Of a DNA stretch of 64,000 bases, positions 1 to 64,000 are shown one piece after another. This stretch comes from Nitrospira tepida (GTDB lineage Bacteria > Nitrospirota > Nitrospiria > Nitrospirales > Nitrospiraceae), in the NCBI RefSeq assembly GCF_947241125.1, contig NZ_OX365700.1:2326001-2390000 (forward strand), written 5' to 3'. Below the pieces are notes generated by a model, which was not told the origin of the DNA, ran no database searches, and was given only the letters and a program-made list of their open reading frames with translations. How positions within the stretch are numbered: position 1 is the stretch's first letter; every line of letters begins with the position of its first letter. Position numbers and translations under genes: made by a program.

Positions 1-95
1 GCGTTGACTGGGAGAGGCTGGATTGTTACAGTCCGCGGCGGACCATCCACGTTTTCGGCGTCGGCAAGGCAATCACTTCAATCGGCGGGCTCGAC

Positions 96-449
96 ATGCT
101 CAGTGCAAAGGTACTTTGGCCGCTCTTTCCCCTGTTGCTGTTGATTGTGATCGTCTGTCTCACCTGGGCCTTGGTCGTGGCCGTTCGCGGGCGAAAGAAC
201 CCGCCCGCGCGATGGCTTCAGATCGGCGCCTTCGCCTGCTACCTGTTGGCGGCGGTGACGGCGATTGCGAGCGAAGGGGGGCGCGCGTCGGTGAACCTGC
301 ATCGCCCGTTCAGTTTCCTGGCGCAGGTCTGTATCGTCGTCGCCATCCTGGTGGCCTGGAAACAGCAGGACCGCCGGTTGCTGTGGCTCAATACCGGAGC
401 ATGGACCGGCATTCTCGCCGACACCGCACTGCATTTCATCCTGCGATAG
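96..449 (+). CDS. small hydrophobic membrane protein, possibly partial
   Basis: No family recognised. The 117-residue product is mostly hydrophobic, with about three membrane-spanning stretches (roughly residues 7-29, 41-58 and 70-88) and a basic loop RGRKNPPAR after the first. The ATG at 96 lacks a convincing ribosome binding site. The same frame is open without a stop from base 3 to 96, so the true start may lie before the window and this may be only the C-terminal part. It ends 30 bases before the convergent hemW stop. Probably an inner-membrane protein of unknown function. Confidence 0.6.
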   Translation: MLSAKVLWPLFPLLLLIVIVCLTWALVVAVRGRKNPPARWLQIGAFACYLLAAVTAIASEGGRASVNLHRPFSFLAQVCIVVAILVAWKQQDRRLLWLNTGAWTGILADTALHFILR

Positions 450-478
450 CGCCGTCCGACCGTTCGGGCGGTTCACCG

Positions 479-1651
479 TCAGATCAACCGGATTGCCACC
501 GAGTCCGCCATCCGCCGTCCCGCCTCCGTCAACCGGATTCGCCCGTCCTTCCGTTCGAGCAACTGTTCGTCCAACAGGGTGGTCAGTTGCCGATGCCACT
601 CTCGATCGGAGCACAACGAATCGAGCAACCGGTCATCCGCGCCGGCGAGTTGTCGCAGGCCGAAGACCAGCGCTTCGCGGGTTTGCCGGTCGGGGGTCAG
701 CTCCTCCCGATGGTCCAGGGGAAGCAGGCCCTCGTTCAACCGTGCTTCATAGCCTGACAGGTCGGCGAGGTTTCCAAAGCGGCAGCCGTCCATATAGGAC
801 TGGGCGCTGGGGCCAAGCCCGAGATAGTCACCGGCTTGCCAGTACAGCAGGTTGTGACGGCACCGATGGCCGGGCCTGGCATAGTTCGAGATTTCGTAGC
901 GGTCGTAACCGGCTCGCTCCAAAATTCGTTCGGCTGCCTGCTCCATGGCGGTTTGCATCTCTGGATCAGGCTGTTTGGTTGCCCCCGCTTCAATCGCCTG
1001 CGCGAGGGCGGTCTCCGGTTCGATCGTGAGGGCATAGCAGGAGACGTGATCCGGTTGAAGCGAGACCACGCCGGCCAGCGTCTGTTGCCAACTCTCCATC
1101 GACTGTCCGGGCAAGCCGTACATCAGGTCGAGATTGAGATCATCGAAGCCCGCCGCCCTGGCCCATTGCACCGCGCGCAGGAGGTTGGCGGCCAGCGACG
1201 GACGGCCGATGCTGATCAACTCGGCGTCGTTCAAGCTTTCCGCGCCCAGACTCAGTCTGGTCGCGCCGGCCTCCCTCAGCCTGGTCAACATCCGATCGGA
1301 GACCGTGTCCGGATGGGCCTCGACGGTGATCTCGATGTCAGATTGGCAAGTGAAGGTCCGCCGGATCGTCGCCAGCAGGTCGCAGAGTTGATCGGCGCTC
1401 AACACGGTCGGCGTGCCGCCGCCGAAATAGATGCTGGAAAGCGGCCGGCCTGACAGATTCGCTTGGTTGGCGTAGAGGGCCAATTCTTTCCGAAGGGCCG
1501 TCAGAAAGCGCTCGGCCCGGTCCGGCCGATACACCTGGAGATAGAAATTACAAAAGGCGCAGCGAGTCCGGCAGAAGGGGACGTGAAGATAGAGACCCAG
1601 TGGACGGAGACCGTCCCGTTCCGCCTGCTGCCACCCGCCGTCCCGTTCCAT
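479..1651 (-). CDS. hemW: radical SAM heme chaperone HemW
   Basis: 390 residues. HemW proteins bind heme and pass it to target proteins; they are related to the anaerobic coproporphyrinogen oxidase HemN but are not oxidases. The radical SAM cluster motif is C27-x3-C31-x2-C34 in HVPFCRTRCAFCNFY, followed by the glycine-rich GGGTP at about residue 77 and a C-terminal HemN_C-type domain (TREALVFGLRQL). The short N-terminus and CNFY after the third cysteine fit HemW rather than HemN, which carries an extra cysteine. It lies 21 bases downstream of the small gene at 1673-1933 on the same strand, so the two are probably cotranscribed. Confidence 0.9.
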   Translation of the reverse strand: MERDGGWQQAERDGLRPLGLYLHVPFCRTRCAFCNFYLQVYRPDRAERFLTALRKELALYANQANLSGRPLSSIYFGGGTPTVLSADQLCDLLATIRRTFTCQSDIEITVEAHPDTVSDRMLTRLREAGATRLSLGAESLNDAELISIGRPSLAANLLRAVQWARAAGFDDLNLDLMYGLPGQSMESWQQTLAGVVSLQPDHVSCYALTIEPETALAQAIEAGATKQPDPEMQTAMEQAAERILERAGYDRYEISNYARPGHRCRHNLLYWQAGDYLGLGPSAQSYMDGCRFGNLADLSGYEARLNEGLLPLDHREELTPDRQTREALVFGLRQLAGADDRLLDSLCSDREWHRQLTTLLDEQLLERKDGRIRLTEAGRRMADSVAIRLI

Positions 1652-1672
1652 AAGTTCCGGTAGAAGATCCCG

Positions 1673-1933
1673 TCAGAGATTCAACCGCTTTGAAAAATCC
1701 TTCTGCACGACGACCTCGACCTGATCGAGCGGGGAGTGGCCGCGGTTGCGGACATGCACGGACCATTCGGGGAAACGCCGCAACGTTTCGAACAGGGACT
1801 TCAGCACCTCCGGCTTCACGCGACCTTCCCAGTCGCGAAGCCAACGGTATTCTTCTTCGTTCCCCTCGTAGTCGTCGGGAAACTGCGCTTCCAAACTGAA
1901 GCGAAGGACGAAGGATTGTTCTTCCTGAAACAT
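1673..1933 (-). CDS. conserved small acidic protein of unknown function
   Basis: 86 residues, no family recognised. The start chosen is the ATG in TTCATCATG, preceded by AGAGGAG at good spacing; a start at 1987 would add 18 residues without a comparable site. The product is soluble, rich in Glu, Arg and aromatic residues (FVLRFSLEAQFPDDYEG near the N-terminus) and has no signal peptide. It is immediately upstream of hemW in the same direction and divergent from the FmdB gene at 2032. Function unknown. Confidence 0.75.
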   Translation of the reverse strand: MFQEEQSFVLRFSLEAQFPDDYEGNEEEYRWLRDWEGRVKPEVLKSLFETLRRFPEWSVHVRNRGHSPLDQVEVVVQKDFSKRLNL

Positions 1934-2031
1934 GATGAACTCCTCTGGTGGCAATCGGCCGATCATTGCGAAGGAAAGAACCGACACCCTATAATAAGCG
2001 ACCGATTATCCCAGGTGAAAGGGAGTGGCCT

Positions 2032-2253
2032 ATGCCGTTGTTTGAATACCGTTGTACCCAGTGCCAGCATCAGTTCGAGTTGATCGTGAACGGCTCCACG
2101 ACTCCGGCCTGTCCGTCCTGTCGAAGCGAGCGGCTGGAGAAGAAGATCTCTGCTTTTGCGGTCGGAGCGACGGGGTGGGCTCCGTCATCCGGCGGCGGCG
2201 CCTGCGGCTCCTGCGGGGATCCTCGTGGTCCCGGCGCCTGCTCCATGAATTAA
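2032..2253 (+). CDS. FmdB-family zinc ribbon protein
   Basis: 73 residues. The N-terminus MPLFEYRCTQCQHQFE with a second pair PACPSC gives two CxxC knuckles (C8/C11 and C27/C30), the regulatory zinc ribbon of the FmdB/CxxC-CxxC-SSSS family. The tail is rich in Gly, Ser and Cys, as usual in this family. The start is the ATG at 2032 after AAAGGGAG; an upstream in-frame start at 1948 would add unrelated residues. Members of the family are small and mostly uncharacterised; a regulatory role is assumed only from the fold. It is followed 14 bases later by the gene at 2268. Confidence 0.9.
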   Translation: MPLFEYRCTQCQHQFELIVNGSTTPACPSCRSERLEKKISAFAVGATGWAPSSGGGACGSCGDPRGPGACSMN

Positions 2254-2267
2254 CAGCCGGACCAGAG

Positions 2268-2600
2268 ATGCCGGCGATGTCTGAATCATCCGATATCACG
2301 CTCCAGCGGGCCATCACGACGATCGGGCAGTCCGATCCCTTGATCAAGCTCATGCAACAGGTCCAATTGGGGCGCATGAAGCCCACCGATCCCGGATTGC
2401 GGGTCGTGACCGAATCCTGGCTGAATACCTATCAAAAGGTGCTGGAAACGTCTCGCCTTCCGCAGGCGGCGGTGCGCCGTCTTGATCCTCGCCCGCGTCT
2501 CGCCGTCCTGATTGAAGCAGGCGTGCTGACGCCGGAACATCAGGCGGTGACGGCGTTGCTTTCCGCGTTCGATCGGGTCCTGGCCGAGTCGCCGGCTTAA
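2268..2600 (+). CDS. conserved hypothetical soluble protein
   Basis: 110 residues, or 107 if the ATG at 2277 is used. No family recognised. The product is predicted to be mainly helical, without signal peptide or membrane segment, and contains LTPEHQAVTALLSAFDRVLAE at its end. It probably forms a unit with the FmdB gene 14 bases upstream. The stop codon TAA at 2598-2600 abuts the first base of the mobile element at 2601, so the insertion occurred exactly at the gene end or has supplied a new end. Confidence 0.7.
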   Translation: MPAMSESSDITLQRAITTIGQSDPLIKLMQQVQLGRMKPTDPGLRVVTESWLNTYQKVLETSRLPQAAVRRLDPRPRLAVLIEAGVLTPEHQAVTALLSAFDRVLAESPA

Positions 2601-2810
2601 CCCACATTATTCATGACCGCTTCTACTGCAACCGCCGATACGCCGCTACGACAAGCCAGCATGCGGCTTGGTGGCATGCTGGCGGACAGGCTCGTCGCTC
2701 GCGGCCTCGACGTACTGTTTCAAGTACGCCTTGGCCGCGAGCGCCTCCGCGTGCCCGTCTCGCGTGGCGTCTTGGCGGTTTCGTCACGAACCGTCATGAA
2801 TAATGTGGGT
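2601..2810 (+). mobile_element. MITE-like element, copy A (210 bp)
   Basis: Terminal inverted repeats CCCACATTATTCATGAC (2601-2617) and its complement (2794-2810) bound a non-coding 210 bp unit. Inside are a 10 bp palindrome (2655-2664 with 2674-2683), and a long stem GCTCGCGGCC/GGCCGCGAGC (2697-2706 with 2733-2742) that encloses CGTACT-GTTTCA-AGTACG (2711-2728). Related copies lie at 11382, 20815 and 46771. No target duplication is evident and no transposase is encoded. The open frame across it is a by-product. Confidence 0.85.
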
Positions 2811-2826
2811 CAGGGCTGATCGCGCG

Positions 2827-3486
2827 ATGGCCTGGCTGCTGCTTCTGGCCGGCCTCTGGTTCTGGTGGGCGCCGCCGCCCGGCGTGATGGCCCATGAACC
2901 GCAAGGCACCCGCCCGCTTCGCACAGTTCCCCTGTCGAACGTGCGTTCCCTGCTTCCGCAGGAGACCCATGTCCTGATGGAAGCGCCCGCGATCGAATCC
3001 TTTCTCGACGCGCTGGACCAATCGCCCCCCGATTGGCAGATCCTGTACGGACAGGGACACCACGATCCCGACTACGACGAACGGCTGTTGACCTTCAACC
3101 GCGCGCGCGACGATCGTCGCGCCGGGCGAGAGGCGTTAGATTGGCGCATCGCGTTTGTATGGCCCGGCCAATTGACGGCCTATGACCCCACATCCGCCTC
3201 CTTCCGCGTGGCGATCGGTCCCTCGTTCATTCTGACACGATGGGGGCTGGTGCGATTCAAACCGGAAGATCTGCCCGGTAATCTTTCGGCGGTCCCGAAT
3301 CCGAAGACAAGGGAAACGCTCCGACGAAAGGTGGAGAAGGGCCAGACGATCGACGTCCTGGTCGTCATGAGCGGCAGGCTGATCCCAGAGGAGTCCATCA
3401 TCTATGACTTCAGTCATGAGGAGGAGGGAGTCGGGGTCGTGATGCCGGTCGTGCGCATCGAGCAGATCGATTATTTGCTTCCATAG
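2827..3486 (+). CDS. exported protein of unknown function
   Basis: 219 residues. The N-terminus MAWLLLLAGLWFWWAPPPGVMAHE is a signal peptide with a likely cleavage after VMA. The mature part has no cysteine-based motif and no family I recognise; it holds FILTRWGLVRFKPEDLPGN and a C-terminal stretch predicted as beta. An in-frame ATG at 2803 lies inside the terminal repeat of the mobile element just upstream, so starting there would put element sequence ahead of the signal peptide; 2827 is preferred. The native promoter and leader appear to have been displaced by the element. Confidence 0.7.
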   Translation: MAWLLLLAGLWFWWAPPPGVMAHEPQGTRPLRTVPLSNVRSLLPQETHVLMEAPAIESFLDALDQSPPDWQILYGQGHHDPDYDERLLTFNRARDDRRAGREALDWRIAFVWPGQLTAYDPTSASFRVAIGPSFILTRWGLVRFKPEDLPGNLSAVPNPKTRETLRRKVEKGQTIDVLVVMSGRLIPEESIIYDFSHEEEGVGVVMPVVRIEQIDYLLP

Positions 3487-3599
3487 TCTCCTGCTTGCTT
3501 TCCAGGCTTGACGCCACCGGCCTGAAGGGGTTTGACCCTGTGCGGCATTCGCGCTACCCTGCCGCCACCATGCCAAAGGCGATCCACGGGAAGGTGCGT

Positions 3600-4115
3600 A
3601 TGGGGCTGAAGTCCGTGCTTTTGCTCATCTCGCTGCTATCGTTCCAGGCCTGGCTCGGCGCGGCCTGCGCCGGGGAGTTCTCAGGAACCTGGAGAGGGTT
3701 GCTACAGGCGGAAGGGGAAGGAGCCGAGGCGGAAGTGCTGTTCAGCCGGGACGACCATCCGGTCTATACCTATACCAACAACCGGAACGTGACCCGCCAA
3801 GTGGAACTCGCGAGTCCGGGACAGGTGATCGAATTCGTGCCGCCCGGCGGGGGCGTGCAGCGGATCATCGTCGAGCACGTCGATCGACAACCAGGCAAGC
3901 TGCTGATCTCGCTGAAGGGGTCGTTTGAAAAGTCCGGCGGCGGCTATTTGGACCAACAGCAGGAGGTCGTGGTCTTCGAATATGAGTTGGTTCCGGAAGG
4001 GCTCAAGATGCGAATCCGGCGCCGAACGGTCTCGCACTTCGGCGACAAGGACATGATCGTCGGTGGGCAACCGCAGGAAGCGGTCGCCGAAGGCCTCCTT
4101 CAGCGGGCGCAGTAA
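3600..4115 (+). CDS. exported protein of unknown function
   Basis: 171 residues. The start at 3600 follows GGGAAGG at five bases; the in-frame ATG at 3570 lacks such a site. Residues 1-23 (MGLKSVLLLISLLSFQAWLG then AACA) form a signal peptide, cleavage expected before GEFSGTWRG. The mature part is predicted to be a small beta-rich domain that opens with the G-x-W-x-G pattern seen in lipocalin-like folds, but no family assignment is possible by eye. It follows the exported protein gene at 2827 by about 110 bases. Confidence 0.7.
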   Translation: MGLKSVLLLISLLSFQAWLGAACAGEFSGTWRGLLQAEGEGAEAEVLFSRDDHPVYTYTNNRNVTRQVELASPGQVIEFVPPGGGVQRIIVEHVDRQPGKLLISLKGSFEKSGGGYLDQQQEVVVFEYELVPEGLKMRIRRRTVSHFGDKDMIVGGQPQEAVAEGLLQRAQ

Positions 4116-4223
4116 ATCCAGTTGTCTTGTTCCGATCCTGTATCGATTGCGATACACCTCCGTAGGGCGAAGATACAGGCCAGGCGAGTCCGTCATTCCT
4201 TCTGAAATACGTCCTTTTACTAG

Positions 4224-4405
4224 GAGGCTGTCCGACATTGCCGTTCGTGACGAGGCGAAGCAGGCGCTGGCAGGTGCAAGGCCGCAGGCTGCGAAAAACC
4301 GGAGGCGTATTCGCTGGAATACGTTGAGGATTTTTCGCCGCCGAGAACGAAGCAGATGCCGGTGCATCCTTCGCCGCAGTAGAAAGGTCAATGTCGGACA
4401 GGCTC
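4224..4405. mobile_element. non-autonomous element with IS1182-type ends (182 bp)
   Basis: The ends GAGGCTGTCCGACATT (4224-4239) and AATGTCGGACAGGCTC (4390-4405) are inverted and match, with one or no difference, the ends of the complete IS1182-type element at 29599-31238; the right ends of both share GGTCAATGTCGGACAGGCTCC. CTAG precedes the left end and CCAG follows the right. There is no coding capacity. The interior folds on itself around CGTATTC-GCTG-GAATACG. This is a MITE that the 29.6 kb transposase could plausibly move in trans. Confidence 0.8.
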
Positions 4406-4565
4406 CCAGAAGCCGGATCATACAGGGGAATTGTTTCACCATCCTGAATGGTACGGAGCTTGCTGATTTTCCGATCGGCATAGCCCTGCCCGGCCGCGAT
4501 GGTGACTGCTGTCCGCCGGGCGGGTATGAATCCACCACCGGCGAAGCCGGAGAGGAGGAACTCCT

Positions 4566-6161
4566 ATGCGAGGGAAAAACATCGTGCTCTGCTCGGATGG
4601 CACCGGCAATACCGCCATCAAGGCGCGTGGGACCAACGTCTTCAAACTCTATGAAGCAGTCGACATCCAAGGCCATAAGTACGATCAAACCTTAAAGCCG
4701 CAGGTGGCCTTCTATGACGACGGGGTGGGCACTTCTCGCCTGACTCCGCTCAAGTTGATCGGCGGGGCGTTCGGGTTCGGGTTTCGCAAGAACGTCAAGG
4801 ACCTCTATACCGAGTTGGCTCATGTCTATGAGCCGGGCGACCATATCTACCTCTTCGGGTTCAGCCGGGGGGCCTATACGGTCAGGGCCCTGTCGGGCAT
4901 GATCGAATACTGCGGCATTTTGGATATCAAGAAGGTCGGGTATGAATCGCTCAAAAAGCGGGTGCACCAATGTTGGACGGCGTTCCGCCAGGAGGCCTTC
5001 CAGCGTGTCACGAAGGAACGACGGCGCGACAACAGACCGATCGACGACCCCATGAATGAGGATTGCCGGCGGCGCGAGGACTTTGGAGCCGTCATCGACG
5101 ACGAGTTCGTGCCCAACGGCATGGTGACCATTGAATTTGTCGGGGTGTGGGACACGGTCGGGGCGGTTGGGATGCCGTTTGAAGAACTGCGTGATCTGTT
5201 CAACTGGATCTACCCTATGCGGTTCTCAGAGCTGACGCCCAGCAGTCGCATCAAACGCGCCTGCCATGCCCTGTCTATCGACGATGACCGCCGCACGTTC
5301 CATCCGGAATTATGGAATGAGCAGGGGATTCGCGCCACCCAGGTGGATCAGGTGTGGTTCGCCGGCGTCCATTCCAACGTGGGCGGCGGCTATGTGAAAC
5401 ACGGCATGTCGCTGGTCGCCTTGGACTGGATGATGGCGGAGGCGGAACGGTGCGGGTTGCGCTTTATCAAGGCGGACCGCGACTATGTGCAGACCCATCA
5501 GGATGTGCACGACGAGCTGTACGATGCGCGCGCCGGCCTCGGTTTGTACTATCGGTGGGAGCCGCGCGACATCCTCAAGCTCTGTCGCGCCCACCACATG
5601 ACGCAGCCCAAGATTCACGTGAGCGTCTTTGAGCGCATCGCCAACGGCACCGGTTGGTATGCGCCCGCCAACCTTCCCCATCGGTGTTTGGTGGTCCGGA
5701 CAAATGACGAGCGAGCCTGGCCGCCGGACGAGACCCTCCGGGCGATCGAGCAGCAGGTGGCGCGAGCTGAAGGGCCGGGCGCGGGGCAGGCCAGGAACGA
5801 GTCCCTGCTCGACGGCATGCGCGGCGCGGTCAAGAGCGGAAAGATGTCCTACTATACCTTCGTGGCGGCCTCGATTCCCGCCGTCGGTTGGTGGTATGGC
5901 TTGCCGCCCTTTCCGGAGGTCGCCGGCGCCATCGCTCAGTGGTGTCCCTATCCGAACCTCGTCATCGGCGGCATCTATGCCTGCGTCGGCTGGCTCGTGT
6001 GGAGCTGGTCCAAGAGAGTGGACGGGCGGATGGAGTCCGCCGCCCAGAATCATTGGCAACGTCATCGCGAAGCGATGCGAAAAATCTTTTTGGACGGCCG
6101 GAGGCAACCGACTCAACAGCCTCCCGTCGAAGTGAACATCGGCGAGAGCCTTCCTCAATAG
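4566..6161 (+). CDS. DUF2235 alpha/beta hydrolase with C-terminal membrane segments
   Basis: 531 residues. The N-terminus KNIVLCSDGTGNT, the elbow GFSRGA with the presumed nucleophile Ser100, and WFAGVHSNVGGGY near residue 265 mark the DUF2235 hydrolase family, which includes the Tle1 type VI phospholipases. Two hydrophobic segments near residues 425-445 and 460-482 suggest membrane attachment, which fits a lipid or membrane substrate. AGGAGGA precedes the ATG. No type VI secretion genes or immunity-like partner are visible nearby, so an effector role is not supported; a housekeeping esterase or lipase is equally possible. Confidence 0.85.
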   Translation: MRGKNIVLCSDGTGNTAIKARGTNVFKLYEAVDIQGHKYDQTLKPQVAFYDDGVGTSRLTPLKLIGGAFGFGFRKNVKDLYTELAHVYEPGDHIYLFGFSRGAYTVRALSGMIEYCGILDIKKVGYESLKKRVHQCWTAFRQEAFQRVTKERRRDNRPIDDPMNEDCRRREDFGAVIDDEFVPNGMVTIEFVGVWDTVGAVGMPFEELRDLFNWIYPMRFSELTPSSRIKRACHALSIDDDRRTFHPELWNEQGIRATQVDQVWFAGVHSNVGGGYVKHGMSLVALDWMMAEAERCGLRFIKADRDYVQTHQDVHDELYDARAGLGLYYRWEPRDILKLCRAHHMTQPKIHVSVFERIANGTGWYAPANLPHRCLVVRTNDERAWPPDETLRAIEQQVARAEGPGAGQARNESLLDGMRGAVKSGKMSYYTFVAASIPAVGWWYGLPPFPEVAGAIAQWCPYPNLVIGGIYACVGWLVWSWSKRVDGRMESAAQNHWQRHREAMRKIFLDGRRQPTQQPPVEVNIGESLPQ

Positions 6162-6257
6162 AACGATTCGTGAGAGACAGCGTCCGCCGGCTACCGGAGC
6201 GAGGATCGACATGGTACGATGAGGCATCAAGCTGCCGCGTAGTCAGCGGAGGAGTTG

Positions 6258-6887
6258 ATGCGTCTTGCTGCCCGATCGCTCACCGTTCTGTTGGTCAGCC
6301 TGGCCCTGTGGGTGGTTCCGAACAGGGCCGCCGCCGAATGGTATATGGCCGGGCAGGTCGGGGCGACTTTCGCCGATCGCTTGAAAGATGTCGAAGGCAC
6401 CAACAGCTTGACGGGATTGAGCGCTCCGGATTTCGACCTCAAAAACTCCGTCGCCTATGGATTGAAGCTTGGCTACTTTCCCGGTGAGAGTTGGGTCGGC
6501 CTGGAAGCAGAGGCCTTTCATACCACTCCCCACATCAAGAATCTGGATGACATCCCCGGAGCCCATTTTCGAGTCACGACGGTGGGGTTGAACCTCATCG
6601 CACGCTATCCGGGCCGGACCTATCAACCTTACATCGGCATCGGCGGCGGGGTAGCCATCGGCCGAGTGGGTAATTCCCCGACCACGACCAGCGATACGGA
6701 TACGGCCTCATCGCTGCAACTGTTGGCAGGCCTGCGCGCCTTTGTCACGCCCCGCGTGGCGGTCTTCCCCGAATACAAATACACCGACGCGACGTTTCAA
6801 TTTAATGGGGCCTTCGGGTCGGTCGGCGGATTTCAGGCGGACTATGCCGCCCAGCACCTCATGTTCGGCATGTCGTACCATTTCTGA
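6258..6887 (+). CDS. OmpW-like outer-membrane beta-barrel protein
   Basis: 209 residues. The start at 6258 follows GGAGGAG; a TTG at 6255 also exists. A signal peptide (MRLAARSLTVLLVSLALWVV...AAA) precedes EWYMAGQVGATF, typical of the first strand of small barrels. The rest shows alternating hydrophobic strands with Gly-rich turns (YIGIGGGVAIG) and the C-terminus LMFGMSYHF ending in Phe, the usual BAM recognition signal. The overall pattern fits OmpW/Opa-like eight-stranded barrels; the substrate is unknown. It lies 13 bases ahead of the Slp-like lipoprotein gene, likely in one transcript. Confidence 0.8.
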   Translation: MRLAARSLTVLLVSLALWVVPNRAAAEWYMAGQVGATFADRLKDVEGTNSLTGLSAPDFDLKNSVAYGLKLGYFPGESWVGLEAEAFHTTPHIKNLDDIPGAHFRVTTVGLNLIARYPGRTYQPYIGIGGGVAIGRVGNSPTTTSDTDTASSLQLLAGLRAFVTPRVAVFPEYKYTDATFQFNGAFGSVGGFQADYAAQHLMFGMSYHF

Positions 6888-6900
6888 CGGAGTCAGGTGA

Positions 6901-7590
6901 ATGAACCGGTGGTGCCTCACGATGGCTGGTCTCCTGGCGGGTCTGTTGCTCGGCGGTTGCGCCGAATCAGAGCACCAGGTGCGAAAGGACGCCGCGCTCA
7001 TCGGCATTCCGCCTGAATTGGAACAGCGGATCGATTCCACGGTTCCATTTGCTGCGTTGCGGGCTTCTCCTTCCGACTATGTCGGGCGCGTCGTGGCGCT
7101 CGGCGGGATCGTGGTCAAATCGAAGCTGACGAAGGAGCAGACCGAGGTGGAGGTCTTGCAACTGCCCACCTCGGACGGGACGTTGCAGACCAAGCAGCGG
7201 ATGCGGTCGGAAGGGCGGTTCCTGGCGGTGAAGAAGGAATTCCTGGATCCGGCGACGCTCGAACCGGGCACGCCTGTGACGATAGTCGGAGAGGTCACCG
7301 GTTCGACGGTTCGGCGGCTGGATGAGACCGAATATCTCTACCCGGTCATCGAGATCAAGCACCTGACCGATTGGAGCGAGGAGCTCTCCAACCGGTCGGC
7401 GCGGACTGCCTATGGCGGCGGCTATCCACCCTATTATTGGACGCCCTGGTATTGGGGGTCGCCCTATGGCTACGCGCCGTATTACAGCCCCTACTGGGGC
7501 TTCTATCCTCCGTTCTTCGGCTCTCGTCCTATTGCGCCACCGCCTCCGCCGCCTCCCCCGGAACAGATTCCGCCGCAGTTCAGGAAATAA
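6901..7590 (+). CDS. Slp-family outer-membrane lipoprotein
   Basis: 229 residues. The lipobox LLGGC places the lipidated cysteine at residue 20. The central domain (PSDYVGRVVALGGIVVKSK, GEVTGSTVRRLDETEYLYP) matches the Slp lipoprotein family, an OB-like domain attached to the outer membrane. The C-terminal 60 residues are rich in Tyr, Pro and Gly and end in a poly-proline run, which is unusual for the family and suggests an exposed extended tail. Probably cotranscribed with the beta-barrel gene directly upstream. Confidence 0.8.
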   Translation: MNRWCLTMAGLLAGLLLGGCAESEHQVRKDAALIGIPPELEQRIDSTVPFAALRASPSDYVGRVVALGGIVVKSKLTKEQTEVEVLQLPTSDGTLQTKQRMRSEGRFLAVKKEFLDPATLEPGTPVTIVGEVTGSTVRRLDETEYLYPVIEIKHLTDWSEELSNRSARTAYGGGYPPYYWTPWYWGSPYGYAPYYSPYWGFYPPFFGSRPIAPPPPPPPPEQIPPQFRK

Positions 7591-7637
7591 GCGCAGAATC
7601 TGTGCTTCACGCACCGGGATGCGTTTGCGAGAAAGGG

Positions 7638-8531
7638 TCAGTAGGCATCCTTGGCGCAGCGAAATCCGGTTCCGCTGGGGCGGCTGTCCATCACGCCCCA
7701 ATCCCGATCGGCGGTCCGCAAGCTCATGTAGGGTTTGAGCCAGGAGCCTCCCCTCATGCCCTTGACCGCGCCGCGCGTGGACCCGGGCGGATCGACCAAG
7801 GGCGCCGATCGGTAATAGTTCGGGTCGTGCCAGTCCTGCACCCATTCCGCGACATTGCCGGCCATGTCGAAGAGGCCATAGGGGCTCACGCCGTCTGGAA
7901 AGCTGCCGACGGGAAGCGTGAGGACCTCGCTCTTGATGCCCCTTTCCTTGGACAACTTCGCTCCTTCTCCTTTGATCCAAAAGGCTTCCCAGTCGGCGCC
8001 GCTTTGAAAGTCAACGGTGCGGCCAGCCCAGTAGCTGGCGCTGTTGGCTTTTCTGTGATCCCAGTCATTCCCCCAAGGAAAGCGGCGACCGTCCGTGCCG
8101 CGAGCAGCCTTTTCCCATTCGGCCTCCGTCGGCAGCCGTTTGCCGGACCAACGGCAGTAGGCGAAGGCGTCGTTCCAACTCACGTTGACGACCGGGTGGT
8201 TGCCGATCCCTTGGAGGGGTTTGCCTTCTTCCCACAAGGTCGAGGCCGGCTTGGGGTTTTCCGGAACACGATGTCCGGTCGCCTGCACGAATCGCAGATA
8301 GTCGTCGTTGGTGATCTCGTAGCGGTCGATCAGAAAGGCGCTGAGATAAACGAGCCGTTGAGGCGCTTCGTCGGGGAAGGCGTCGCTGCCGAGTGGGCTC
8401 CCCATCAGGAATTCTCCTGCCGGGATGAGGACCATGTCCCGAGATGGAGGTTGGGGATCGGCCGCGTGAAGGGGCTGCTGAGGCCAGAAGGCCAAACAGG
8501 CCACGATCAGCACCAGTAGGTGGGCGATCAC
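7638..8531 (-). CDS. exported SUMF1/formylglycine-generating-enzyme-like protein
   Basis: 297 residues from a GTG at 8531 that overlaps the stop of the upstream gene (GTGA), giving a clean signal peptide (VIAHLLVLIVACLAFW); an ATG at 8585 would overlap that gene by 58 bases. The FGE-sulfatase fold is clear: VLIPAGEFLMGS, FLIDRYEITNDDYLRFV, HPVVNVSWNDAFAYCRW, LPTEAEWEKAARG, WGND and GGSW...GFRCAK. In true enzymes a copper-binding cysteine pair drives formylglycine formation; that pair is not evident, so this may be a non-catalytic or ligand-binding member. Translationally coupled to the heme-oxygenase-fold gene upstream. Confidence 0.85.
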   Translation of the reverse strand: MIAHLLVLIVACLAFWPQQPLHAADPQPPSRDMVLIPAGEFLMGSPLGSDAFPDEAPQRLVYLSAFLIDRYEITNDDYLRFVQATGHRVPENPKPASTLWEEGKPLQGIGNHPVVNVSWNDAFAYCRWSGKRLPTEAEWEKAARGTDGRRFPWGNDWDHRKANSASYWAGRTVDFQSGADWEAFWIKGEGAKLSKERGIKSEVLTLPVGSFPDGVSPYGLFDMAGNVAEWVQDWHDPNYYRSAPLVDPPGSTRGAVKGMRGGSWLKPYMSLRTADRDWGVMDSRPSGTGFRCAKDAY

Positions 8532-9319
8532 GATGACTTGCGAAGCCGGCAGGCTTTGGCCACTTCGTCCCGATATTTGGTCCACAGGGTAAGGGCTCGG
8601 GAAAGACAGGCCAACACCGCCCGTTGCTGCCGGGCGGTCGTGGCATGGGTCAAGACCATGGCGTAGGCATCCTGGCGGTGCCCGGCTTCGACCTGTTGAT
8701 GCGCGCGGATCAAATCCATCGTTGCGCGAGAGATGTGATGATGCCGCACGAGCGGATGCTGGTCGATGTAGGTTTCAATCTCGTCCTGAGATTTGGGTTT
8801 GGACGGCTCCGCGATCTCGCGCCGGTCCTTGACGCTGCCCTCCACGAAGATGGCGAGCGCCGCGGCACCCACGACCCAGTCGCGATGGGCCGAGACCCGA
8901 TCGAGCCATGCGCGATAGGCGGCGGCAGCCGGCAAGAGTCTGGCTCGCTGGAAGTCGTCCAACTCGTACCCCAGTCCCCGCATCATCTCCTGAAACAGCT
9001 CGGGATGAGACCGCCCGAAGGACAGGCCGCCCGTGTCCTCCTCATAGATATTGGCCGCCAGCATCCGGCGGACGTCCGGAGGCGGGTTCTGGCCGTGGAC
9101 CCGCGCCAAGAGGACCGGAAAATCTCTGACATAGACGAGATATTCCTGCTGGTAGTGAATCTTCAACTGGTCCTTCGACATGCCCGGTCCCATGAGGATG
9201 GGCCAGGCCCAATGATGTTTGCGATCCATGATCGAAAGGCAGGCTTCGGCAAAGGCTTGGCGGCTGAGCGGCGCGTCCGCTGCCGTTGGCCTGGTCGTTG
9301 GGGATCGCCTTGCTTTCAC
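8528..9319 (-). CDS. heme-oxygenase-fold protein (PqqC/CADD/TenA-like)
   Basis: 263 residues, soluble, no signal peptide. The sequence follows the PqqC/CADD branch of the all-helical heme-oxygenase-like fold: HYQQEYLVYVRDFP, NIYEEDTGG with acidic candidates for metal binding, and HPLVRHHHI. Members of this fold include metal-dependent oxygenases that act on small molecules or on their own residues, and PqqC itself. No pqq genes are seen in the window. The last codons overlap the start of the exported SUMF1-like gene by four bases, a sign that the two are made together. Substrate unknown. Confidence 0.75.
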   Translation of the reverse strand: MKARRSPTTRPTAADAPLSRQAFAEACLSIMDRKHHWAWPILMGPGMSKDQLKIHYQQEYLVYVRDFPVLLARVHGQNPPPDVRRMLAANIYEEDTGGLSFGRSHPELFQEMMRGLGYELDDFQRARLLPAAAAYRAWLDRVSAHRDWVVGAAALAIFVEGSVKDRREIAEPSKPKSQDEIETYIDQHPLVRHHHISRATMDLIRAHQQVEAGHRQDAYAMVLTHATTARQQRAVLACLSRALTLWTKYRDEVAKACRLRKSS

Positions 9320-9374
9320 GTGAGGGGCCTCCTAGAATTTGCCGTCACGACACAGGCGCTGCCGAAAGGATACG

Positions 9375-9665
9375 ATGCCGATGAACCCCGTCACGCTGCA
9401 AAAACCGGATGACATCCTGACGTTTCTTGCCGATATTTCTCTCAAGGGAGCGGGGTTCACGTCCGACTGCCTGCTCGACTATGTGCTCGAAGAAGGCTTC
9501 ACCGAGCCGATCTTTCTCAATGCCAGCGGGGAAGACGCCGACGCGTTCTACCGGGGGGCGCCGAACGCCTGGGCCCTGTATCAGGTCCGTGAATGGAAAC
9601 GCGTGCTCACGATTTCCGGGGGGACGGGCCGAGCGCGCCGGGTGCAGATCACCGAGACGCCGTGA
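9375..9665 (+). CDS. conserved hypothetical small protein
   Basis: 96 residues, no family recognised. The start at 9375 (ATGCCGATG) has a weak AAAGGA upstream; a longer frame begins at 9339. The product has no signal peptide or membrane segment and contains SGEDADAFYRGAPNAWALY. It is divergent from the heme-oxygenase-fold gene and about 100 bases ahead of the DUF2007-like gene. Function unknown. Confidence 0.6.
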   Translation: MPMNPVTLQKPDDILTFLADISLKGAGFTSDCLLDYVLEEGFTEPIFLNASGEDADAFYRGAPNAWALYQVREWKRVLTISGGTGRARRVQITETP

Positions 9666-9767
9666 CGCGTATGCCGCGTCCATCGCAGTGTACGGACGGG
9701 AGGGAAATTTTGCAAACGATTGCATGGATTCACGGGCCGCAACCATGAGCATGCGGGGAGAACGGTG

Positions 9768-10001
9768 ATGGTGGTCTTGATCGAACCGCAGGACGAAGGG
9801 CAGTTGGCGGTCGTGCGGAGCCTCTTGGATGCCAACGACATCCTCTACTACGTCAAGAACGAATGGTTCGGAAGCCTGTATCCGGGGTTTCCGCTGCCCT
9901 TTAACCAGCGGGTCGTCATGGTTCTGGAAGCTGATTACGTCCGCGCCGAGATCCTTCTGCGAGGATTGCGCGATGACGGAGTCCCGCCCGCCGCGTCCTG
10001 A
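9768..10001 (+). CDS. DUF2007-like small signal-transducing-type protein
   Basis: 77 residues from the ATG at 9768 after GGGGAGA. The pattern VVLIEPQDEGQLAVVRSLL followed by ANDILYYVKNEW and RVVMVLEADYVRAEILLRGL fits the DUF2007 (putative PII-interacting) ferredoxin-like domain, which spans most of the protein. Soluble, no signal peptide. It ends seven bases before the convergent stop of the BamE-like gene. The biochemical role of DUF2007 proteins is not settled. Confidence 0.7.
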   Translation: MVVLIEPQDEGQLAVVRSLLDANDILYYVKNEWFGSLYPGFPLPFNQRVVMVLEADYVRAEILLRGLRDDGVPPAAS

Positions 10002-10007
10002 CCCCGG

Positions 10008-10454
10008 TCAGTGATACCAGCCGCCGACCAGTACCCCCTCTTCGAAGTAGAGGTAGCGGTGTTTGACTGTGGCGCTGTCGATCCAATCCTCATACACCCA
10101 TTCTTCCCGGCGCAATCCGTCGTCGGTGTAACTGACCCGCATGGTGTAGGGCGAGCCCCAGGATTGCATGACCTGTTCTCTGGTCATGCCGACGGCGACT
10201 CGTTTCTCCGCCACGTGTTTTTCAAAGGTCGGATCGGTCAGCACGGGATAGAATCGCCAGGCCAGCATCGCCGCGAACATCAGGCCGAAGCCGACATAGA
10301 TGGTCTTGCGCACGAGCGGGCGGCACAGAAACGGTTTGGAGTCTGCGGCTGCGGGAGAAAGCGGTTCATTCGACGCCGGCGGGCGGTCGATCGAATGGTC
10401 CTCGCCCAAGTCGGACAACAGGCCGGGCTTGGAGGCTTGTGCAGGAACGTCCAT
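10008..10454 (-). CDS. membrane-anchored SmpA/BamE-like domain protein
   Basis: 148 residues. A soluble N-terminal tail rich in Pro and Ser is followed by one transmembrane helix at about residues 51-67 (KTIYVGFGLMFAAMLAW) and then a periplasmic domain with VGMTREQVMQSWGSP, the signature of the SmpA/OmlA (BamE) fold, and EEWVYEDW. BamE proper is a short lipoprotein of the barrel-assembly complex; the helix anchor and the long cytoplasmic tail make this a variant, so a role in barrel assembly is not assured. Confidence 0.65.
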   Translation of the reverse strand: MDVPAQASKPGLLSDLGEDHSIDRPPASNEPLSPAAADSKPFLCRPLVRKTIYVGFGLMFAAMLAWRFYPVLTDPTFEKHVAEKRVAVGMTREQVMQSWGSPYTMRVSYTDDGLRREEWVYEDWIDSATVKHRYLYFEEGVLVGGWYH

Positions 10455-10545
10455 GGTGCGTATCGTAACGAAGCAGGCTGCGGCCGGTCAAGGCGACGTC
10501 GGCAAGCCCTTCAGCGTATCAGCGGTTGACCGGGAATCGCTCCGG

Positions 10546-11325
10546 TCATTCCGCATACTGAGGCATGGGAATTTTCTTGGGGGCCGGCGGCGCCGGCGGC
10601 GGCAGATCGGCAAATTCCCGGGAATAGGGATTCAGAATCGGCTCATGCGTGTTCTTCAGCCGCTTCTGGGTCAGTTGGAGACTTTGCGGGGCAATCTCCA
10701 TGCGATCGACCTTGGCGGTCAAGGTCAAGGGCTGGGGAAGACCCTGGAGTGAAAACAGTTGGAACGCCAGCGTCCAGTCCCACTTGTCCTTGCTCGGATC
10801 CCGCACGACGAAGCGCGCGTCCGGAGACGGGTTGCCCTTGAAGAGCAACAGCCAAATGCTGGAACGGAACGCCGGGGCGTCCGGCTCGGACGGGGGACGG
10901 AACTCCGGCACAAGCGCCGGGACCTGTGAAATCGGGACCGGGGGCGAAAATTCGACGTCCACCAGATTCACGTAGAGGGTCGGCTCGTCGGAGTGGTCGT
11001 TGGGATTGATCACGAAGCCGAACGAATACCGGACCTCGACGCCGTCGCGCTTGAAGGTGTACACGTCTTCGCCGTTTTGCGGCGCGATCAGTTTCTTGAA
11101 GTATTTCTGCCAGTCCGCGTAGGAATAGTATTTAAAGACCCGGAGGGCGGCCTTGCGGTCTCGCGCCGCCTGCGGCATGCCGAGTTTGTCGTGCAGCTCG
11201 GTTTGGGTCAGTCCGATAAATCCGTCTTCGAAGTAGGGGGCGGACGAAGCGGAAGCGGGGAGCAGACACAGCAACAGCCACGCGCAAACGAAGCTTCCGA
11301 TGAACAGGCGGTGCGTCGCGACCAC
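10546..11325 (-). CDS. exported protein of unknown function
   Basis: 259 residues. A signal peptide (FIGSFVCAWLLLCLLPASASS) precedes FEDGFIGLTQTELHDKLGMPQAARDRKAAL, which again resembles the first helix-turn of a BamE/SmpA-like fold (GLTQTELHDKLGMP). The C-terminus is proline-rich (DLPPPAPPAPKKIP). It is on the same strand and about 90 bases upstream of the BamE-like gene, so the pair may share an envelope function. No enzyme motif is visible. Confidence 0.65.
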   Translation of the reverse strand: MVATHRLFIGSFVCAWLLLCLLPASASSAPYFEDGFIGLTQTELHDKLGMPQAARDRKAALRVFKYYSYADWQKYFKKLIAPQNGEDVYTFKRDGVEVRYSFGFVINPNDHSDEPTLYVNLVDVEFSPPVPISQVPALVPEFRPPSEPDAPAFRSSIWLLLFKGNPSPDARFVVRDPSKDKWDWTLAFQLFSLQGLPQPLTLTAKVDRMEIAPQSLQLTQKRLKNTHEPILNPYSREFADLPPPAPPAPKKIPMPQYAE

Positions 11326-11381
11326 GATGGGGCTCCGATTTTTTCATCCTACGAAGGGGAGGGCCTGAAGTCAAGCTAGCC

Positions 11382-11620
11382 CACACATTATTCATGACCG
11401 CTTCTACTGCATCCGCCGATACGCCGCTGCGACAAGTTTGGCTGCCAGGTTCCCGCATCCAAGCGGGCAGGCTCGCCGCTCGGTCGGTCGACATACTGTT
11501 TCAAGTATGCCTTCCTCCCTCGCGGCTCCGCGTGGGGGTACCCATTGCTGTTCTCCATGCAATGGGTCCAACGCATGGCGTCTTGGCGGTTTCGTCACGA
11601 ACCGTCATGAATAATGTGGG
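11382..11620 (+). mobile_element. MITE-like element, copy B (about 239 bp)
   Basis: Same orientation as copy A. The ends are CACATTATTCATGAC (11384-11398) and GTCATGAATAATGTGGG (11604-11620). The inner hairpin is CATACT-GTTTCA-AGTATG (11492-11509), a compensated variant of that in copy A. Where copy A has the 10 bp palindrome, this copy has CCCGC-ATCCAA-GCGGG instead. A REP-like palindrome (11540-11567) is inserted in its right half. Confidence 0.8.
11540..11567. repeat. REP-like palindrome inside MITE copy B
   Basis: ACCCATTGC (11540-11548) and GCAATGGGT (11559-11567) form a 9 bp perfect stem over a 10-base loop. Related palindromes occur at 11788, 11843, 20847, 20897, 20913, 21205 and 35638, in two pairing versions (ATTGC/GCAAT and GTTGC/GCAAC). 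Confidence 0.8.
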
Positions 11621-11787
11621 CATGGGACCGCACAATTGCGCAATTGTTGAAGGGGTGACGGCTTCTCGATAAGATCGGCCTCTATGCCTTATGTTAGGAT
11701 GACGGATTACGCAGCGGCCATGCAGGATGTTCAAAACGGCCGTCCAGCGCGGCCGCAGCGAGCGAGGAGGCGAAGCGTACTCGGGGC

Positions 11788-11815
11788 ACCCGTTGCTCCT
11801 CTTTCTGCAACGGGT
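11788..11815. repeat. REP-like palindrome (GTTGC version)
   Basis: ACCCGTTGC (11788-11796) pairs with GCAACGGGT (11807-11815) over a 10-base loop. Same family as 11540 with the stem base pair changed from A-T to G-C on both sides. It sits within the metH leader palindrome. Confidence 0.8.
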
Positions 11816-11842
11816 CCAAAACGTTGAGCCTCTTCGCGTTAG

Positions 11843-11874
11843 ACCCATTGCATCATGAAAGTACAGCAATGGGT
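11843..11874. repeat. REP-like palindrome (ATTGC version) with extended arms
   Basis: ACCCATTGC (11843-11851) pairs with GCAATGGGT (11866-11874). The pairing resumes further out through GTTAG on the left and CTAAC on the right, so this copy has longer arms than the others. It lies in the metH leader. Confidence 0.75.
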
Positions 11875-11941
11875 GCCCTAACAAAGCAGGCGGACGTTTT
11901 CAACATACTGCGAGCGGCCAAGAAGGAGTCACAGAGTACCC

Positions 11942-15637
<3,696 letters not shown>

Positions 15638-16246
15638 GGCATCGTCCGGCCGACAAGGTTCCCCTCGGATGACGCGACTGCCGTCCTCAGTGCTTCCGCC
15701 ACCCACTTGGCCCGCTCCTCCGCCCATTTGTTGAAGGCGGCCGTGTCCTCGAACACCAGGTCCCACGTCTTAACCGCGTCGAGCAGCAACAGGCGGTGTG
15801 GTTGGTTGTGGCCCGGGAAATACACGACCAGGACGGCGGACTTGCCGGTCAAGCTGACATCCACGAAGACGTGCAGCATGGCCGAGGCGGGGATCTCGAC
15901 TCCCTTGGCGGCAGCTTCAACAATCGGCCGGTAGAGACGCTGCAGAAACGTCAGTGACGCCTCATAGGGTCTTGCTGATTGGAGCAGGTAGGGATTCGGC
16001 CGTTCCCCGAAGAGCTGGTCGCAGAAATAAGGCACGGATTCCCAGGAAGGCAGCTCGCCTGCCTCGATCGCGGTCTCGCACACATAGGCCAGCCAATGGC
16101 GGGAGTGCTTCATCGTACGGCGTATCTATCCGGCGGTTACCGAAGGTACAGGACGTATAGGGCGTCCATGGGGGCGGGCGGCGTAGGGCGTGGATGGGGT
16201 TGGCCGAATCGCATGACCAAAATCTATCGGATGACAGCCGGCTCCG

Positions 16247-17389
16247 TCAAATAGGGGACTCGTTGAACGTGACCGTCGCCGAACCGGACGCGTCCGGATA
16301 CTCTTTCTGAATCCGGAGAATGTCTTCCATGGAATTGAAAAAGACGTCCAGCAATTCCGGGTCAAAGTGACCGCCGCGATGTTGTCGCATGAGGTCCACG
16401 GCATGGTCGATCGCGAAGGCCGGTTTGTAGACCCGTTGGGTGGTCAAGGCGTCGAACGAATCGGCAATGGCCGCGATTCGGCCTTCGAGCGGGATCGAGG
16501 AGCCTTTCAGCCCTCGCGGATAGCCGGTGCCGTCGAACCGCTCGTGATGGGTCCAGGCAATGACCGCGGCGACCTTCAAGAGTTCGGCGTCGGAGCCGCT
16601 GAGGATGCGGTAGCCGATTTCGGCATGTTGCGTGATGACGTTGAATTCTTCCGGCGTGAACTTGCCCGGTTTCAGCAGCACATGGTCCGGCGTGCCGATC
16701 TTGCCGATGTCGTGCATGGGGCTGGCGGTCCGAATGAGGTCACACTGTTCATCCGGCAGACCGTAGCGGCGCGCGAGCAATTCGCAATAGCGGCTCATGC
16801 GCTGGATGTGCTTGGCGGTCGAGCGGTCGCGAAACTCGGCGGCGATGGCCAGTCGTTGGATGGTTTCCTCGCGCGAGAGGCGCAATTCTTTCTCGCTCCG
16901 TTCCAGCCATTCCAAGGCCTGTTGCAGCGCGATGGTACGGGTCCGGACCATGTGCTCCAGGTTGGTGCAGTGGGCGCGGTTCTCGACTTCGAGCCGGCGG
17001 CGGCGAAGCGCGTTCGAGACATTGATCAAGACCTCGTTGGTCTCGAACGGCTTGATGATGTAGCCGAAGGCCCCCATCTCCAGGGCGGCATTGGCCAGGA
17101 CCGGACTATCGAGCCCGGTCACCATGATCGCGGCCACGGTCGGATCGTTCTGAAGGATGTGGCGGACGAGGTCCATCCCGGATTCGCCGGGCATGTTCAC
17201 GTCGCACAGCACGATGGCGACCTCCTGTTCGCCGAGCTTGGCCCGGGCCTCCCGGGCGTCCGCGGCCGTGAGACAGGTATAGCCGTGTCGTTCCAGCAGG
17301 GCGGACAGGAGCTTGCGAATCGGCTCCTCGTCATCGACGATCAGAATCGTACGGTTGGTCAGGCTTCGTTGAAGGGTCGTGGCTTCCAT
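16247..17389 (-). CDS. response regulator with HD-GYP cyclic-di-GMP phosphodiesterase domain
   Basis: 380 residues. The N-terminal receiver domain (about 14-130) has the acidic pair D19/D20, phospho-acceptor D63 in LCDVNMPG and the switch lysine in IIKPF. A helical linker leads to an HD-GYP domain with HDIGKIG (about 226) and HHERFDGTGYPRGLKG (about 287), which contains the GYP signature and supports degradation of cyclic di-GMP. The partner histidine kinase is not in the window, so this is an orphan regulator, probably affecting motility, biofilm or envelope state. Confidence 0.93.
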   Translation of the reverse strand: MEATTLQRSLTNRTILIVDDEEPIRKLLSALLERHGYTCLTAADAREARAKLGEQEVAIVLCDVNMPGESGMDLVRHILQNDPTVAAIMVTGLDSPVLANAALEMGAFGYIIKPFETNEVLINVSNALRRRRLEVENRAHCTNLEHMVRTRTIALQQALEWLERSEKELRLSREETIQRLAIAAEFRDRSTAKHIQRMSRYCELLARRYGLPDEQCDLIRTASPMHDIGKIGTPDHVLLKPGKFTPEEFNVITQHAEIGYRILSGSDAELLKVAAVIAWTHHERFDGTGYPRGLKGSSIPLEGRIAAIADSFDALTTQRVYKPAFAIDHAVDLMRQHRGGHFDPELLDVFFNSMEDILRIQKEYPDASGSATVTFNESPI

Positions 17390-17655
17390 GTATTGGCTAG
17401 ATCCTTTGAGGTGAAGAGGGGTGACGGTCGCGTCTCATCGTGAGATCTGGCTGTGTGCCGGTCGATCGTGTGTGGCTCGGGAGAAAAGCGCGAAAAATGG
17501 ATGCAGAGTTTGTGCCAATGTAGTCAAAAAATGTTGCTGCGTTGCCTTGCAGGGGAACAGCATCCGCAGCATCCAACACTGGTCCTCTAAGCCCTCTTCA
17601 ACAAAGGGAACTCTTCGATTGCCAACGAGACCCTCGACCAGTCATAAGCTATCCC

Positions 17656-17784
17656 ATGCCCTATCAATTCGAGTACGAAAATTTGTTTCTGTACACGATC
17701 GGTCTCTTCATCGTGCTGTTGCTGTACATCCGTGTACGGGTTGCTCGAAAAACCAAGGCCGATACCGAAGATCAAGCCCCATAG
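17656..17784 (+). CDS. small single-helix membrane protein
   Basis: 42 residues, below the usual annotation threshold. MPYQFEYENLFLYTIG leads into one transmembrane helix (LFIVLLLYIRV) and a polar tail ARKTKADTEDQAP, the usual layout for a small bitopic protein with a positive inside end. The ATG has no strong ribosome binding site; a longer frame from 17542 adds residues without membrane character. It is about 120 bases ahead of rph. Function unknown. The 266 bases on its left, up to the HD-GYP gene, show no other gene. Confidence 0.45.
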   Translation: MPYQFEYENLFLYTIGLFIVLLLYIRVRVARKTKADTEDQAP

Positions 17785-17907
17785 TCCGGTCTCCGTCGAC
17801 GCTGCTGGTTTGATCTTTCCGCCGCGCTTTTCCTATAATTCGGCGCCCCCGCTTCAATCCTGTAGGGACGGGCCGCAGCATCATCCGGATGGATGAAAGG
17901 GATGACC

Positions 17908-18654
17908 ATGACAGAATTGGGTAATAAGACAATGCGCAAGGACGGCCGCCGGCGCGATCAATTGCGCCCGATCAAGGTCACCAGGAACTTCATCAAGTAC
18001 GCCGAAGGGTCCGTGCTGATGGAGATGGGCGATACGAAAGTGATTTGTACGGCATCCGTCGAAGAAAAGGTGCCCTCGTTCCTGAAAGACAAAGGACAGG
18101 GGTGGGTGACGGCGGAGTACGCCATGCTTCCCCGGGCCACCCACGACCGGAGTCCCCGCGAGGCGGTGAAGGGGAAGCAGGGGGGACGGACCTTGGAGAT
18201 TCAGCGGCTGGTGGGCCGATCCCTCCGGGCGGTTCTGGACATGACCCAATTGGGAGAACGGACCATCTGGATCGACTGCGACGTGATCCAGGCTGACGGC
18301 GGAACCAGAACCGCCTCGATCACCGGCGCCTTTATTGCGCTGGCCGATGCCTGCGCCGTGCTGAAGAAGAAGGACCTGATCAAGCAACGTCCCATGCTCG
18401 ACTACCTGGCCGCCGTGAGCGTGGGCAAGATCGGAGGCCGCGCGATGGTGGACCTGGCCTATGACGAGGATTCCGCCGCGGAAGTCGATTTGAACCTGGT
18501 CATGACGGGATCGGGCCGCTTTGTGGAAATCCAGGGAACCGCCGAGCGATATCCCTTCGACCGAAAGGACCTGGATGAGTTCATGAGCCTGGGATGGCAG
18601 GCGATTGAGCAGTTGGTGAATCTGCAGAAGAACCTGATCGGCAAGCTTGATTAA
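17908..18654 (+). CDS. rph: ribonuclease PH
   Basis: 248 residues. RNase PH is a phosphate-dependent 3'-5' exoribonuclease that trims tRNA 3' ends. The sequence is typical from [13 protein letters not shown] onward, with [33 protein letters not shown] and the phosphate-site region [15 protein letters not shown]. Of three nearby in-frame ATGs, the one at 17908 has AAAGGG at six bases and is preferred. It is followed 26 bases later by rdgB, the common rph-rdgB pairing. Confidence 0.96.
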
Positions 18655-18680
18655 GCTTAAGTATCGATTGAAGTATCGAT
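18643..18680 (+). repeat. short repeats at the rph-rdgB junction
   Basis: AAGCTT-GATT-AAGCTT (18643-18658) spans the end of rph and is followed by a direct repeat AAGTATCGAT (18659-18668 and 18671-18680) that runs into the rdgB ATG at 18681. There is no Shine-Dalgarno sequence in this interval, so rdgB translation may rely on coupling to rph. Confidence 0.6.
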
Positions 18681-19286
18681 ATGGAACTGATTGTTGCCAC
18701 GAGAAATAAAGACAAATGCAAGGAGCTGCAAGCCCTCCTTCAAGATTTGGGAGTTCGGATCCGGACCATTGGTGATTTTCCAGGTGCGCCGGACGTGGTC
18801 GAGGACGGGACCACCTGTGAAGCCAATGCGATCAAGAAGGCGCAATCGGCGGCACGGTTCACAGGGCTGCCGGCGATTGCCGACGACACGGGCCTGGAGG
18901 TGGCGGCGCTCGATGGCAGGCCCGGGGTCTATGCAGCAAGGTACGCAGGGGAATCGGCGACCTATGAAGACAATTGGCGGAAGCTGCTTCGCGAGCTGAA
19001 CGGTGTGCCTGTGTCTCGCCGGCAGGCCCGCTTCGTCACCGCCGCTGCCATTGCCTATCCGGACGGACGGGTCCAGATGGCTCTCGGAACCCTGGACGGA
19101 GTGATCACGGAGCAGCCGCGGGGGACGGGGGGGTTCGGGTACGATCCGGTCTTTCTGGTTCCGGAGAAGGAGAAGACCCTGGCCGAAATGACGCCGGAGG
19201 AGAAAAACCAAGTCAGCCATCGAGCCCGCGCTTTTCAACGGGCGAAAGAACTGCTACAAGAGGCCAGCCACCTGACAGGTGTCTGA
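18681..19286 (+). CDS. rdgB: XTP/dITP diphosphatase (RdgB/HAM1)
   Basis: 201 residues. The enzyme hydrolyses XTP, dITP and ITP to monophosphates and keeps deaminated purines out of DNA and RNA. Family marks are the N-terminal ELIVATRNKDKCKEL, ADDTGLEVAALDGRPGVYAAR, GFGYDPVF and SHRARAF. The start abuts a direct repeat with no ribosome binding site. It sits 26 bases after rph and ahead of the DUF2283 gene in the same direction. Confidence 0.95.
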   Translation: MELIVATRNKDKCKELQALLQDLGVRIRTIGDFPGAPDVVEDGTTCEANAIKKAQSAARFTGLPAIADDTGLEVAALDGRPGVYAARYAGESATYEDNWRKLLRELNGVPVSRRQARFVTAAAIAYPDGRVQMALGTLDGVITEQPRGTGGFGYDPVFLVPEKEKTLAEMTPEEKNQVSHRARAFQRAKELLQEASHLTGV

Positions 19287-19303
19287 CGTGAGCTTTTTCA
19301 TCC

Positions 19304-19501
19304 ATGAACATCAAGTATTTCCAGGATACTGGCACTCTTCACATCGAATTTCGCGTGGCTGATGTGGCCGAAACCAGGGATCTGGACGAGGACATCCAAC
19401 TGGATGTTGATAACGATGGGAATATCTGCGCCATCACGATTGAACTGGCTCGAGAACGAGCCGATATTCCGCATTTCTCATTTGAGCAGATTGCGGTTTA
19501 G
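19304..19501 (+). CDS. DUF2283 protein
   Basis: 65 residues. The pattern MNIKYFQDTGTLHIEF, VAETRDLDEDIQLDVDNDGNICAITIELA is characteristic of DUF2283, a small beta-sheet domain with an acidic Asp-rich centre. Such proteins occur alone and often near toxin-antitoxin or mobile genes; no partner toxin is visible here. It begins 17 bases after rdgB. Function unknown. Confidence 0.8.
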   Translation: MNIKYFQDTGTLHIEFRVADVAETRDLDEDIQLDVDNDGNICAITIELARERADIPHFSFEQIAV

Positions 19502-19581
19502 CCCCCATGACAAGGTAGGCTGAAACCCTCCATCGCAGGATAGATTACGTACACGTCGGCAGGAGACGCGAGGCGTCAGGG

Positions 19582-20655
19582 TCAGCGCTTGATGGGTCTC
19601 CTGAGAGAAGGAATTGCTGAAAAAAGTCTCTCGCAGACCTCAGGAAAGCGGGTTGCGAGTCTTGATGCAGCCGCTCGGACCTTGTCAGTCATGTCTCCTT
19701 TCTCTCGCGTGAGTGCCTTCCAGGCCAGGGCCAGGTCTCCGGGCCTGTCTTCCGTCAGCACCTCGACCAATTGAGCGGCTTGCGCAAGATCTTTTTGAGC
19801 CTTGGTCTGATCGATCACCGCGCGCGATCGCGAGACAAGAATCTTATGGAGGGCATACCGGGCGGGGTGTGGGACATTGACGAGCACCCCGCCTCCGTTG
19901 ACGATCCCGGCCGGTTGAGATTGCTCCAGGAGGTAGGCAAGAGAGCGGAGCGGTTGCGCCGCCACATTGAAGCGCTTGATGATCACGGGCGTATCGTCGC
20001 GGCCCTTGCATTGTGGGGTGACGAAGTCGACGCGAAGCGCGGTTCCACGCACTTTGAAGGATGTGGATGGGTGCTTCCGGTTGAGGGGAGGAACCGGGAC
20101 AAACCCCATCTCCAGCGTGTGCAAGATCTTGGGAACATCGGCCTGAAGATCAGGCAGGGCGATGTCGATGGCTGAATGTCCGGCGATGTCGATGTCTTGC
20201 GTCTTCAGATAGGCGCCGGCCCATCGGACCCCCAGTAGATTTCCCATCACGGCAAACGCATGGGTTCCGATCAACACGCCGCCGAGTTGGAAGATCCCGG
20301 CGTCAGCGAAGGCCTTCAGAATGCGTGCCGGCGCCGCATCGGTGGACAACGCGCCGCCGATGCGCAGTTGGGCGGAGAGCCGCTGAATTCGGGCGGCGTC
20401 ACCTTCGATATCGGCCCGTTCGTGCAAAAAGCGCTCGACGACCCTGTCGAGCGCAGGTGACTTCTTTCCGACGTATGCCTGCCGAGTCCGTCCGCCGGGG
20501 TCTGAATATTGGAAGTAGTAGTAGGTCTCCCCTTTGACACGTTTGGTGGTGAAACAGCCTGGAGCGAGACCAAGGGAACGGTGACGTGCCGTTGCCAGGA
20601 GTTGCGCCAAGAATTCGGCATAGAGCGTTTGCGTTTCGAGCGGAAGGCGTTGCAT
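19582..20655 (-). CDS. GSU2403-type nucleotidyltransferase-fold protein
   Basis: 357 residues from the ATG at 20655; a TTG at 20715 could add 20. The N-terminal region (LETQTLYAEFLAQLLATARH, YYYFQYSDPGGRTRQAYVG) and the middle (GGVLIGTHAFAVMGNLLG, followed by TQDIDIA) resemble the GSU2403 family, a nucleotidyltransferase-superfamily fold related to AbiEii-type proteins. G-T-H-A with the later TQDIDI pair are the likely active-site region. Many relatives of this fold act as toxins or defence proteins, but no antitoxin-like partner is adjacent, so its job is open. Convergent with the DUF2283 gene. Confidence 0.7.
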   Translation of the reverse strand: MQRLPLETQTLYAEFLAQLLATARHRSLGLAPGCFTTKRVKGETYYYFQYSDPGGRTRQAYVGKKSPALDRVVERFLHERADIEGDAARIQRLSAQLRIGGALSTDAAPARILKAFADAGIFQLGGVLIGTHAFAVMGNLLGVRWAGAYLKTQDIDIAGHSAIDIALPDLQADVPKILHTLEMGFVPVPPLNRKHPSTSFKVRGTALRVDFVTPQCKGRDDTPVIIKRFNVAAQPLRSLAYLLEQSQPAGIVNGGGVLVNVPHPARYALHKILVSRSRAVIDQTKAQKDLAQAAQLVEVLTEDRPGDLALAWKALTREKGDMTDKVRAAASRLATRFPEVCERLFSAIPSLRRPIKR

Positions 20656-20786
20656 GGCGCGGCAGCCGACTCTCCGAGTTATCCGCAGGATACCCTGAAG
20701 CTGCGTATAACTCAACAGACCGGAGAGCGACGGATATCCTCATTGCTCGCGTGAGCGATTCAATAAACGACGGACCTGAAACCGTA

Positions 20787-20806
20787 TATCGCTGCCAACA
20801 GCGATA
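20787..20806. repeat. perfect 8 bp hairpin upstream of the GSU2403-type gene
   Basis: TATCGCTG (20787-20794), loop CCAA, CAGCGATA (20799-20806). It lies 8 bases left of MITE copy C and about 130 bases upstream of the GSU2403-type start. It could be an operator or part of the insertion target; there is no T-run for a terminator. Confidence 0.5.
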
Positions 20807-20846
20807 ACCATTAGCCCGCATTATTCATGACGATTCGTGGCGTTCC

Positions 20847-20873
20847 ACCCGTTGCATGAGAGACGCAACGGGT
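20847..20873. repeat. REP-like palindrome (GTTGC version)
   Basis: ACCCGTTGC (20847-20855) pairs with GCAACGGGT (20865-20873). It is a guest in MITE copy C, close to its left end. Confidence 0.8.
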
Positions 20874-20896
20874 ACCCGGCAGTCGCCAGGCGTTGG

Positions 20897-20957
20897 ACCC
20901 ATTGCATGTTCGACCCGTTGCATGGAGCAACCCGCAACGGGTCCCCCGGCAATGGGT
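20897..20957. repeat. two nested REP-like palindromes
   Basis: Outer stem ACCCATTGC (20897-20905) with GCAATGGGT (20949-20957); inside its loop lies a complete second palindrome, ACCCGTTGC (20913-20921) with GCAACGGGT (20934-20942). The arrangement is best explained by insertion of one copy into the loop of another. Confidence 0.8.
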
Positions 20958-21204
20958 ACCCCCAAGCACAGCCGCGAAGGACCAAGGCGTACTTGAAACA
21001 GTACGTCGAGGGGCGCACGGCGCGATGAATAAAGAGCGCCATGTCTGTGCGCGCCGCCGAGTTGGTGAGGCGGCCGGACCTGAGCGGCGAGCACGCCCGC
21101 CATACCAAGCTTCGCTTGAGCCGCCGCGTTCGATCACATCGCGGCGGAGAGGTACGTTGCCTTCGACTTCTCATGTAGGCTCTGTCGCAGCGGCGAATCG
21201 GGGC

Positions 21205-21231
21205 GCCCGTTGCTCCTCGGTTGCAATGGGC
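21205..21231. repeat. REP-like palindrome, mixed version
   Basis: GCCCGTTGC (21205-21213) faces GCAATGGGC (21223-21231). One stem position is a G-T pairing between the two known versions of the family. It is a guest in MITE copy C. Confidence 0.65.
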
Positions 21232-22313
21232 CAAAGCAGCAGAAGTGCCCATGAATAATGCGGGTTAAGTGAGGGGGCATCGGCGGCTGGTTACGCGGCG
21301 CAGAGACCCTATTCTCCGGCTAAGCAGGGCTGAGCGCCAGGATTTTGCTTCGCGCCAAGGCCAAAAGGGTCTGTTGGACCGCTGCTGTGAGGCGCAAGAG
21401 CGTGCGGCGGGCATGATGGATGACTGTGCCGACCGTATTGAACACCAGAAACCGCAGCCGCTTCGGCCGGGCGTCGGAGAAATCTCCGGGTAGCGCGAGG
21501 CGCTTCAACGCGCTGAGCAGGTTATACGTGAGCACGTTGAGCCGGAACCAGGCGGCATTGGCGCCAAACTTCCCACTGGGCAGGGCCTCTGCCGCCAACT
21601 CGTTCTTGAGGACATGATGCACATGCTCCACCGTCCCGGCCTTCTCTCGGTGCCAGCGGATCAGGGAGCGACCGTCGCCCTCCCGGTTGGTCACGATCGC
21701 GAAGTGTTTCGCGGTGCTGCCATCCGCGAACAGCTCGCCTTGGCGGTGTCGCACGCGAATCGCCAAGTAGCGCCGCGCGCAAGGCCGACCCTTCCGGTAG
21801 TCCTTATCATCGGGGACAGAGGGCACCTCGGCCCACTCGCGGATCATATCCGGCTCGTCGCGGTCTGGTTGCCAGGCGGTCCCCGGCAGCCGCTCGATCT
21901 CGGCCCGCAACGGCGGGCTCATGTCCGCGCTGATTGCGTAGCCGATCCCTCGCGCCGGCTCCTCGCACCACGCCAGCACCTCCTGTTCATACAGGGCGCT
22001 GTCGCCCCGGACGAAGAGCTGCTCCACGCCGGCTGGCAACGCCGCCACGGCCCGCTCCAGGATGCGCACGTTGCCGCAGCCCGCCGGCACGTTCCCATCC
22101 CGGAATTCGTCGTGGACGACCAGGTCCTGCTCGGCCCAGACGACCACGACGGGTTGATAGCCCGACGTGTGTCAGCGGTCATCCAATAATCCCCAGGTGT
22201 GGTCATTGAATTTTCCCCACCCTCCTAACTGAAGGAGGAGGGAGATGGGACTTGACGAGACGGGAGCGTCGGCGATCATGCGTGCCCAGGGGGACCAATC
22301 TGGGGAGGCATGC

Positions 22314-23582
22314 ATGGTGGATCAGGAGCGATGGGCGGAGATTCGACGGTTGTTTCACGAGGAGCGGGTGTCCATTTCAGCGATTGGGCGGCGGTTGGAT
22401 CTGGATCGCAAGACGGTCCGGCGCAGTCTGCGGCAGACGACGTGGCACCCCTATCGCCGGGCAGCGGTGGCGGAGACGCTGCTCACCGCCCATGCCGACT
22501 TTGTGCGGACCCGCGCCCCGCAGGTGGGGTACTCGGCGCGGATTCTCTACCAGGAACTGCGGGCGAGCCGGAGCTACACCGGCAGTTATGAGACGGTGAA
22601 GCGGTGTGTGGCGCCGCTGCGCGAGGTCCAGCTGCAAGCGGAGCGGGCCCTCCTCCGCTTTGAGACCCCGCCGGGGCAGCAAAGTCAGATTGATTGGGGC
22701 CAGGCCACCGTGCCCTTCCGCACCGGTCCCGTCGTGGTGCACGTGTTCGTGCTCACCTTAGGGTTCAGTCGCCGCGGCTTCTATCACGCGTGTGCCGATG
22801 AGCGCCTGGCGCAATTTCTGGAGGCCCATGAACGGGCCTTTGCCCATTTCGGCGGGCACACCCGCGAGCATCTCTATGATCGTCCGCGCACCGTGTGCTA
22901 TGCGGATGAGACCGGCCGACGCCTCTGGAATCCCACGTTCAAAGCCTTTGCCGACTATTGGGGCTTTGAGCCCCGCGTGTGTCGGCCCTACCGGGCGCAG
23001 ACCAAAGGCAAAGTGGAATCGGGCGTGAAGTATGTGAAGCGGAACTTTCTGCCCGGGCGGACGTTTGTCGACGTGGTGGACTTCCAGGCCCAGCTCGACG
23101 AATGGAACGTGACGATCGCCGACCAGCGCCTGCACGGCACGACTCATGAGCGACCGATCGCGCGGTTTGAGCGAGAACGCGAGCACCTCGTGCCACTGGC
23201 GGGCCAGCGCGGCTTCCAGCAGGAGGCGCGGGTCTCGCGGATCGTGGCTGAAGACTATCTGGTCAGCTTCGACACGAATCGGTATTCCGTGCCCTTCCGC
23301 CTGATTGGGCAACGGGTTGAGGCGCAACGGCGGGGCGACACCATCCATATCTTCCATCGCGACCGCGAGGTGGCCACCCATCCCGTGTTACCCGGCCGCC
23401 ACCAATTCCGCATTCTGCCGGAGCACGGCCCCGGCGCCAGTGCCCGCATTGCGCGCCAGCGCCGGTCAACCCTGAGCGAACTGGCCACTCACCCCGGTGC
23501 GGTCCCGGAGGTCGAAGTGCGGGATCTGGCGTGCTACGAGGCGGTGTGCGGGAGCGCGGCGGCGCACGAGGTGCAGCCATGA
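22314..23582 (+). CDS. istA: IS21-family transposase IstA
   Basis: 422 residues from the ATG at 22314 after GGGGAGG. An N-terminal helix-turn-helix (HEERVSISAIGRRLDLDRKTVRR) is followed by the DDE integrase core (QSQIDWGQATV with the first Asp, VCYADETGR, and AQTKGKVESGVKYVKRNF with the Glu). IstA cuts and joins the element ends. Intact, within the IS21-type element, and overlapping istB by four bases (ATGA). Confidence 0.95.
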   Translation: MVDQERWAEIRRLFHEERVSISAIGRRLDLDRKTVRRSLRQTTWHPYRRAAVAETLLTAHADFVRTRAPQVGYSARILYQELRASRSYTGSYETVKRCVAPLREVQLQAERALLRFETPPGQQSQIDWGQATVPFRTGPVVVHVFVLTLGFSRRGFYHACADERLAQFLEAHERAFAHFGGHTREHLYDRPRTVCYADETGRRLWNPTFKAFADYWGFEPRVCRPYRAQTKGKVESGVKYVKRNFLPGRTFVDVVDFQAQLDEWNVTIADQRLHGTTHERPIARFEREREHLVPLAGQRGFQQEARVSRIVAEDYLVSFDTNRYSVPFRLIGQRVEAQRRGDTIHIFHRDREVATHPVLPGRHQFRILPEHGPGASARIARQRRSTLSELATHPGAVPEVEVRDLACYEAVCGSAAAHEVQP

Positions 23583-24361
23583 ACCCGGCGCAACTGGAAC
23601 GGCTCCGTGAACAGCTGACGCGGCTGCGGCTCCTGAAGAGCCGCGAGCGGCTCGACGCCCTCTTACAGGAGGCGGCGGCCAAGGACCTGTCGTATGCGGA
23701 CTTCCTCGATCAGGTCCTCAGTGAAGAAGTGACCGCCAAAGCGGAGAAGAACATTACGATGCGCACCAGTCTCGCGCGGTTTCCGTTTGTGAAGAGTCTG
23801 GAGGTCTTCGACTTCGCCTACCAGCCGTCGCTGGATAAGAAGCAGATCCAGCAAGTGGCCACCTGCCACTTCATCGAGCACGGCGAGAATCTCGTGATCT
23901 TGGGGCCGCCCGGGGTCGGCAAAAGCCACCTGGCCATCGGGCTGGGGCTCAAAGCGATCGAGCGAGGCTATCGGGTGTTGTTCACGACGGCCGCCGCCAT
24001 GATCGCCACACTGACTCGAGCCCTGACGGAGAATCGGCTGGAGGACAAGCTGAAGCTCTACACGATCCCGCGGTTACTGATCATCGATGAGATCGGCTAT
24101 CTGCCCATTGACCGCACCGGGGCCAACTTGTTTTTCCAACTCATCTCGCGTCGCTACGAGAAGGGGCCGATGATTCTCACCAGTAACCAGAGTTTCGGGG
24201 CCTGGGGGGAGGTCTTCGGGGACCGGGTGCTGGCGACCGCGATCCTGGATCGGGTCCTGCACCACGCCATCACCATCAATATCCGTGGTCATTCGTACCG
24301 GCTCAAGGAGAAACTTAAAGCCGGTTTGGTGCGCGTCGAAGAAGCCGCCACGACCACGTAA
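23579..24361 (+). CDS. istB: IS21-family helper ATPase IstB
   Basis: 260 residues. AAA+ ATPase related to DnaC, with Walker A GPPGVGKS near residue 107 and Walker B LLIIDEIGYLP. It assists IstA in target choice and transposition. The start ATG overlaps the istA stop (ATGA). An upstream in-frame start at 23531 would overlap istA and is not used. Complete and apparently functional. Confidence 0.95.
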   Translation: MNPAQLERLREQLTRLRLLKSRERLDALLQEAAAKDLSYADFLDQVLSEEVTAKAEKNITMRTSLARFPFVKSLEVFDFAYQPSLDKKQIQQVATCHFIEHGENLVILGPPGVGKSHLAIGLGLKAIERGYRVLFTTAAAMIATLTRALTENRLEDKLKLYTIPRLLIIDEIGYLPIDRTGANLFFQLISRRYEKGPMILTSNQSFGAWGEVFGDRVLATAILDRVLHHAITINIRGHSYRLKEKLKAGLVRVEEAATTT

Positions 24362-25227
24362 CCAGGGTGGGGAGTTTTCGATGACCATAACTGGGGAAAT
24401 TTGGGTGACCCTTGACACGACGTGCCCTCGTACGTCACCGTCGCCGTGCGCTTGTGGGCTTCCAGGATCGTGGCATCCACATCCAGCGTGGCGGTGCGCT
24501 GCGGCATCTGCTGCTGCACCGCGGCGAGGATGCGCCGGTTCGCGGCCCCCACGCCCGCCAAGGGCGCCGACTCCTCGGGCACGGCCGTCTGCTCGCCAGC
24601 ACGCAGCAACGGGAGATCCTCGACATGACACGCCTCCAAGAAGTCGCGCATCGTGGTGGCCGCGGGCAGCTCATAGCCCAGCAGGGCGGCCAGTGCGGCA
24701 TCGGCGCGCAGGGTCGTGAGGTCCTGGCAGCGGTCCCCGCCCGCCGCCCACAGCGCGATCAGCGTCTCCACCCACTGCGCCGACGTCACGCCGCGCTGCC
24801 GCTGTTTGATCCGGACCTGCTCATCGACGACCTGCGCCGCTCCGACGCGGCGAAACAGCTCGATCACCAAGGGCACGCCCGCATGCGCGGTGACCAGACG
24901 GGGATCAATGCGGTCGTCAATCTCGAACGGCAGCCGAGGACTCGCAAACGGCTTCTCAGGCATCAACCTCCTCCTTGGTTGGCGAATCACCCATTGGGTG
25001 AATCACCTCGCAAGGCTGATGCCATGCGGTCGCCTGCTGCTCATGCGTCCAGACCGATTCCGTGTCCATCACGGTTGGGAGCTTAGCCGGAGAATAGGGG
25101 AGAGAAGCCTTACCTAGACTCTCTTTGGGTGTTGCTGTATAAATGTCTGACGCGAGTAGGGCTGGGAGCGGAGCCTTCCCATGAAAATGGTTGCCGAGTC
25201 GGGTCATGGCACGTAGTCTGAAATCGT

Positions 25228-25304
<77 letters not shown>

Positions 25305-25620
25305 TCCCATGCTTGGCGTGTACCGCCGGCTCGTCGGGCGCAGCCCTCTTCATTGCGCCGGCGGAGAAACACCTCAAGCAATCTTGGTCTCATCTTTGAT
25401 GACTTGGCGTGTACCGCGGGCTCTTCAGGCGCAGCCCTCTTCCTTGCGCCGGCGGAGAAACACCTCAAGTGCGTGGGCTTTCTCTTGTTGTATGTGTGTA
25501 CCGCGGGCTCTTCAGGCGTAGCCTTCTTCATTGACGCCTCCGGAGAGACACCTCAAGCGGTTTTTGTTATTGCTTGCGGTGGGTTTTTGGTACCGCCGGC
25601 TCATCGGGCGCAGCCCCTCT

Positions 25621-25638
25621 ATACCAAGCTTCGCTTGA
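25621..25638. repeat. short hairpin shared with MITE copy C
   Basis: An 18-base sequence with the core CAAGC-TTC-GCTTG is identical to 21102-21119 in MITE copy C and is followed in both places by a base and CCGCC. It interrupts the fourth unit of the tandem array, so it looks like an inserted guest. Confidence 0.7.
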
Positions 25639-25788
25639 CCCGCCGGCTATTCATCGTCGTATTGTAACTAGGCCGGCGGAGAAGCACCCTATGTGGTTCC
25701 GTTCTTTTTTTCAGATGTCGCCGGAGAAACACCTCAAGTGCTTTCTCTCTACTCAGCACTCAGAACTTAGCACTCAGCACTTCCGGTT

Positions 25789-25865
25789 GCGCCCGTAGCT
25801 CAGTTGGATAGAGCAACAGCCTTCTAAGCTGTGGGTCGCTGGTTCGATTCCAGCCGGGCGCACCA
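25789..25865 (+). tRNA. tRNA-Arg (anticodon TCT)
   Basis: 77 bases with encoded CCA. Acceptor GCGCCCG pairs with CGGGCGC, D arm GCTC-AGTTGGATA-GAGC, anticodon stem ACAGC/GCTGT with loop CTTCTAA giving TCT, T arm with GGTTCGATTCC. It reads AGA and AGG. It lies in the middle of the tandem folded-repeat array. Confidence 0.95.
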
Positions 25866-26171
25866 TCCCATGCTTGGCGTGTACCGCCGGCTCATCGGGC
25901 GAAGCCCTCTTCTTTGCGCCGGCGGATAAACACCTCAAGTGATTTTATCCTTCTTGGAAGTGTAGCGCCGGCTCTTCAGGCGAAGCCTCTCCCAATTGAC
26001 GCCACCGGAGAAACACCTCAAGTGATTTGACCCTTGCTTGGGGTGTGCGTGTACCGGCGGCTCACCGGGCGTAGCCCTCTTGATTGCGCCGGCGGAGAAA
26101 CACCGCCAGTGATTGTCAAACTGGAGACCCACTGGAAAAGGCTGGAATCAAATGGCGTCATTGCTATGGCT

Positions 26172-27077
26172 CTATTTCATTCGGCTGTAGGGACCGTAAA
26201 TAGCTACGCCCAGGTCGGTAGGATCGAAAGTGCCGGGATAGTACGCCCCAACTTCGGTAATTCTCTCCCTCTCCGTGAGTACATCCCGATACTTGGCGCA
26301 CGCATGAATGAAGATCTTGGCAGTTCTATTTTTAATCATCTGGATTTCCTCGGCAGACATTTTCCCACTGCCGGTAGGAAGGGTGGTTCCCCAAGTTTTG
26401 TTTGGCGGGAGTATCCCAAGATTTACATTCGTCTTGGGGCATTGGTAAGAGTCATATTGGGGAATTCCCGTAAAGTCGTTAGGAGGACCGCCGATGAACT
26501 CAAATTCAAAACCAGCTTTGGCCTCAAGAGCGGGGGTTTGGCCAATATTCTTGAAGGTAATATCAAACACAACCCCATCTTTCTCAATGCTTTTTATTAC
26601 AAAACGCTCAACCGCAATCAAGGCACTAGTGGAAGCTGCAGCAGCATCCGACGCTCTTCTAGTCTCGGTCAAAGTATCTTGCATCGACTGCCATTGCTGA
26701 CTCGCAACCCACACATTGACTACCGTAGCGCCTGTTATGACCAATGTAGCGCAAGCCATGATCCAGTCCGTTATGTTTGGATGATTCTTTTGTTGCCGAT
26801 TTTGTTGGTCGCGGGGTGGGCTGCTCTTTGTGTTCAATTGCTTGGTCCGTTCGACTGGATGCGAAGATTGAATTGTGTGGCCCTCTTGGGGCTCCGCTTG
26901 CTGAGTCTGTGGATTACTTATCCATTCACTGCTCTTTGGCTCTGCGGGAGGTGGTTTTGGTGGTTCTAGTTGACCCATCTGTAAGGCTTTTAGTTTTTGT
27001 TTTACTCGCTTGTGTCTTCGTTTCTTTCTTTTTCGGCTCATTCGATTTTGGGTGGATGAGGGCTTCAAGCGCCTCAT
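26172..27077 (-). CDS. single-pass membrane protein of unknown function
   Basis: 301 residues, no family recognised. A strongly basic N-terminus (MSRKRKKRRHKRVKQKLK) and a polar Pro/Gln-rich segment lead to one transmembrane helix at about residues 104-125 (NITDWIMACATLVITGATVV), a short amphipathic helix (SQQWQSMQDTLTETRRAS), and a beta-rich extracytoplasmic domain with TFKNIGQTPALEAKAGFEFE. Such basic tail, helix and Ig-like domain proteins are frequent in genomic islands. The start may be 27077 or 27041. Its base composition is more AT-rich than the flanking core genes, which suggests acquired DNA. Confidence 0.6.
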   Translation of the reverse strand: MRRLKPSSTQNRMSRKRKKRRHKRVKQKLKALQMGQLEPPKPPPAEPKSSEWISNPQTQQAEPQEGHTIQSSHPVERTKQLNTKSSPPRDQQNRQQKNHPNITDWIMACATLVITGATVVNVWVASQQWQSMQDTLTETRRASDAAAASTSALIAVERFVIKSIEKDGVVFDITFKNIGQTPALEAKAGFEFEFIGGPPNDFTGIPQYDSYQCPKTNVNLGILPPNKTWGTTLPTGSGKMSAEEIQMIKNRTAKIFIHACAKYRDVLTERERITEVGAYYPGTFDPTDLGVAIYGPYSRMK

Positions 27078-27328
27078 CGAATACTATTTCAAGTCCTTCT
27101 TCTTTTCCCTATATTTCTTTTTGACTTAGGAATACTGTAAGTGGTCGATTTTCCGTCCAAGCTCCTCCACGGCCTGTGCCAATTCATGAACAGCCTCCAC
27201 CAGGTTCTTGATCCTTTGTCGTCGCTGTTCGCGTACTTGGCAAGGTGGGCTTATGTTTCGCGTTGGAAATTGACGATATCGATAGTTGTCCTTTGAAAGT
27301 TAAGAGGGAATGGCAAGCCAATTAATGG

Positions 27329-27357
27329 GGCGCCGGCGGAGGTAACACACCGGCGCC
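27329..27357. repeat. hairpin downstream of the Cas2-like gene
   Basis: GGCGCCGG (27329-27336) pairs with CCGGCGCC (27350-27357) over 13 bases. The left half (GCGCCGGCGGAGG) resembles the closing part of the folded repeats at 25.3-26.1 kb. No T-run follows. The 250 bases between it and the membrane-protein gene show no convincing gene. Confidence 0.55.
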
Positions 27358-27369
27358 TGTCCTTACTGG

Positions 27370-27621
27370 CTAGGCCTGAGCGATTTGGGTAATCGTGTTG
27401 AATGATGCCCAACCGTTCATCCCGGTCACCAGCAAGCCATCATTCTGATCGATGTACCGCCGGAGATATTCGCGAATGGTTGGTGCATCACTCTCTGAGC
27501 GCACGATCCAGGTCGATTCAAGGGCCTTCTTCGCTCGCAAGCGCCCCAAGGCGTCCCAAAGATTCTGATAGTTCTGCCCGGGCTTGCGGAGATCATACGC
27601 GATCAGATACAGATTGGCCAT
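27370..27621 (-). CDS. solitary Cas2-like (SinR-type) ferredoxin-fold protein
   Basis: 83 residues. The N-terminal strand MANLYLIAYDLRKPGQNYQNL, then ALESTWIVRSESDAPTIREYL and DGLLVTGMNG, follow the Cas2/VapD-type ferredoxin fold as seen in the SinR-like family that occurs without CRISPR loci. The conserved Asp of the first strand (YDL) is present. A good AGGAGA-like site precedes the ATG. No cas1 or CRISPR array is in the window. Function of the standalone family is unknown; a nuclease or a toxin-like role are possible. Confidence 0.7.
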   Translation of the reverse strand: MANLYLIAYDLRKPGQNYQNLWDALGRLRAKKALESTWIVRSESDAPTIREYLRRYIDQNDGLLVTGMNGWASFNTITQIAQA

Positions 27622-28540
27622 GATCCAATCTCCTTAAAGCTATCGCTAGTAAGGCGATCGTCTGTGCGATTGTCTTACAGCAACACTAAATGTTGAGGGA
27701 CCGCGCCCTGCAGCAAGGAGAGGAATGCTTGACAGGCCGAACTTGAGGGGTGTAGCTTCCCCGCACGGCACCATTGTCTACGTTGGCTACGGTGCTCACC
27801 GGGGGCCGACACTCCTGACCCTGCAAGGAAAGAGTGTTGGCCCTCGTTGTTGTTAAGGCCATCGCGTACGTGAGCTTAAAGCGCGACGGCTACTTCCGGC
27901 GTCACAGATATCCTCCACTCATACAAATGCGCAGACGAAAGTTCGACGTGCTGCGCGCTACGAACCGTCCACAAGTGTCCATTGTATGCAGATGCCGTTT
28001 TTTGTCAACGCTAACGTTTCAGGCGCTCTCGAAAAGGCATCACGTACGTTGATCTTTCTACAGGTTTGTTTTACAATATCGCCCTCTCAAATTCGCTTTC
28101 AGCGAATCCGCCCTTCCTGGTGACCAGTCGGTGAGTCCTAAAGCGATTCGCCACGGATAACGGAAATTTGACGCAAAGCAGTTCTCAAACCCTCATCAAA
28201 AGGCTTCGAGGCCGTATCGTCCGAGGCGATTTACGAAGCGGATGGCGGAATTTGCCTTTCTCCATTGGCGGATGACATCAAGGGAATTGCTCTGGAGGAT
28301 TGATCGGCGGATCGTCTACCTCAGCCGGGGTGGGGAATCGGCTGATTCTGATGCCGTGGTCCCAGATTCTTGTGCGATGCGGGGGACCTCGAAGGTTACT
28401 TTCGCCGTGCCGTGGCGGTGGATGGTGAATCGGCCGTGAATGTTCGGTTCATCACACATGCACACTTGGGCACAGCCGCCCACCTCCCGCGCAGCCTGCT
28501 TCAGCCGGTTGTTAGGCCGTGAATGTTGGGATCGTGGCTC
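27622..28540. other. 919-base stretch without a supported gene
   Basis: No frame here has the length, start signal or composition of a gene; the 65-72 codon frames in it look accidental. It contains a 10-position inverted repeat, GGCCGACACT (27804-27813) facing AGTGTTGGCC (27833-27842) with one G-T mismatch, and is less GC-rich than the core chromosome. It may be eroded insertion DNA. Confidence 0.6.
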
Positions 28541-28723
28541 TTACTTCTCGTCCCGGATCGCTGCCTTCACTTTCGCTATGAGGTCGGGCGTCACCTCCCG
28601 AATCCCATGCTGCTTCGCATGTTCCATGGCGTTCTTCAGGACTTCCTCATCAGTCTTCCCCCGAACGACATGCGTGCATCCGGACGACGGATCAACCTTG
28701 GCACACTCGACGACTTTACCCAT
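28541..28723 (-). CDS. DUF1059 small protein
   Basis: 60 residues. KVVECAKVDPSSGCTHVVRG and EVLKNAMEHAKQHG with a C-terminal helix fit DUF1059, whose members keep two cysteines (C7, C16) and a histidine that could bind a metal. GAGGAGG lies seven bases before the ATG, giving strong support for expression. It stands alone between non-coding DNA and the decayed pentapeptide gene. Function unknown. Confidence 0.8.
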   Translation of the reverse strand: MGKVVECAKVDPSSGCTHVVRGKTDEEVLKNAMEHAKQHGIREVTPDLIAKVKAAIRDEK

Positions 28724-28864
28724 GGTGGATCCTCCTCTTCGAGCCGGGGGCTCGAGGTTCGGGAAGATGAACCCGCTAGAAGATGTGCGATTGGCAGATT
28801 ACAGAATATAGCGGGCGGGAAGCCGTAGGCAAGGACAGGTTGGATGGCAGGCGGGTGCGGAGGT

Positions 28865-29048
28865 TTACTTCCGGTACCGCATCCGTGTCCCGTGAGTCAG
28901 AGAGAGGGTGATTTCTTCCGGGGAGAGTTCCAGAGGGAAATAGGCGCCTGAGATCTGGGCGTTGTTGATCCTGGCTCCTTCAGGCTTGGTGGTCGGGAAG
29001 CTGATGCCGCGCAGAGTGCCTCGCGGGAGGTAGGCTGCTGAAATCTAA
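28865..29048 (-). pseudogene. truncated copy of the pentapeptide-repeat gene
   Basis: The last 60 or so codons of the gene at 31415-31777 are repeated here: reading back from the stop TAA at 28865, the product is INNAQISGAYFPLELSPEE and then ITLSLTHGTRMRYRK, nearly the same as the intact copy. Upstream the match weakens (SAAYLPRGTLRG against SDSYFRQADLRG) and an in-frame TAG closes the frame. No start remains. The two copies lie on either side of the brn locus and the IS1182-type element. Confidence 0.8.
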
Positions 29049-29070
29049 CGGACCGGGTCGATGAAGAGGC

Positions 29071-29271
29071 TCACGTCAACGCTTCGAGCAGTTCAACATC
29101 TTTTTTCAGAAGTTGATTGACGAGTTCTGTCACCGGTTTGCCGCTCCTCTTGGCGATGCGCTCCAACCGTCTGCGCGTTGCGTTGTCGAGGTAGATCGGC
29201 AAATTCAGCTCGGCTCCTTTCCTGAAAAATTTTCCCCGAACCCCTTTCGAGAAATCGTACTCGCGTCTCAT
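29071..29271 (-). CDS. brnA: BrnA-type antitoxin
   Basis: 66 residues. FRKGAELNLPIYLDNATRRRLERIAKRSGKPVTELVNQLLKKDVELLE contains a ribbon-helix-helix domain typical of BrnA/CopG antitoxins, which bind the BrnT toxin and repress the operon. It starts one base after the brnT stop, the normal brnT-brnA order. It is intact although the toxin gene is frameshifted. Confidence 0.8.
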   Translation of the reverse strand: MRREYDFSKGVRGKFFRKGAELNLPIYLDNATRRRLERIAKRSGKPVTELVNQLLKKDVELLEALT

Positions 29272-29272
29272 G

Positions 29273-29577
29273 CTACGTCCTCCGGTATTGCTTCAATTCG
29301 TTTTTGGTGGCTTTTCGAGCCGATATCAATCGAATAGTCGCTGTGTCATGGGCTGTTTCTCGAAAAGTATGGCTGGCGACGAGTATAGCGCCCATGGTGT
29401 CCATCCCCATCGTAATCCATCGCTCCTCCCGTTCACTATGGGGCTCGTCAAATTCTGAAAGGGCATCTGGATCGAGAAAGATCGTGGCAGCTCGCTCGAA
29501 GTAATCCCATGCTTTCGAAGATTCTGCCGGGCTTTAGCGTGATCCCACCCGAAGTGATACTGAAACCGGTTGCCCAC
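29273..29577 (-). pseudogene. brnT: BrnT-type toxin, frameshifted
   Basis: From a GTG at 29577 the frame reads FQYHFGWDHAKARQNLRKHGIT as in BrnT ribonuclease toxins and then leaves the family. One base later the second frame continues perfectly: AATIFLDPDALSEFDEPHS, ERWITMGMDTMGAILVASHT and IRLISARKATKNELKQYRR, ending at TAG 29273-29275. The break is at ACTTCGAGCGA, where ACTTTCGAGCGA would restore Phe-Glu-Arg; a single T has been lost. A sequencing error is possible. The IS1182-type element lies 22 bases upstream of the start. Confidence 0.85.
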
Positions 29578-29598
29578 CGGCCAATTATTTCATACTAG

Positions 29599-31238
29599 GA
29601 GCCTGTCCGACATTAGCCTCAGAAACATCTTGTTCGAGCCCTCCGACTCGTGTATAGGCATTCATACCTAACTACGAGAGAGGAGGCGTTGTCATGACCA
29701 CCCGCACCTTTCGCCCCTATGACCCCGAGGAGCTGTGGCTGTTGCCGCCGTCGCCGCGCGACTGGCTGCCGGAGGATCACCTGGCGTACTTCCTGTCGGA
29801 TCTGGTCGACGAATTGGATCTGACGCCGATCCTGGAGCCCTATCGGGGGGTGACGCGCGGCACGGTGCCGTATCATCCCCAGATGCTGGTGACGGTGCTG
29901 CTCTATGCGTACGCGGTGGGCCTGCCGGCGTCGCGGCAGATTGCGCGGGAACTGGAAGAGGATGTGGCCTTTCGGGTGCTGGCCGCGAACCAGCGGCCGG
30001 ATTTCCGGACGATCAGCGACTTTCGCAAACAGCATCTGACGGCGTTGGCCAAGTTGTTCGTCGACGTGCTCAAGCTCTGCCAGCGGGCCGGCTTGGTGAA
30101 GCTGGGGCACATCGCCTTGGATGGGACCAAGGTGAAGGCGAATGCGTCGAAGCACAAGGCGATGAGCTACAGCCGGATGGTGACGGAGGAGGTGCGGCTC
30201 AAGGCGGAGGTCGAGGCCTTGCTCAAGCAGGCCGAGGCGGCGGATGCCCGGGATGATGCGGCCTATGGCCCTGACCGGCGCGGCGATGAGTGGCCCGCCG
30301 AGCTGGCGCGCCGGGAACAGCGCCTGGCGACCATTCGCGCCGCCAAGGTCGTGCTGGAACACGAGGCGCAGGCGGCGGCCGCGGTGCAGCAGGCGGCCCG
30401 CGAGGCTCGTGAGACGGAAGGGCCGCGCCGGGGTCGGCCGTCGCAGCCGCCCAGCCCGGTTCCCCACCCGAAAGCCCAGCGGAACTTCACCGACCCGGAG
30501 AGCCGGATCATGCCCGCCCCCGGGGCGAAGGGCAGCGTGATCCAAGGGTACAACTGCCAGGCCGCCGTCGATGCGACGGCGCAGATCATTGTCGCGGCGG
30601 AGGTCACGGATGAGCCCAATGACAAGCAGCAAGCCCAGCCGTTGCTGACGCAGGTGCTGGTCAACACGGAGCAGGTTCCCCGGACTGTCAGCATGGATGC
30701 GGGATACTTCAGCGAGGCGAACGTCGGGGCCGTGGCCGCGCTGGGGTGTGAGCCCCTGATTCCGCCGGATCGGCAACTCCATGGACAACCCGTGCCGGCT
30801 GTGCCCCGGGGCCGGCCCCCTATCGGATTGTCGGTGGCCGACCGGATGCGCCGCACGCTCCGCACAAAGCGCGGGCGACGGCTCTATGCCCGGCGGAAAG
30901 CAATCGTCGAGCCGGTGTTTGGTCAGATCAAGCAGGGCCGCGGCTTCCGGCAGTTCTTGCTGCGCGGGATGAGGAAGGTTCGCGGGGAGTGGGCGCTCAT
31001 CTGTACGACCCACAATATGCTGAAGCTCTGGACCGCCTGGCGACGTCGACGCCGACCCGCCTGCCGGAGCGCGGGCAGGCGCCCCGGCGAGGGGCTGTGG
31101 GCACTGGGCAGCGGCCGGAAGGCGAACCGGAGAGGGCGGGAACAGTGAAAGGGCACCGTGCCAACCCATGCGCAGCCGAGTACGAACTGAATCAGCGGTC
31201 AAGAGCATGGTTCTCTCAGGTCAATGTCGGACAGGCTC
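29599..31238 (+). mobile_element. IS1182-type insertion sequence (1640 bp)
   Basis: Inverted ends GAGCCTGTCCGACATT (29599-29614) and AATGTCGGACAGGCTC (31223-31238) are flanked by CTAG on both sides (29595-29598, 31239-31242), probably the duplicated target. It carries one intact transposase. A 182 bp element at 4224-4405 shares its ends. Confidence 0.9.
29694..31148 (+). CDS. IS1182-family transposase
   Basis: 484 residues. The N-terminal DUF772-type domain (FRPYDPEELWLLPPSPRDWL, PYHPQMLVTVLLYAYAVGL, RQIARELEEDVAFRVL) is followed by the DDE core: HIALDGTKVKANASKHKAM with the first Asp, TVSMDAGYFSEANVGA with the second, and RRKAIVEPVFGQIKQGRGFRQ with the Glu. GAGGAGG precedes the ATG. Length and motifs are complete, so the element may be active and could mobilise the short relative at 4.2 kb. 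Confidence 0.92.
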   Translation: MTTRTFRPYDPEELWLLPPSPRDWLPEDHLAYFLSDLVDELDLTPILEPYRGVTRGTVPYHPQMLVTVLLYAYAVGLPASRQIARELEEDVAFRVLAANQRPDFRTISDFRKQHLTALAKLFVDVLKLCQRAGLVKLGHIALDGTKVKANASKHKAMSYSRMVTEEVRLKAEVEALLKQAEAADARDDAAYGPDRRGDEWPAELARREQRLATIRAAKVVLEHEAQAAAAVQQAAREARETEGPRRGRPSQPPSPVPHPKAQRNFTDPESRIMPAPGAKGSVIQGYNCQAAVDATAQIIVAAEVTDEPNDKQQAQPLLTQVLVNTEQVPRTVSMDAGYFSEANVGAVAALGCEPLIPPDRQLHGQPVPAVPRGRPPIGLSVADRMRRTLRTKRGRRLYARRKAIVEPVFGQIKQGRGFRQFLLRGMRKVRGEWALICTTHNMLKLWTAWRRRRRPACRSAGRRPGEGLWALGSGRKANRRGREQ

Positions 31239-31414
31239 CTAGATTCAACCGGCCAAGGAAAGATTGCGGCATTTGCGATTCGGTGGGTGTGGCGTGAGGA
31301 GCCAACGCCCCTTTCTTTGACAGGTGGCAGTTGGCTGCGGCGCAACCGGCGAATGAGTGCGTTCCCCTGATCCTTGAAATTGATTTAACTACGACGGAGG
31401 GAGGTCGTATTGGA

Positions 31415-31777
31415 CTACTTCCGATACCGCATCCGGGTCCCGTGGGTGAGGGACAGGGTGATCTCTTCCGGGGAAAGTTCGGCGGGAAAGTAGGCGCCTG
31501 AGATCTGGGCGTTGTTGATGCTGGCTCCTTCGAGGTTCGCCCGGCGGAAATCCACCCCACGCAGGTCTGCTTGTCGAAAATAGCTGTCGCTGAAATCCAA
31601 CCCGTCCGCATCCAACCCACGCAGGTCGAGCCCCCGCAGGTCGCAGTTGCGGAGGTCCACCGTCTGGCCCGAGGCCTTCTTCGCGTTGAACTCGGCGATC
31701 GCTCCGTCGCGCAAGAGCTGATAAAGGGGATCGTTGGAGATGCGCAGGCGTGAGGCATGCGGCTTGGTGACGCCCAT
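31415..31777 (-). CDS. pentapeptide-repeat protein
   Basis: 120 residues. The middle (LRNCDLRGLDLRGLDADGLD, then FSDSYFRQADLRGVDF and RRANLEGA) consists of A(D/N)LxG-type pentapeptides that form a right-handed four-sided helix. A conserved non-repeat tail (ISGAYFPAELSPEEITLSLTH) follows. The biochemical role of such short repeat proteins is usually unknown; some protect gyrase, but nothing here shows that. A 5'-truncated relative survives at 28865-29048. Confidence 0.85.
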   Translation of the reverse strand: MGVTKPHASRLRISNDPLYQLLRDGAIAEFNAKKASGQTVDLRNCDLRGLDLRGLDADGLDFSDSYFRQADLRGVDFRRANLEGASINNAQISGAYFPAELSPEEITLSLTHGTRMRYRK

Positions 31778-31849
31778 AGACTATCGCCTCCTTCTGTTCT
31801 TTTCTCGGACGCCGTCGCACAAACTTGAATCCCGCTGCTGAACCAGGAC

Positions 31850-31887
31850 GGGGACAGGCACCGCTGCAGACGGCGGAGCCTGTCCCC
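31850..31887. repeat. strong inverted repeat after the sortase gene
   Basis: GGGGACAGGC (31850-31859) and GCCTGTCCCC (31878-31887) form a 10 bp perfect stem, with a further possible CCGC/GCGG pairing inside the loop. It lies 16 bases beyond the sortase stop and could end that transcript, but there is no T-run. The GGGACAGGC core is reminiscent of REP sequences associated with RAYT transposases (from memory). Confidence 0.65.
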
Positions 31888-31902
31888 TTGGCTGCACATG
31901 GG

Positions 31903-32487
31903 TCACCCATCACTCATCTCCGCCATGACGACATACCGGAGCGGCCCGCCAGGCACCAAGGCGTCAAATGGGTAGCAGGTGACCGGAAGCAGCGTATGAC
32001 CGTCCTCTTCCGAAACATGGAACGGCAGTCTGCCGTCGCTCACGCTGCTGCCAAGGACCCGGTAGCCGACCAGGGCGTCCTGGGCAGTCTGCACGTTGAT
32101 TCTATCGTCCGGTTCCAGCCGCCGAAGAAACCCGAAATGGGTATCCCGATGCCCTGTGATAACGCTCACGCCTATCATGCCCGGTCTCGCGCTGCCTTCA
32201 TAGTAGGCCGGGCCGAAGGCCAGCGTCCGTCCGTTCGCGCCGGACAGCACGATCTCGTCGATCCGGAGGCGAGGCACGATGAGCCTGGCGATGGGGACCG
32301 TATCGGCCCAGGGCCAGGGTTTGACGGTAGTCCGTCGTTCAATCGTCTCTTCCCAGGCCTGCCGCAGCAACCGTTGCGCCAATAGGGCCTTCATGTGGAT
32401 CCACCCTCCTTGAAACAATTCCCACAGGCCGAAACTGCCGATGATGCCGATGACCAAGCCGGTAGAGAGCCGTCCGGACAGTCTCAT
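31903..32487 (-). CDS. class GN sortase
   Basis: 194 residues. One N-terminal transmembrane helix (about 8-25) anchors a sortase domain with catalytic His113 (ITGHRDTHFGFL), Cys171 (LLPVTCYPF) and Arg184 (GGPLRYVV), in the order and spacing of sortases. In Gram-negative bacteria this class works with one dedicated target that carries an LPxTG-like tail. Here the target is the adjacent VIT/vWA gene, whose last four bases overlap this start. It is the third gene of the OmpA-target-sortase operon. Confidence 0.93.
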   Translation of the reverse strand: MRLSGRLSTGLVIGIIGSFGLWELFQGGWIHMKALLAQRLLRQAWEETIERRTTVKPWPWADTVPIARLIVPRLRIDEIVLSGANGRTLAFGPAYYEGSARPGMIGVSVITGHRDTHFGFLRRLEPDDRINVQTAQDALVGYRVLGSSVSDGRLPFHVSEEDGHTLLPVTCYPFDALVPGGPLRYVVMAEMSDG

Positions 32488-34612
32488 TGTGTTGAACCTC
32501 TGAGACGAGCCGCGAACAGCAGCATCAGCAACAGCGCAAGCCAGCCCATGGCCAGGTGCAGAAGAGCGGAGGTCGCAGTCTGCGGCAATCCGAAAATGTG
32601 TTCGTAATCCTGGCCGTGAGGGAGGTCGGTCGGAAGCGGCTTCGTGCGCAGCGGCTCTGCGGCAGGCCTAACAGGCGTGACGTCGACGGCGACGAGGCTC
32701 GTGAAACGGCTGACCAAATGATGCCGGAGCGCAACCTCGACGATCTGGTTCCGGAGCGAGGCCTGGTCGGAGCTATGGGCGAGACGTTCTGTGAGCGCGT
32801 GAATCGCCTCTCTGGCCCACAGGACGGCAATGCCCTCCCGCGCTTGACGATCGGTCAAGTAGAACTCGGCCTGCCAAGGGCGAGAACCGATCCGTCCCGC
32901 GAGCCTGATCCGGTTTGGAAACGACGGCGCCTTGAGCGTGATCAGAATCGGTTCTCCCGTATAGAGATCAGGAATTCGCACCGGCAGCAGGTCTGTCTGG
33001 GTCCAGCCCTCGCCCGCGATCGCGAGATCGGTCAGGACCGGGTGCTCCAGCTTCTGGAACAGGCCCGTCATCCGTTCGCGCACCTGGTCGATCTTCCCGA
33101 TATAGGTAAAGGAGCCGCGGCCGATCTCAGCCGCCCGCCGCATGAAATAGCTGTTGGGCGCCGAGCTGATGCCGACCGTGAACAGGCGGGAATCGCCCAG
33201 CCGCTTCTCGATCGTCGCGAACAATTCCGTTTCGTTGCCGATCTGCCCGTCGGTCAAAAAGATCACCTGGCGCAGTCGATCCGGTTGCACGGCTCCATCC
33301 AGGCCGAGCGCGAAGGCCGGGAGCATCTCCGTTCCCCCGGTGGCCCGGAGCGCGTTGACATAGTGAAGCGCCTGATCGAACTGGGCTTGAACGGCCGGCT
33401 GAGGAGAGGCAAACAACCGGTGCGTGACGCTGTTGAACTGGATGATGTTGAACCGGTCCTTCGGGCGCAGGCGGGTGAGGGCGAGACGCAGCGCGTCCTT
33501 GGCCTGATCGAGCGACGGTCCATACATGGATCCGGACGTGTCGATGACAAAGAGGACTTCGCGGGGCAGGCCGATAGTTTCGTCCTGAGCGACCTCCGGC
33601 GGCGTGATCATGAGCAGGGAGTATTGGGAGTCTTCGCGTGATTCGGTGAAGAGGGCTGTAGTCGGCATGGAACCGGGCTGCGGCCGCCAGATCAATTCGA
33701 AGTTGCGATCGGCCGGTACCGACTCATCCGAAAGCCTGACGTGCCAGTGCGTGGGCGCCTCGGCCGTCGCCTCGATAGCATGGAAGGGAGAATCGACCTG
33801 CGAGATCGGAAAGCCCGGCATGAGGTCGATCGAGAGGGTGACCGGATTGATGGGGCCTTTGGAGGGATGCAGCACAGGAGGGGTGATCCGGGAGGCGTCC
33901 GGCACTTGATCGGTCTCAGGCGCCCAGCCTGGACCTTGAGCATCGGGATTCGACGAGGAAGGCGATTCCGTCGAGGGGGCTGGGAGCGGACGACCAGGAA
34001 TATAGCGCGGCCCGATTACCATCGGAAATCGCAGATGAGAGGTTCCCTGGTCGAACCGGATCCTGTCCTGATATTCGATCTCTATCTGAACGGTTTCCTT
34101 GGGTCCGATGTTGGCGACCGAGGCCGTGAACAGGTTGGGCCGTTCCTGCTCGACCAGACTCTCGTGCGCTTGCCCTCCGACTTAGCCCGTTCGTAGGTTT
34201 TCTTCGCCCCACCCCGTTCCTTGATCTGGCCTTCGATGAGCCGTTCGCCGATTCTCATCCGGAGATGGTCTACGGCGGCCCGTTCCGGCAGGGGAAAGGC
34301 GTAGATGCCTTCCATCCAGCTCTCGTTGGGGTTGGAAAACTGCTGGCGGACCTTGGCACGGGCGATGAGACCGGTGACCGAGATGGTGATACCGGTGTGG
34401 AGAGTCGGTGCGGGGATCAGCACACCGGGTTGGTCGGTCTTCAATAGGAGCGAGCCGCTGGTGATCTCTTGCAAGGACATCCCAGGGGTTTGGTCCGAGG
34501 CAAACGCGATCCCATACAAAGAGGTCATCCATTGGCCCACGGTCAAAACCATCGCGAGCGGGATCAGGAGGAGCATCAGCCGGGCGTGATGAGGGGATGC
34601 GAAATCGGGCAT
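32484..34612 (-). pseudogene. VIT/vWA sortase target protein, frameshifted
   Basis: The gene encodes a signal peptide and VIT domain (ITISVTGLIARAKVRQQF, EGIYAFPLPERAAVDHLRMR), a vWA domain with MIDAS motif DTSGSMYG, and a C-terminal sorting tail LPQTA followed by a hydrophobic helix and RLRGS. This is the 'marine proteobacterial sortase target' type. The frame breaks after KSEGKRT near 34157: sequence ACGAGAGTCTGG has two extra bases compared with ACGAGTCTGG, after which the second frame continues SLVEQERPNLFTASVANIG. Total length 2129 bases is 2 modulo 3, in line with a duplicated AG. It is broken unless the read is wrong or the site is slippery. Confidence 0.88.
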
Positions 34613-34706
34613 AGGGACTGACTCCTTGGGGCAAAGGGTTCAAGACGACTGTTGGTATTGGGAAGGCCGGAGGCCGGCTCATCCGGCCTCCGGCTTGACA
34701 GAAGCG

Positions 34707-35561
34707 TCAAGGGGTGACGCCTTGCTCGTCTGATGTGATGGGGCTCTCACCCTCGCGGGATTCGAGCGGTTGCGTCGGAAGGGAAGTCTCGGCTGAATCC
34801 ATCGCCGGCTCTGTGGCCTGTTCAACCGTGGCGGTCTCCGCGGGAGCGGTCATGCTCTCCGCAGTCGCCGGCTCCACGGGCGGCACCAGATGCGAGGCGC
34901 CGACCTTGATGAACTCCAGATGGGCGCGTCGGTTGAGCGTGAGGCAGTCCGGGCTGTCGTCGAGGCAGAGGACTCCCTCTTCCCCGAGGCTCGCCGTTTT
35001 GATCCGATGCTCGGGAACCCCAAGAGCGATCAGATGAGCTTTCACTGCTTCAGCCCGCTTGAGTCCCAGCGCCCGGTTGTACAGGCTCGAACCACGGGCG
35101 TCCGTATAGCCTTGGATCACAAGGCCGTAGTCGGGATTCCTGGTCATGAAGGCCGCATGCTCGTTGAGATAGACCTTGGCTTCGTCAGTGAGACGATTTT
35201 TCCCAAAGTCAAACGAGATGTCGGCGTGAAGCGATTCGGTGAGTTGGGTCGGGAGGGCCTGAGTTGAAACGGAAGTCAGGTGTGTCGGCTGGACGGCTGT
35301 CTCAGCCGTTCGAGTAGCAGTTGTCGAATTGTCCAGTATCGCAACGGGCGATGAAGGGAAAGAAACCGAGGATGCCGGCGTCATCTGTTCCGGTTGCGAG
35401 GCCACCATCCAGGCAATCCCGATCCCGATGGCCAGCACGAGCACGGTTCCGCTCACGATCATGACTTCCTTCATGCCGCGATCCGACGTCTGACTACCTG
35501 GGGCCACGCTATCGGGTGTTGTGTCGGCGGCATAGACTGCCTGTTGTGCACCTTTGCTCAT
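34707..35561 (-). CDS. OmpA-family peptidoglycan-binding membrane protein
   Basis: 284 residues from the ATG at 35561 after AAAGGAG; a longer frame from 35654 is unlikely. A short cytoplasmic part precedes one transmembrane helix (about 34-53, VMIVSGTVLVLAIGIGIAWM). The OmpA C-terminal domain (about 110-225) has ADISFDFGKNRLTDEAKVYL, YTDARGSSLYNRALGLKRAEAVKAHL and NRRAHLEF, the residues that bind meso-diaminopimelate. The tail is rich in Ala, Thr, Glu and Pro. First gene of the sortase operon; likely a wall anchor for the module. Confidence 0.9.
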   Translation of the reverse strand: MSKGAQQAVYAADTTPDSVAPGSQTSDRGMKEVMIVSGTVLVLAIGIGIAWMVASQPEQMTPASSVSFPSSPVAILDNSTTATRTAETAVQPTHLTSVSTQALPTQLTESLHADISFDFGKNRLTDEAKVYLNEHAAFMTRNPDYGLVIQGYTDARGSSLYNRALGLKRAEAVKAHLIALGVPEHRIKTASLGEEGVLCLDDSPDCLTLNRRAHLEFIKVGASHLVPPVEPATAESMTAPAETATVEQATEPAMDSAETSLPTQPLESREGESPITSDEQGVTP

Positions 35562-35637
35562 GGATCGAACTCCTTTCTTTGATCTCCCACTGTTACGCCC
35601 CCTCTCCCTTGTCGTCTCCCATGGCCGGTTGCCGAGC

Positions 35638-35666
35638 ACCCATTGCATTCGCAACGCGCAATGGGT
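35638..35666. repeat. REP-like palindrome in the leader of the sortase operon
   Basis: ACCCATTGC (35638-35646) pairs with GCAATGGGT (35658-35666). It lies between the proposed sigma-54 promoter and the ompA-like start, inside the transcribed leader, so it might affect the message. No gene is visible in the rest of 35562-35988. Confidence 0.75.
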
Positions 35667-35815
35667 CCCGGAGCAACGGACACCCAGGAGAGGAGGCGGT
35701 GAGGGGGTGATCTGTTATTTGCCTGTTCGTCCGTTGCTCCGACGGGCTCTGCCTGATGTCACCTCCTTTCGCTCTGGACCGTCATCCCGAGGGAGTCCGT
35801 TGGGCCGGGGAACTC

Positions 35816-35830
35816 AGCAACAGAGGTGCC
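35816..35830 (-). promoter_or_regulatory. probable sigma-54 (-24/-12) promoter of the sortase operon
   Basis: Read on the minus strand: GGCACC-TCTG-TTGCT, that is GG and GC separated by exactly ten bases, matching TGGCAC-N5-TTGCW at all but the first T. Transcription would start near 35805, giving a leader of about 245 bases before the OmpA-family gene. The neighbouring gene at 35989 encodes a sigma-54 activator, which supports the assignment. Confidence 0.7.
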
Positions 35831-35905
35831 GCGCTGTCGAATGGAAATGAGGTGACAAAGGTCTGTAAAAACGGGCTCTTAAGAAAGGTGGGCTGGTGCG
35901 TGCCT

Positions 35906-35951
35906 TGCGGGGATATTGGGACCAGTGAGGGAATGCGGGGATAGCCCCGCA
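35906..35951. promoter_or_regulatory. candidate activator site or terminator upstream of the sigma-54 promoter
   Basis: TGCGGGGATA occurs twice, at 35906-35915 and 35934-35943; the second is part of a palindrome TGCGGGG-ATAG-CCCCGCA (35934-35951). It is about 105 bases upstream of the -24 element, where enhancer-binding proteins often bind, and 38 bases past the stop of the activator gene, so a hairpin that ends that transcript is the alternative. There is no T-run. Confidence 0.45.
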
Positions 35952-35988
35952 GGCATGTCGGGCAACCGGAGTGGTACGGGGAGACAGT

Positions 35989-38850
35989 CTACTTGGTCTG
36001 AGAGGGAAGCCGGCTGGCGCGGCCGAGCTGATCGAACTCTCGTCGGATAAGCACTTCCACCGCCTTGAAGTGGCGATCGGGCAGATTCTTGAACCGTTTT
36101 CGACAGGCCTCGATGGCTTCCGAAGTGGAGGGATAGTTCCGGGCCACTTGGAACAGGTGGTCCGTGTACTCGATGAGCTTCAGCTCGACGGTGCGAACCA
36201 GGGCAGGGTCCTGGGCAAGGGAGGTCGCGGCCAGGGTCTTATCCCCTCCTGTCTCGGCCAGGGCTTGGAAGCAGAGGCCCTTCAGCCGTTGGGTGACGGT
36301 GCTTCGGTCCCACCCCAGGGCCCTTGCCGTGGCCTGCATGTCGAACCGGTGATTGCGGAGGCATGCCAGCACCGCCCTGTCTCCCGTCACGTCGGGAATG
36401 GAAGCCGAATCGCCACCGCTGCGAGCGGATCGAGGTGGGAAGGGCAGGGCAAGCCGGAGATCGTCGACGCCCAGGAGGGACCTGTCCGTGAGGGCGACCG
36501 CCTGCTCGATACATTGCTGCAACTCGCGGACGTTGTGCGGCCAGGCATGATCCTGCAACGCCTTCAGGGCCTCTTCGGAGAACTTGAGAGCGGGCTTGGC
36601 CATCGCGGCCGCCGCCTTTTTCAGAACATGTTCCGCCAGGAGCGGAATGTCCTCACGGCGGTCGCGCAACGGCGGCAGGGTCACGACCAAACCGCGAAGC
36701 CTGGCGTAGAGATCGGGGCGAAACCAACCCTCTGTGACTCCCTGTGTCAGGTCTCGGTTGGTCGCGGCGATGACGCGGACATCCACGGTCGAGAGTTTGG
36801 TGGCGCCCACGCGATAGAACGTCCGTTCCTGGAGCGCGCGCAGGAGCTTGCCCTGGTGGTCGGGCCGGAGATCGCCGATTTCATCGAGGAAGAGCGTACC
36901 TCGATTCGCCAGCTCGAAATAGCCCGGGCGGTCCTGGGTCGCGCCGCTGAAGCTCCCGCGGACATGCCCGAACAATTCGCTCTCGAACAGCTCCGGCGAG
37001 ATTGCGGCCATGTTGACCGCGACGAACGGCTGAGAGGCCCGTGGGCTGAGCAGATGGATCGCGCGGGCAAAGAGTTCCTTGCCGGTCCCCGATTCCCCAA
37101 GAATCAAAATGGGGATCGGCGTGCGCGCGGCCTTTTTCACCTCGCGGAACACCTTGAGCACGGTCTCATTGCGCGAGAGGATGCCAAATTGCCGGCATTC
37201 CTCGCGAAGGACCTCCAGGTCGGCCTGCGGCAAGCAGTCGTCCGGGACAGAGGCGGCCCTGAGGCCCGCGAGATCCGCCTCCAGCTCAATCAGACGCCGC
37301 CGCGCTTCGATTTCCTTGGCTGTGGCCTCTTCAATCGCCCGCTGCATCTGTTGGGCGGAGGATTCGAGCGAACGGGCCTTCATGGCGGATTCCGCCATCC
37401 CGGCTTGAGCCGCTTCCAGATCTTCCTTGAGTCGCTCAACGAGGGATTCCTGGGAGGCGACAGCTTCCCGCACCGCGGTCAGGTGGGCCTGCACCCGCTG
37501 GACATCCTGTTCAAGCACCCTGATCTGGACGCCGGCGGCCGCCTGTTTCCACAGCAGCGTACCGGCGGTCGCGAGCAACAGGCCGCAGAGGGGAATAAAC
37601 AGCGGCAAGACCAGATGGGAGATAGACAGGGAACCGAAGACCAGGCCCAGATAGGCCGGGATGGTGAGGACGATCCCGATCGTCGCTCGTCCTGGTTTCC
37701 AGGTCAGAAAGAGCCAGGTTGCGAGGGCCGGGAGCAACCAGGAGACTACGATGGCAACCGGTCGTGACGCCGGCCTCGCCCAGCGTCCGATCAACAGTGA
37801 CGCCAGCACATGATAGTCCGTCAGGGGCGGTCTATTGATGCGCCAGGCCGCTTTCTCCCGATCTCTGTTGTCGAGCAGGACGATCCTGTTCGCGAATCGG
37901 GTGCGGAGTTGGTCAAACTCTTTGGCCTCGATCAGGCGCCACAGTTCTTCGGGCCGGATGAGGTTCGCGGAAGACGGGAGGGGGGTCAGCAATGCCGGGA
38001 CCATCAACTGTTCTGTCTTGTCGAGCGGCAGCACCAAGTCCTGTGCGGTTGAAGCGACGGAACCGGTGCCGCGAATTCTCAAGGAAGAACCGGACCGGAA
38101 CGTGAGGTCCGAGGCGGAGAGGTCGGAGGCGGTCATGAAGGCCGCGAGCCCAAAGGCCGGGACCAGCCGATCATTCAACCGAACGAACAGCGGTATCTGC
38201 CGGACCGTTCCATCCCGCTCCGGTGAGACGATCTGATGCCCCGCGTTGGCTGAGGCTTCCAGCAACGAGCCGAACGGCGGGGACAGGAGGAGCGTCTCAG
38301 GCGCACCTGAATAGCGAGGATCGACGACCGACAGCCATTGTCTGTGCGTCAGGTTGGCACCGCTCTCTTGGTCTCCCTGGGATTGGGACTGAGGTCCGCT
38401 CTGAATCAGGGCCAGGGGGATCACGACTCGGCCGCTCTGGGCAATCAATTCGGCCAACAGCGTATCGCCGGCGGCTCCGCCCTGTTCCGGGGAGCTTGGC
38501 GTGGTCAGCGGGTCGAGCAGGCCTATGGCCCGCGCGCCGGCCTGCTCCAACGCATCGACCATCCTCGCGATCTGTTCCCGCCGCAGCCCGGCCTCGGTTG
38601 CCTGGGTCTCGTTCCCGCTGCCGACGATCACGATGCTCTCAACAGCGGGCGGGGCCTGCCGGGTCGCCCACCAATCATACAGGGCCCGGTCGAGCAGGGT
38701 CGTGACTGATCCCCCGGCGGAGAAAAGTCCCGTGCTCAGGATCGCCGAGAGTCCGCCGATCACCGCCGCCTGGATCAGACGCGACGAACGGGTCCGGCGC
38801 GCCAAGAAGTCTGCGGCGGTTTGACCGAGGGCCATCGACGGGATGTGCAT
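35989..38850 (-). CDS. CHASE2-domain sigma-54-dependent transcriptional activator
   Basis: 953 residues from the ATG at 38850 (an ATG at 38940 would overlap the upstream gene by 74 bases). Order: signal-anchor helix, extracytoplasmic CHASE2 sensor domain, three membrane helices around residues 360-430, a coiled coil of about 110 residues, an AAA+ domain with Walker A GESGTGKE and Walker B GTLFLDEIG, and a C-terminal Fis-like helix-turn-helix (MQATARALGWDRSTVTQRL). The sigma-54 contact loop reads GSFSGA instead of GAFTGA. A membrane-bound sensor fused directly to an enhancer-binding protein is unusual. It is 16 bases after the TPR gene. Confidence 0.9.
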   Translation of the reverse strand: MHIPSMALGQTAADFLARRTRSSRLIQAAVIGGLSAILSTGLFSAGGSVTTLLDRALYDWWATRQAPPAVESIVIVGSGNETQATEAGLRREQIARMVDALEQAGARAIGLLDPLTTPSSPEQGGAAGDTLLAELIAQSGRVVIPLALIQSGPQSQSQGDQESGANLTHRQWLSVVDPRYSGAPETLLLSPPFGSLLEASANAGHQIVSPERDGTVRQIPLFVRLNDRLVPAFGLAAFMTASDLSASDLTFRSGSSLRIRGTGSVASTAQDLVLPLDKTEQLMVPALLTPLPSSANLIRPEELWRLIEAKEFDQLRTRFANRIVLLDNRDREKAAWRINRPPLTDYHVLASLLIGRWARPASRPVAIVVSWLLPALATWLFLTWKPGRATIGIVLTIPAYLGLVFGSLSISHLVLPLFIPLCGLLLATAGTLLWKQAAAGVQIRVLEQDVQRVQAHLTAVREAVASQESLVERLKEDLEAAQAGMAESAMKARSLESSAQQMQRAIEEATAKEIEARRRLIELEADLAGLRAASVPDDCLPQADLEVLREECRQFGILSRNETVLKVFREVKKAARTPIPILILGESGTGKELFARAIHLLSPRASQPFVAVNMAAISPELFESELFGHVRGSFSGATQDRPGYFELANRGTLFLDEIGDLRPDHQGKLLRALQERTFYRVGATKLSTVDVRVIAATNRDLTQGVTEGWFRPDLYARLRGLVVTLPPLRDRREDIPLLAEHVLKKAAAAMAKPALKFSEEALKALQDHAWPHNVRELQQCIEQAVALTDRSLLGVDDLRLALPFPPRSARSGGDSASIPDVTGDRAVLACLRNHRFDMQATARALGWDRSTVTQRLKGLCFQALAETGGDKTLAATSLAQDPALVRTVELKLIEYTDHLFQVARNYPSTSEAIEACRKRFKNLPDRHFKAVEVLIRREFDQLGRASRLPSQTK

Positions 38851-38866
38851 CTGTATGATGGTTCGG

Positions 38867-40513
38867 CTACGGTGCCGTGCCGGCCTGTTTGGCTTGGTCG
38901 GCCGGTGGCGTCGCGCCGTTGGCGGCGGCGGCCCAGTCATTGAGCAATTGGTCCGCCTTGATTCCGTGCAGCCCCTTGAGGAGGCCCAGGGCGCTCTGTC
39001 TGTCCGCCGGAACGCCGAGGCCGAGGGCGCGGATGCGCGCCAGCGTCAACTTGGCCTGGGGCACTCCGTCTGCGGCCGCCGATTCGAAGTAACGCAAAAT
39101 GCGGGGGTCGAAGGGCGGCACGATTGGGTCCGCTCCCTTCTCGTAGATGAGGGCCAATTGCGAGCCGGCCAGGGTATCCATGGCACTGGCTTCCCTGATC
39201 AGCACGGGGATGGCCTCCCCGATGTGGTTGAGGGCCAGCAGGTGGCCGCCGAGGCTGTCTTCGTTGTCGTTGCGGCTGATCGAGGGAAACTCCTTCCAGA
39301 GCGCCTCGCGATAGGCGGCGAAGGCCTGCGCGGCCTTGATGCCCTCCGGACTGTCCGGCCATTTATATATGGCCCGGCGAAGACGCGCCAGGGCATCATG
39401 GGCTTCCTGCACGCCTTGATCCTCCGCCGCCATCCACCATTGCACGGCGGTTCCCATCTGTTTCTCGATCCCGCTGCCGGAGGCATAGGCGGCGCCGATA
39501 AAATATTGGGCTCGGGGATGGCCCGCGGCGGCCGCCGTCGCAAATTCGACGGCGGCGTCCCTTGTCCGCTTGGTCAATTTCAACAACAGCCCCAGTTGGT
39601 AATGGGCGTCCGCCGAATCAGGCTTCAACTCCACGACGCGGCGGAAGGCCTCGATGGCCCCGGCCGTATCGCCGAGGCTGTAGCGCACCAGGCCCAGCGC
39701 ATAGTGTACCTGGGGCCAGGAGGGCTGCTGGGCGACGGCGGTATTCAAGGCGGCCTGTGCTTCCTTCCAATGACGTTTGGCCATCAACAACATGGCGATC
39801 TTGAGATGGGCCAGGGTGACCTGCGGATCGCGCTGGATCACGCGGCGGTATTCCTCAAGCGCCCCGTCCATGTCGCCCAGCCCGGCGAGCGCCTCTCCAA
39901 GCTCAAGCCGGGCATCGATCAAATCCGGGTAGTCGCGGACCGTTTCGCGAAACTTGGTTGCGGCGTCCAGGTATTCACCCCTGTGCAAGAGAGCCTTCGC
40001 CTCATCCAATGGGTTGGCGGGAAGCGTGGCTGCCTCAGGCGCCGGCTGCGTCGGAGGAGCTGTTTCCGCAGTTTCTGCTGTTTCCGCTGTTTCTTGGCCG
40101 GGCGCCGGCTCCTGAACGACCGGTTCAGGAGGAGGTGCTCCTTCCGCCGGAGGAGGCACGGTGGCGGCGGGAGCCGGGACGTGCGGCGAGGGAAGGGGAC
40201 TCTCTTCCACTTGCGGAGTCGGCAGGGTGAGTTCCGGTGGGAGATCCGGGCGAGGTTGCGGCTGGGCAGCCGTGCCGGAGCCGGGGCTGGTCAGGTCGGG
40301 CGGCGCGGCGAGGGAGGAATCCGAATCGCGGTTGCTCTGAGGTTCGGAAGCTTGGTTGCCTTCCGGACCGGAACCTTGAGGGCCGGAGGGAGGGGCGGAT
40401 TCGGTCGAAGCGGGCTGCGAAGGGCCTTCAATGACCGGTTGCGCAAACGGGGCGGAGCCATCGGCTTCGAGCGCAAGGAACCAGAGGAGGACCAATCTGA
40501 GCAGGAGTTTCAT
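38867..40513 (-). CDS. exported TPR/Sel1-repeat protein with proline-rich N-terminal region
   Basis: 548 residues. A signal peptide (MKLLLRLVLLWFLALEADG) leads to about 140 residues rich in Pro, Ala, Ser and Glu, including the tandem AET-AET-AET. From about residue 175 TPR motifs follow (ALLHRGEYLDAATKFRETVR, LGDMDGALEEYRRVIQRDP, LGDTAGAIEAFRRVVELKP), and then Sel1-like repeats (GHPRAQYFIGAAYASGSG, GVPQAKLTLARIRALGLG). TPR/Sel1 proteins serve as assembly platforms. It is first in an operon with the CHASE2 activator, so it may belong to the same sensing or surface module. Confidence 0.85.
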   Translation of the reverse strand: MKLLLRLVLLWFLALEADGSAPFAQPVIEGPSQPASTESAPPSGPQGSGPEGNQASEPQSNRDSDSSLAAPPDLTSPGSGTAAQPQPRPDLPPELTLPTPQVEESPLPSPHVPAPAATVPPPAEGAPPPEPVVQEPAPGQETAETAETAETAPPTQPAPEAATLPANPLDEAKALLHRGEYLDAATKFRETVRDYPDLIDARLELGEALAGLGDMDGALEEYRRVIQRDPQVTLAHLKIAMLLMAKRHWKEAQAALNTAVAQQPSWPQVHYALGLVRYSLGDTAGAIEAFRRVVELKPDSADAHYQLGLLLKLTKRTRDAAVEFATAAAAGHPRAQYFIGAAYASGSGIEKQMGTAVQWWMAAEDQGVQEAHDALARLRRAIYKWPDSPEGIKAAQAFAAYREALWKEFPSISRNDNEDSLGGHLLALNHIGEAIPVLIREASAMDTLAGSQLALIYEKGADPIVPPFDPRILRYFESAAADGVPQAKLTLARIRALGLGVPADRQSALGLLKGLHGIKADQLLNDWAAAANGATPPADQAKQAGTAP

Positions 40514-40547
40514 GGTATTTCGCTCGGCACGCAGTCACGCGATTCCC

Positions 40548-40556
40548 ATTATAGCA
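40548..40556 (-). promoter_or_regulatory. extended -10 promoter for the TPR-activator operon
   Basis: On the minus strand TGC-TATAAT gives a perfect -10 hexamer (40548-40553) with the extended TGn motif in front. The start would be near 40541, about 28 bases before the TPR gene ATG. No clear -35 is seen, as usual for extended -10 promoters. Confidence 0.6.
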
Positions 40557-40719
40557 ATCAGACCGTCTCCGTTACATCTTCGGCCTGACTCATCCTTCCG
40601 CTCTTGAACATGGTGAGGCTGCCGCTGTAACGTAGTCGAACGATACGGTCCGCCGGACGAGCAACCCTCCGGAGCTGTCGTCTTACATCCTTATAAATCT
40701 TCTACAAAGGAGGAATACC

Positions 40720-41355
40720 ATGCCATTGCGACTAGGCGATGAAGCCCCCAATTTTACGGCCGATACGACCGAGGGCAAGATCAACTTTCACGAGTGGCTG
40801 GGCAACGGATGGGGCATTCTCTTCTCGCACCCCAAGGACTTTACGCCCGTCTGCACCACCGAGCTGGGCTACATGGCGAAGATCGCGAACGAGTTCAAAA
40901 AACGGAACGTCAAGATTCTTGCCGTGAGCGTCGACCCGCTCGATGCCCATAAGGGATGGATCAACGACATCAATGAAACGCAAAACTGCACCGTGAACTA
41001 TCCGCTGATCGCCGACCCGGACAAGAAGGTCGCGACGCTCTACGACATGATCCACCCGAACGCGCTCGACAATATGACCGTCCGGTCCGTGTTCGTGATC
41101 GGACCGGACAAGAAGATCAAGCTTACCCTGACCTACCCAGCCTCCTGCGGCAGGAACTTCGACGAATTGCTGAGGGTCATCGATTCGCTGCAACTGACCG
41201 CGAACTATAAGGTGGCCACCCCGGTGAACTGGAGGGAAGGGCAGGACTGCATCATCACCCCGGCGGTCAACGACGAAGAGGCCAAGCAGCTCTTCCCGAA
41301 GGGCTTCAAGACCATCAAGCCCTATCTCCGCTACACCCCGCAGCCGAATAAGTAA
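40720..41355 (+). CDS. 1-Cys peroxiredoxin (Prx6 type)
   Basis: 211 residues. The peroxidatic cysteine is C45 in HPKDFTPVCTTELG; the length and the C-terminal extension after about residue 150 (VNWREGQDCIITPAVND) are those of the Prx6 subfamily, which reduces hydrogen peroxide and organic peroxides and lacks the usual resolving cysteine. AAAGGAGG precedes the ATG, and TATAAA at 40692-40697 could be the -10. A strong terminator follows at 41380. It is divergent from the TPR-activator operon. Confidence 0.95.
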   Translation: MPLRLGDEAPNFTADTTEGKINFHEWLGNGWGILFSHPKDFTPVCTTELGYMAKIANEFKKRNVKILAVSVDPLDAHKGWINDINETQNCTVNYPLIADPDKKVATLYDMIHPNALDNMTVRSVFVIGPDKKIKLTLTYPASCGRNFDELLRVIDSLQLTANYKVATPVNWREGQDCIITPAVNDEEAKQLFPKGFKTIKPYLRYTPQPNK

Positions 41356-41379
41356 GGGCCTGGGGCCGGTCTGAACGGA

Positions 41380-41411
41380 GAAGAGCCGCTTTCGAGCGGC
41401 TCTTCTTTTTT
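41380..41411 (+). terminator. Rho-independent terminator of the peroxiredoxin gene
   Basis: GAAGAGCCGCT (41380-41390), loop TTCG, AGCGGCTCTTC (41395-41405), then six T. A perfect 11 bp stem with a stable tetraloop, 25 bases after the stop. Confidence 0.95.
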
Positions 41412-41453
41412 CGGCTCCTGAGAGGTCCGAGATGATCGTTTCTGTTCGAGCGG

Positions 41454-43718
41454 CTACACCAATAGCAGGCCCGCTTGTTTGACTGTTCGCCAGGCGCTCT
41501 TCCGTGACCAGGAGTCGAACGCCGAGGGGCCGCCGAACGGATAGGTCTCTCGCATCTCTGCCAATCTCCGGTAAGCCGGCGGTGATTGTTTGTTCCGAGT
41601 ATTAGCGGCCGCGATCAGTTCCAGCAACCATTGCGCCTGTGGCTTGTCGAGGCGGATGCGACGATCCTCCGTTTCGTTCGGGAGAATGACCGTACAGCGC
41701 TGCCTGTCGGTCTGTTCGATGACCGGCTGCCCTCCGATCCAGACCAGTTGCCTGTTGTGATCGGCGAGGGAGCGGCCGGCAGGCTTCGATGGTTTTACGG
41801 CGCGTGCGATCCAATCGCGCGGGACGGTCGTTACAGGCGCGCGGTGGGTAAACCAGCGATGGACCGGCCTCTCAAATCCTTGCCGTTCCATATAGGCTGA
41901 GAGCGCGGTGCGAAGGCCGAGCCCCAGCCAATCGGGAACCCTGGCCGACCGGTCTTCATGGACCAGATCGTTTTCCGCAAACCCTTGAAACGCCGGTCCA
42001 AGAATCCCGATGCCGTGGCGGCCGGGGTCGAGGCCGATTGGGCTGTGGGCGGTGGCGACGAATTTGTGCCAGAACGCGGATTGAATCAGATCCGCGGCGA
42101 AGAGTTGCCGGACCCGTTCGAGGCTGTCGACCGTTTCTTGGATCGTCTCGCTCGGGAATCCATACATCAGGTACGCATGGATAAGCACGCCGGCCTGCCG
42201 AAAGGCCGAAGCGACCCGAACGGTTTGATCCACCGTGATGCCCTTGTCCATTTTGGCCAGCAGGCGATCGGACGCTACTTCAAGGCCGGCGCTGACGGCG
42301 ATGCAGCCTGATGCGGCCAAGAGCCGGCAGAGATCCGGCGTGAAGGCTTCCTCGAAACGGATGTTGCCCCACCAGGAGATCGTCAAGCCCTTTTCCAACA
42401 GCCGCAGCGCCAGCGATTTGAGCGAGGCCGGAGGGGCGGCCTCATCGACAAAGTGGAACCCGCGCCGGCCTGTTTCCTGGATCAATGTCTCGATGCGTCC
42501 GAGCAAGACCTCCGTGGCCGCAGCTTCATAGTTGCCGATGTAATCCAGCCCGACATCGCAAAAGGTGCAGCGCTTCCAGTAGCAGCCGTGGGCGACGGTC
42601 AGTTTGTTCCAATGACCGTCGGACCAGAGGCGATGCATTGCATTGGTCGTGTCAAGGATCGAGAGGTAGCGATCAAGCGGAAGGCCGTCGTAGGTCGGCG
42701 TGCCGATCTCCTGTATCGAAAAGTCCGATTCCGAGGCGGCGGACGTAAAGACCACGCTGTTCTGCTGGCGAAAATAGGTTCGGCACAGCGAGGTCACTGA
42801 CCTCCGACTGGACAGGTATTCCGCGAGGCAGAGCAGCGGCCGTTCTCCATCGTCCAAGGTGACAAAGTCCACATAGTTGAAGACTCTGGGGTCTTGCAAC
42901 CGACGAAGTTCCGTGTTGGCATAGCCGCCGCCCAGCGCGACGGTCACGGTTGGATCAGTCGCCTTGAGCCATTGAGCGATCCGAAAGGCTCCGTAGAGGT
43001 TCCCCGGAAAGGGCACGGTGAGGCCGACTAACGAAGCTCGAACGGCTGTCATATGTCGAGCCAGCGCCTCAAGCATCAGGCGATCGGTCAGCGACGGGGT
43101 GGCGGATAGCGATTGAAGAACTTGATCGAACGATGAAGCGGAGGTGCCCACATGCTCGGCATAACGGCTCAAGGCAAACTGAGGAGCGACAGTTGCTTGG
43201 ATCAGGTCCGCAATGTCTTCGAGATAAAGCGTGGCCAGATGTTTGGCCTGATCCAAGGTGGACAAAGTGCCTGAACGCTTGTCCGAATCCAGGAGGCGCG
43301 CAAATCTGGGACCCTGAGGAAGGAATCGGCCCTGACAGATGCGCGTGGCCAGGGATGGATCTCTGCCCTGGAGGAAGGCAACCACTTCATCGATCGAGTG
43401 GACATAGGCCTGTTCGAGGGCCAACATCTGTCTGGCCTCGCCCGGAAGGTTATCCGACTGTGGCCTGATGGTCTCGAAGACCTCCTGCAACCCCTTCTTG
43501 GAGAACAGAGAGAGGACCAGCTCAATGCCGAGGTCTGCTTGAAACGTCTCATAGCCGCGGGAGCGCAGAAATCCGGTCAGATAAGCGGTCGAAGGATAGG
43601 GCGTGTTGAGCTGGGTCAGGGGCGGAATGATCAGCAAGACCCTGGGGCGTCCTATCCCTTGGGTCTGGACAAGATTCTCACTGTTGGGTGGGGTGGCCGA
43701 AGGTGCGATCAGGGCCAT
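41454..43718 (-). CDS. B12-binding-like radical SAM protein
   Basis: 754 residues. The N-terminal region (RPRVLLIIPPLTQLNTPYPS then TAYLTGFLRSRGYETFQADL) and the segment around residues 225-290 (LVGLTVPFPGNLYGAFRIA, VTVALGGGYANTELR) have the Rossmann pattern of B12-binding radical SAM enzymes, without the His ligand motif DxHxxG. The cluster motif is GCYWKRCTFC, a C-x4-C-x2-C spacing rather than C-x3-C-x2-C. It is followed by FHFVDEAAPP and GLEVASDRLLAKMDKGIT, typical of the radical SAM barrel. The product is not predictable. It starts three bases after the RuBisCO-like gene and is surely cotranscribed. Confidence 0.85.
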   Translation of the reverse strand: MALIAPSATPPNSENLVQTQGIGRPRVLLIIPPLTQLNTPYPSTAYLTGFLRSRGYETFQADLGIELVLSLFSKKGLQEVFETIRPQSDNLPGEARQMLALEQAYVHSIDEVVAFLQGRDPSLATRICQGRFLPQGPRFARLLDSDKRSGTLSTLDQAKHLATLYLEDIADLIQATVAPQFALSRYAEHVGTSASSFDQVLQSLSATPSLTDRLMLEALARHMTAVRASLVGLTVPFPGNLYGAFRIAQWLKATDPTVTVALGGGYANTELRRLQDPRVFNYVDFVTLDDGERPLLCLAEYLSSRRSVTSLCRTYFRQQNSVVFTSAASESDFSIQEIGTPTYDGLPLDRYLSILDTTNAMHRLWSDGHWNKLTVAHGCYWKRCTFCDVGLDYIGNYEAAATEVLLGRIETLIQETGRRGFHFVDEAAPPASLKSLALRLLEKGLTISWWGNIRFEEAFTPDLCRLLAASGCIAVSAGLEVASDRLLAKMDKGITVDQTVRVASAFRQAGVLIHAYLMYGFPSETIQETVDSLERVRQLFAADLIQSAFWHKFVATAHSPIGLDPGRHGIGILGPAFQGFAENDLVHEDRSARVPDWLGLGLRTALSAYMERQGFERPVHRWFTHRAPVTTVPRDWIARAVKPSKPAGRSLADHNRQLVWIGGQPVIEQTDRQRCTVILPNETEDRRIRLDKPQAQWLLELIAAANTRNKQSPPAYRRLAEMRETYPFGGPSAFDSWSRKSAWRTVKQAGLLLV

Positions 43719-43721
43719 GGG

Positions 43722-44897
43722 TCAGGACTGTCGGTTTGAGGACAGGGACCGGCTGATCTCTTGGATGAATTGCCGGCAGCCGTTCACAAGTCCGTCCGGA
43801 TGTTTCTGAATTCGGCTCCCCAGAATATAGACTACGTTCGCTCCGTACACTGATGTCATCTCCGCAATCTGCTCGAAGCCCATCCGGCCGGCGGCGCTGG
43901 GAAACATCGATCTCGTTCCGCCGAACGGCTCCGACGTCGTGCGCGCGATCGCCAGGCAGTCCTCTCTGGTCATGACATAGTCGCCGCCATAGGTCGGATA
44001 GAGGCTGATGTCCGCTCCCATCAACCGCGGGAGCTGGCCGTAGAGAAGGGCAGGAGCGATACCGGTTTCGCGGTTGACCGCGTAGGTGCCCAGCAGAGCG
44101 GGGTGACTCAGGATCGGAAGTTTCAGCTCCTGGTCGCTTGCCAGCAGACGCAAGGTCTCATAGCCCGCAAGCCCGGGACAGACGAGCAGGGCGCCGGCTC
44201 CAGCGGTCTTTGCGAACAGGGCGCGATCTCGCGCTGCCGGGAGGGCCGAACCGATATGCGGGGCGTAGAGGCAGTGCTGTCCGGTTTCACGATTGGCGTG
44301 GGTCACCGCCTCCGCGCAGGCCCGTACCCGATCTTCGAAGCGGCAAAAGGGCTGATCGTTGAGCCCTTGATCGTCCTTGACTAGATCGATGCCCGCAGAG
44401 GCGAATTGATAGGCAAGGTCGGCGAGGTCCCGCACGGACAGGCCCAGCGGCTTGAGCACGGCACAGACCAGCGGGCGATGGGAAATTCCCAGGAGGGTCC
44501 TGAGGCCCGCTTGCCCGAAACGCGGACCGGTCCAGCCGTCGAGTCCCTGTTCCGGCAGGTCAATCCTTGTCACGCGGATGCCGCGCTTGAGGCTGGTCGT
44601 GCCGTAAACCAGATGGAGCAGATCCACGGAGCTGGCCTGAGCCAGCTCGACCGGGAAGCTGATCCTGGCGATCCATGAGCCGGCTCCGGCTGCTTCAAAC
44701 GATTCGATCCGGCCGAGCAACTGGTCCCGGATGGGCCCGTCGGGAATAATCTCCTCTGCCGCCTCCACAGTTTGGTCGATGCAGATCAGGTCGGCCTGCC
44801 GTCGTGCTTGGCGTTCGTCGCCGATGATGCAATACGTGACCGGCAGCCTGAGGCCGGAGAGAGAATCCGAAAGGGATGCGGAGGGCGAGACATCCAC
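43722..44897 (-). CDS. RuBisCO-like protein (form IV)
   Basis: 391 residues from a GTG at 44897; the start is uncertain because no ATG fits. The RuBisCO large-subunit fold is clear: YGTTSLKRGIRVTRIDLP, CAVLKPLGLSVRDLADLAY, AGIDLVKDDQGLNDQPFCRF, CLYAPHIGS, ILSHPALLGTY and FPSAAGRMGFEQ. The carbamylated Lys and one metal Asp are kept in VKDDQ, but the metal-binding Glu is Gln and the loop-6 Lys is missing, so it cannot be a CO2-fixing enzyme. Known relatives act as enolases, isomerases or decarboxylases on phosphorylated sugars or sugar acids. Operon with the B12-radical SAM gene. Confidence 0.85.
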   Translation of the reverse strand: MDVSPSASLSDSLSGLRLPVTYCIIGDERQARRQADLICIDQTVEAAEEIIPDGPIRDQLLGRIESFEAAGAGSWIARISFPVELAQASSVDLLHLVYGTTSLKRGIRVTRIDLPEQGLDGWTGPRFGQAGLRTLLGISHRPLVCAVLKPLGLSVRDLADLAYQFASAGIDLVKDDQGLNDQPFCRFEDRVRACAEAVTHANRETGQHCLYAPHIGSALPAARDRALFAKTAGAGALLVCPGLAGYETLRLLASDQELKLPILSHPALLGTYAVNRETGIAPALLYGQLPRLMGADISLYPTYGGDYVMTREDCLAIARTTSEPFGGTRSMFPSAAGRMGFEQIAEMTSVYGANVVYILGSRIQKHPDGLVNGCRQFIQEISRSLSSNRQS

Positions 44898-44990
44898 AAT
44901 GGAAGAGAAGTAGCATAGGCGATCGGGCTGCTGCCAGCCCCGCCGGTCCTGATGAACGGGACCTTGAGCACGGCAACAAAAGGAGCCAGC

Positions 44991-45797
44991 ATGGCGCGAA
45001 TGAACGGCAAGTCGGTTCTCTTGAGCATGGCGGCGTGGGTCGTCCTTACCTCTTCGGCTCAAGCCGAGCTTGATGACCGGAGCATCATCGACCTGACGTA
45101 TCCTTTCGATGAACACACGATCTATTGGCCCCACAACAAACCCTTCGCCTGGGAGCAGACTTCATGGGGGCCTTCGTCCGGGGGCTATTGGTACGCATCG
45201 GGACAGTTCTGCACCGCGGAACATGGAGGGACGCATCTGGACGCTCCGATCCACTTTGCCAAGGATGGCCTGACCTTGGATGAAATCCCGCTTCAGAAGC
45301 TGATCGGGCCGGCGGTCGTGATCGATGTGTCTGAGGCGGCAAAGCAAGACCGGGACTATCGCATGACGGTCGCCGACATCCAGGGTTGGGAAAAGGCTTA
45401 CGGAAGGATTCCTGATGGGGCGATCGTCTTGATGAGGACCGGCTGGGGACAGTTCTGGCCGGACCGCAAAGCCTATTTGGGCAGCCAGACTCCGGACGAT
45501 GCCGCAACACTGCACTTTCCGGGCTTTTCGAAGGAAGCGGCGGTCTATCTGACCAGCGGACGCCGGATCGACGGCATCGGCATCGATACGGCCAGCATGG
45601 ACCATGGGCCGTCCCGGGATTTCATCGTCCATCAGATTGTCAATGGAGCGAACCTCTATGGTCTGGAGAACCTGGCCAATCTGGATCAGCTCCCGCAGAA
45701 AGGTGCGACGCTGATCCTGTTGCCGATGAAGATCAAGGGCGGGAGCGGAGGGCCGGTTCGCGTGATCGCACTGTTGCCGCAGGAGATCAAGAGATAG
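44991..45797 (+). CDS. exported cyclase-family (kynurenine formamidase-like) hydrolase
   Basis: 268 residues from the ATG at 44991 after AAAAGGAG. A signal peptide (SVLLSMAAWVVLTSSAQA) precedes IIDLTYPFDEHTIYWPHN and the metal-binding motif HGGTHLDAPIHF, the H-x-G-T-H-x-D-x-P-x-H signature of the cyclase family, metal-dependent hydrolases of amides and lactones. MTVADIQGWEKAYGRIPDG and GIGIDTASMDHG support it. Exported forms are less common. Head-to-head with the RuBisCO-like operon and ahead of the dehydrogenase gene by 12 bases. Confidence 0.88.
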   Translation: MARMNGKSVLLSMAAWVVLTSSAQAELDDRSIIDLTYPFDEHTIYWPHNKPFAWEQTSWGPSSGGYWYASGQFCTAEHGGTHLDAPIHFAKDGLTLDEIPLQKLIGPAVVIDVSEAAKQDRDYRMTVADIQGWEKAYGRIPDGAIVLMRTGWGQFWPDRKAYLGSQTPDDAATLHFPGFSKEAAVYLTSGRRIDGIGIDTASMDHGPSRDFIVHQIVNGANLYGLENLANLDQLPQKGATLILLPMKIKGGSGGPVRVIALLPQEIKR

Positions 45798-45809
45798 AGG
45801 GAGGCTGCC

Positions 45810-46688
45810 GTGTCATTGACGATCGCTGTCCTGGGCGGAGGGTTGATGGGAAGACCGATGGCTTTGCGTCTCAAGGCCTGCGGCCACGACCTGCGGCTTT
45901 ACAACCGGACGAGCCGGAAGGTCGAGGACCTGGGACGGCAAGGGATATTGGTGGCTAGCCACCCCATGCAGGCGATCGAAGCCGCAAGGGTGGTCATTCT
46001 CATGCTGGCCGATGCGCCAGCTATCCATGCGGTGTTGGATCAATTGGACGGCAAGTTCCCCTTCGAGGGAAAGACCGTGATCCAGATGGGGACCATCAGT
46101 CCCGAGGAAAGCCGGGCTTGCGAGCGGAGGATCGTGACGCTTGGCGGCGACTATCTGGAAGCGCCGGTTCTGGGAAGCCTTGCCGAGGCGAAGGAGGGTC
46201 GTCTGTTGGTGATGGTGGGAGCGAAGCCCGAGCAGTTCGCCGAATGGCGGGAGCTGTTGGCCTGTTTCGGTCCTGATCCGCGGCACCTCGGCACGGTCGG
46301 GCAGGCGGCCCTGGTCAAGCTGGCGCTCAACCAATTGATCGCGTCGCACATCGCGGCCCTGTCGCTCAGTCTGGGATTAATCCAGCGGTCCGGCGTTCCG
46401 GTGGAATCGTTCATGGCGCTGTTGCGGGAGAGCGCCCTGTTCGCCCCCATGTTCGACAAGAAATTGCCGCGATTGCTCGACCGGCGCTATGACCATCCGA
46501 ATTTCTCCGCCCGGCACCTGCTGAAGGACATCGACCTCTGCCGCGAAACGGCTGCGCGACTGAATGTCCAGACCGGCGGGTTGGACGGGGTGCGAGCGCT
46601 GGTGGCGGAAACTGTCCGCCAAGGCTGGGGCGACGCTGACTATTCCGCTCTGTTCGAAGTGATCTCGCCCATTCAACCGGAAGGATAA
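45810..46688 (+). CDS. 3-hydroxyisobutyrate dehydrogenase-like NAD(P)-dependent oxidoreductase
   Basis: 292 residues from a GTG at 45810 with GAGGGAGG upstream. The Rossmann start TIAVLGGGLMGRPMALRL, the VIQMGTISPEESRACER region, GDYLEAPVLGSLAEAKEG and the catalytic lysine area (VGQAALVKLALNQLIASH) fit the beta-hydroxyacid dehydrogenase family, which includes HIBADH, tartronate semialdehyde reductase and GLYR1. The substrate cannot be told. Likely cotranscribed with the cyclase-family gene and divergent from the RuBisCO-like operon. Confidence 0.88.
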   Translation: MSLTIAVLGGGLMGRPMALRLKACGHDLRLYNRTSRKVEDLGRQGILVASHPMQAIEAARVVILMLADAPAIHAVLDQLDGKFPFEGKTVIQMGTISPEESRACERRIVTLGGDYLEAPVLGSLAEAKEGRLLVMVGAKPEQFAEWRELLACFGPDPRHLGTVGQAALVKLALNQLIASHIAALSLSLGLIQRSGVPVESFMALLRESALFAPMFDKKLPRLLDRRYDHPNFSARHLLKDIDLCRETAARLNVQTGGLDGVRALVAETVRQGWGDADYSALFEVISPIQPEG

Positions 46689-46770
46689 GCCAGCTTCGAT
46701 TGCTTCCGAACGCGGAACCGGCGGCCCGTTCTTGACTTCATCCGCCGAAGCCGATATTCACATCCCGCTA

Positions 46771-46981
46771 GCGCGCATTATTCATAACGGTTCGTTGCGA
46801 AATTGCGGAGTCGCGTTGCGAGACGGGCGCGTGGAGCCTCGAGGGGCCGAGGCATACTTGAAACAGTATGTTGAGGCCGTGAGAGGCGAGCCCGCCCGCT
46901 GGCATGCCAGTAAGTCGCATGCCAGCTTGTCGCAGCAGCGAGGCCGCAATTGCAGTAGAAGCGTTCATGAATAATGCGCGC
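46771..46981 (-). mobile_element. MITE-like element, copy D (about 211 bp)
   Basis: Inverse orientation to copy A and closest to it in sequence. The ends are GCGCGCATTATTCAT and its complement (46967-46981), a compensated variant of the A and C ends. The inner hairpin CATACT-TGAAAC-AGTATG is at 46853-46870 and the 10 bp palindrome GCTGGCATGC/GCATGCCAGC at 46898-46907 with 46917-46926. It lies upstream of the DUF900 hydrolase gene. Confidence 0.82.
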
Positions 46982-47031
46982 CTGGCGCACCGGCGTCGAT
47001 CACCGCACCTCACGAGAACCGACAAGGAGCC

Positions 47032-48177
47032 ATGAGCATGACCGAGTTACGACTGTTCTACGCGACCAACCGCAACCATCTCGGCAAGGATCGATGGCGC
47101 CCCGACGGCTACGGCAAGAAATTCAGCGACGACGGGGTCGAGAATCTCCGCTTCGGCAGGCTGACGCTGGAAGCCGACGAGTCCAAGATGGCCAGGTATC
47201 TGGATAAGGACTGCGAAACGATGGGACAGGGGGACGGCGAAGGCCTGATCAAGTACCTGTCGAAATGCGCCGAGTCCGCCGACATCGTGGCCTATCGGGA
47301 AAAGATCAACCGGTCGGTCGCCGAGGACCAACAGGAGAACATCAAGCTGGGATCACAGGCCGCGTTTGCCGATCTTCAAGCGATCATGTTCAAAAATACG
47401 GACGTGCTGATCTATATCCACGGCTTCAACGTCTCCTGGGTCGACGCGGTCGGCTCGGCCCTGTCGCTTCAGGAAATGCTGAACCACTGCCCCGAGGGGG
47501 ACCCCAAACAGCACGTGCAGGTGGTGCTCTTCAGTTGGCCGTCAGACGGGATGGCGCTGCCGTTCGTCTCCTACAAGTCGGACCGGTCCGAAGCGGCCGG
47601 GTCCGGCAACGCTGTCGGCCGCGGCATTCTGAAGGTGCGGGATTTTCTCGCGAGCCTCCGCCGCGCGGATGAACAGCTCTGCAAGCAGGATCTTCATCTC
47701 TTGTGCCATTCCATGGGCAACTATCTCTTGCAGAACGCGCTCGAACGGTGCGACGCCTTCACGCCGGGCAACGCCTTGCCCCGTCTGTTCGAACATATCT
47801 TCCTCTGCTCCCCCGACGTGGATGACACGGCGCTGGAGGAGGGGCAACCGTTGGGGCGGCTGCACGAATTGGCCAGGAGCGTCAGCGTCTATCATAATCG
47901 AGGCGATGCGGCATTGGTCGTGTCGGATTACACCAAAGGCAATCCCGACCGCCTCGGATCGAACGGGCCGGCCCGGCCGACGCTGGTGCATAACAAGGTG
48001 CATCAGATCGACTGCACAAGCATTGTCAAGGGTCTGGTGGAGCACAGTTACTATCTGGTGGGCAACGTCAATGCGGATATCCGCATGAGCATCGACGGGA
48101 TGCAGCACGACGACCTGAGACGCCACCGCAACCGGGTCGGGGTGATGGGCAATCAGTGGGAGATGCGGTCCACGTAA
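47032..48177 (+). CDS. DUF900-type alpha/beta hydrolase
   Basis: 381 residues. RLFYATNRNHLGKDRW at the N-terminus, VLIYIHGFNVSWVDAVGSAL with the oxyanion region, LFSWPSDG and the nucleophile elbow LLCHSMGNYLLQNAL (Ser in HSMG) identify the DUF900 hydrolase family; the acid and base residues are expected in CSPDVDDTALEEG and near VHQIDC. AAGGAGCC lies directly before the first ATG; a second ATG six bases later is also possible. Cytoplasmic, no signal peptide. Substrate unknown. Confidence 0.85.
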   Translation: MSMTELRLFYATNRNHLGKDRWRPDGYGKKFSDDGVENLRFGRLTLEADESKMARYLDKDCETMGQGDGEGLIKYLSKCAESADIVAYREKINRSVAEDQQENIKLGSQAAFADLQAIMFKNTDVLIYIHGFNVSWVDAVGSALSLQEMLNHCPEGDPKQHVQVVLFSWPSDGMALPFVSYKSDRSEAAGSGNAVGRGILKVRDFLASLRRADEQLCKQDLHLLCHSMGNYLLQNALERCDAFTPGNALPRLFEHIFLCSPDVDDTALEEGQPLGRLHELARSVSVYHNRGDAALVVSDYTKGNPDRLGSNGPARPTLVHNKVHQIDCTSIVKGLVEHSYYLVGNVNADIRMSIDGMQHDDLRRHRNRVGVMGNQWEMRST

Positions 48178-48204
48178 TGTGGACTCACGGCCTCCTCTCC
48201 GAGG

Positions 48205-48232
48205 TGCCCGTTGCTCTCCCGTTGCAACGTAT
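48205..48232. repeat. degenerate REP-like half palindrome
   Basis: GCCCGTTGC at 48205-48213 is followed by a second GTTGCAAC rather than by the expected GCAACGGGC arm, so this is a decayed or partial member of the REP-like family seen near 11.5 and 20.9 kb. Confidence 0.4.
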
Positions 48233-48267
48233 CATGAGAGAGGGCAGGGAGAGGGGAGACGCAAATG

Positions 48268-48678
48268 CTAGGACGCGACGAACTTGATCGCGGCCGAGTT
48301 GATGCAATACCGTAGTCCCGTCGGCCTCGGGCCGTCCTTGAAGATGTGGCCTTGATGGCCCTCGCATCGCGCGCAATGGACTTCCGTACGGGGATACAGC
48401 AGGTGGAAATCGGTCTTGGTGCCGATCACATGAGAGGCGACCGGCTGCCAGAAGCTCGGCCAGCCTGTGCCGCTGTCATATTTGTGCTCGGATGACCAGA
48501 GTGGAAGCTCGCATCCGGCGCAGAGATAGAGACCGGCCTGCTTGTTGTCATGATAGGCGTTGAAAAAGGCCCGTTCAGTGGCTTCCTTCCGCAGGACCTG
48601 GTACTGCTCCGGCGTCAGTGATTGTCGCCACTGCTCATCGGTCTTGACGACCTTCACGATAGTTGCGGGGATGTCCAT
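48268..48678 (-). CDS. msrB: peptide-methionine (R)-S-oxide reductase
   Basis: 136 residues. MsrB reduces methionine-R-sulfoxide in proteins. The zinc site uses two CxxC pairs (CAGC and CARC in HCARCEGHQGHIF), the active-site cysteine is in LRYCINSAA, and YDSGTGWPSFWQP is the conserved core. No signal peptide, so it is cytoplasmic. AGGAGGA precedes the ATG. The gene is convergent with the DUF900 hydrolase. Confidence 0.96.
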   Translation of the reverse strand: MDIPATIVKVVKTDEQWRQSLTPEQYQVLRKEATERAFFNAYHDNKQAGLYLCAGCELPLWSSEHKYDSGTGWPSFWQPVASHVIGTKTDFHLLYPRTEVHCARCEGHQGHIFKDGPRPTGLRYCINSAAIKFVAS

Positions 48679-48774
48679 GGTTCGTCCTCCTGCTTGGAAT
48701 GGACCGCCGATGCGCCGGCTTCCGGTTCACCGGCTCGGCCAGACCTCGACGACCAACACCAGTCTCTCATAAGG

Positions 48775-49302
48775 ATGGCGATGAAACAATCAGCCCGCCG
48801 GCCTGTTGAACGGGAACCGGATCTGAGCCAGGATCAACGGGAGGATCTGCGCCGGTTCGCCGACCTGATCGCGCGAATCCTGGACACGTCGTTTCAGATT
48901 CCTGGCACCGGCATCAGGTTCGGACTTGATCCGCTGCTCGGCCTCCTGCCTGGGGCGGGCGATGCGGTGGCAAGCCTGATCGGGTCCACGATCCTCATTC
49001 TTGCCGCCAAGCTTCAAGTCCCGCGCATCGTCCTGGTTCGAATGTCTTCCAACATGGCGATCAATGCGATCGTCGGCGCGGTGCCGCTCGTGGGGGATGC
49101 ATTCTCCGTCTGGTTCCGCAGCAACGTCCGGAACGCCGAGCTGCTGCGCCGGCATGCGGCGGCGGAGCGGCGACCTTCGACCCTTCAAGACTGGCTCTTC
49201 GTCCTGTCTCTGGGAACCGCCACCCTGCTTGTCATCATCGGGGCGATTGTGCTGGTGCTGTGGGGGATCTCCGCCCTCTGGAGGCTGGCCTCGGGCGGAT
49301 AA
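48775..49302 (+). CDS. DUF4112 membrane protein
   Basis: 175 residues from the ATG at 48775, or 173 from 48781. The region ARILDTSFQIPGTGIRFGLD, LLGLLPGAGDAVASLIGS and PLVGDAFSVWFRSNVRNAELL fits DUF4112. Two hydrophobic segments (about 55-75 and 90-105) and a C-terminal helix (WLFVLSLGTATLLVIIGAIV) indicate a membrane protein. It is divergent from msrB and ends before the lon terminator. Function unknown. Confidence 0.8.
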   Translation: MAMKQSARRPVEREPDLSQDQREDLRRFADLIARILDTSFQIPGTGIRFGLDPLLGLLPGAGDAVASLIGSTILILAAKLQVPRIVLVRMSSNMAINAIVGAVPLVGDAFSVWFRSNVRNAELLRRHAAAERRPSTLQDWLFVLSLGTATLLVIIGAIVLVLWGISALWRLASGG

Positions 49303-49349
49303 CCGAGACGGTCCTTCAGATTTCTGCCAGCCCTTCTTGCCGCTGGTGC

Positions 49350-49386
49350 AAAAAAAAAAAAAGGGGCCGGCCAAGTGGCCGGCCCC
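49350..49386 (-). terminator. Rho-independent terminator of lon
   Basis: On the minus strand: GGGGCCGGCC (49377-49386), loop ACTT, GGCCGGCCCC (49363-49372), followed by 13 T (49350-49362). It is a perfect 10 bp GC stem about 20 bases after the lon stop. Confidence 0.97.
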
Positions 49387-49405
49387 CTTCGTGCAACCGA
49401 TCAGC

Positions 49406-51805
49406 CTACAGGACTTCGACCGTCTCGGCAGCAGCGGCCTGACCGGTCTTTTTTGCTGCCGCCTCGCCGGTTTCTTCGATAGCCGCGCGCAGCACGTCGT
49501 CGATCCGCTCGGCAAGGATGAACTGCACGGCCTTGTGCACCTCTTCCGGCACCTCCTTGAGATCCTTCTCGTTGGCCTTGGGAAGGATGACGCGGGTGAT
49601 GCCGGCCCTGTGAGCCGCCAGCACCTTTTCCTTGATCCCTCCCACCGGCAGAACCAGGCCGCTCAGGCTGATCTCTCCGGTCATGGCCGTATCCCGCCGC
49701 ACCGGCACCCCCGTGTAGGCCGAAGCCAAGGCCGTCGCCATCGTGACCCCGGCGGATGGGCCGTCCTTGGGGATGGCGCCCGACGGAACGTGGATGTGCA
49801 GCCCGTTCCGCTTGAAGCGGGAGATGTCGAGCCCCATGCCTTCGGCGTGGGACCAGAGGTAGCTCCGCGCCGCCCGCGCCGATTCCTGCATCACCTCTCC
49901 GAGTTGTCCCGTCAAGGTCAGGTCGTGGCTGCCAGGCAGGAGACTGGTCTCCACGTAGAGGACATCGCCCCCGGTCGGCGTCCAGGCCAAGCCGGTCGCC
50001 ACGCCGGGAGGCAGTTCCTTCCGGATCTCCTCCGGCTGGAACCGTTCGGTCCCCAGCCATTCCTGCACCTCCTCCTTCGTGATCTCGATCGCCGACTCCG
50101 CTTGCTCAGCCGGCGATTCGGCGATCTTCAGCGCGATCTTGCGGGCGAGCTTGCCGAGCTGTTGTTCGAGCTGACGCACCCCCGCCTCTCTGGTGTAGCG
50201 GGCGATGACCAACGTCAGGAGTTCCGGCGAGAGCCGGACCAACTCCCGCTTGAGGCCGGCCTCTTGAACCCGCCGGGGCCAGAGGTAGCGCTGCGCGATC
50301 TCGAACTTCTCCTGCTCGCTGTAGCCCGGAAGCCGGATGACCTCCATCCGGTCCAGGAGCGGCTGCGAAATGGGATCCAACGTGTTCGCCGTCGTGATGA
50401 ACATGATCTTGGAGAGATCGAACGGCAGATCCAGATAGTGATCCCGAAACGTGTGGTTCTGCGCCGGATCGAGAATTTCCAACAGGGCCGCGGCCGGATC
50501 GCCCCGGAAATCACGGCCCACCTTGTCCACTTCGTCCAGCATCACGACCGGGTTATTCACCCCCGCGCGCCGCAACGCCTGGATGATGCTGCCGGGCATG
50601 GCGCCCACGTAGGTCCGCCGGTGGCCCCGCAGTTCCGCCTCGTCATGCACTCCGCCCAAACTCACCCGCTCAAACTTGCGGCCGAGCGCGCGCGCGACGG
50701 ATTGGCCGAGACTCGTCTTGCCGACGCCGGGAGGCCCGACGAGACACAGGATCGGCGCCTTCGCGGTCGGGTTGAGCTTCAAGACTGCCAGATGCTCGAC
50801 GATCCGCTCCTTGACTTCCTTGATCCCGTAGTGGTCCTCGTCCAGCACCTGGCGCACTCGGGCCAGCTCCAGGCTGTCCTCCGAGGACTTCTTCCAAGGC
50901 AATTCGAGCACCAGCTCGAGATAATTGCGGATGACCTGATGGTCCCCGGCCGACGGGGGCAGCTTGGCCAGGCGGGCAAGCTCCCGCTCCGCGTCCTTCT
51001 TGACCGATTCGGGAAGGTCGGCCTCGCGGATGCGACGCCGCAGTTCGGCCACATCGCCTTCCTCGTCCTCGTCCTCGCCGAGTTCCCGCTGAATCGCTTT
51101 CAGTTGTTCGCGGAGGATGTACTCGCGCTGGGTCTTTCCGATTTTCTCCTGCGCGTCGCTCGCGATCTTGTTGCGAAGCTGGAGAATCTGGACCTCGCGG
51201 GCCAAGGCCGCGTAGACGTTGCGGAGAAGGTCCTCGCGCGTGGAGGCTTCGAGCAAGGCCTGCTCCTCGGCCAGCGTCAAGTTCAACAACGAGGCCACGC
51301 GATAGGCCAGGGAAATCGGGTCCGGGTCCATGCCCAGGGAGAGCAACGCTTCGGTCACGCCGCTGGTCTGCACCAGCTTGGTCAACTCGCCCGTCAAATC
51401 GATGATGGCCCGATGCAGCGCGTCGGCCTCCGCTCCGCTCTCGCCCTCCAGCGACAGGGGCCGCACTCGCCCTTCCAGGAAGGGATCCAGCCGCTCGAGC
51501 TTGATCAGCACCTGACGGTCCACTCCCTGCACGAGCGTGTGCAATTGGCCGTCGGGCGTGCGGCCGATCTGCTTGATGATGGCTTTGGTTCCGATCGCAT
51601 AGAGATCGGTCTGCGTCGGCTGTTCGAGGTCCGGCTGACGCTGGGCCACGATGAGGAGTGTCTTGTCCTCGGACTTGGAAGCGGCTTCAACCGCCGCGAT
51701 CGACCGTGGCCGGCCGATCGTCACCGGCATCATGACACCGGGAAACAGGACGGTTCGTTTGACCGGCACGATCGGCAGGGTCGTGAGATTGGTCTCGTCG
51801 CTCAT
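49406..51805 (-). CDS. lon: ATP-dependent protease Lon
   Basis: 799 residues, full length. Lon degrades misfolded and regulatory proteins. The N-terminal substrate domain (about 10-200) begins [20 protein letters not shown]; the AAA+ domain has Walker A GPPGVGKT and Walker B region [11 protein letters not shown]; the protease domain has the catalytic Ser in [14 protein letters not shown] and Lys in [14 protein letters not shown]. The C-terminus has a short Ala/Lys-rich extension. It is the only gene before a strong terminator. No heat-shock (CIRCE or sigma-32) signal was recognised upstream. Confidence 0.97.
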
Positions 51806-51964
51806 GGTCTATCTTCTCCTTTACGGGCCGCAGACAGGCATCGGCACGTAACTGTAGATAGGCACGGGCGGAACGAAGTCAAGCAATCGGAGGCCGGGCG
51901 AGGGGAGAAGCGGAGCGGCCGGAGGCGCAAGCTCAAGCTTTTCGAGGAGTTGTCCGACCGGCGC

Positions 51965-54001
51965 TCACTGTCGATCCATGAACAGGGACCCGGGACTATC
52001 CGAGACCGTGTCTTGGTTGCTGCGCCTGCCGCTGCCGTTGGGAAAATTGCGGGCATAGTAGTCGGCGCCTGCCAGGTCGAAGAAGCTCGCCACGCTGCCG
52101 CCTTCGGCCAGGCCGAGCCCGCGCGGGACAAGGTAGCGATCCTTCCCTCCTTCTTCGATGAAGGCGCTCCAGGCATTGTGGTGGCCGACCCCCAGACCGT
52201 TGGAACGTTCGAATGAGTAGGTGTCGTCATCCGTGCCGGCGTCGATGCCGAGCATGACGCTCACATCCCAGGCTGCTCCCGCGTTGTAATGGGGACCGGT
52301 CGAGTCGTAGTAGTCCGCCCCCCGGTAGTCGATGAAGAGGCCGGCTCCATAGTGCGCGCCGGCTGCCAGGCCGTAGCGGGCGGCCAAGTGGTCGTCGTTT
52401 CCTCCCAGATCCAGCTTGACCCCGATGCCGAAGAAATAGCCGGTCCCTTGAGAAAAGTTGGCCGTCTGGTAATGGTCGTCCCCTTCCAGGTCGAGCAACA
52501 TCCCAAGACCGCCCGCGAGGGCGTAGGCCAGGTCGTCCTGGTTCTTGGACAGGATGCGGATGCCCGATCCGACCCCGACGCCGAAGCACTCGAATTGATA
52601 CAGGGGATTGTTCGGATCTCCGTCCGGAACATCAACAACATTGTAGACACTCGGGTACTTGCCGCCGCATTGGTAATTATCGTGGCCTGACAGGTCGGCG
52701 GCGACGCCGATGCCGCCCGGGCCGGCAAATCCGATGGCATAACCGAAGCTGTGATATTGATCGTCCCCTTCGACATCCACGAGCAGGCCCAACCCGCCGA
52801 TCGCGGCACCTTGGGTGAATTTGGAGCCTGTATAGATGTCGTTGCCCTTTTCGTCGTACAGGAGGCCGATGCCCGCAAACCCGGTTCCTCCGGACCCTTC
52901 GAGCAACTCGTAACTGTCGTTGCCGGATTTGTCGATGAGGAGTCCGATGCCTCCGCGTCCCGTCGCAAGGCCGAGGGGCATGCTTGGAGAGTAGGCATCA
53001 TTGCCGGCCAGATCGATCACGATATGGACCGACTGGTCCACATGGCCGGGCGCCGCGACGGCGCCCCGGTAGATGTCGTCGCCGCCGAGATCGATGATCA
53101 AGGCGATCCGACCGTCGAGCTGGTAGGTATTGGGGCCGGGTCCTCCCACCACGATCGTGCCGGCCGAGGTCTCCCGGACGAGCAGCACGTCCCCCTTCAC
53201 GCCTTCCGGCGGTTTCTTGATCTTGGGCGCCGTGCGGAGGGCCTCGTTCAAATCGCGCAGCAGATCCATGCTGCCGAGTTTCGTCGCGAGCTGGGCGGCT
53301 GTGACCAGCGCATCGTACTCGACATATTCCTGGATCAGTTGGATATAGCGCCGGTTGCTGTAGAGCAGGAATTTCGTCTGGCTGTCTGGGTCCGCAAACT
53401 GAGGGCTGAAGTCATCGAGAAACTTCATCGCATGATCGAAGAGAAACTGTCGATCTTCCGTCGACAGACGCCGCATGGCACGATCGCAATGGTGCTTCAC
53501 CTGTTCGAGCAAGGCGGCCAGGGTGTCGCCTGGGGCCTTCTCGCCGCCGCCGAGCCGCTTGGTCGCGAGAATTTCATGATCCGGCTTGACCCGGCTCTTC
53601 TCAAGCGTCAACAACAGGTCGTCCAGGCCCTCGACCCCGTGTTTGGAGAGGGCGCTGACAAGGAGCCCGTAGGATTCCAGTTGCGCCATGCCCTGCCAGG
53701 GGTCCAGCAGGATATCCAGCGCGTCGCCGCGCTTGCCGATGGCGGGAAAGGTGCGCGCGCCGGTGAGGGCCAAGAGGGTCGCTTTATTTTGCGCGCCCAC
53801 GTTGGACTCAAGGAAGGGCACAACCTGGCGAGCCAGGCGCCCGACCGCCGGCTCGACGCTGAGTCCTGGCGGCAGCGGGGGCTCGATGGGCATGATGGGC
53901 AATTCCGGCAGGGAGGACCGGCAGGCTCCCAGGAAGACAAGCGCAACCAAGATGAACAGTCGCCTGCCTGGTGCAAAGCGCCGTGCCTCTATGCTATGCA
54001 T
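51965..54001 (-). CDS. lipoprotein with repeated LDxxGxDxY motifs
   Basis: 678 residues. Lipobox LGAC near residue 27. A helical region of about 240 residues is followed, from about residue 285 to the end, by roughly eleven repeats of 30-40 residues, each with a hydrophobic strand and (L/I)D-x-x-G-(N/D)-D-x-Y, e.g. LIIDLGGDDIYRG, LLIDKSGNDSYEL, LLVDVEGDDQYHS, MLLDLEGDDHYQT and FIDYRGADYYDS. This pattern suggests a beta-solenoid with Asp/Asn ladders, possibly calcium-binding. No enzyme motif and no family I can name with certainty. It is divergent from the NUDIX gene. Confidence 0.75.
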   Translation of the reverse strand: MHSIEARRFAPGRRLFILVALVFLGACRSSLPELPIMPIEPPLPPGLSVEPAVGRLARQVVPFLESNVGAQNKATLLALTGARTFPAIGKRGDALDILLDPWQGMAQLESYGLLVSALSKHGVEGLDDLLLTLEKSRVKPDHEILATKRLGGGEKAPGDTLAALLEQVKHHCDRAMRRLSTEDRQFLFDHAMKFLDDFSPQFADPDSQTKFLLYSNRRYIQLIQEYVEYDALVTAAQLATKLGSMDLLRDLNEALRTAPKIKKPPEGVKGDVLLVRETSAGTIVVGGPGPNTYQLDGRIALIIDLGGDDIYRGAVAAPGHVDQSVHIVIDLAGNDAYSPSMPLGLATGRGGIGLLIDKSGNDSYELLEGSGGTGFAGIGLLYDEKGNDIYTGSKFTQGAAIGGLGLLVDVEGDDQYHSFGYAIGFAGPGGIGVAADLSGHDNYQCGGKYPSVYNVVDVPDGDPNNPLYQFECFGVGVGSGIRILSKNQDDLAYALAGGLGMLLDLEGDDHYQTANFSQGTGYFFGIGVKLDLGGNDDHLAARYGLAAGAHYGAGLFIDYRGADYYDSTGPHYNAGAAWDVSVMLGIDAGTDDDTYSFERSNGLGVGHHNAWSAFIEEGGKDRYLVPRGLGLAEGGSVASFFDLAGADYYARNFPNGSGRRSNQDTVSDSPGSLFMDRQ

Positions 54002-54019
54002 GGAACAACAACTCGTGCG

Positions 54020-54571
54020 ATGTCACCGGCACCCATGAAGTTTTGCCCCCAGTGCGCGGCGCCCCTCGGCAGGAAAATCCCGCCCGGCGATCACTTGCAG
54101 AGACTGGTGTGCGATCTGTGCGAGACGATCCTGTACGAAAATCCCAAAATCGTCGCGGGCTGCATCGTGGAATGGGAGGACAGCGTCCTGTTGTGTCGAC
54201 GAGCGATCGATCCGCGAATGGGATTCTGGACCTTTCCGGCCGGCTTCATGGAACTTGGCGAGGGGACGGAGGAAGCGGCTTGCCGGGAAACGCTGGAGGA
54301 GGCGCAGGCGATCGTGCAGGCGTGCCAATTGTATGCGGTCGTGAGCATGCCCCACATCGGGCAGGTCTATATGGTGTTTCGAGGGCAATTGGCTGCGCCG
54401 GACTATCGTCCCGGCCCCGAGAGCTTGGAAGTGGACCTGTTCGTGCATGATCGAATTCCCTGGGATTCTCTGGCCTTTCCCGTAATTCGCGATGTGCTGG
54501 CCCGTTACGTGTCGGACGCGCGGACCGGCGTCTTTCCGCTCTATGTGGCCAGCCTCGGACCATCTAAGTAG
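54020..54571 (+). CDS. NUDIX hydrolase with N-terminal zinc ribbon
   Basis: 183 residues from the ATG at 54020, or 178 from 54035. The zinc ribbon (FCPQCAAPL, VCDLCETILYENPK) precedes a NUDIX box GFMELGEGTEEAACRETLEE, which keeps the RE and EE residues; the usual terminal XG is AQ. The layout resembles NADH pyrophosphatase-like or ADP-ribose pyrophosphatase members. The substrate is open. A much longer frame that runs through this gene from 52751 is antisense to the lipoprotein gene and is not used. Confidence 0.85.
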   Translation: MSPAPMKFCPQCAAPLGRKIPPGDHLQRLVCDLCETILYENPKIVAGCIVEWEDSVLLCRRAIDPRMGFWTFPAGFMELGEGTEEAACRETLEEAQAIVQACQLYAVVSMPHIGQVYMVFRGQLAAPDYRPGPESLEVDLFVHDRIPWDSLAFPVIRDVLARYVSDARTGVFPLYVASLGPSK

Positions 54572-54790
54572 AACGGCGCTGTTGGCGCGACCGGCCGAGC
54601 CAATCGATGCTCCCGGTCATGTCTCGCGTCCTTCGGTACGCTTCGCGACCCGATACTGTCATCTTACCTCAGAATAGGGAGGACTCCCCCGGAATTGCAA
54701 TATCGGCTCCTGCTCAAAGTCAGAGTGGCCGATGTTTACTTTCTGCCGGGAGATTTCTACAATCCGGCCCCACTCTTTCTTCTTACTCTT

Positions 54791-55531
54791 ATGGCCAAGA
54801 CACGCCCATCCCGCCAGCGCAAGGCATCGTCCCCGCGGAATTCCCCGCGCGGTCGCGGCAAACAAACGGTTCCGGTCGGCGCGGCGGAAAAACGGCGCTT
54901 TGCGCAGGCCCTGTTGAAGTGGTATGGGGAATACGGCCGCGATCTGCCCTGGCGGCGAACCTCCGATCCGTACAAGATTTTGGTCTCGGAAGTCATGCTC
55001 CAGCAGACGCAGGTCGATCGGGTGATTCCCAAGTACTATGAATTCCTCGATCGCTTTCCGACCTTCGACGCGCTGGCCAAGGCGCCGCCGGAGGAGGTGC
55101 GCGCGACCTGGTACCCCCTCGGGTACAACGTGCGGCCCTATCGGTTGCACAGCATCGCCAGAGAAACGGTGGCGCGCTACGGAGGTCAATTGCCCAGCGA
55201 GGCCGACGAGCTGCTGTCCTTCAAGGGGATCGGCCGGTATACGGCCGGCGCCATCCGTGCCTTTGCCTTCAATCAGGATGCCCCGATCCTCGACACGAAC
55301 GTGATGCGGGTGTTGCAGCGGGTGTTTCTCGGGCAGGGGGACCCCAAGTCGAACAGATCCCTGCTCTGGTCGCTGTCCGAGGCGCTGATTCCCAAAGGGA
55401 AGGGCTACGATTTCAACCAGGCCGTGATGGATTTCGGGGCGTTGGTCTGCACGGCGCGTGACCCCTATTGTCTGCTGTGCCCCATGAAGAACTTCTGCAA
55501 GAGCTATCCCTGCGACGGCCGTTCCATATGA
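54791..55531 (+). CDS. mutY: MutY-type adenine glycosylase, short form
   Basis: 246 residues from the ATG at 54791. The helix-hairpin-helix glycosylase core has DLPWRRTSDPYKILVSEVML with the catalytic Glu, GIGRYTAGAIRAFAF and the catalytic Asp in ILDTNVMRVLQ; the iron-sulfur cluster uses C-x6-C-x2-C-x5-C (CTARDPYCLLCPMKNFC). MutY removes adenine opposite 8-oxoguanine. The C-terminal 8-oxoG recognition domain of normal MutY is absent, and DTNV replaces the usual DGNV, so a MIG-like mismatch glycosylase is an alternative. The stop overlaps the next NUDIX gene by four bases. Confidence 0.8.
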   Translation: MAKTRPSRQRKASSPRNSPRGRGKQTVPVGAAEKRRFAQALLKWYGEYGRDLPWRRTSDPYKILVSEVMLQQTQVDRVIPKYYEFLDRFPTFDALAKAPPEEVRATWYPLGYNVRPYRLHSIARETVARYGGQLPSEADELLSFKGIGRYTAGAIRAFAFNQDAPILDTNVMRVLQRVFLGQGDPKSNRSLLWSLSEALIPKGKGYDFNQAVMDFGALVCTARDPYCLLCPMKNFCKSYPCDGRSI

Positions 55532-55941
55532 GCGACTCGCTGCCCGTGACCAGGGTTGCGGCGGGAGTGATCAGCCAAGGGGGGCGGTATCTCATCGCGA
55601 GAAGAAAGGCGGACGCCCACTTGGGAGGCCTGTGGGAATTCCCGGGCGGCAAGTGTGACCCGGGCGAGGCTCCGGCCGATTGTGTAAAGCGGGAACTGTG
55701 GGAAGAGTTGGCGGTCCGGATCGGCACGCCCATCCCCCTCTGTGTGGTCAATCACGAGTATCCGGAGCGGCGCGTGGAGCTGCATTTTTTTCGATGCCGG
55801 ATCGAGGAGGGCGAAGCGAGGCCCCTGGGCTGCTCGGAGCTTCGCTGGGTCACGCCGGGAGAATTGTCGGACTTTGCGTTTCCTCCGGCCGATCACGTCC
55901 TGATTGAGCAACTTCGATCGGAGCCCTTGCCGTTCCCGTGA
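55528..55941 (+). CDS. MutT-like NUDIX hydrolase coupled to the glycosylase
   Basis: 137 residues from an ATG that overlaps the glycosylase stop (ATGA). The NUDIX box GGKCDPGEAPADCVKRELWEEL has all catalytic residues, and VTRVAAGVISQGGRYLIARR and LGGLWEFPGGK are as in MutT/8-oxo-dGTPases and in the C-terminal domain of MutY. A complete box indicates a real hydrolase, probably of 8-oxo-dGTP. With the glycosylase it forms a compact oxidised-guanine repair pair. Confidence 0.88.
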   Translation: MSDSLPVTRVAAGVISQGGRYLIARRKADAHLGGLWEFPGGKCDPGEAPADCVKRELWEELAVRIGTPIPLCVVNHEYPERRVELHFFRCRIEEGEARPLGCSELRWVTPGELSDFAFPPADHVLIEQLRSEPLPFP

Positions 55942-56026
55942 CCGGCGATCGTCAGGCCGGGCTGGCGCAACTGCGGCAGGGTGAATTTCTCGTTGGTGAA
56001 CGTCCGGTAGTTAAGCACGGTAAGCG

Positions 56027-56731
56027 ATGAAGGTGGTGCTCGACATTGAAACGATTCCCGCGCCTCGGGAGGAATGGGCCAGATTGGCCGGGCGCGTATT
56101 GCACGATTCCGGCTCGCCGGCGGAGGATCTGTTCGCGCTGGCGGATGCCGAGGCCCAGCGCAAGACGGAGGATGAGCTGTACGAGCGGTCCTGTTTCGAT
56201 GCGACATTCAGCCGCATTGTCTGTATCGGCCTGGTGCTGTTCAGCGACGACATGGAGCCCAGGGGAGCGGTCGCCTGGTACGGCAATGACGAACGGATGC
56301 TGCTCCAGCAGTTCTGGCAGCGGATCGGGCGGGAACGGCCCTCGCTCTATATCACTCACAACGGGCTCGGGTTCGACCTGCCCTTCATTAAAAAGCGTTC
56401 GATCATCCATCAGGTGAAGCCTCCCGTCGAGATCAACCTCGCCCGGTTTCGGACCGAGCCCGTCTATGACACGATGGCGGTCTGGAGCAATTGGGAAACG
56501 AGGGGCTGGATCAAGTTGGATGTCCTGGCTCGCGCGCTGCAGGTGGATACCAAATCGGGCAGCGGGCAGCAGGTGCTGGCGATGTGGGAACGGGGAGAGG
56601 AAAAGGAGGTGGCGCTCTATTGCCTCCAGGATGTGTACGTGACCTACGCCTGTTATTCGAGGATGACCTTCCGAACGCCGCTGTCTCGCGACGTGGTCCT
56701 GCTGCACAGCGAGTTCTGTCCTACCTCGTAG
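56027..56731 (+). CDS. PolB-type 3'-5' exonuclease
   Basis: 234 residues. The N-terminus VVLDIETIPAP supplies the first Asp and Glu of the DEDD exonuclease site, THNGLGFDLPFIKKRS carries the second Asp region, and YCLQDVYVTYACYSR the last Asp. This is the DNA_pol_B_exo2-type predicted 3'-5' exonuclease family, RNase H fold. It probably works in DNA repair or RNA/DNA trimming. It follows the two repair genes at 54791-55941 in the same direction, with an 85-base gap. Confidence 0.85.
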   Translation: MKVVLDIETIPAPREEWARLAGRVLHDSGSPAEDLFALADAEAQRKTEDELYERSCFDATFSRIVCIGLVLFSDDMEPRGAVAWYGNDERMLLQQFWQRIGRERPSLYITHNGLGFDLPFIKKRSIIHQVKPPVEINLARFRTEPVYDTMAVWSNWETRGWIKLDVLARALQVDTKSGSGQQVLAMWERGEEKEVALYCLQDVYVTYACYSRMTFRTPLSRDVVLLHSEFCPTS

Positions 56732-56739
56732 TCTGTCTG

Positions 56740-57729
56740 CTACCGAGCTTCCGCCTGCGGAGCTTTCTTCACAGTCGCCTGAGTCGGCTTCGACGGTTTC
56801 TTGCTTTTGACCGGCTTGCTCGGTTTGGTCTGGGTCTCGCGCGCCGGTTGGGAGTTGGCTGGAGTTTTCGTCGTTCCGGATGGAGGCGTGATCAGAGGAG
56901 CCTGGACGGCCGGAACAAAACTCGGTCGATCCTGTGGCGTCCGTCCGGTGTTCTCCTGGGCCTGAGCCTGCGGCTTGGCCGGTACGAGGACGGTGGTTCC
57001 TCCTTGAGACTGGACAGGCGGCCGATGGCTTGGGTCGATTGTCTGTGCGGGAATGGTCTGAGGTTTCACCGTTGCAGCCAGGCGCTCCTGTTCGGCCAGC
57101 CGAGCCAAGGTGAGATGGTCGATGACCAAGGTGGAAAGGTTGCCGTAGTTCATGGCAGTTTCAGGCGCGGCCCGCTGCGTCCGCGCCGCTGACTCAGGCA
57201 CGAAGGAGAGGGTCCCGGCCGTCAGCTCTTGCGAAGGCGAAGGCTTGCCGGAGACCCAGGACCAGAAGCCGGTTCTGATCGGTTTGGATCGGAATTGGGT
57301 CAGGGTGAGATAGATCGATGGCCCCTTGGCGTAGATCGTTCCTCCGGTCGCTTCCGGGATGGAACCGGTCTGAGAGAAAACCTGGAAGACCACGACCTGC
57401 TCCGGGGTGGCTTTCGTCAAAGCCGAAGACAGCGCGGGAGCCAGGAACTCGACATCCTTGTCCGTGAGCACAGGCGAAGCCTGGGTCCCGACCCGAATTC
57501 CATGGAGCATTCGATTGAGTGCATCCTGATTGATGGTGATCGGATGGCTCGCCTCGAAGGACCAGTCGACCACCTCCTCGAACGAGACCGTTCCTTGGGC
57601 GTCGGCTTGAGACTGGCTAGGGTTTTGAGAGACTCCGGAGCAACCGGCCGATAGAAGCAGACTCAGAACCGTCATGACGGAGACTTGAACGGCCGGACGT
57701 GGAGCGCGATACCGCTTTCGGTTCCACAT
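56740..57729 (-). CDS. lipoprotein with Lys/Pro/Thr-rich tail
   Basis: 329 residues, no family recognised. The signal peptide ends in the lipobox SAGC (about residue 30). The folded part (about 45-215) includes VVDWSFEASHPITINQDALNRM and EATGGTIYAKGPSIYLTLTQF; the last 110 residues are disordered and end in PSKPVKSKKPSKPTQATVKK, a basic tail that could contact peptidoglycan or nucleic acid. It is convergent with the exonuclease gene, nine bases apart. Function unknown. Confidence 0.7.
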   Translation of the reverse strand: MWNRKRYRAPRPAVQVSVMTVLSLLLSAGCSGVSQNPSQSQADAQGTVSFEEVVDWSFEASHPITINQDALNRMLHGIRVGTQASPVLTDKDVEFLAPALSSALTKATPEQVVVFQVFSQTGSIPEATGGTIYAKGPSIYLTLTQFRSKPIRTGFWSWVSGKPSPSQELTAGTLSFVPESAARTQRAAPETAMNYGNLSTLVIDHLTLARLAEQERLAATVKPQTIPAQTIDPSHRPPVQSQGGTTVLVPAKPQAQAQENTGRTPQDRPSFVPAVQAPLITPPSGTTKTPANSQPARETQTKPSKPVKSKKPSKPTQATVKKAPQAEAR

Positions 57730-57810
57730 GGGACACCTCGGGAATGAGGATGGGATTGACGGTCATGACAGGAGCGCAGAGAACGGGGAGGTGCGGTCAG
57801 ACTCGCAGGA

Positions 57811-57894
57811 CTACCAGATGCCCAGGCCCATAAGGATAAAGCCCAGTGCCATCCAGCCCACCAGTCCGATTGAGATGACTGCTTCAAGACTCAT
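57811..57894 (-). CDS. putative micro-protein, single transmembrane helix
   Basis: 27 codons, too short for routine detection. MSLEAVISIGLVGWMALGF then ILMGLGIW gives one hydrophobic helix with no charged residue after Glu4. AAAGGA lies about 13 bases before the ATG, a rather long gap. It sits 82 bases upstream of the lipoprotein gene on the same strand. Plausible as a small membrane protein, but only composition and position support it. Confidence 0.35.
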   Translation of the reverse strand: MSLEAVISIGLVGWMALGFILMGLGIW

Positions 57895-58324
57895 GTCTGT
57901 TCCGTGATCCTTTGTGAAAGAGTCAACGTTGTCGTTGCCTTCGGGCAACCTTGTAAAGCAAGCGATATGCCTGGGTTTCCCGATAAGGTGCCTGCCGCCA
58001 ACTCATCGTCTGACCGAGTGTCTTCCAGCCGCAGTTCTGAAGGAAACCCGGATGCATGAAATACAAACTCATAGTGGCGCGTTGCGCTAACAAATTGATA
58101 TCCCGACGCTATTTGTGGCCGATTTGCCGGATGCCTGTGACGGTCGGCGTTTGCAGGCTTGCGGCGTCATCTTCCGGTCCATTGCAAGTGCTTGGTACAG
58201 GTCGGATGTTCCCGGCGAAGGAAGTGTACGCAATATGTGCGTAGAGGTCGAAATTTGTGCACGGTTAAGATGCTGGAGGCTTGAGGTGGAGGTTCCGGTC
58301 GGAGTCGCGGATAGTGGTTGGTCG
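57895..58324. other. 430-base stretch without a supported gene
   Basis: No frame has credible starts or family features; the overlapping frames from 58056 and 58115 look accidental. It contains a stable hairpin GTTGCC-TTCG-GGCAAC (57934-57949) without a T-run. It would hold the 3' end signals of the miaB operon and the promoter of the micro-protein, but none is clear. Confidence 0.55.
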
Positions 58325-59674
58325 TCAGGTAGACGCGCGTGTGGAAACCTCGCGGCCGAAGAGGGTGGCGGCGGTTGCCCCTTCGATGAAGATCGACCGG
58401 AGCTGGCCCGGCGCCGTCCCGGTTGCCTGGCCCTTGTCCCAGACCACTGTCAGGTTATCATCCGTCTTGCCCATCCACTGGGAGGACGATTTCTTTGCGT
58501 CACCTTCGACCAGGACGGAAACGGTTTGCCCGATTCTGGATTGGTTGAGGGCCAACGAGATTCGCCTCTGGACCTCGACGAGCCGGCTGACGCGCTCTCC
58601 TTTGACCGGTTCCGGCACATCGTCCGGATACTTCCTTGCCGCGATCGTGTTCTTGCGCTCCGAATACTTGAAAATAAACGCCGAATGAAAACGCACCGCT
58701 CCAACCGCCGACAGGGTGTCGTGGAACTCGTCCTCCGATTCGCTGCAAAACCCGCAAATGAGGTCGGTCGTCAGGGCGATGCCCTGGTTGGCCGTCCTGA
58801 TGCGCTCGACCAGATCCAGATATTCCCGTCTCGTGTAGGTCCGATCCATCAAGGCGAGGATGCGGTCACTGCCCGCCTGAAGCGGCAGATGGACGTGTTT
58901 GCAGATGCGGGGATGGTAGGCGATGGCTTCCAGCAGCGGGACGGGAAAGTCTTTCGGGTGGGGTGAGGTGAACCGGACCCGCTCGATCCCGGGGACATCG
59001 GCGACTGAAGTGATCAGCCTTGCGAAATCCCACCCGTCGTATCGATAGGAATTCACGTTCTGGCCGAGCAGGGTGACCTGCTTATGCCCTTGCTCCGCAA
59101 GGATACGGGTCTCGTGCAAGATGCTCTCCGGCTCCCGCGACCGTTCGCGACCCCGCGTGTAGGGCACGACGCAAAAGGTGCAAAAATTGTCGCACCCGCG
59201 CATGACGGCGATCCAGGCGTTGACCCCCGGCGTCCGGTCCGGCAGGATGCCTTCGTAGGTCTCATACTCCGACAGGTCCACCGCCATCTGGCGGCCCGCA
59301 TCACCCTCCGCCAACCCCTGCCAGGCCTTCTTCAGCATCCCCGGAAGCTGGCGGTAGCTGTCAGGCCCGACAATGAGGTCCACAAGAGGCTGGGAGTCCG
59401 TGAGTTCCTTTTTCAGGTTTTGCGCCATGCACCCGAGGACGCCGACCACCAGAGGCCGTTGCCGCTTGATGGTCTTCAGTTCGGCGAGGTGCCCGTAGAC
59501 TCTGGTGTGGGCATGTTCCCTGATCGCGCAGGTGTTCATCAGGATAACGTCGGCGGCTTCCTGCTCGTCCGTGAAGAGGAACCCCTCCTGCTTGAGCAAC
59601 GACCGGACGAGTTCCGAATCGTACTCGTTCATCTGGCAGCCGAACGTTTCGATATGGACGCGCGGATGGCTCAT
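58325..59674 (-). CDS. miaB: tRNA-2-methylthio-N6-dimethylallyladenosine synthase MiaB
   Basis: 449 residues from the ATG at 59674; the frame is open to 59758 but those residues are not conserved. MiaB adds a methylthio group to i6A37 of tRNAs that read UNN codons. The N-terminal UPF0004 domain supplies three cysteines (FGCQMNEYDSE, LMNTCAIRE, GVLGCMAQ) for one cluster, the radical SAM motif CDNFCTFCVVPYTRGRERSR binds the second, and a C-terminal TRAM domain follows. It lies 13 bases after mtaB on the same strand. Confidence 0.95.
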   Translation of the reverse strand: MSHPRVHIETFGCQMNEYDSELVRSLLKQEGFLFTDEQEAADVILMNTCAIREHAHTRVYGHLAELKTIKRQRPLVVGVLGCMAQNLKKELTDSQPLVDLIVGPDSYRQLPGMLKKAWQGLAEGDAGRQMAVDLSEYETYEGILPDRTPGVNAWIAVMRGCDNFCTFCVVPYTRGRERSREPESILHETRILAEQGHKQVTLLGQNVNSYRYDGWDFARLITSVADVPGIERVRFTSPHPKDFPVPLLEAIAYHPRICKHVHLPLQAGSDRILALMDRTYTRREYLDLVERIRTANQGIALTTDLICGFCSESEDEFHDTLSAVGAVRFHSAFIFKYSERKNTIAARKYPDDVPEPVKGERVSRLVEVQRRISLALNQSRIGQTVSVLVEGDAKKSSSQWMGKTDDNLTVVWDKGQATGTAPGQLRSIFIEGATAATLFGREVSTRAST

Positions 59675-59687
59675 CGTGAGTGATGGT

Positions 59688-61043
59688 TCATGCAAACAGC
59701 GGCAGCGGCATCGTGCCGCTCGGGGTTGAAGATAGCAGGTGTCCCAATGCGAGTCCATCCAGAGCGGCGGTGATCTCGACAGGTCGGATGGTATTGGCGA
59801 GATCTTCGTCGCTCGAGATCCTCACGCGGAGGTAATTGTCCGTCAGGCCCGTACGTTCCGAATCCTTGCCGGGCCGCTCGAAGAGCACCGGCAGGCTGCG
59901 CCCGATGAATCGCCGATAGTAGGTCAGTCGCTTGGCTCGGGAGAGGCCGGTCAAGTTGGCCGTCCGCTCGGCGACGGTGGCGGCCGGGACCTGTCCGGCC
60001 ATCTTGGCGGCCGGCGTACCCGGTCGGGCCGAGTAGGGGAACACGTGACAATAGGCGATCGGAAGGGCCGAAACCAACGAGACGGTGGCTTCATGCTGTT
60101 CGGGCTGTTCGCCCGGAAAACCCACCAGAAGATCCGTGCCGATGCAGACATCAGGAATGAGCCGGGCCGCCCGCTCGATGAGCCGGGTGTAATATTCGAC
60201 GCCGTAGGGCCGGTTCATGGCCTTGAGCATGACATCGCTGCCGCTTTGCAGCGGGACATGAAGGTGCCGGCAGAGGCGGTTCGATTTGGCCATGTGGTCG
60301 AGCAGTTCGTCGGTCACGGTCGTCGGCTCGATCGAGGAGATTCTGATCCGCTCGATGCCGGGGAGGAGTTCCAACAGTTTGATGAGATCGACCAGCTTTG
60401 CTCCGCCGGATTCGTATTCCCCGATGTTCACGCCGGAGAGCACCAATTCCTTATGGCCCTTGGCCGCCAACTCGCCCGCTTCACGCAGGACGTCGGTGAG
60501 CGATCTGCTGCGGGACCGGCCCCTCGCGAACGGAATGATGCAGAAGGTACACATGACATCGCAGCCATCCTGAACCTTGAGGGTCGCCCTCGTGCAGTCG
60601 AAGTCGGCGGTCCCATCAAGGACGAATTCCTCCCGTGCAATCCGCCTTGTATGGAGGATACGAGATGACGGCAGCTTCGAAAGTGCGTCCGGCGAGGGGA
60701 GAAGATCGGGCAAGGCCATCTTGAACTGGGACCCGACGACCATGTCGATCCCGTCCATCCCTCGCAACGCCTCCATGCCGGTCTGGGCATAGCAGCCGGT
60801 CACGGCGACGAAGGCCCGGGGCGAATGGCGCAGGGTGCTCCGGACCGCCCGCCGAGAGTCCCGTTCTGCGTCCTGCGTGACGGAGCAGGTATTGAGGATC
60901 AGCAGATCAGTCGGTTCGCCGAATTCGACCAGCCTGTAGCCTTTGCTGATCAGGCGGCTGGCCAGGTGCGCCGTTTCAGTCTGATTCAACCGGCAACCCA
61001 GCGTATGGAGGGTCGCGCGTTTCATTGTATCGAGGCCGTTCAT
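59688..61043 (-). CDS. mtaB: tRNA t6A37 methylthiotransferase MtaB
   Basis: 451 residues, or 445 from the ATG at 61025. MtaB converts t6A37 to ms2t6A37 in tRNAs that read ANN codons. UPF0004 cysteines are in HTLGCRLNQTE, ILNTCSVT and AVTGCYAQTG; the radical SAM motif is CDVMCTFCIIPFARGRSRSR. The CRLNQ motif is typical of the MtaB branch against CQMN in MiaB. First gene of a two-gene unit with miaB, so both 2-methylthio modifications of A37 are made from one transcript. Confidence 0.93.
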   Translation of the reverse strand: MNGLDTMKRATLHTLGCRLNQTETAHLASRLISKGYRLVEFGEPTDLLILNTCSVTQDAERDSRRAVRSTLRHSPRAFVAVTGCYAQTGMEALRGMDGIDMVVGSQFKMALPDLLPSPDALSKLPSSRILHTRRIAREEFVLDGTADFDCTRATLKVQDGCDVMCTFCIIPFARGRSRSRSLTDVLREAGELAAKGHKELVLSGVNIGEYESGGAKLVDLIKLLELLPGIERIRISSIEPTTVTDELLDHMAKSNRLCRHLHVPLQSGSDVMLKAMNRPYGVEYYTRLIERAARLIPDVCIGTDLLVGFPGEQPEQHEATVSLVSALPIAYCHVFPYSARPGTPAAKMAGQVPAATVAERTANLTGLSRAKRLTYYRRFIGRSLPVLFERPGKDSERTGLTDNYLRVRISSDEDLANTIRPVEITAALDGLALGHLLSSTPSGTMPLPLFA

Positions 61044-61229
61044 GGGAAAGCGGATTATAAGGAAGCACCGGTCGGTCTACAAGCCGATGCACTGCAACCG
61101 TCGCTTCGATTCCGCTCACGGATCCGTATCGACTCGGGCTTATCCCAGTTGCGTTGAACGACCTGAAGACCCATGGTACGATGTGCGTCACTTGGCTGGT
61201 CCTTCCTACAACGGAGAGGAGCGATCTCC

Positions 61230-61631
61230 ATGAAAGCATGGCGTTGGTTGATTGTCGCGGCTGCGGTCCTCGCTGCTCCGCATCAACTCGGCTGGGCGAG
61301 CGGCAGCCTGCCACCCGAGCCGGAATTGAATTCCCGGGTCGATGAGCTCTATGACCACGAAGCCAGGCTCTTTCTCATCCTCTACTCGCTGAAGGGCGAT
61401 GGGGAGGTGGACTACATCACCGGACGGATGGTGCAGGATTACAGCCGCAGCAACTACGGCAACCCCGTGTACAACACCGAGTCCTTCCCGCTGTTCTATT
61501 GGTGGAACCATACGATGTGGAATGATCCGGAGCAGGATGGGGTCAACGGCAACGAGCGCGTGTATCAGGAAAACGTCGAGTTTGACCGCAGCCGCTACAA
61601 ACCCTGCCTGTTCAACGGTCAGGCCTGTTAG
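61230..61631 (+). CDS. small exported protein of unknown function
   Basis: 133 residues from the ATG at 61230 after GGAGAGGAG. A signal peptide (MKAWRWLIVAAAVLAAPHQL then GWA) precedes a short acidic domain with LFLILYSLKGDGEVDYITGR, FPLFYWWNHTMWNDPEQDG and two late cysteines (C-LFNGQA-C). An EF-hand-like DPEQDGVNGNE loop is visible, so calcium binding is possible. No family recognised. Confidence 0.7.
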   Translation: MKAWRWLIVAAAVLAAPHQLGWASGSLPPEPELNSRVDELYDHEARLFLILYSLKGDGEVDYITGRMVQDYSRSNYGNPVYNTESFPLFYWWNHTMWNDPEQDGVNGNERVYQENVEFDRSRYKPCLFNGQAC

Positions 61632-61777
61632 CGCGGGTTCTCCTCGCCGGTTTCGACAGCGCGCCTGGCTGAGCGTCATCCGTCCTGTCCTCCGGTTCCC
61701 GTAATTTTGTACGGTCCCCGTGCAGAGAGTGATATCCTGCCCTCGCTTCACCTGCGTGCCCTGACCATCCAGGTTTC

Positions 61778-63025
61778 ATGCGAATCAGCCAACTCGCGAA
61801 TCGTCGCATCGGGCTTATGCTGCCCTTGGGGTTTGCGTCGGGGCTTCCGCTCGCCTTGACCTCCGGGACGCTTCAAGCTTGGCTGACCGTCGCGGGAGTC
61901 GACCTGCGCACGATCGGCGTGTTTACGCTGGTCGGCCTGCCCTACACGCTGAAGTTTCTTTGGGCTCCGTTGATGGACCGTTATGTGCCGCCCTGGCTGG
62001 GCCGCCGGAGGGGCTGGATGGTTCTCACGCAGGCCTCCTTGATCGTCGGCGTTCTGGCCATGGCGCTGATTGATCCCTCCCAATGGCCCTGGTTGCTGGG
62101 CATCGTGGCCCTGTCGGTCGCATTCATGTCGGCATCCCAGGACATTGTCTTCGATGCCTATCGGACCGAGACGCTCAGGCCGCAAGAACGGGGGCTGGGC
62201 GCCGCGGTCTGGGTGAACGGCTACCGCTTCGCGTTGTTGGTCGCCGGCTCCTTGGCCTTGGTGCTGGCCGATCAGGTCGGTTGGCCTGCGACCTATACCT
62301 GTATGGCGTTTGTCATGCTGGTCGGGCTCTGGGCCGTAGGGACTGCAGAGGAACCGACCTCCTCGCAGCAGGTGCCCTCGTCGTTGCGGGAAGCCGTGCT
62401 CGGGCCGTTGGAGGAATTCTTCTCACGGACAGAGGCCGGGACTCTGCTGGGCTTGGTCGCGCTGTACAAACTCGGCGATGCCTTCGCCGGGACCCTGCTC
62501 ACGGCGTTTCTCATCAAGGGAGTCGGGTTCACCGCGACCGACGTCGGCGTCATGAAGGGGCTGGGCCTGGGGCTCACCTTGGCCGGCGCCTTGATCGGCG
62601 GGCTTGCCATGACCCGCTTGGGACTCGTGCGGGCCCTGCTGGCCTTCGGTCTGCTACAGGCTGTCTCGAACCTGGCGTTTGTCCTGCTGGCCTGGGGAGG
62701 GAAGAGCTACCCGCTGCTGGTCTTCGCGATTGCTTGCGAAAATCTCTCCGGCGGCATGGGAACCTCGGCCTTTGTGGCTCTGGTGATGGCGCTCTGTCAC
62801 CACAAGTACACGGCGACCCAGTTCGCCCTGCTGTCTTCAATTGAAGCATTGGGGCGGGTCTTGTTGGGGCGTCCTTCGGCGCAACTGGTCGAGGCAATCG
62901 GCTGGGCTCCCTATTTTGTCGTTACCTTCATCGCTGCCTTGCCGGGGCTTCTATTGCTCTGGCACCTGCGGGAGAATCTTGCTCGTTATGAGGGAACGGC
63001 GAATGGCGCCTCCCCAATCGACTGA
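61778..63025 (+). CDS. AmpG-like muropeptide permease (MFS)
   Basis: 415 residues with about twelve transmembrane helices. The start LMLPLGFASGLPLALTSGTL and KFLWAPLMDRYVPPWLGRRR, with the following GWMVLTQ, are marks of the AmpG branch of the major facilitator superfamily, which imports anhydro-muropeptides for cell-wall recycling. The mid-protein VFDAYRTETL and AAVWVNGYRFA regions agree. No ampD or nagZ is nearby. It ends 19 bases before the convergent small membrane-protein gene. Confidence 0.9.
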   Translation: MRISQLANRRIGLMLPLGFASGLPLALTSGTLQAWLTVAGVDLRTIGVFTLVGLPYTLKFLWAPLMDRYVPPWLGRRRGWMVLTQASLIVGVLAMALIDPSQWPWLLGIVALSVAFMSASQDIVFDAYRTETLRPQERGLGAAVWVNGYRFALLVAGSLALVLADQVGWPATYTCMAFVMLVGLWAVGTAEEPTSSQQVPSSLREAVLGPLEEFFSRTEAGTLLGLVALYKLGDAFAGTLLTAFLIKGVGFTATDVGVMKGLGLGLTLAGALIGGLAMTRLGLVRALLAFGLLQAVSNLAFVLLAWGGKSYPLLVFAIACENLSGGMGTSAFVALVMALCHHKYTATQFALLSSIEALGRVLLGRPSAQLVEAIGWAPYFVVTFIAALPGLLLLWHLRENLARYEGTANGASPID

Positions 63026-63044
63026 ACCGGCAAGTTCTGGGTGG

Positions 63045-63338
63045 TCACGCCTTGACCCGCCGTTGGAGAAACAACACGAACAACATCAACGTTGGCAAAG
63101 GAGCCAGGAGAAACGGAACCAGCCAGAGCCACACGTTCTTCCCCCGCACACGGGCCTGATCGATCATCCACACGAAAACCCAGATCACGAGCCCTGCGTA
63201 GTTCAACGACATCCATTGGGTCGTATGGACTTTCAAGCCGCTGCTTGCTTCTTCAGGACCCTGTAACAGGAACAGGCCAAGCAACAGGAGAAAGATCCCA
63301 AGCAGTGCCATGACCAGTTGTTTGCTCCACACGTACAT
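63045..63338 (-). CDS. small three-helix membrane protein
   Basis: 97 residues from the ATG at 63338 after GAGGAGG; a longer frame from 63371 adds 11 residues. Three hydrophobic segments (LVMALLGIFLLLLGLFLL, YAGLVIWVFVWMI and WLVPFLLAPLPTLMLFVLF) account for most of it; the C-terminus is basic (LQRRVKA). No family recognised; an inner-membrane protein of unknown function. Confidence 0.7.
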   Translation of the reverse strand: MYVWSKQLVMALLGIFLLLLGLFLLQGPEEASSGLKVHTTQWMSLNYAGLVIWVFVWMIDQARVRGKNVWLWLVPFLLAPLPTLMLFVLFLQRRVKA

Positions 63339-63557
63339 GAAGGCCTCCTCTCGTTCAGCAGGATTGAGCAATGAAGGGCGGGACAGGCTGTTGCACAGAG
63401 CACAGCCAAGAATCGCGAGGGCGGTAGGCTACTGAGCGGCTGTGGGATTGTCAAACTCCCCTATGGCACCGGGTGAGTAGGGAAAAGTCTCCCTGTATCG
63501 CCTGGAAATATGGACTCAGGTGAAGGAAAAAATGCTCCGATTTTGCCAATTCACCCA

Positions 63558-63651
63558 TGTGGATAACCGCTCAGGATCATCGCCGAAAGCATGTCTGGAG
63601 GGCCTTTGGCGCTATTCACAGGATTTCCCTCCTATTCACAGTGAATCCACA
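63558..63651. promoter_or_regulatory. cluster of DnaA-box-like sites upstream of nrdJ
   Basis: A perfect consensus box on the minus strand (TGTGGATAA, complement of TTATCCACA) lies at 63558-63566. CTATTCACA occurs twice, 63612-63620 and 63632-63640, exactly 20 bases apart, and GAATCCACA at 63643-63651; these match the box at seven of nine positions. Elsewhere in this 470-base intergenic region no gene is seen. Confidence 0.55.
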
Positions 63652-63694
63652 ACATTTAGTGTTGACAAAATGTAGAGATCGCTATATGTAGCAT
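63649..63694 (+). promoter_or_regulatory. NrdR-like box pair overlapping the nrdJ promoter
   Basis: ACAACATTTAGTGTTG (63649-63664) and TCGCTATATGTAGCAT (63679-63694) are centred 30 bases apart, about three helical turns, like paired NrdR boxes. The second matches the CTATATGTAG core well; the first is weaker. TTGACA (63662-63667) is a perfect -35 and TATGTA (63685-63690), 17 bases on, a poor -10 lying inside the second box, so NrdR would block the polymerase. Confidence 0.7.
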
Positions 63695-63808
63695 ACGACT
63701 AACAGCGGTCAGTTCGACAACCCCGAATCTCCAGTTCGCGACAGCCTGGTTTCCGGCGGTTCAGCCCAACCACCATCCACCCACTCGGTGACCTCCAAGG
63801 AGGGAGTC

Positions 63809-64000
63809 GTGAGAATTGAACGTCGGTTCACAAAGCGCGGCCATGGCCCGTACGAGGGCATCACGTTCGTGAAACGGTCGTCCGAGATCCGGAACCCGGA
63901 CGGGTCCACGGTCTTCAAACTGGACAACATCGATGTGCCGGAATCCTGGTCGCAGTTGGCCATCGATATCCTCGCCCAGAAGTACTTCCGGAAGGCCGGT
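63809..64000 (+). CDS. nrdJ: adenosylcobalamin-dependent ribonucleotide reductase, N-terminal part
   Basis: The first 64 codons of a gene that continues beyond the window. GTG start at 63809 with AAGGAGGG five bases upstream. RRFTKRGHGPYEGITFVKRS, SVFKL-type sequence (STVFKLDNIDVPESW) and DILAQKYFRKAG match the N-terminus of class II (NrdJ) reductases, which make deoxyribonucleotides with B12 and work with or without oxygen. Catalytic residues lie outside the window. The upstream NrdR-like boxes agree with the assignment. Confidence 0.9.
   Translation, partial: MRIERRFTKRGHGPYEGITFVKRSSEIRNPDGSTVFKLDNIDVPESWSQLAIDILAQKYFRKAG

What the first reader, a model, noticed from the sequence alone, without database searches (positions are those of the whole stretch)
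2601..2810. A 210-450 bp repeat family with compensatory changes in several hairpins
Copies at 2601, 11382, 20815 and 46771 keep base pairing while sequence changes. The inner hairpin is CGTACT/AGTACG in two copies and CATACT/AGTATG in the other two, with the loop fixed. The 10 bp palindrome is GCCAGCATGC/GCATGCTGGC in copy A and GCTGGCATGC/GCATGCCAGC in copy D, two compensated pairs. The outer ends also co-vary (CCCACATT, CCCGCATT, GCGCGCATT with their complements). This is selection on structure, as RNA or as single-stranded DNA, rather than on protein. No transposase of matching ends is in the window.
Basis: partly seen in the sequence, partly recalled or inferred. Interest (0 to 1): 0.8.

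Follow-up and report, generated by a model that had tools for sequence, protein, structure and literature searches.

The report
Hairpin-forming IS1380-type MITE family in Nitrospira
The four repeats are copies of a small non-coding jumping element (a MITE) of Nitrospira bacteria that shares its ends with IS1380-family transposons, and its folded hairpin shape really has been preserved by matched mutations; it is a new family of a known kind of element.

Summary
The four window copies belong to a family of about 60 end-to-end copies in this 4.73-Mb Nitrospira-type genome, present in 36 of 61 genomes searched. It is a transposable element: inverted ends CCCRCATTATTCATGA, many perfect 4-bp target duplications (CTAG, TTAG, TTAA, CTAA), no gene. 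I found it elsewhere: complete 1.65-1.7 kb IS1380-family elements in other Nitrospirota have the same kind of ends and the same CTAG duplication. So this is an IS1380-type MITE.

The compensatory changes are real. In 84 distinct ~209-bp copies, an all-against-all covariation test with a tree-based null gives 9 significant column pairs; 8 are pairs of the predicted hairpin and the ninth is next to it. Relatives alone repeat this (7 of 8). Pairing is 96.7% in register and 30-44% when slid. Compensated changes are enriched on inner branches and uncompensated ones on tips, which suggests the fold matters for spreading lineages and decays after insertion. Whether it acts as RNA or DNA is not settled.

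Side finding: seven of ten near-identical IS110 copies sit at one point beside the inner hairpin, and the IS110's putative bridge RNA has matching guides.

The parts
2601..2809 (-). MITE copy A, 209 bp; left flank TTAA holds the stop codon of the upstream ORF (2052-2600), right flank TCAG
2601..2616 (+). terminal inverted repeat CCCACATTATTCATGA of copy A
2794..2809 (-). terminal inverted repeat of copy A, other end
2655..2683 (-). side hairpin GCCAGCATGC (2655-2664) / GCATGCTGGC (2674-2683); alignment columns 128-136 / 146-154, the strongest covariation
2711..2728 (-). inner hairpin CGTACT (2711-2716) GTTTCA AGTACG (2723-2728)
2725..2738 (-). position at which the IS110-type element is inserted in other copies of the MITE (TACGCCTTG|CTYGG); empty in this copy
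11382..11620 (-). MITE copy B, 239 bp, with an extra hairpin ACCCATTGC..GCAATGGGT
20815..21264 (+). MITE copy C, 450 bp, flanks TTAG/TTAA, with extra nested hairpin blocks
46772..46980 (+). MITE copy D, 209 bp, ends CGCGCATT, left flank CTAG

Best explanation
The repeat is a non-autonomous transposon (MITE) of about 209 bp, with variants from about 190 to 480 bp, moved by transposases of the IS1380 family (distant bacterial relatives of piggyBac). Shown: multi-copy family, inverted ends, 4-bp YTAR target duplications, no coding capacity, complete IS1380 elements with the same kind of ends and duplications in relatives, and structure-specific covariation along the foldback. Inferred: transposition in trans by such a transposase; constraint on the foldback acting mainly on copies that keep spreading, since compensated changes are enriched on inner branches and broken pairs on tips. 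The likeliest reason for the constraint is that the folded single strand (read-through transcript, or ssDNA at replication) favours spread or lowers harm to the host; this last step is a guess. Because YTAR is rare in this GC-rich genome and often is a TAG/TAA stop codon, about half of the copies sit directly behind a stop codon, where they can be transcribed without breaking a gene.
For:: 115 TIR ends against 0 for the reversed control; 53 of 129 elements have perfect 4-bp duplications, all YTAR (about 0.5 expected at random); complete IS1380 elements in Nitrospirota with matching TIRs (L401 16/16 at one end: ctag|CCCGCATTATTCATGA; L403 ctaa|CCCACATTATTCATGACGG) and CTAG/CTAG duplications in five of six; an IS1380 of Skermanella duplicates CTAG and CTAA; seven of eight genomes with IS1380 of this group also match the MITE; covariation, replicated in subsets, slide control; tips against inner branches; folding z about -10 against shuffles; 30 of 63 copies abut a stop codon.
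Against: No IS1380 of the matching group was found in this genome, so present-day mobility is not shown. The covariation test is a home-made R-scape-like null, not R-scape itself, and uses a tree from the same short alignment. Copies show no orientation preference towards the gene whose stop codon they abut (14 against 19), which weakens a cis-acting RNA role.
Confidence: 0.9

Rival explanations
1. The structure is kept because the element is transcribed and works as a structured RNA (in cis on neighbouring mRNAs, or in trans), and the transposon ends are only its means of spread.
For: Significant covariation in inner hairpins away from the TIRs. One strand folds better in 82 of 84 copies (mean -117.1 against -104.8 kcal/mol; shuffles differ by only 4.3). 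G.T exceeds A.C at stems on that strand (124 against 79 events). Many copies lie in 3' UTR positions.
Against: After normalising for base composition the C>T:G>A ratio in stems (1.67) is near that of unpaired sites (1.46); only A>G:T>C differs. No orientation bias relative to abutting genes. No Rfam family matches. Uncompensated changes dominate the tips, so most single copies do not seem to be maintained.
Confidence: 0.3
2. The paired changes come from arm-to-arm correction (template switching or intra-element gene conversion within a quasi-palindrome), without selection on structure.
For: 141 of 150 same-branch double changes go from one Watson-Crick pair to another; both TIRs of a copy usually carry the same variant.
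Against: Correction is expected to be strand-symmetric and would not by itself make one strand fold better in 82 of 84 copies (copies are related, so this is not 84 independent cases). Tips keep many uncorrected mismatches. Not excluded for part of the changes.
Confidence: 0.2
3. The element is a REP/RAYT or IS200/IS605-type ssDNA element whose hairpins are recognised by a Y1 transposase.
For: Foldback hairpins, 3' positions, and being a target of an IS110 recall REPs (PMC3733652).
Against: Perfect 4-bp duplications and long inverted ends matching a DDE transposon; REP and IS200/IS605 elements have no such duplications (established knowledge).
Confidence: 0.02

Closest known systems
IS1380 family insertion sequences (DDE_Tnp_1_4)
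   Same: Same kind of terminal inverted repeats and 4-bp YTAR duplication as complete copies in Nitrospirota and Skermanella
   Different: No transposase gene; 0.2-0.48 kb in place of about 1.7 kb; interior not shared as far as seen
Bacterial MITEs such as Correia/NEMIS, ERIC, RUP, YPAL, Nezha (reviewed in PMC2229807, PMC3733652)
   Same: Short, non-coding, TIR, target duplication, transcripts fold into long stem-loops, found next to genes
   Different: Those are described as mostly TA-flanked and A+T-rich (PMC2229807); this one is G+C-rich, YTAR-flanked, and tied to IS1380
REP palindromes (GTAG/CGTC classes)
   Same: Extragenic hairpins, often supplying a stop codon to the flanking ORF, known as landing sites of insertion sequences (PMC3733652 and its citation of Tobes and Pareja 2006)
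   Different: No YTAR duplication, no long TIR, mobilised by Y1 (RAYT) enzymes
IS110 elements with bridge RNA (PMC11208160)
   Same: The 1,141-bp element inside seven copies has both IS110 domains and putative guide stretches matching the MITE site
   Different: It is a passenger of the MITE, not its source

Membership tests
MITE (non-autonomous DNA transposon) | many dispersed short copies | tested here: met
   63 TIR-to-TIR copies of up to 480 bp in this genome
MITE (non-autonomous DNA transposon) | terminal inverted repeats | tested here: met
MITE (non-autonomous DNA transposon) | target site duplication of fixed length | tested here: met
   YTAR, 53 of 129 perfect
MITE (non-autonomous DNA transposon) | no transposase gene of its own | tested here: met
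   lengths leave no room for one; the ~1.35-kb copies carry an IS110 inserted inside
MITE (non-autonomous DNA transposon) | ends shared with an autonomous transposon | tested here: met
   (in relatives, not in this genome)
MITE (non-autonomous DNA transposon) | shown to move by that transposase | not testable with these tools
   needs a transposition assay
IS1380 family (autonomous) | DDE_Tnp_1_4 transposase inside the element | tested here: not met
   PF13701 search of the whole genome hits no place inside a MITE copy; so the repeat is IS1380-like in its ends only
REP/RAYT or IS200/IS605 | no target duplication | tested here: not met
   searches show 4-bp duplications
known structured RNA family | match to an Rfam model at its gathering score | tested here: not met
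   only two tRNAs in the window
structure under selection | covariation above phylogenetic noise in structure pairs | tested here: met
   (own implementation of the test)

The most novel reading that the evidence does not exclude
The MITE's foldback is a functional single-stranded structure under selection in spreading lineages, and at the same time the RNA-guided landing pad of a bridge-RNA IS110. That would be a two-tier system in which compensated hairpin changes also shift the IS110 target.
Probability: 0.3. Interest if true: 0.6.

Novelty: new member of a known kind. Interest (0 to 1): 0.42.

Why it matters
It ties a widespread, apparently undescribed repeat of Nitrospira to its transposon family. 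With dozens of copies per genome, it allows a direct test of whether bacterial MITEs are kept for their RNA or DNA fold. The hairpin also gives a natural, multi-copy target series for a putative bridge-RNA IS110 element.

Tried and rejected
IS1380 copies of the own genome and window: ends CCCTATTCTCCGGCTAAGC, flanks suggest 5-bp duplications. IS701 family (YTAR duplication recalled from memory; no paper found): rare in relatives and no matching ends. IS5-type transposases (PF05598): no matching ends. IS1380 elements found in the near relatives by Pfam: no matching ends; only the search with a Skermanella IS1380 protein found the right group. Viral contigs: one element of about 240 bp with the same ends and CTAG flanks (L261, about 804-1041). 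Plasmids: no copy of the MITE, but a related IS1380 end in Acidiphilium.

Full report
Organism and copies. The closest relatives of a window protein are from Nitrospira and Nitrospiraceae; the genome is one contig of 4,731,961 bases and the window is 2,326,001-2,390,000 of it. A BLAST search with copy A gives 57 matches in the genome. The terminal 12-mer CATTATTCATGA occurs 59 times forward and 56 times reverse, against 0 for the control. Among 61 genomes (own and relatives), 36 have the repeat, nearly all in the same family.

It is a transposable element. Reading both ends of every copy that I fetched shows inverted ends CCCRCATTATTCATGA (variants CGCG.., CCTG..) and a 4-bp direct duplication of the form YTAR: of 129 elements, 53 have a perfect duplication, 33 CTAG, 11 TTAG, 5 TTAA, 4 CTAA. 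Many others differ by one base. About 0.5 perfect duplications would be expected at random (inference). Recurring lengths are 191, 209, 239, 263, 292, 320 and 450 bp.

The transposon behind it. A short-end match in an Acidiphilium plasmid lay upstream of an IS1380-type start (read by eye). Complete relatives in Skermanella, annotated as IS1380 family, duplicate CTAG and CTAA and end in CCGCAATTATGCAC / CCGCATTAATGCAC. That transposase, searched against 296 Nitrospirota genomes, matched in 16. Six complete elements, 1,650-1,705 bp, have both ends and YTAR flanks, five with CTAG on both sides. L401 matches the MITE end in 16 of 16 bases, and L403 shares CCCACATTATTCATGACGG with one end of the MITE. 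Seven of eight such genomes also match the MITE, some with more than 20 matches. The own genome has no match of this group at the threshold; its IS1380 copies have other ends. That IS1380 and piggyBac are related and share a TTAA-like preference is knowledge from memory, touched on in papers listed but not read.

Are the compensatory changes real? 84 distinct copies of 200-215 bp were aligned (24 own, 60 from relatives). RNAalifold gives one foldback with an inner and a side hairpin, 64 pairs. I then scored all column pairs (G statistic with average product correction) against 60 null alignments in which each column's parsimony changes were thrown anew on the FastTree tree. Nine pairs reach E<0.05; eight are structure pairs and the ninth is a neighbour: columns 130-152 (TA 48, AT 14, GC 12), 133-149, 76-105, 77-104, 40-170, 4-206, 85-96, 17-192. 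Relatives alone give 7 of 8 in structure, own copies alone 3 of 3. In-register pairing is 96.7%; sliding by 1 to 4 gives 30-44%. Column pair 4-206 lies in the TIRs, where a transposase would demand matching ends, so it is not evidence for RNA; the others lie inside.

What keeps the fold? On inner branches 68 compensated double changes face 45 single changes that break a pair or make a wobble; on tips 72 face 258. This is what is expected if spreading lineages keep the fold and inserted copies decay (inference). One strand folds better than the other in 82 of 84 copies, and stems carry more G.T than A.C on it (124 against 79 events in a structure defined by Watson-Crick pairs only). That hints at a single strand of fixed polarity, but the copies are related, and normalising by base composition removes the C>T part of it. 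About half of the copies (30 of 63) abut a stop codon formed by the duplicated YTAR, against 22 of 71 YTAR sites in the window (p=0.053), so most of this follows from the target itself. There is no orientation bias (14 against 19).

The IS110 passenger. Ten copies of a 1,141-bp element with DEDD_Tnp_IS110 and Transposase_20 domains, 100% identical over the protein searched, lie in the genome. Seven are inside the MITE at one point beside the inner hairpin, GTACGCCTTG|CTYGG. The region before its gene folds into a stem-loop that holds TACGCCT (same strand as the left half of the target) and CCGAGC (reverse complement of the right half), as expected of the target loop of a bridge RNA (PMC11208160 found; the layout of guides is recalled, not tested). 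The matches are short (6-7 bases) and no chance level was computed. Its expression and function were not tested.

Verdict. Observation confirmed; interpretation partly right. It is a new family of a known kind of element, with unusually clear covariation. Bacterial MITEs with strong RNA folds, REPs that supply stop codons, and REPs as landing sites of insertion sequences are all known (PMC2229807; PMC3733652). I found no paper on an IS1380-type MITE in Nitrospira, within an open-licence library only.

Noticed in passing
G000:C1 near 294469-295823, 1088298-1089550, 2469297-2470557, 2769062-2770415, 2798832-2799878, 3809320-3810674, 4054451-4055785 (loci L470, L472-L477): Seven MITE copies are split at the same point by an IS110-type element with a putative matching bridge-RNA guide; three further copies (L468, L469, L471) lie elsewhere at a shared GCCTTG|CTCG.
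   Followed up: partly
window 11531-11575 and 20850-20965: A ~30-bp hairpin unit (ACCCATTGC..GCAATGGGT and CCCGTTGC variants) sits inside longer MITE copies and may explain the ~30-bp steps in element length.
   Followed up: no
window 25228-26115: tRNA-Pro(tgg) and tRNA-Arg(tct), each followed by a repeated 67-153 nt block; eight copies of a CGCCGGCGGAGAAACACCTCAAG-like unit.
   Followed up: no
window 21307-25099: An IS1380 copy with ends CCCTATTCTCCGGCTAAGC is interrupted by an IS21 (istA 22245-23582, istB 23531-24361).
   Followed up: partly
L261 about 804-1041 (IMG/VR contig 3300015264_000082): A different element of about 240 bp with the same TIRs and CTAG on both sides, not one of the Nitrospira copies studied.
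   Followed up: no
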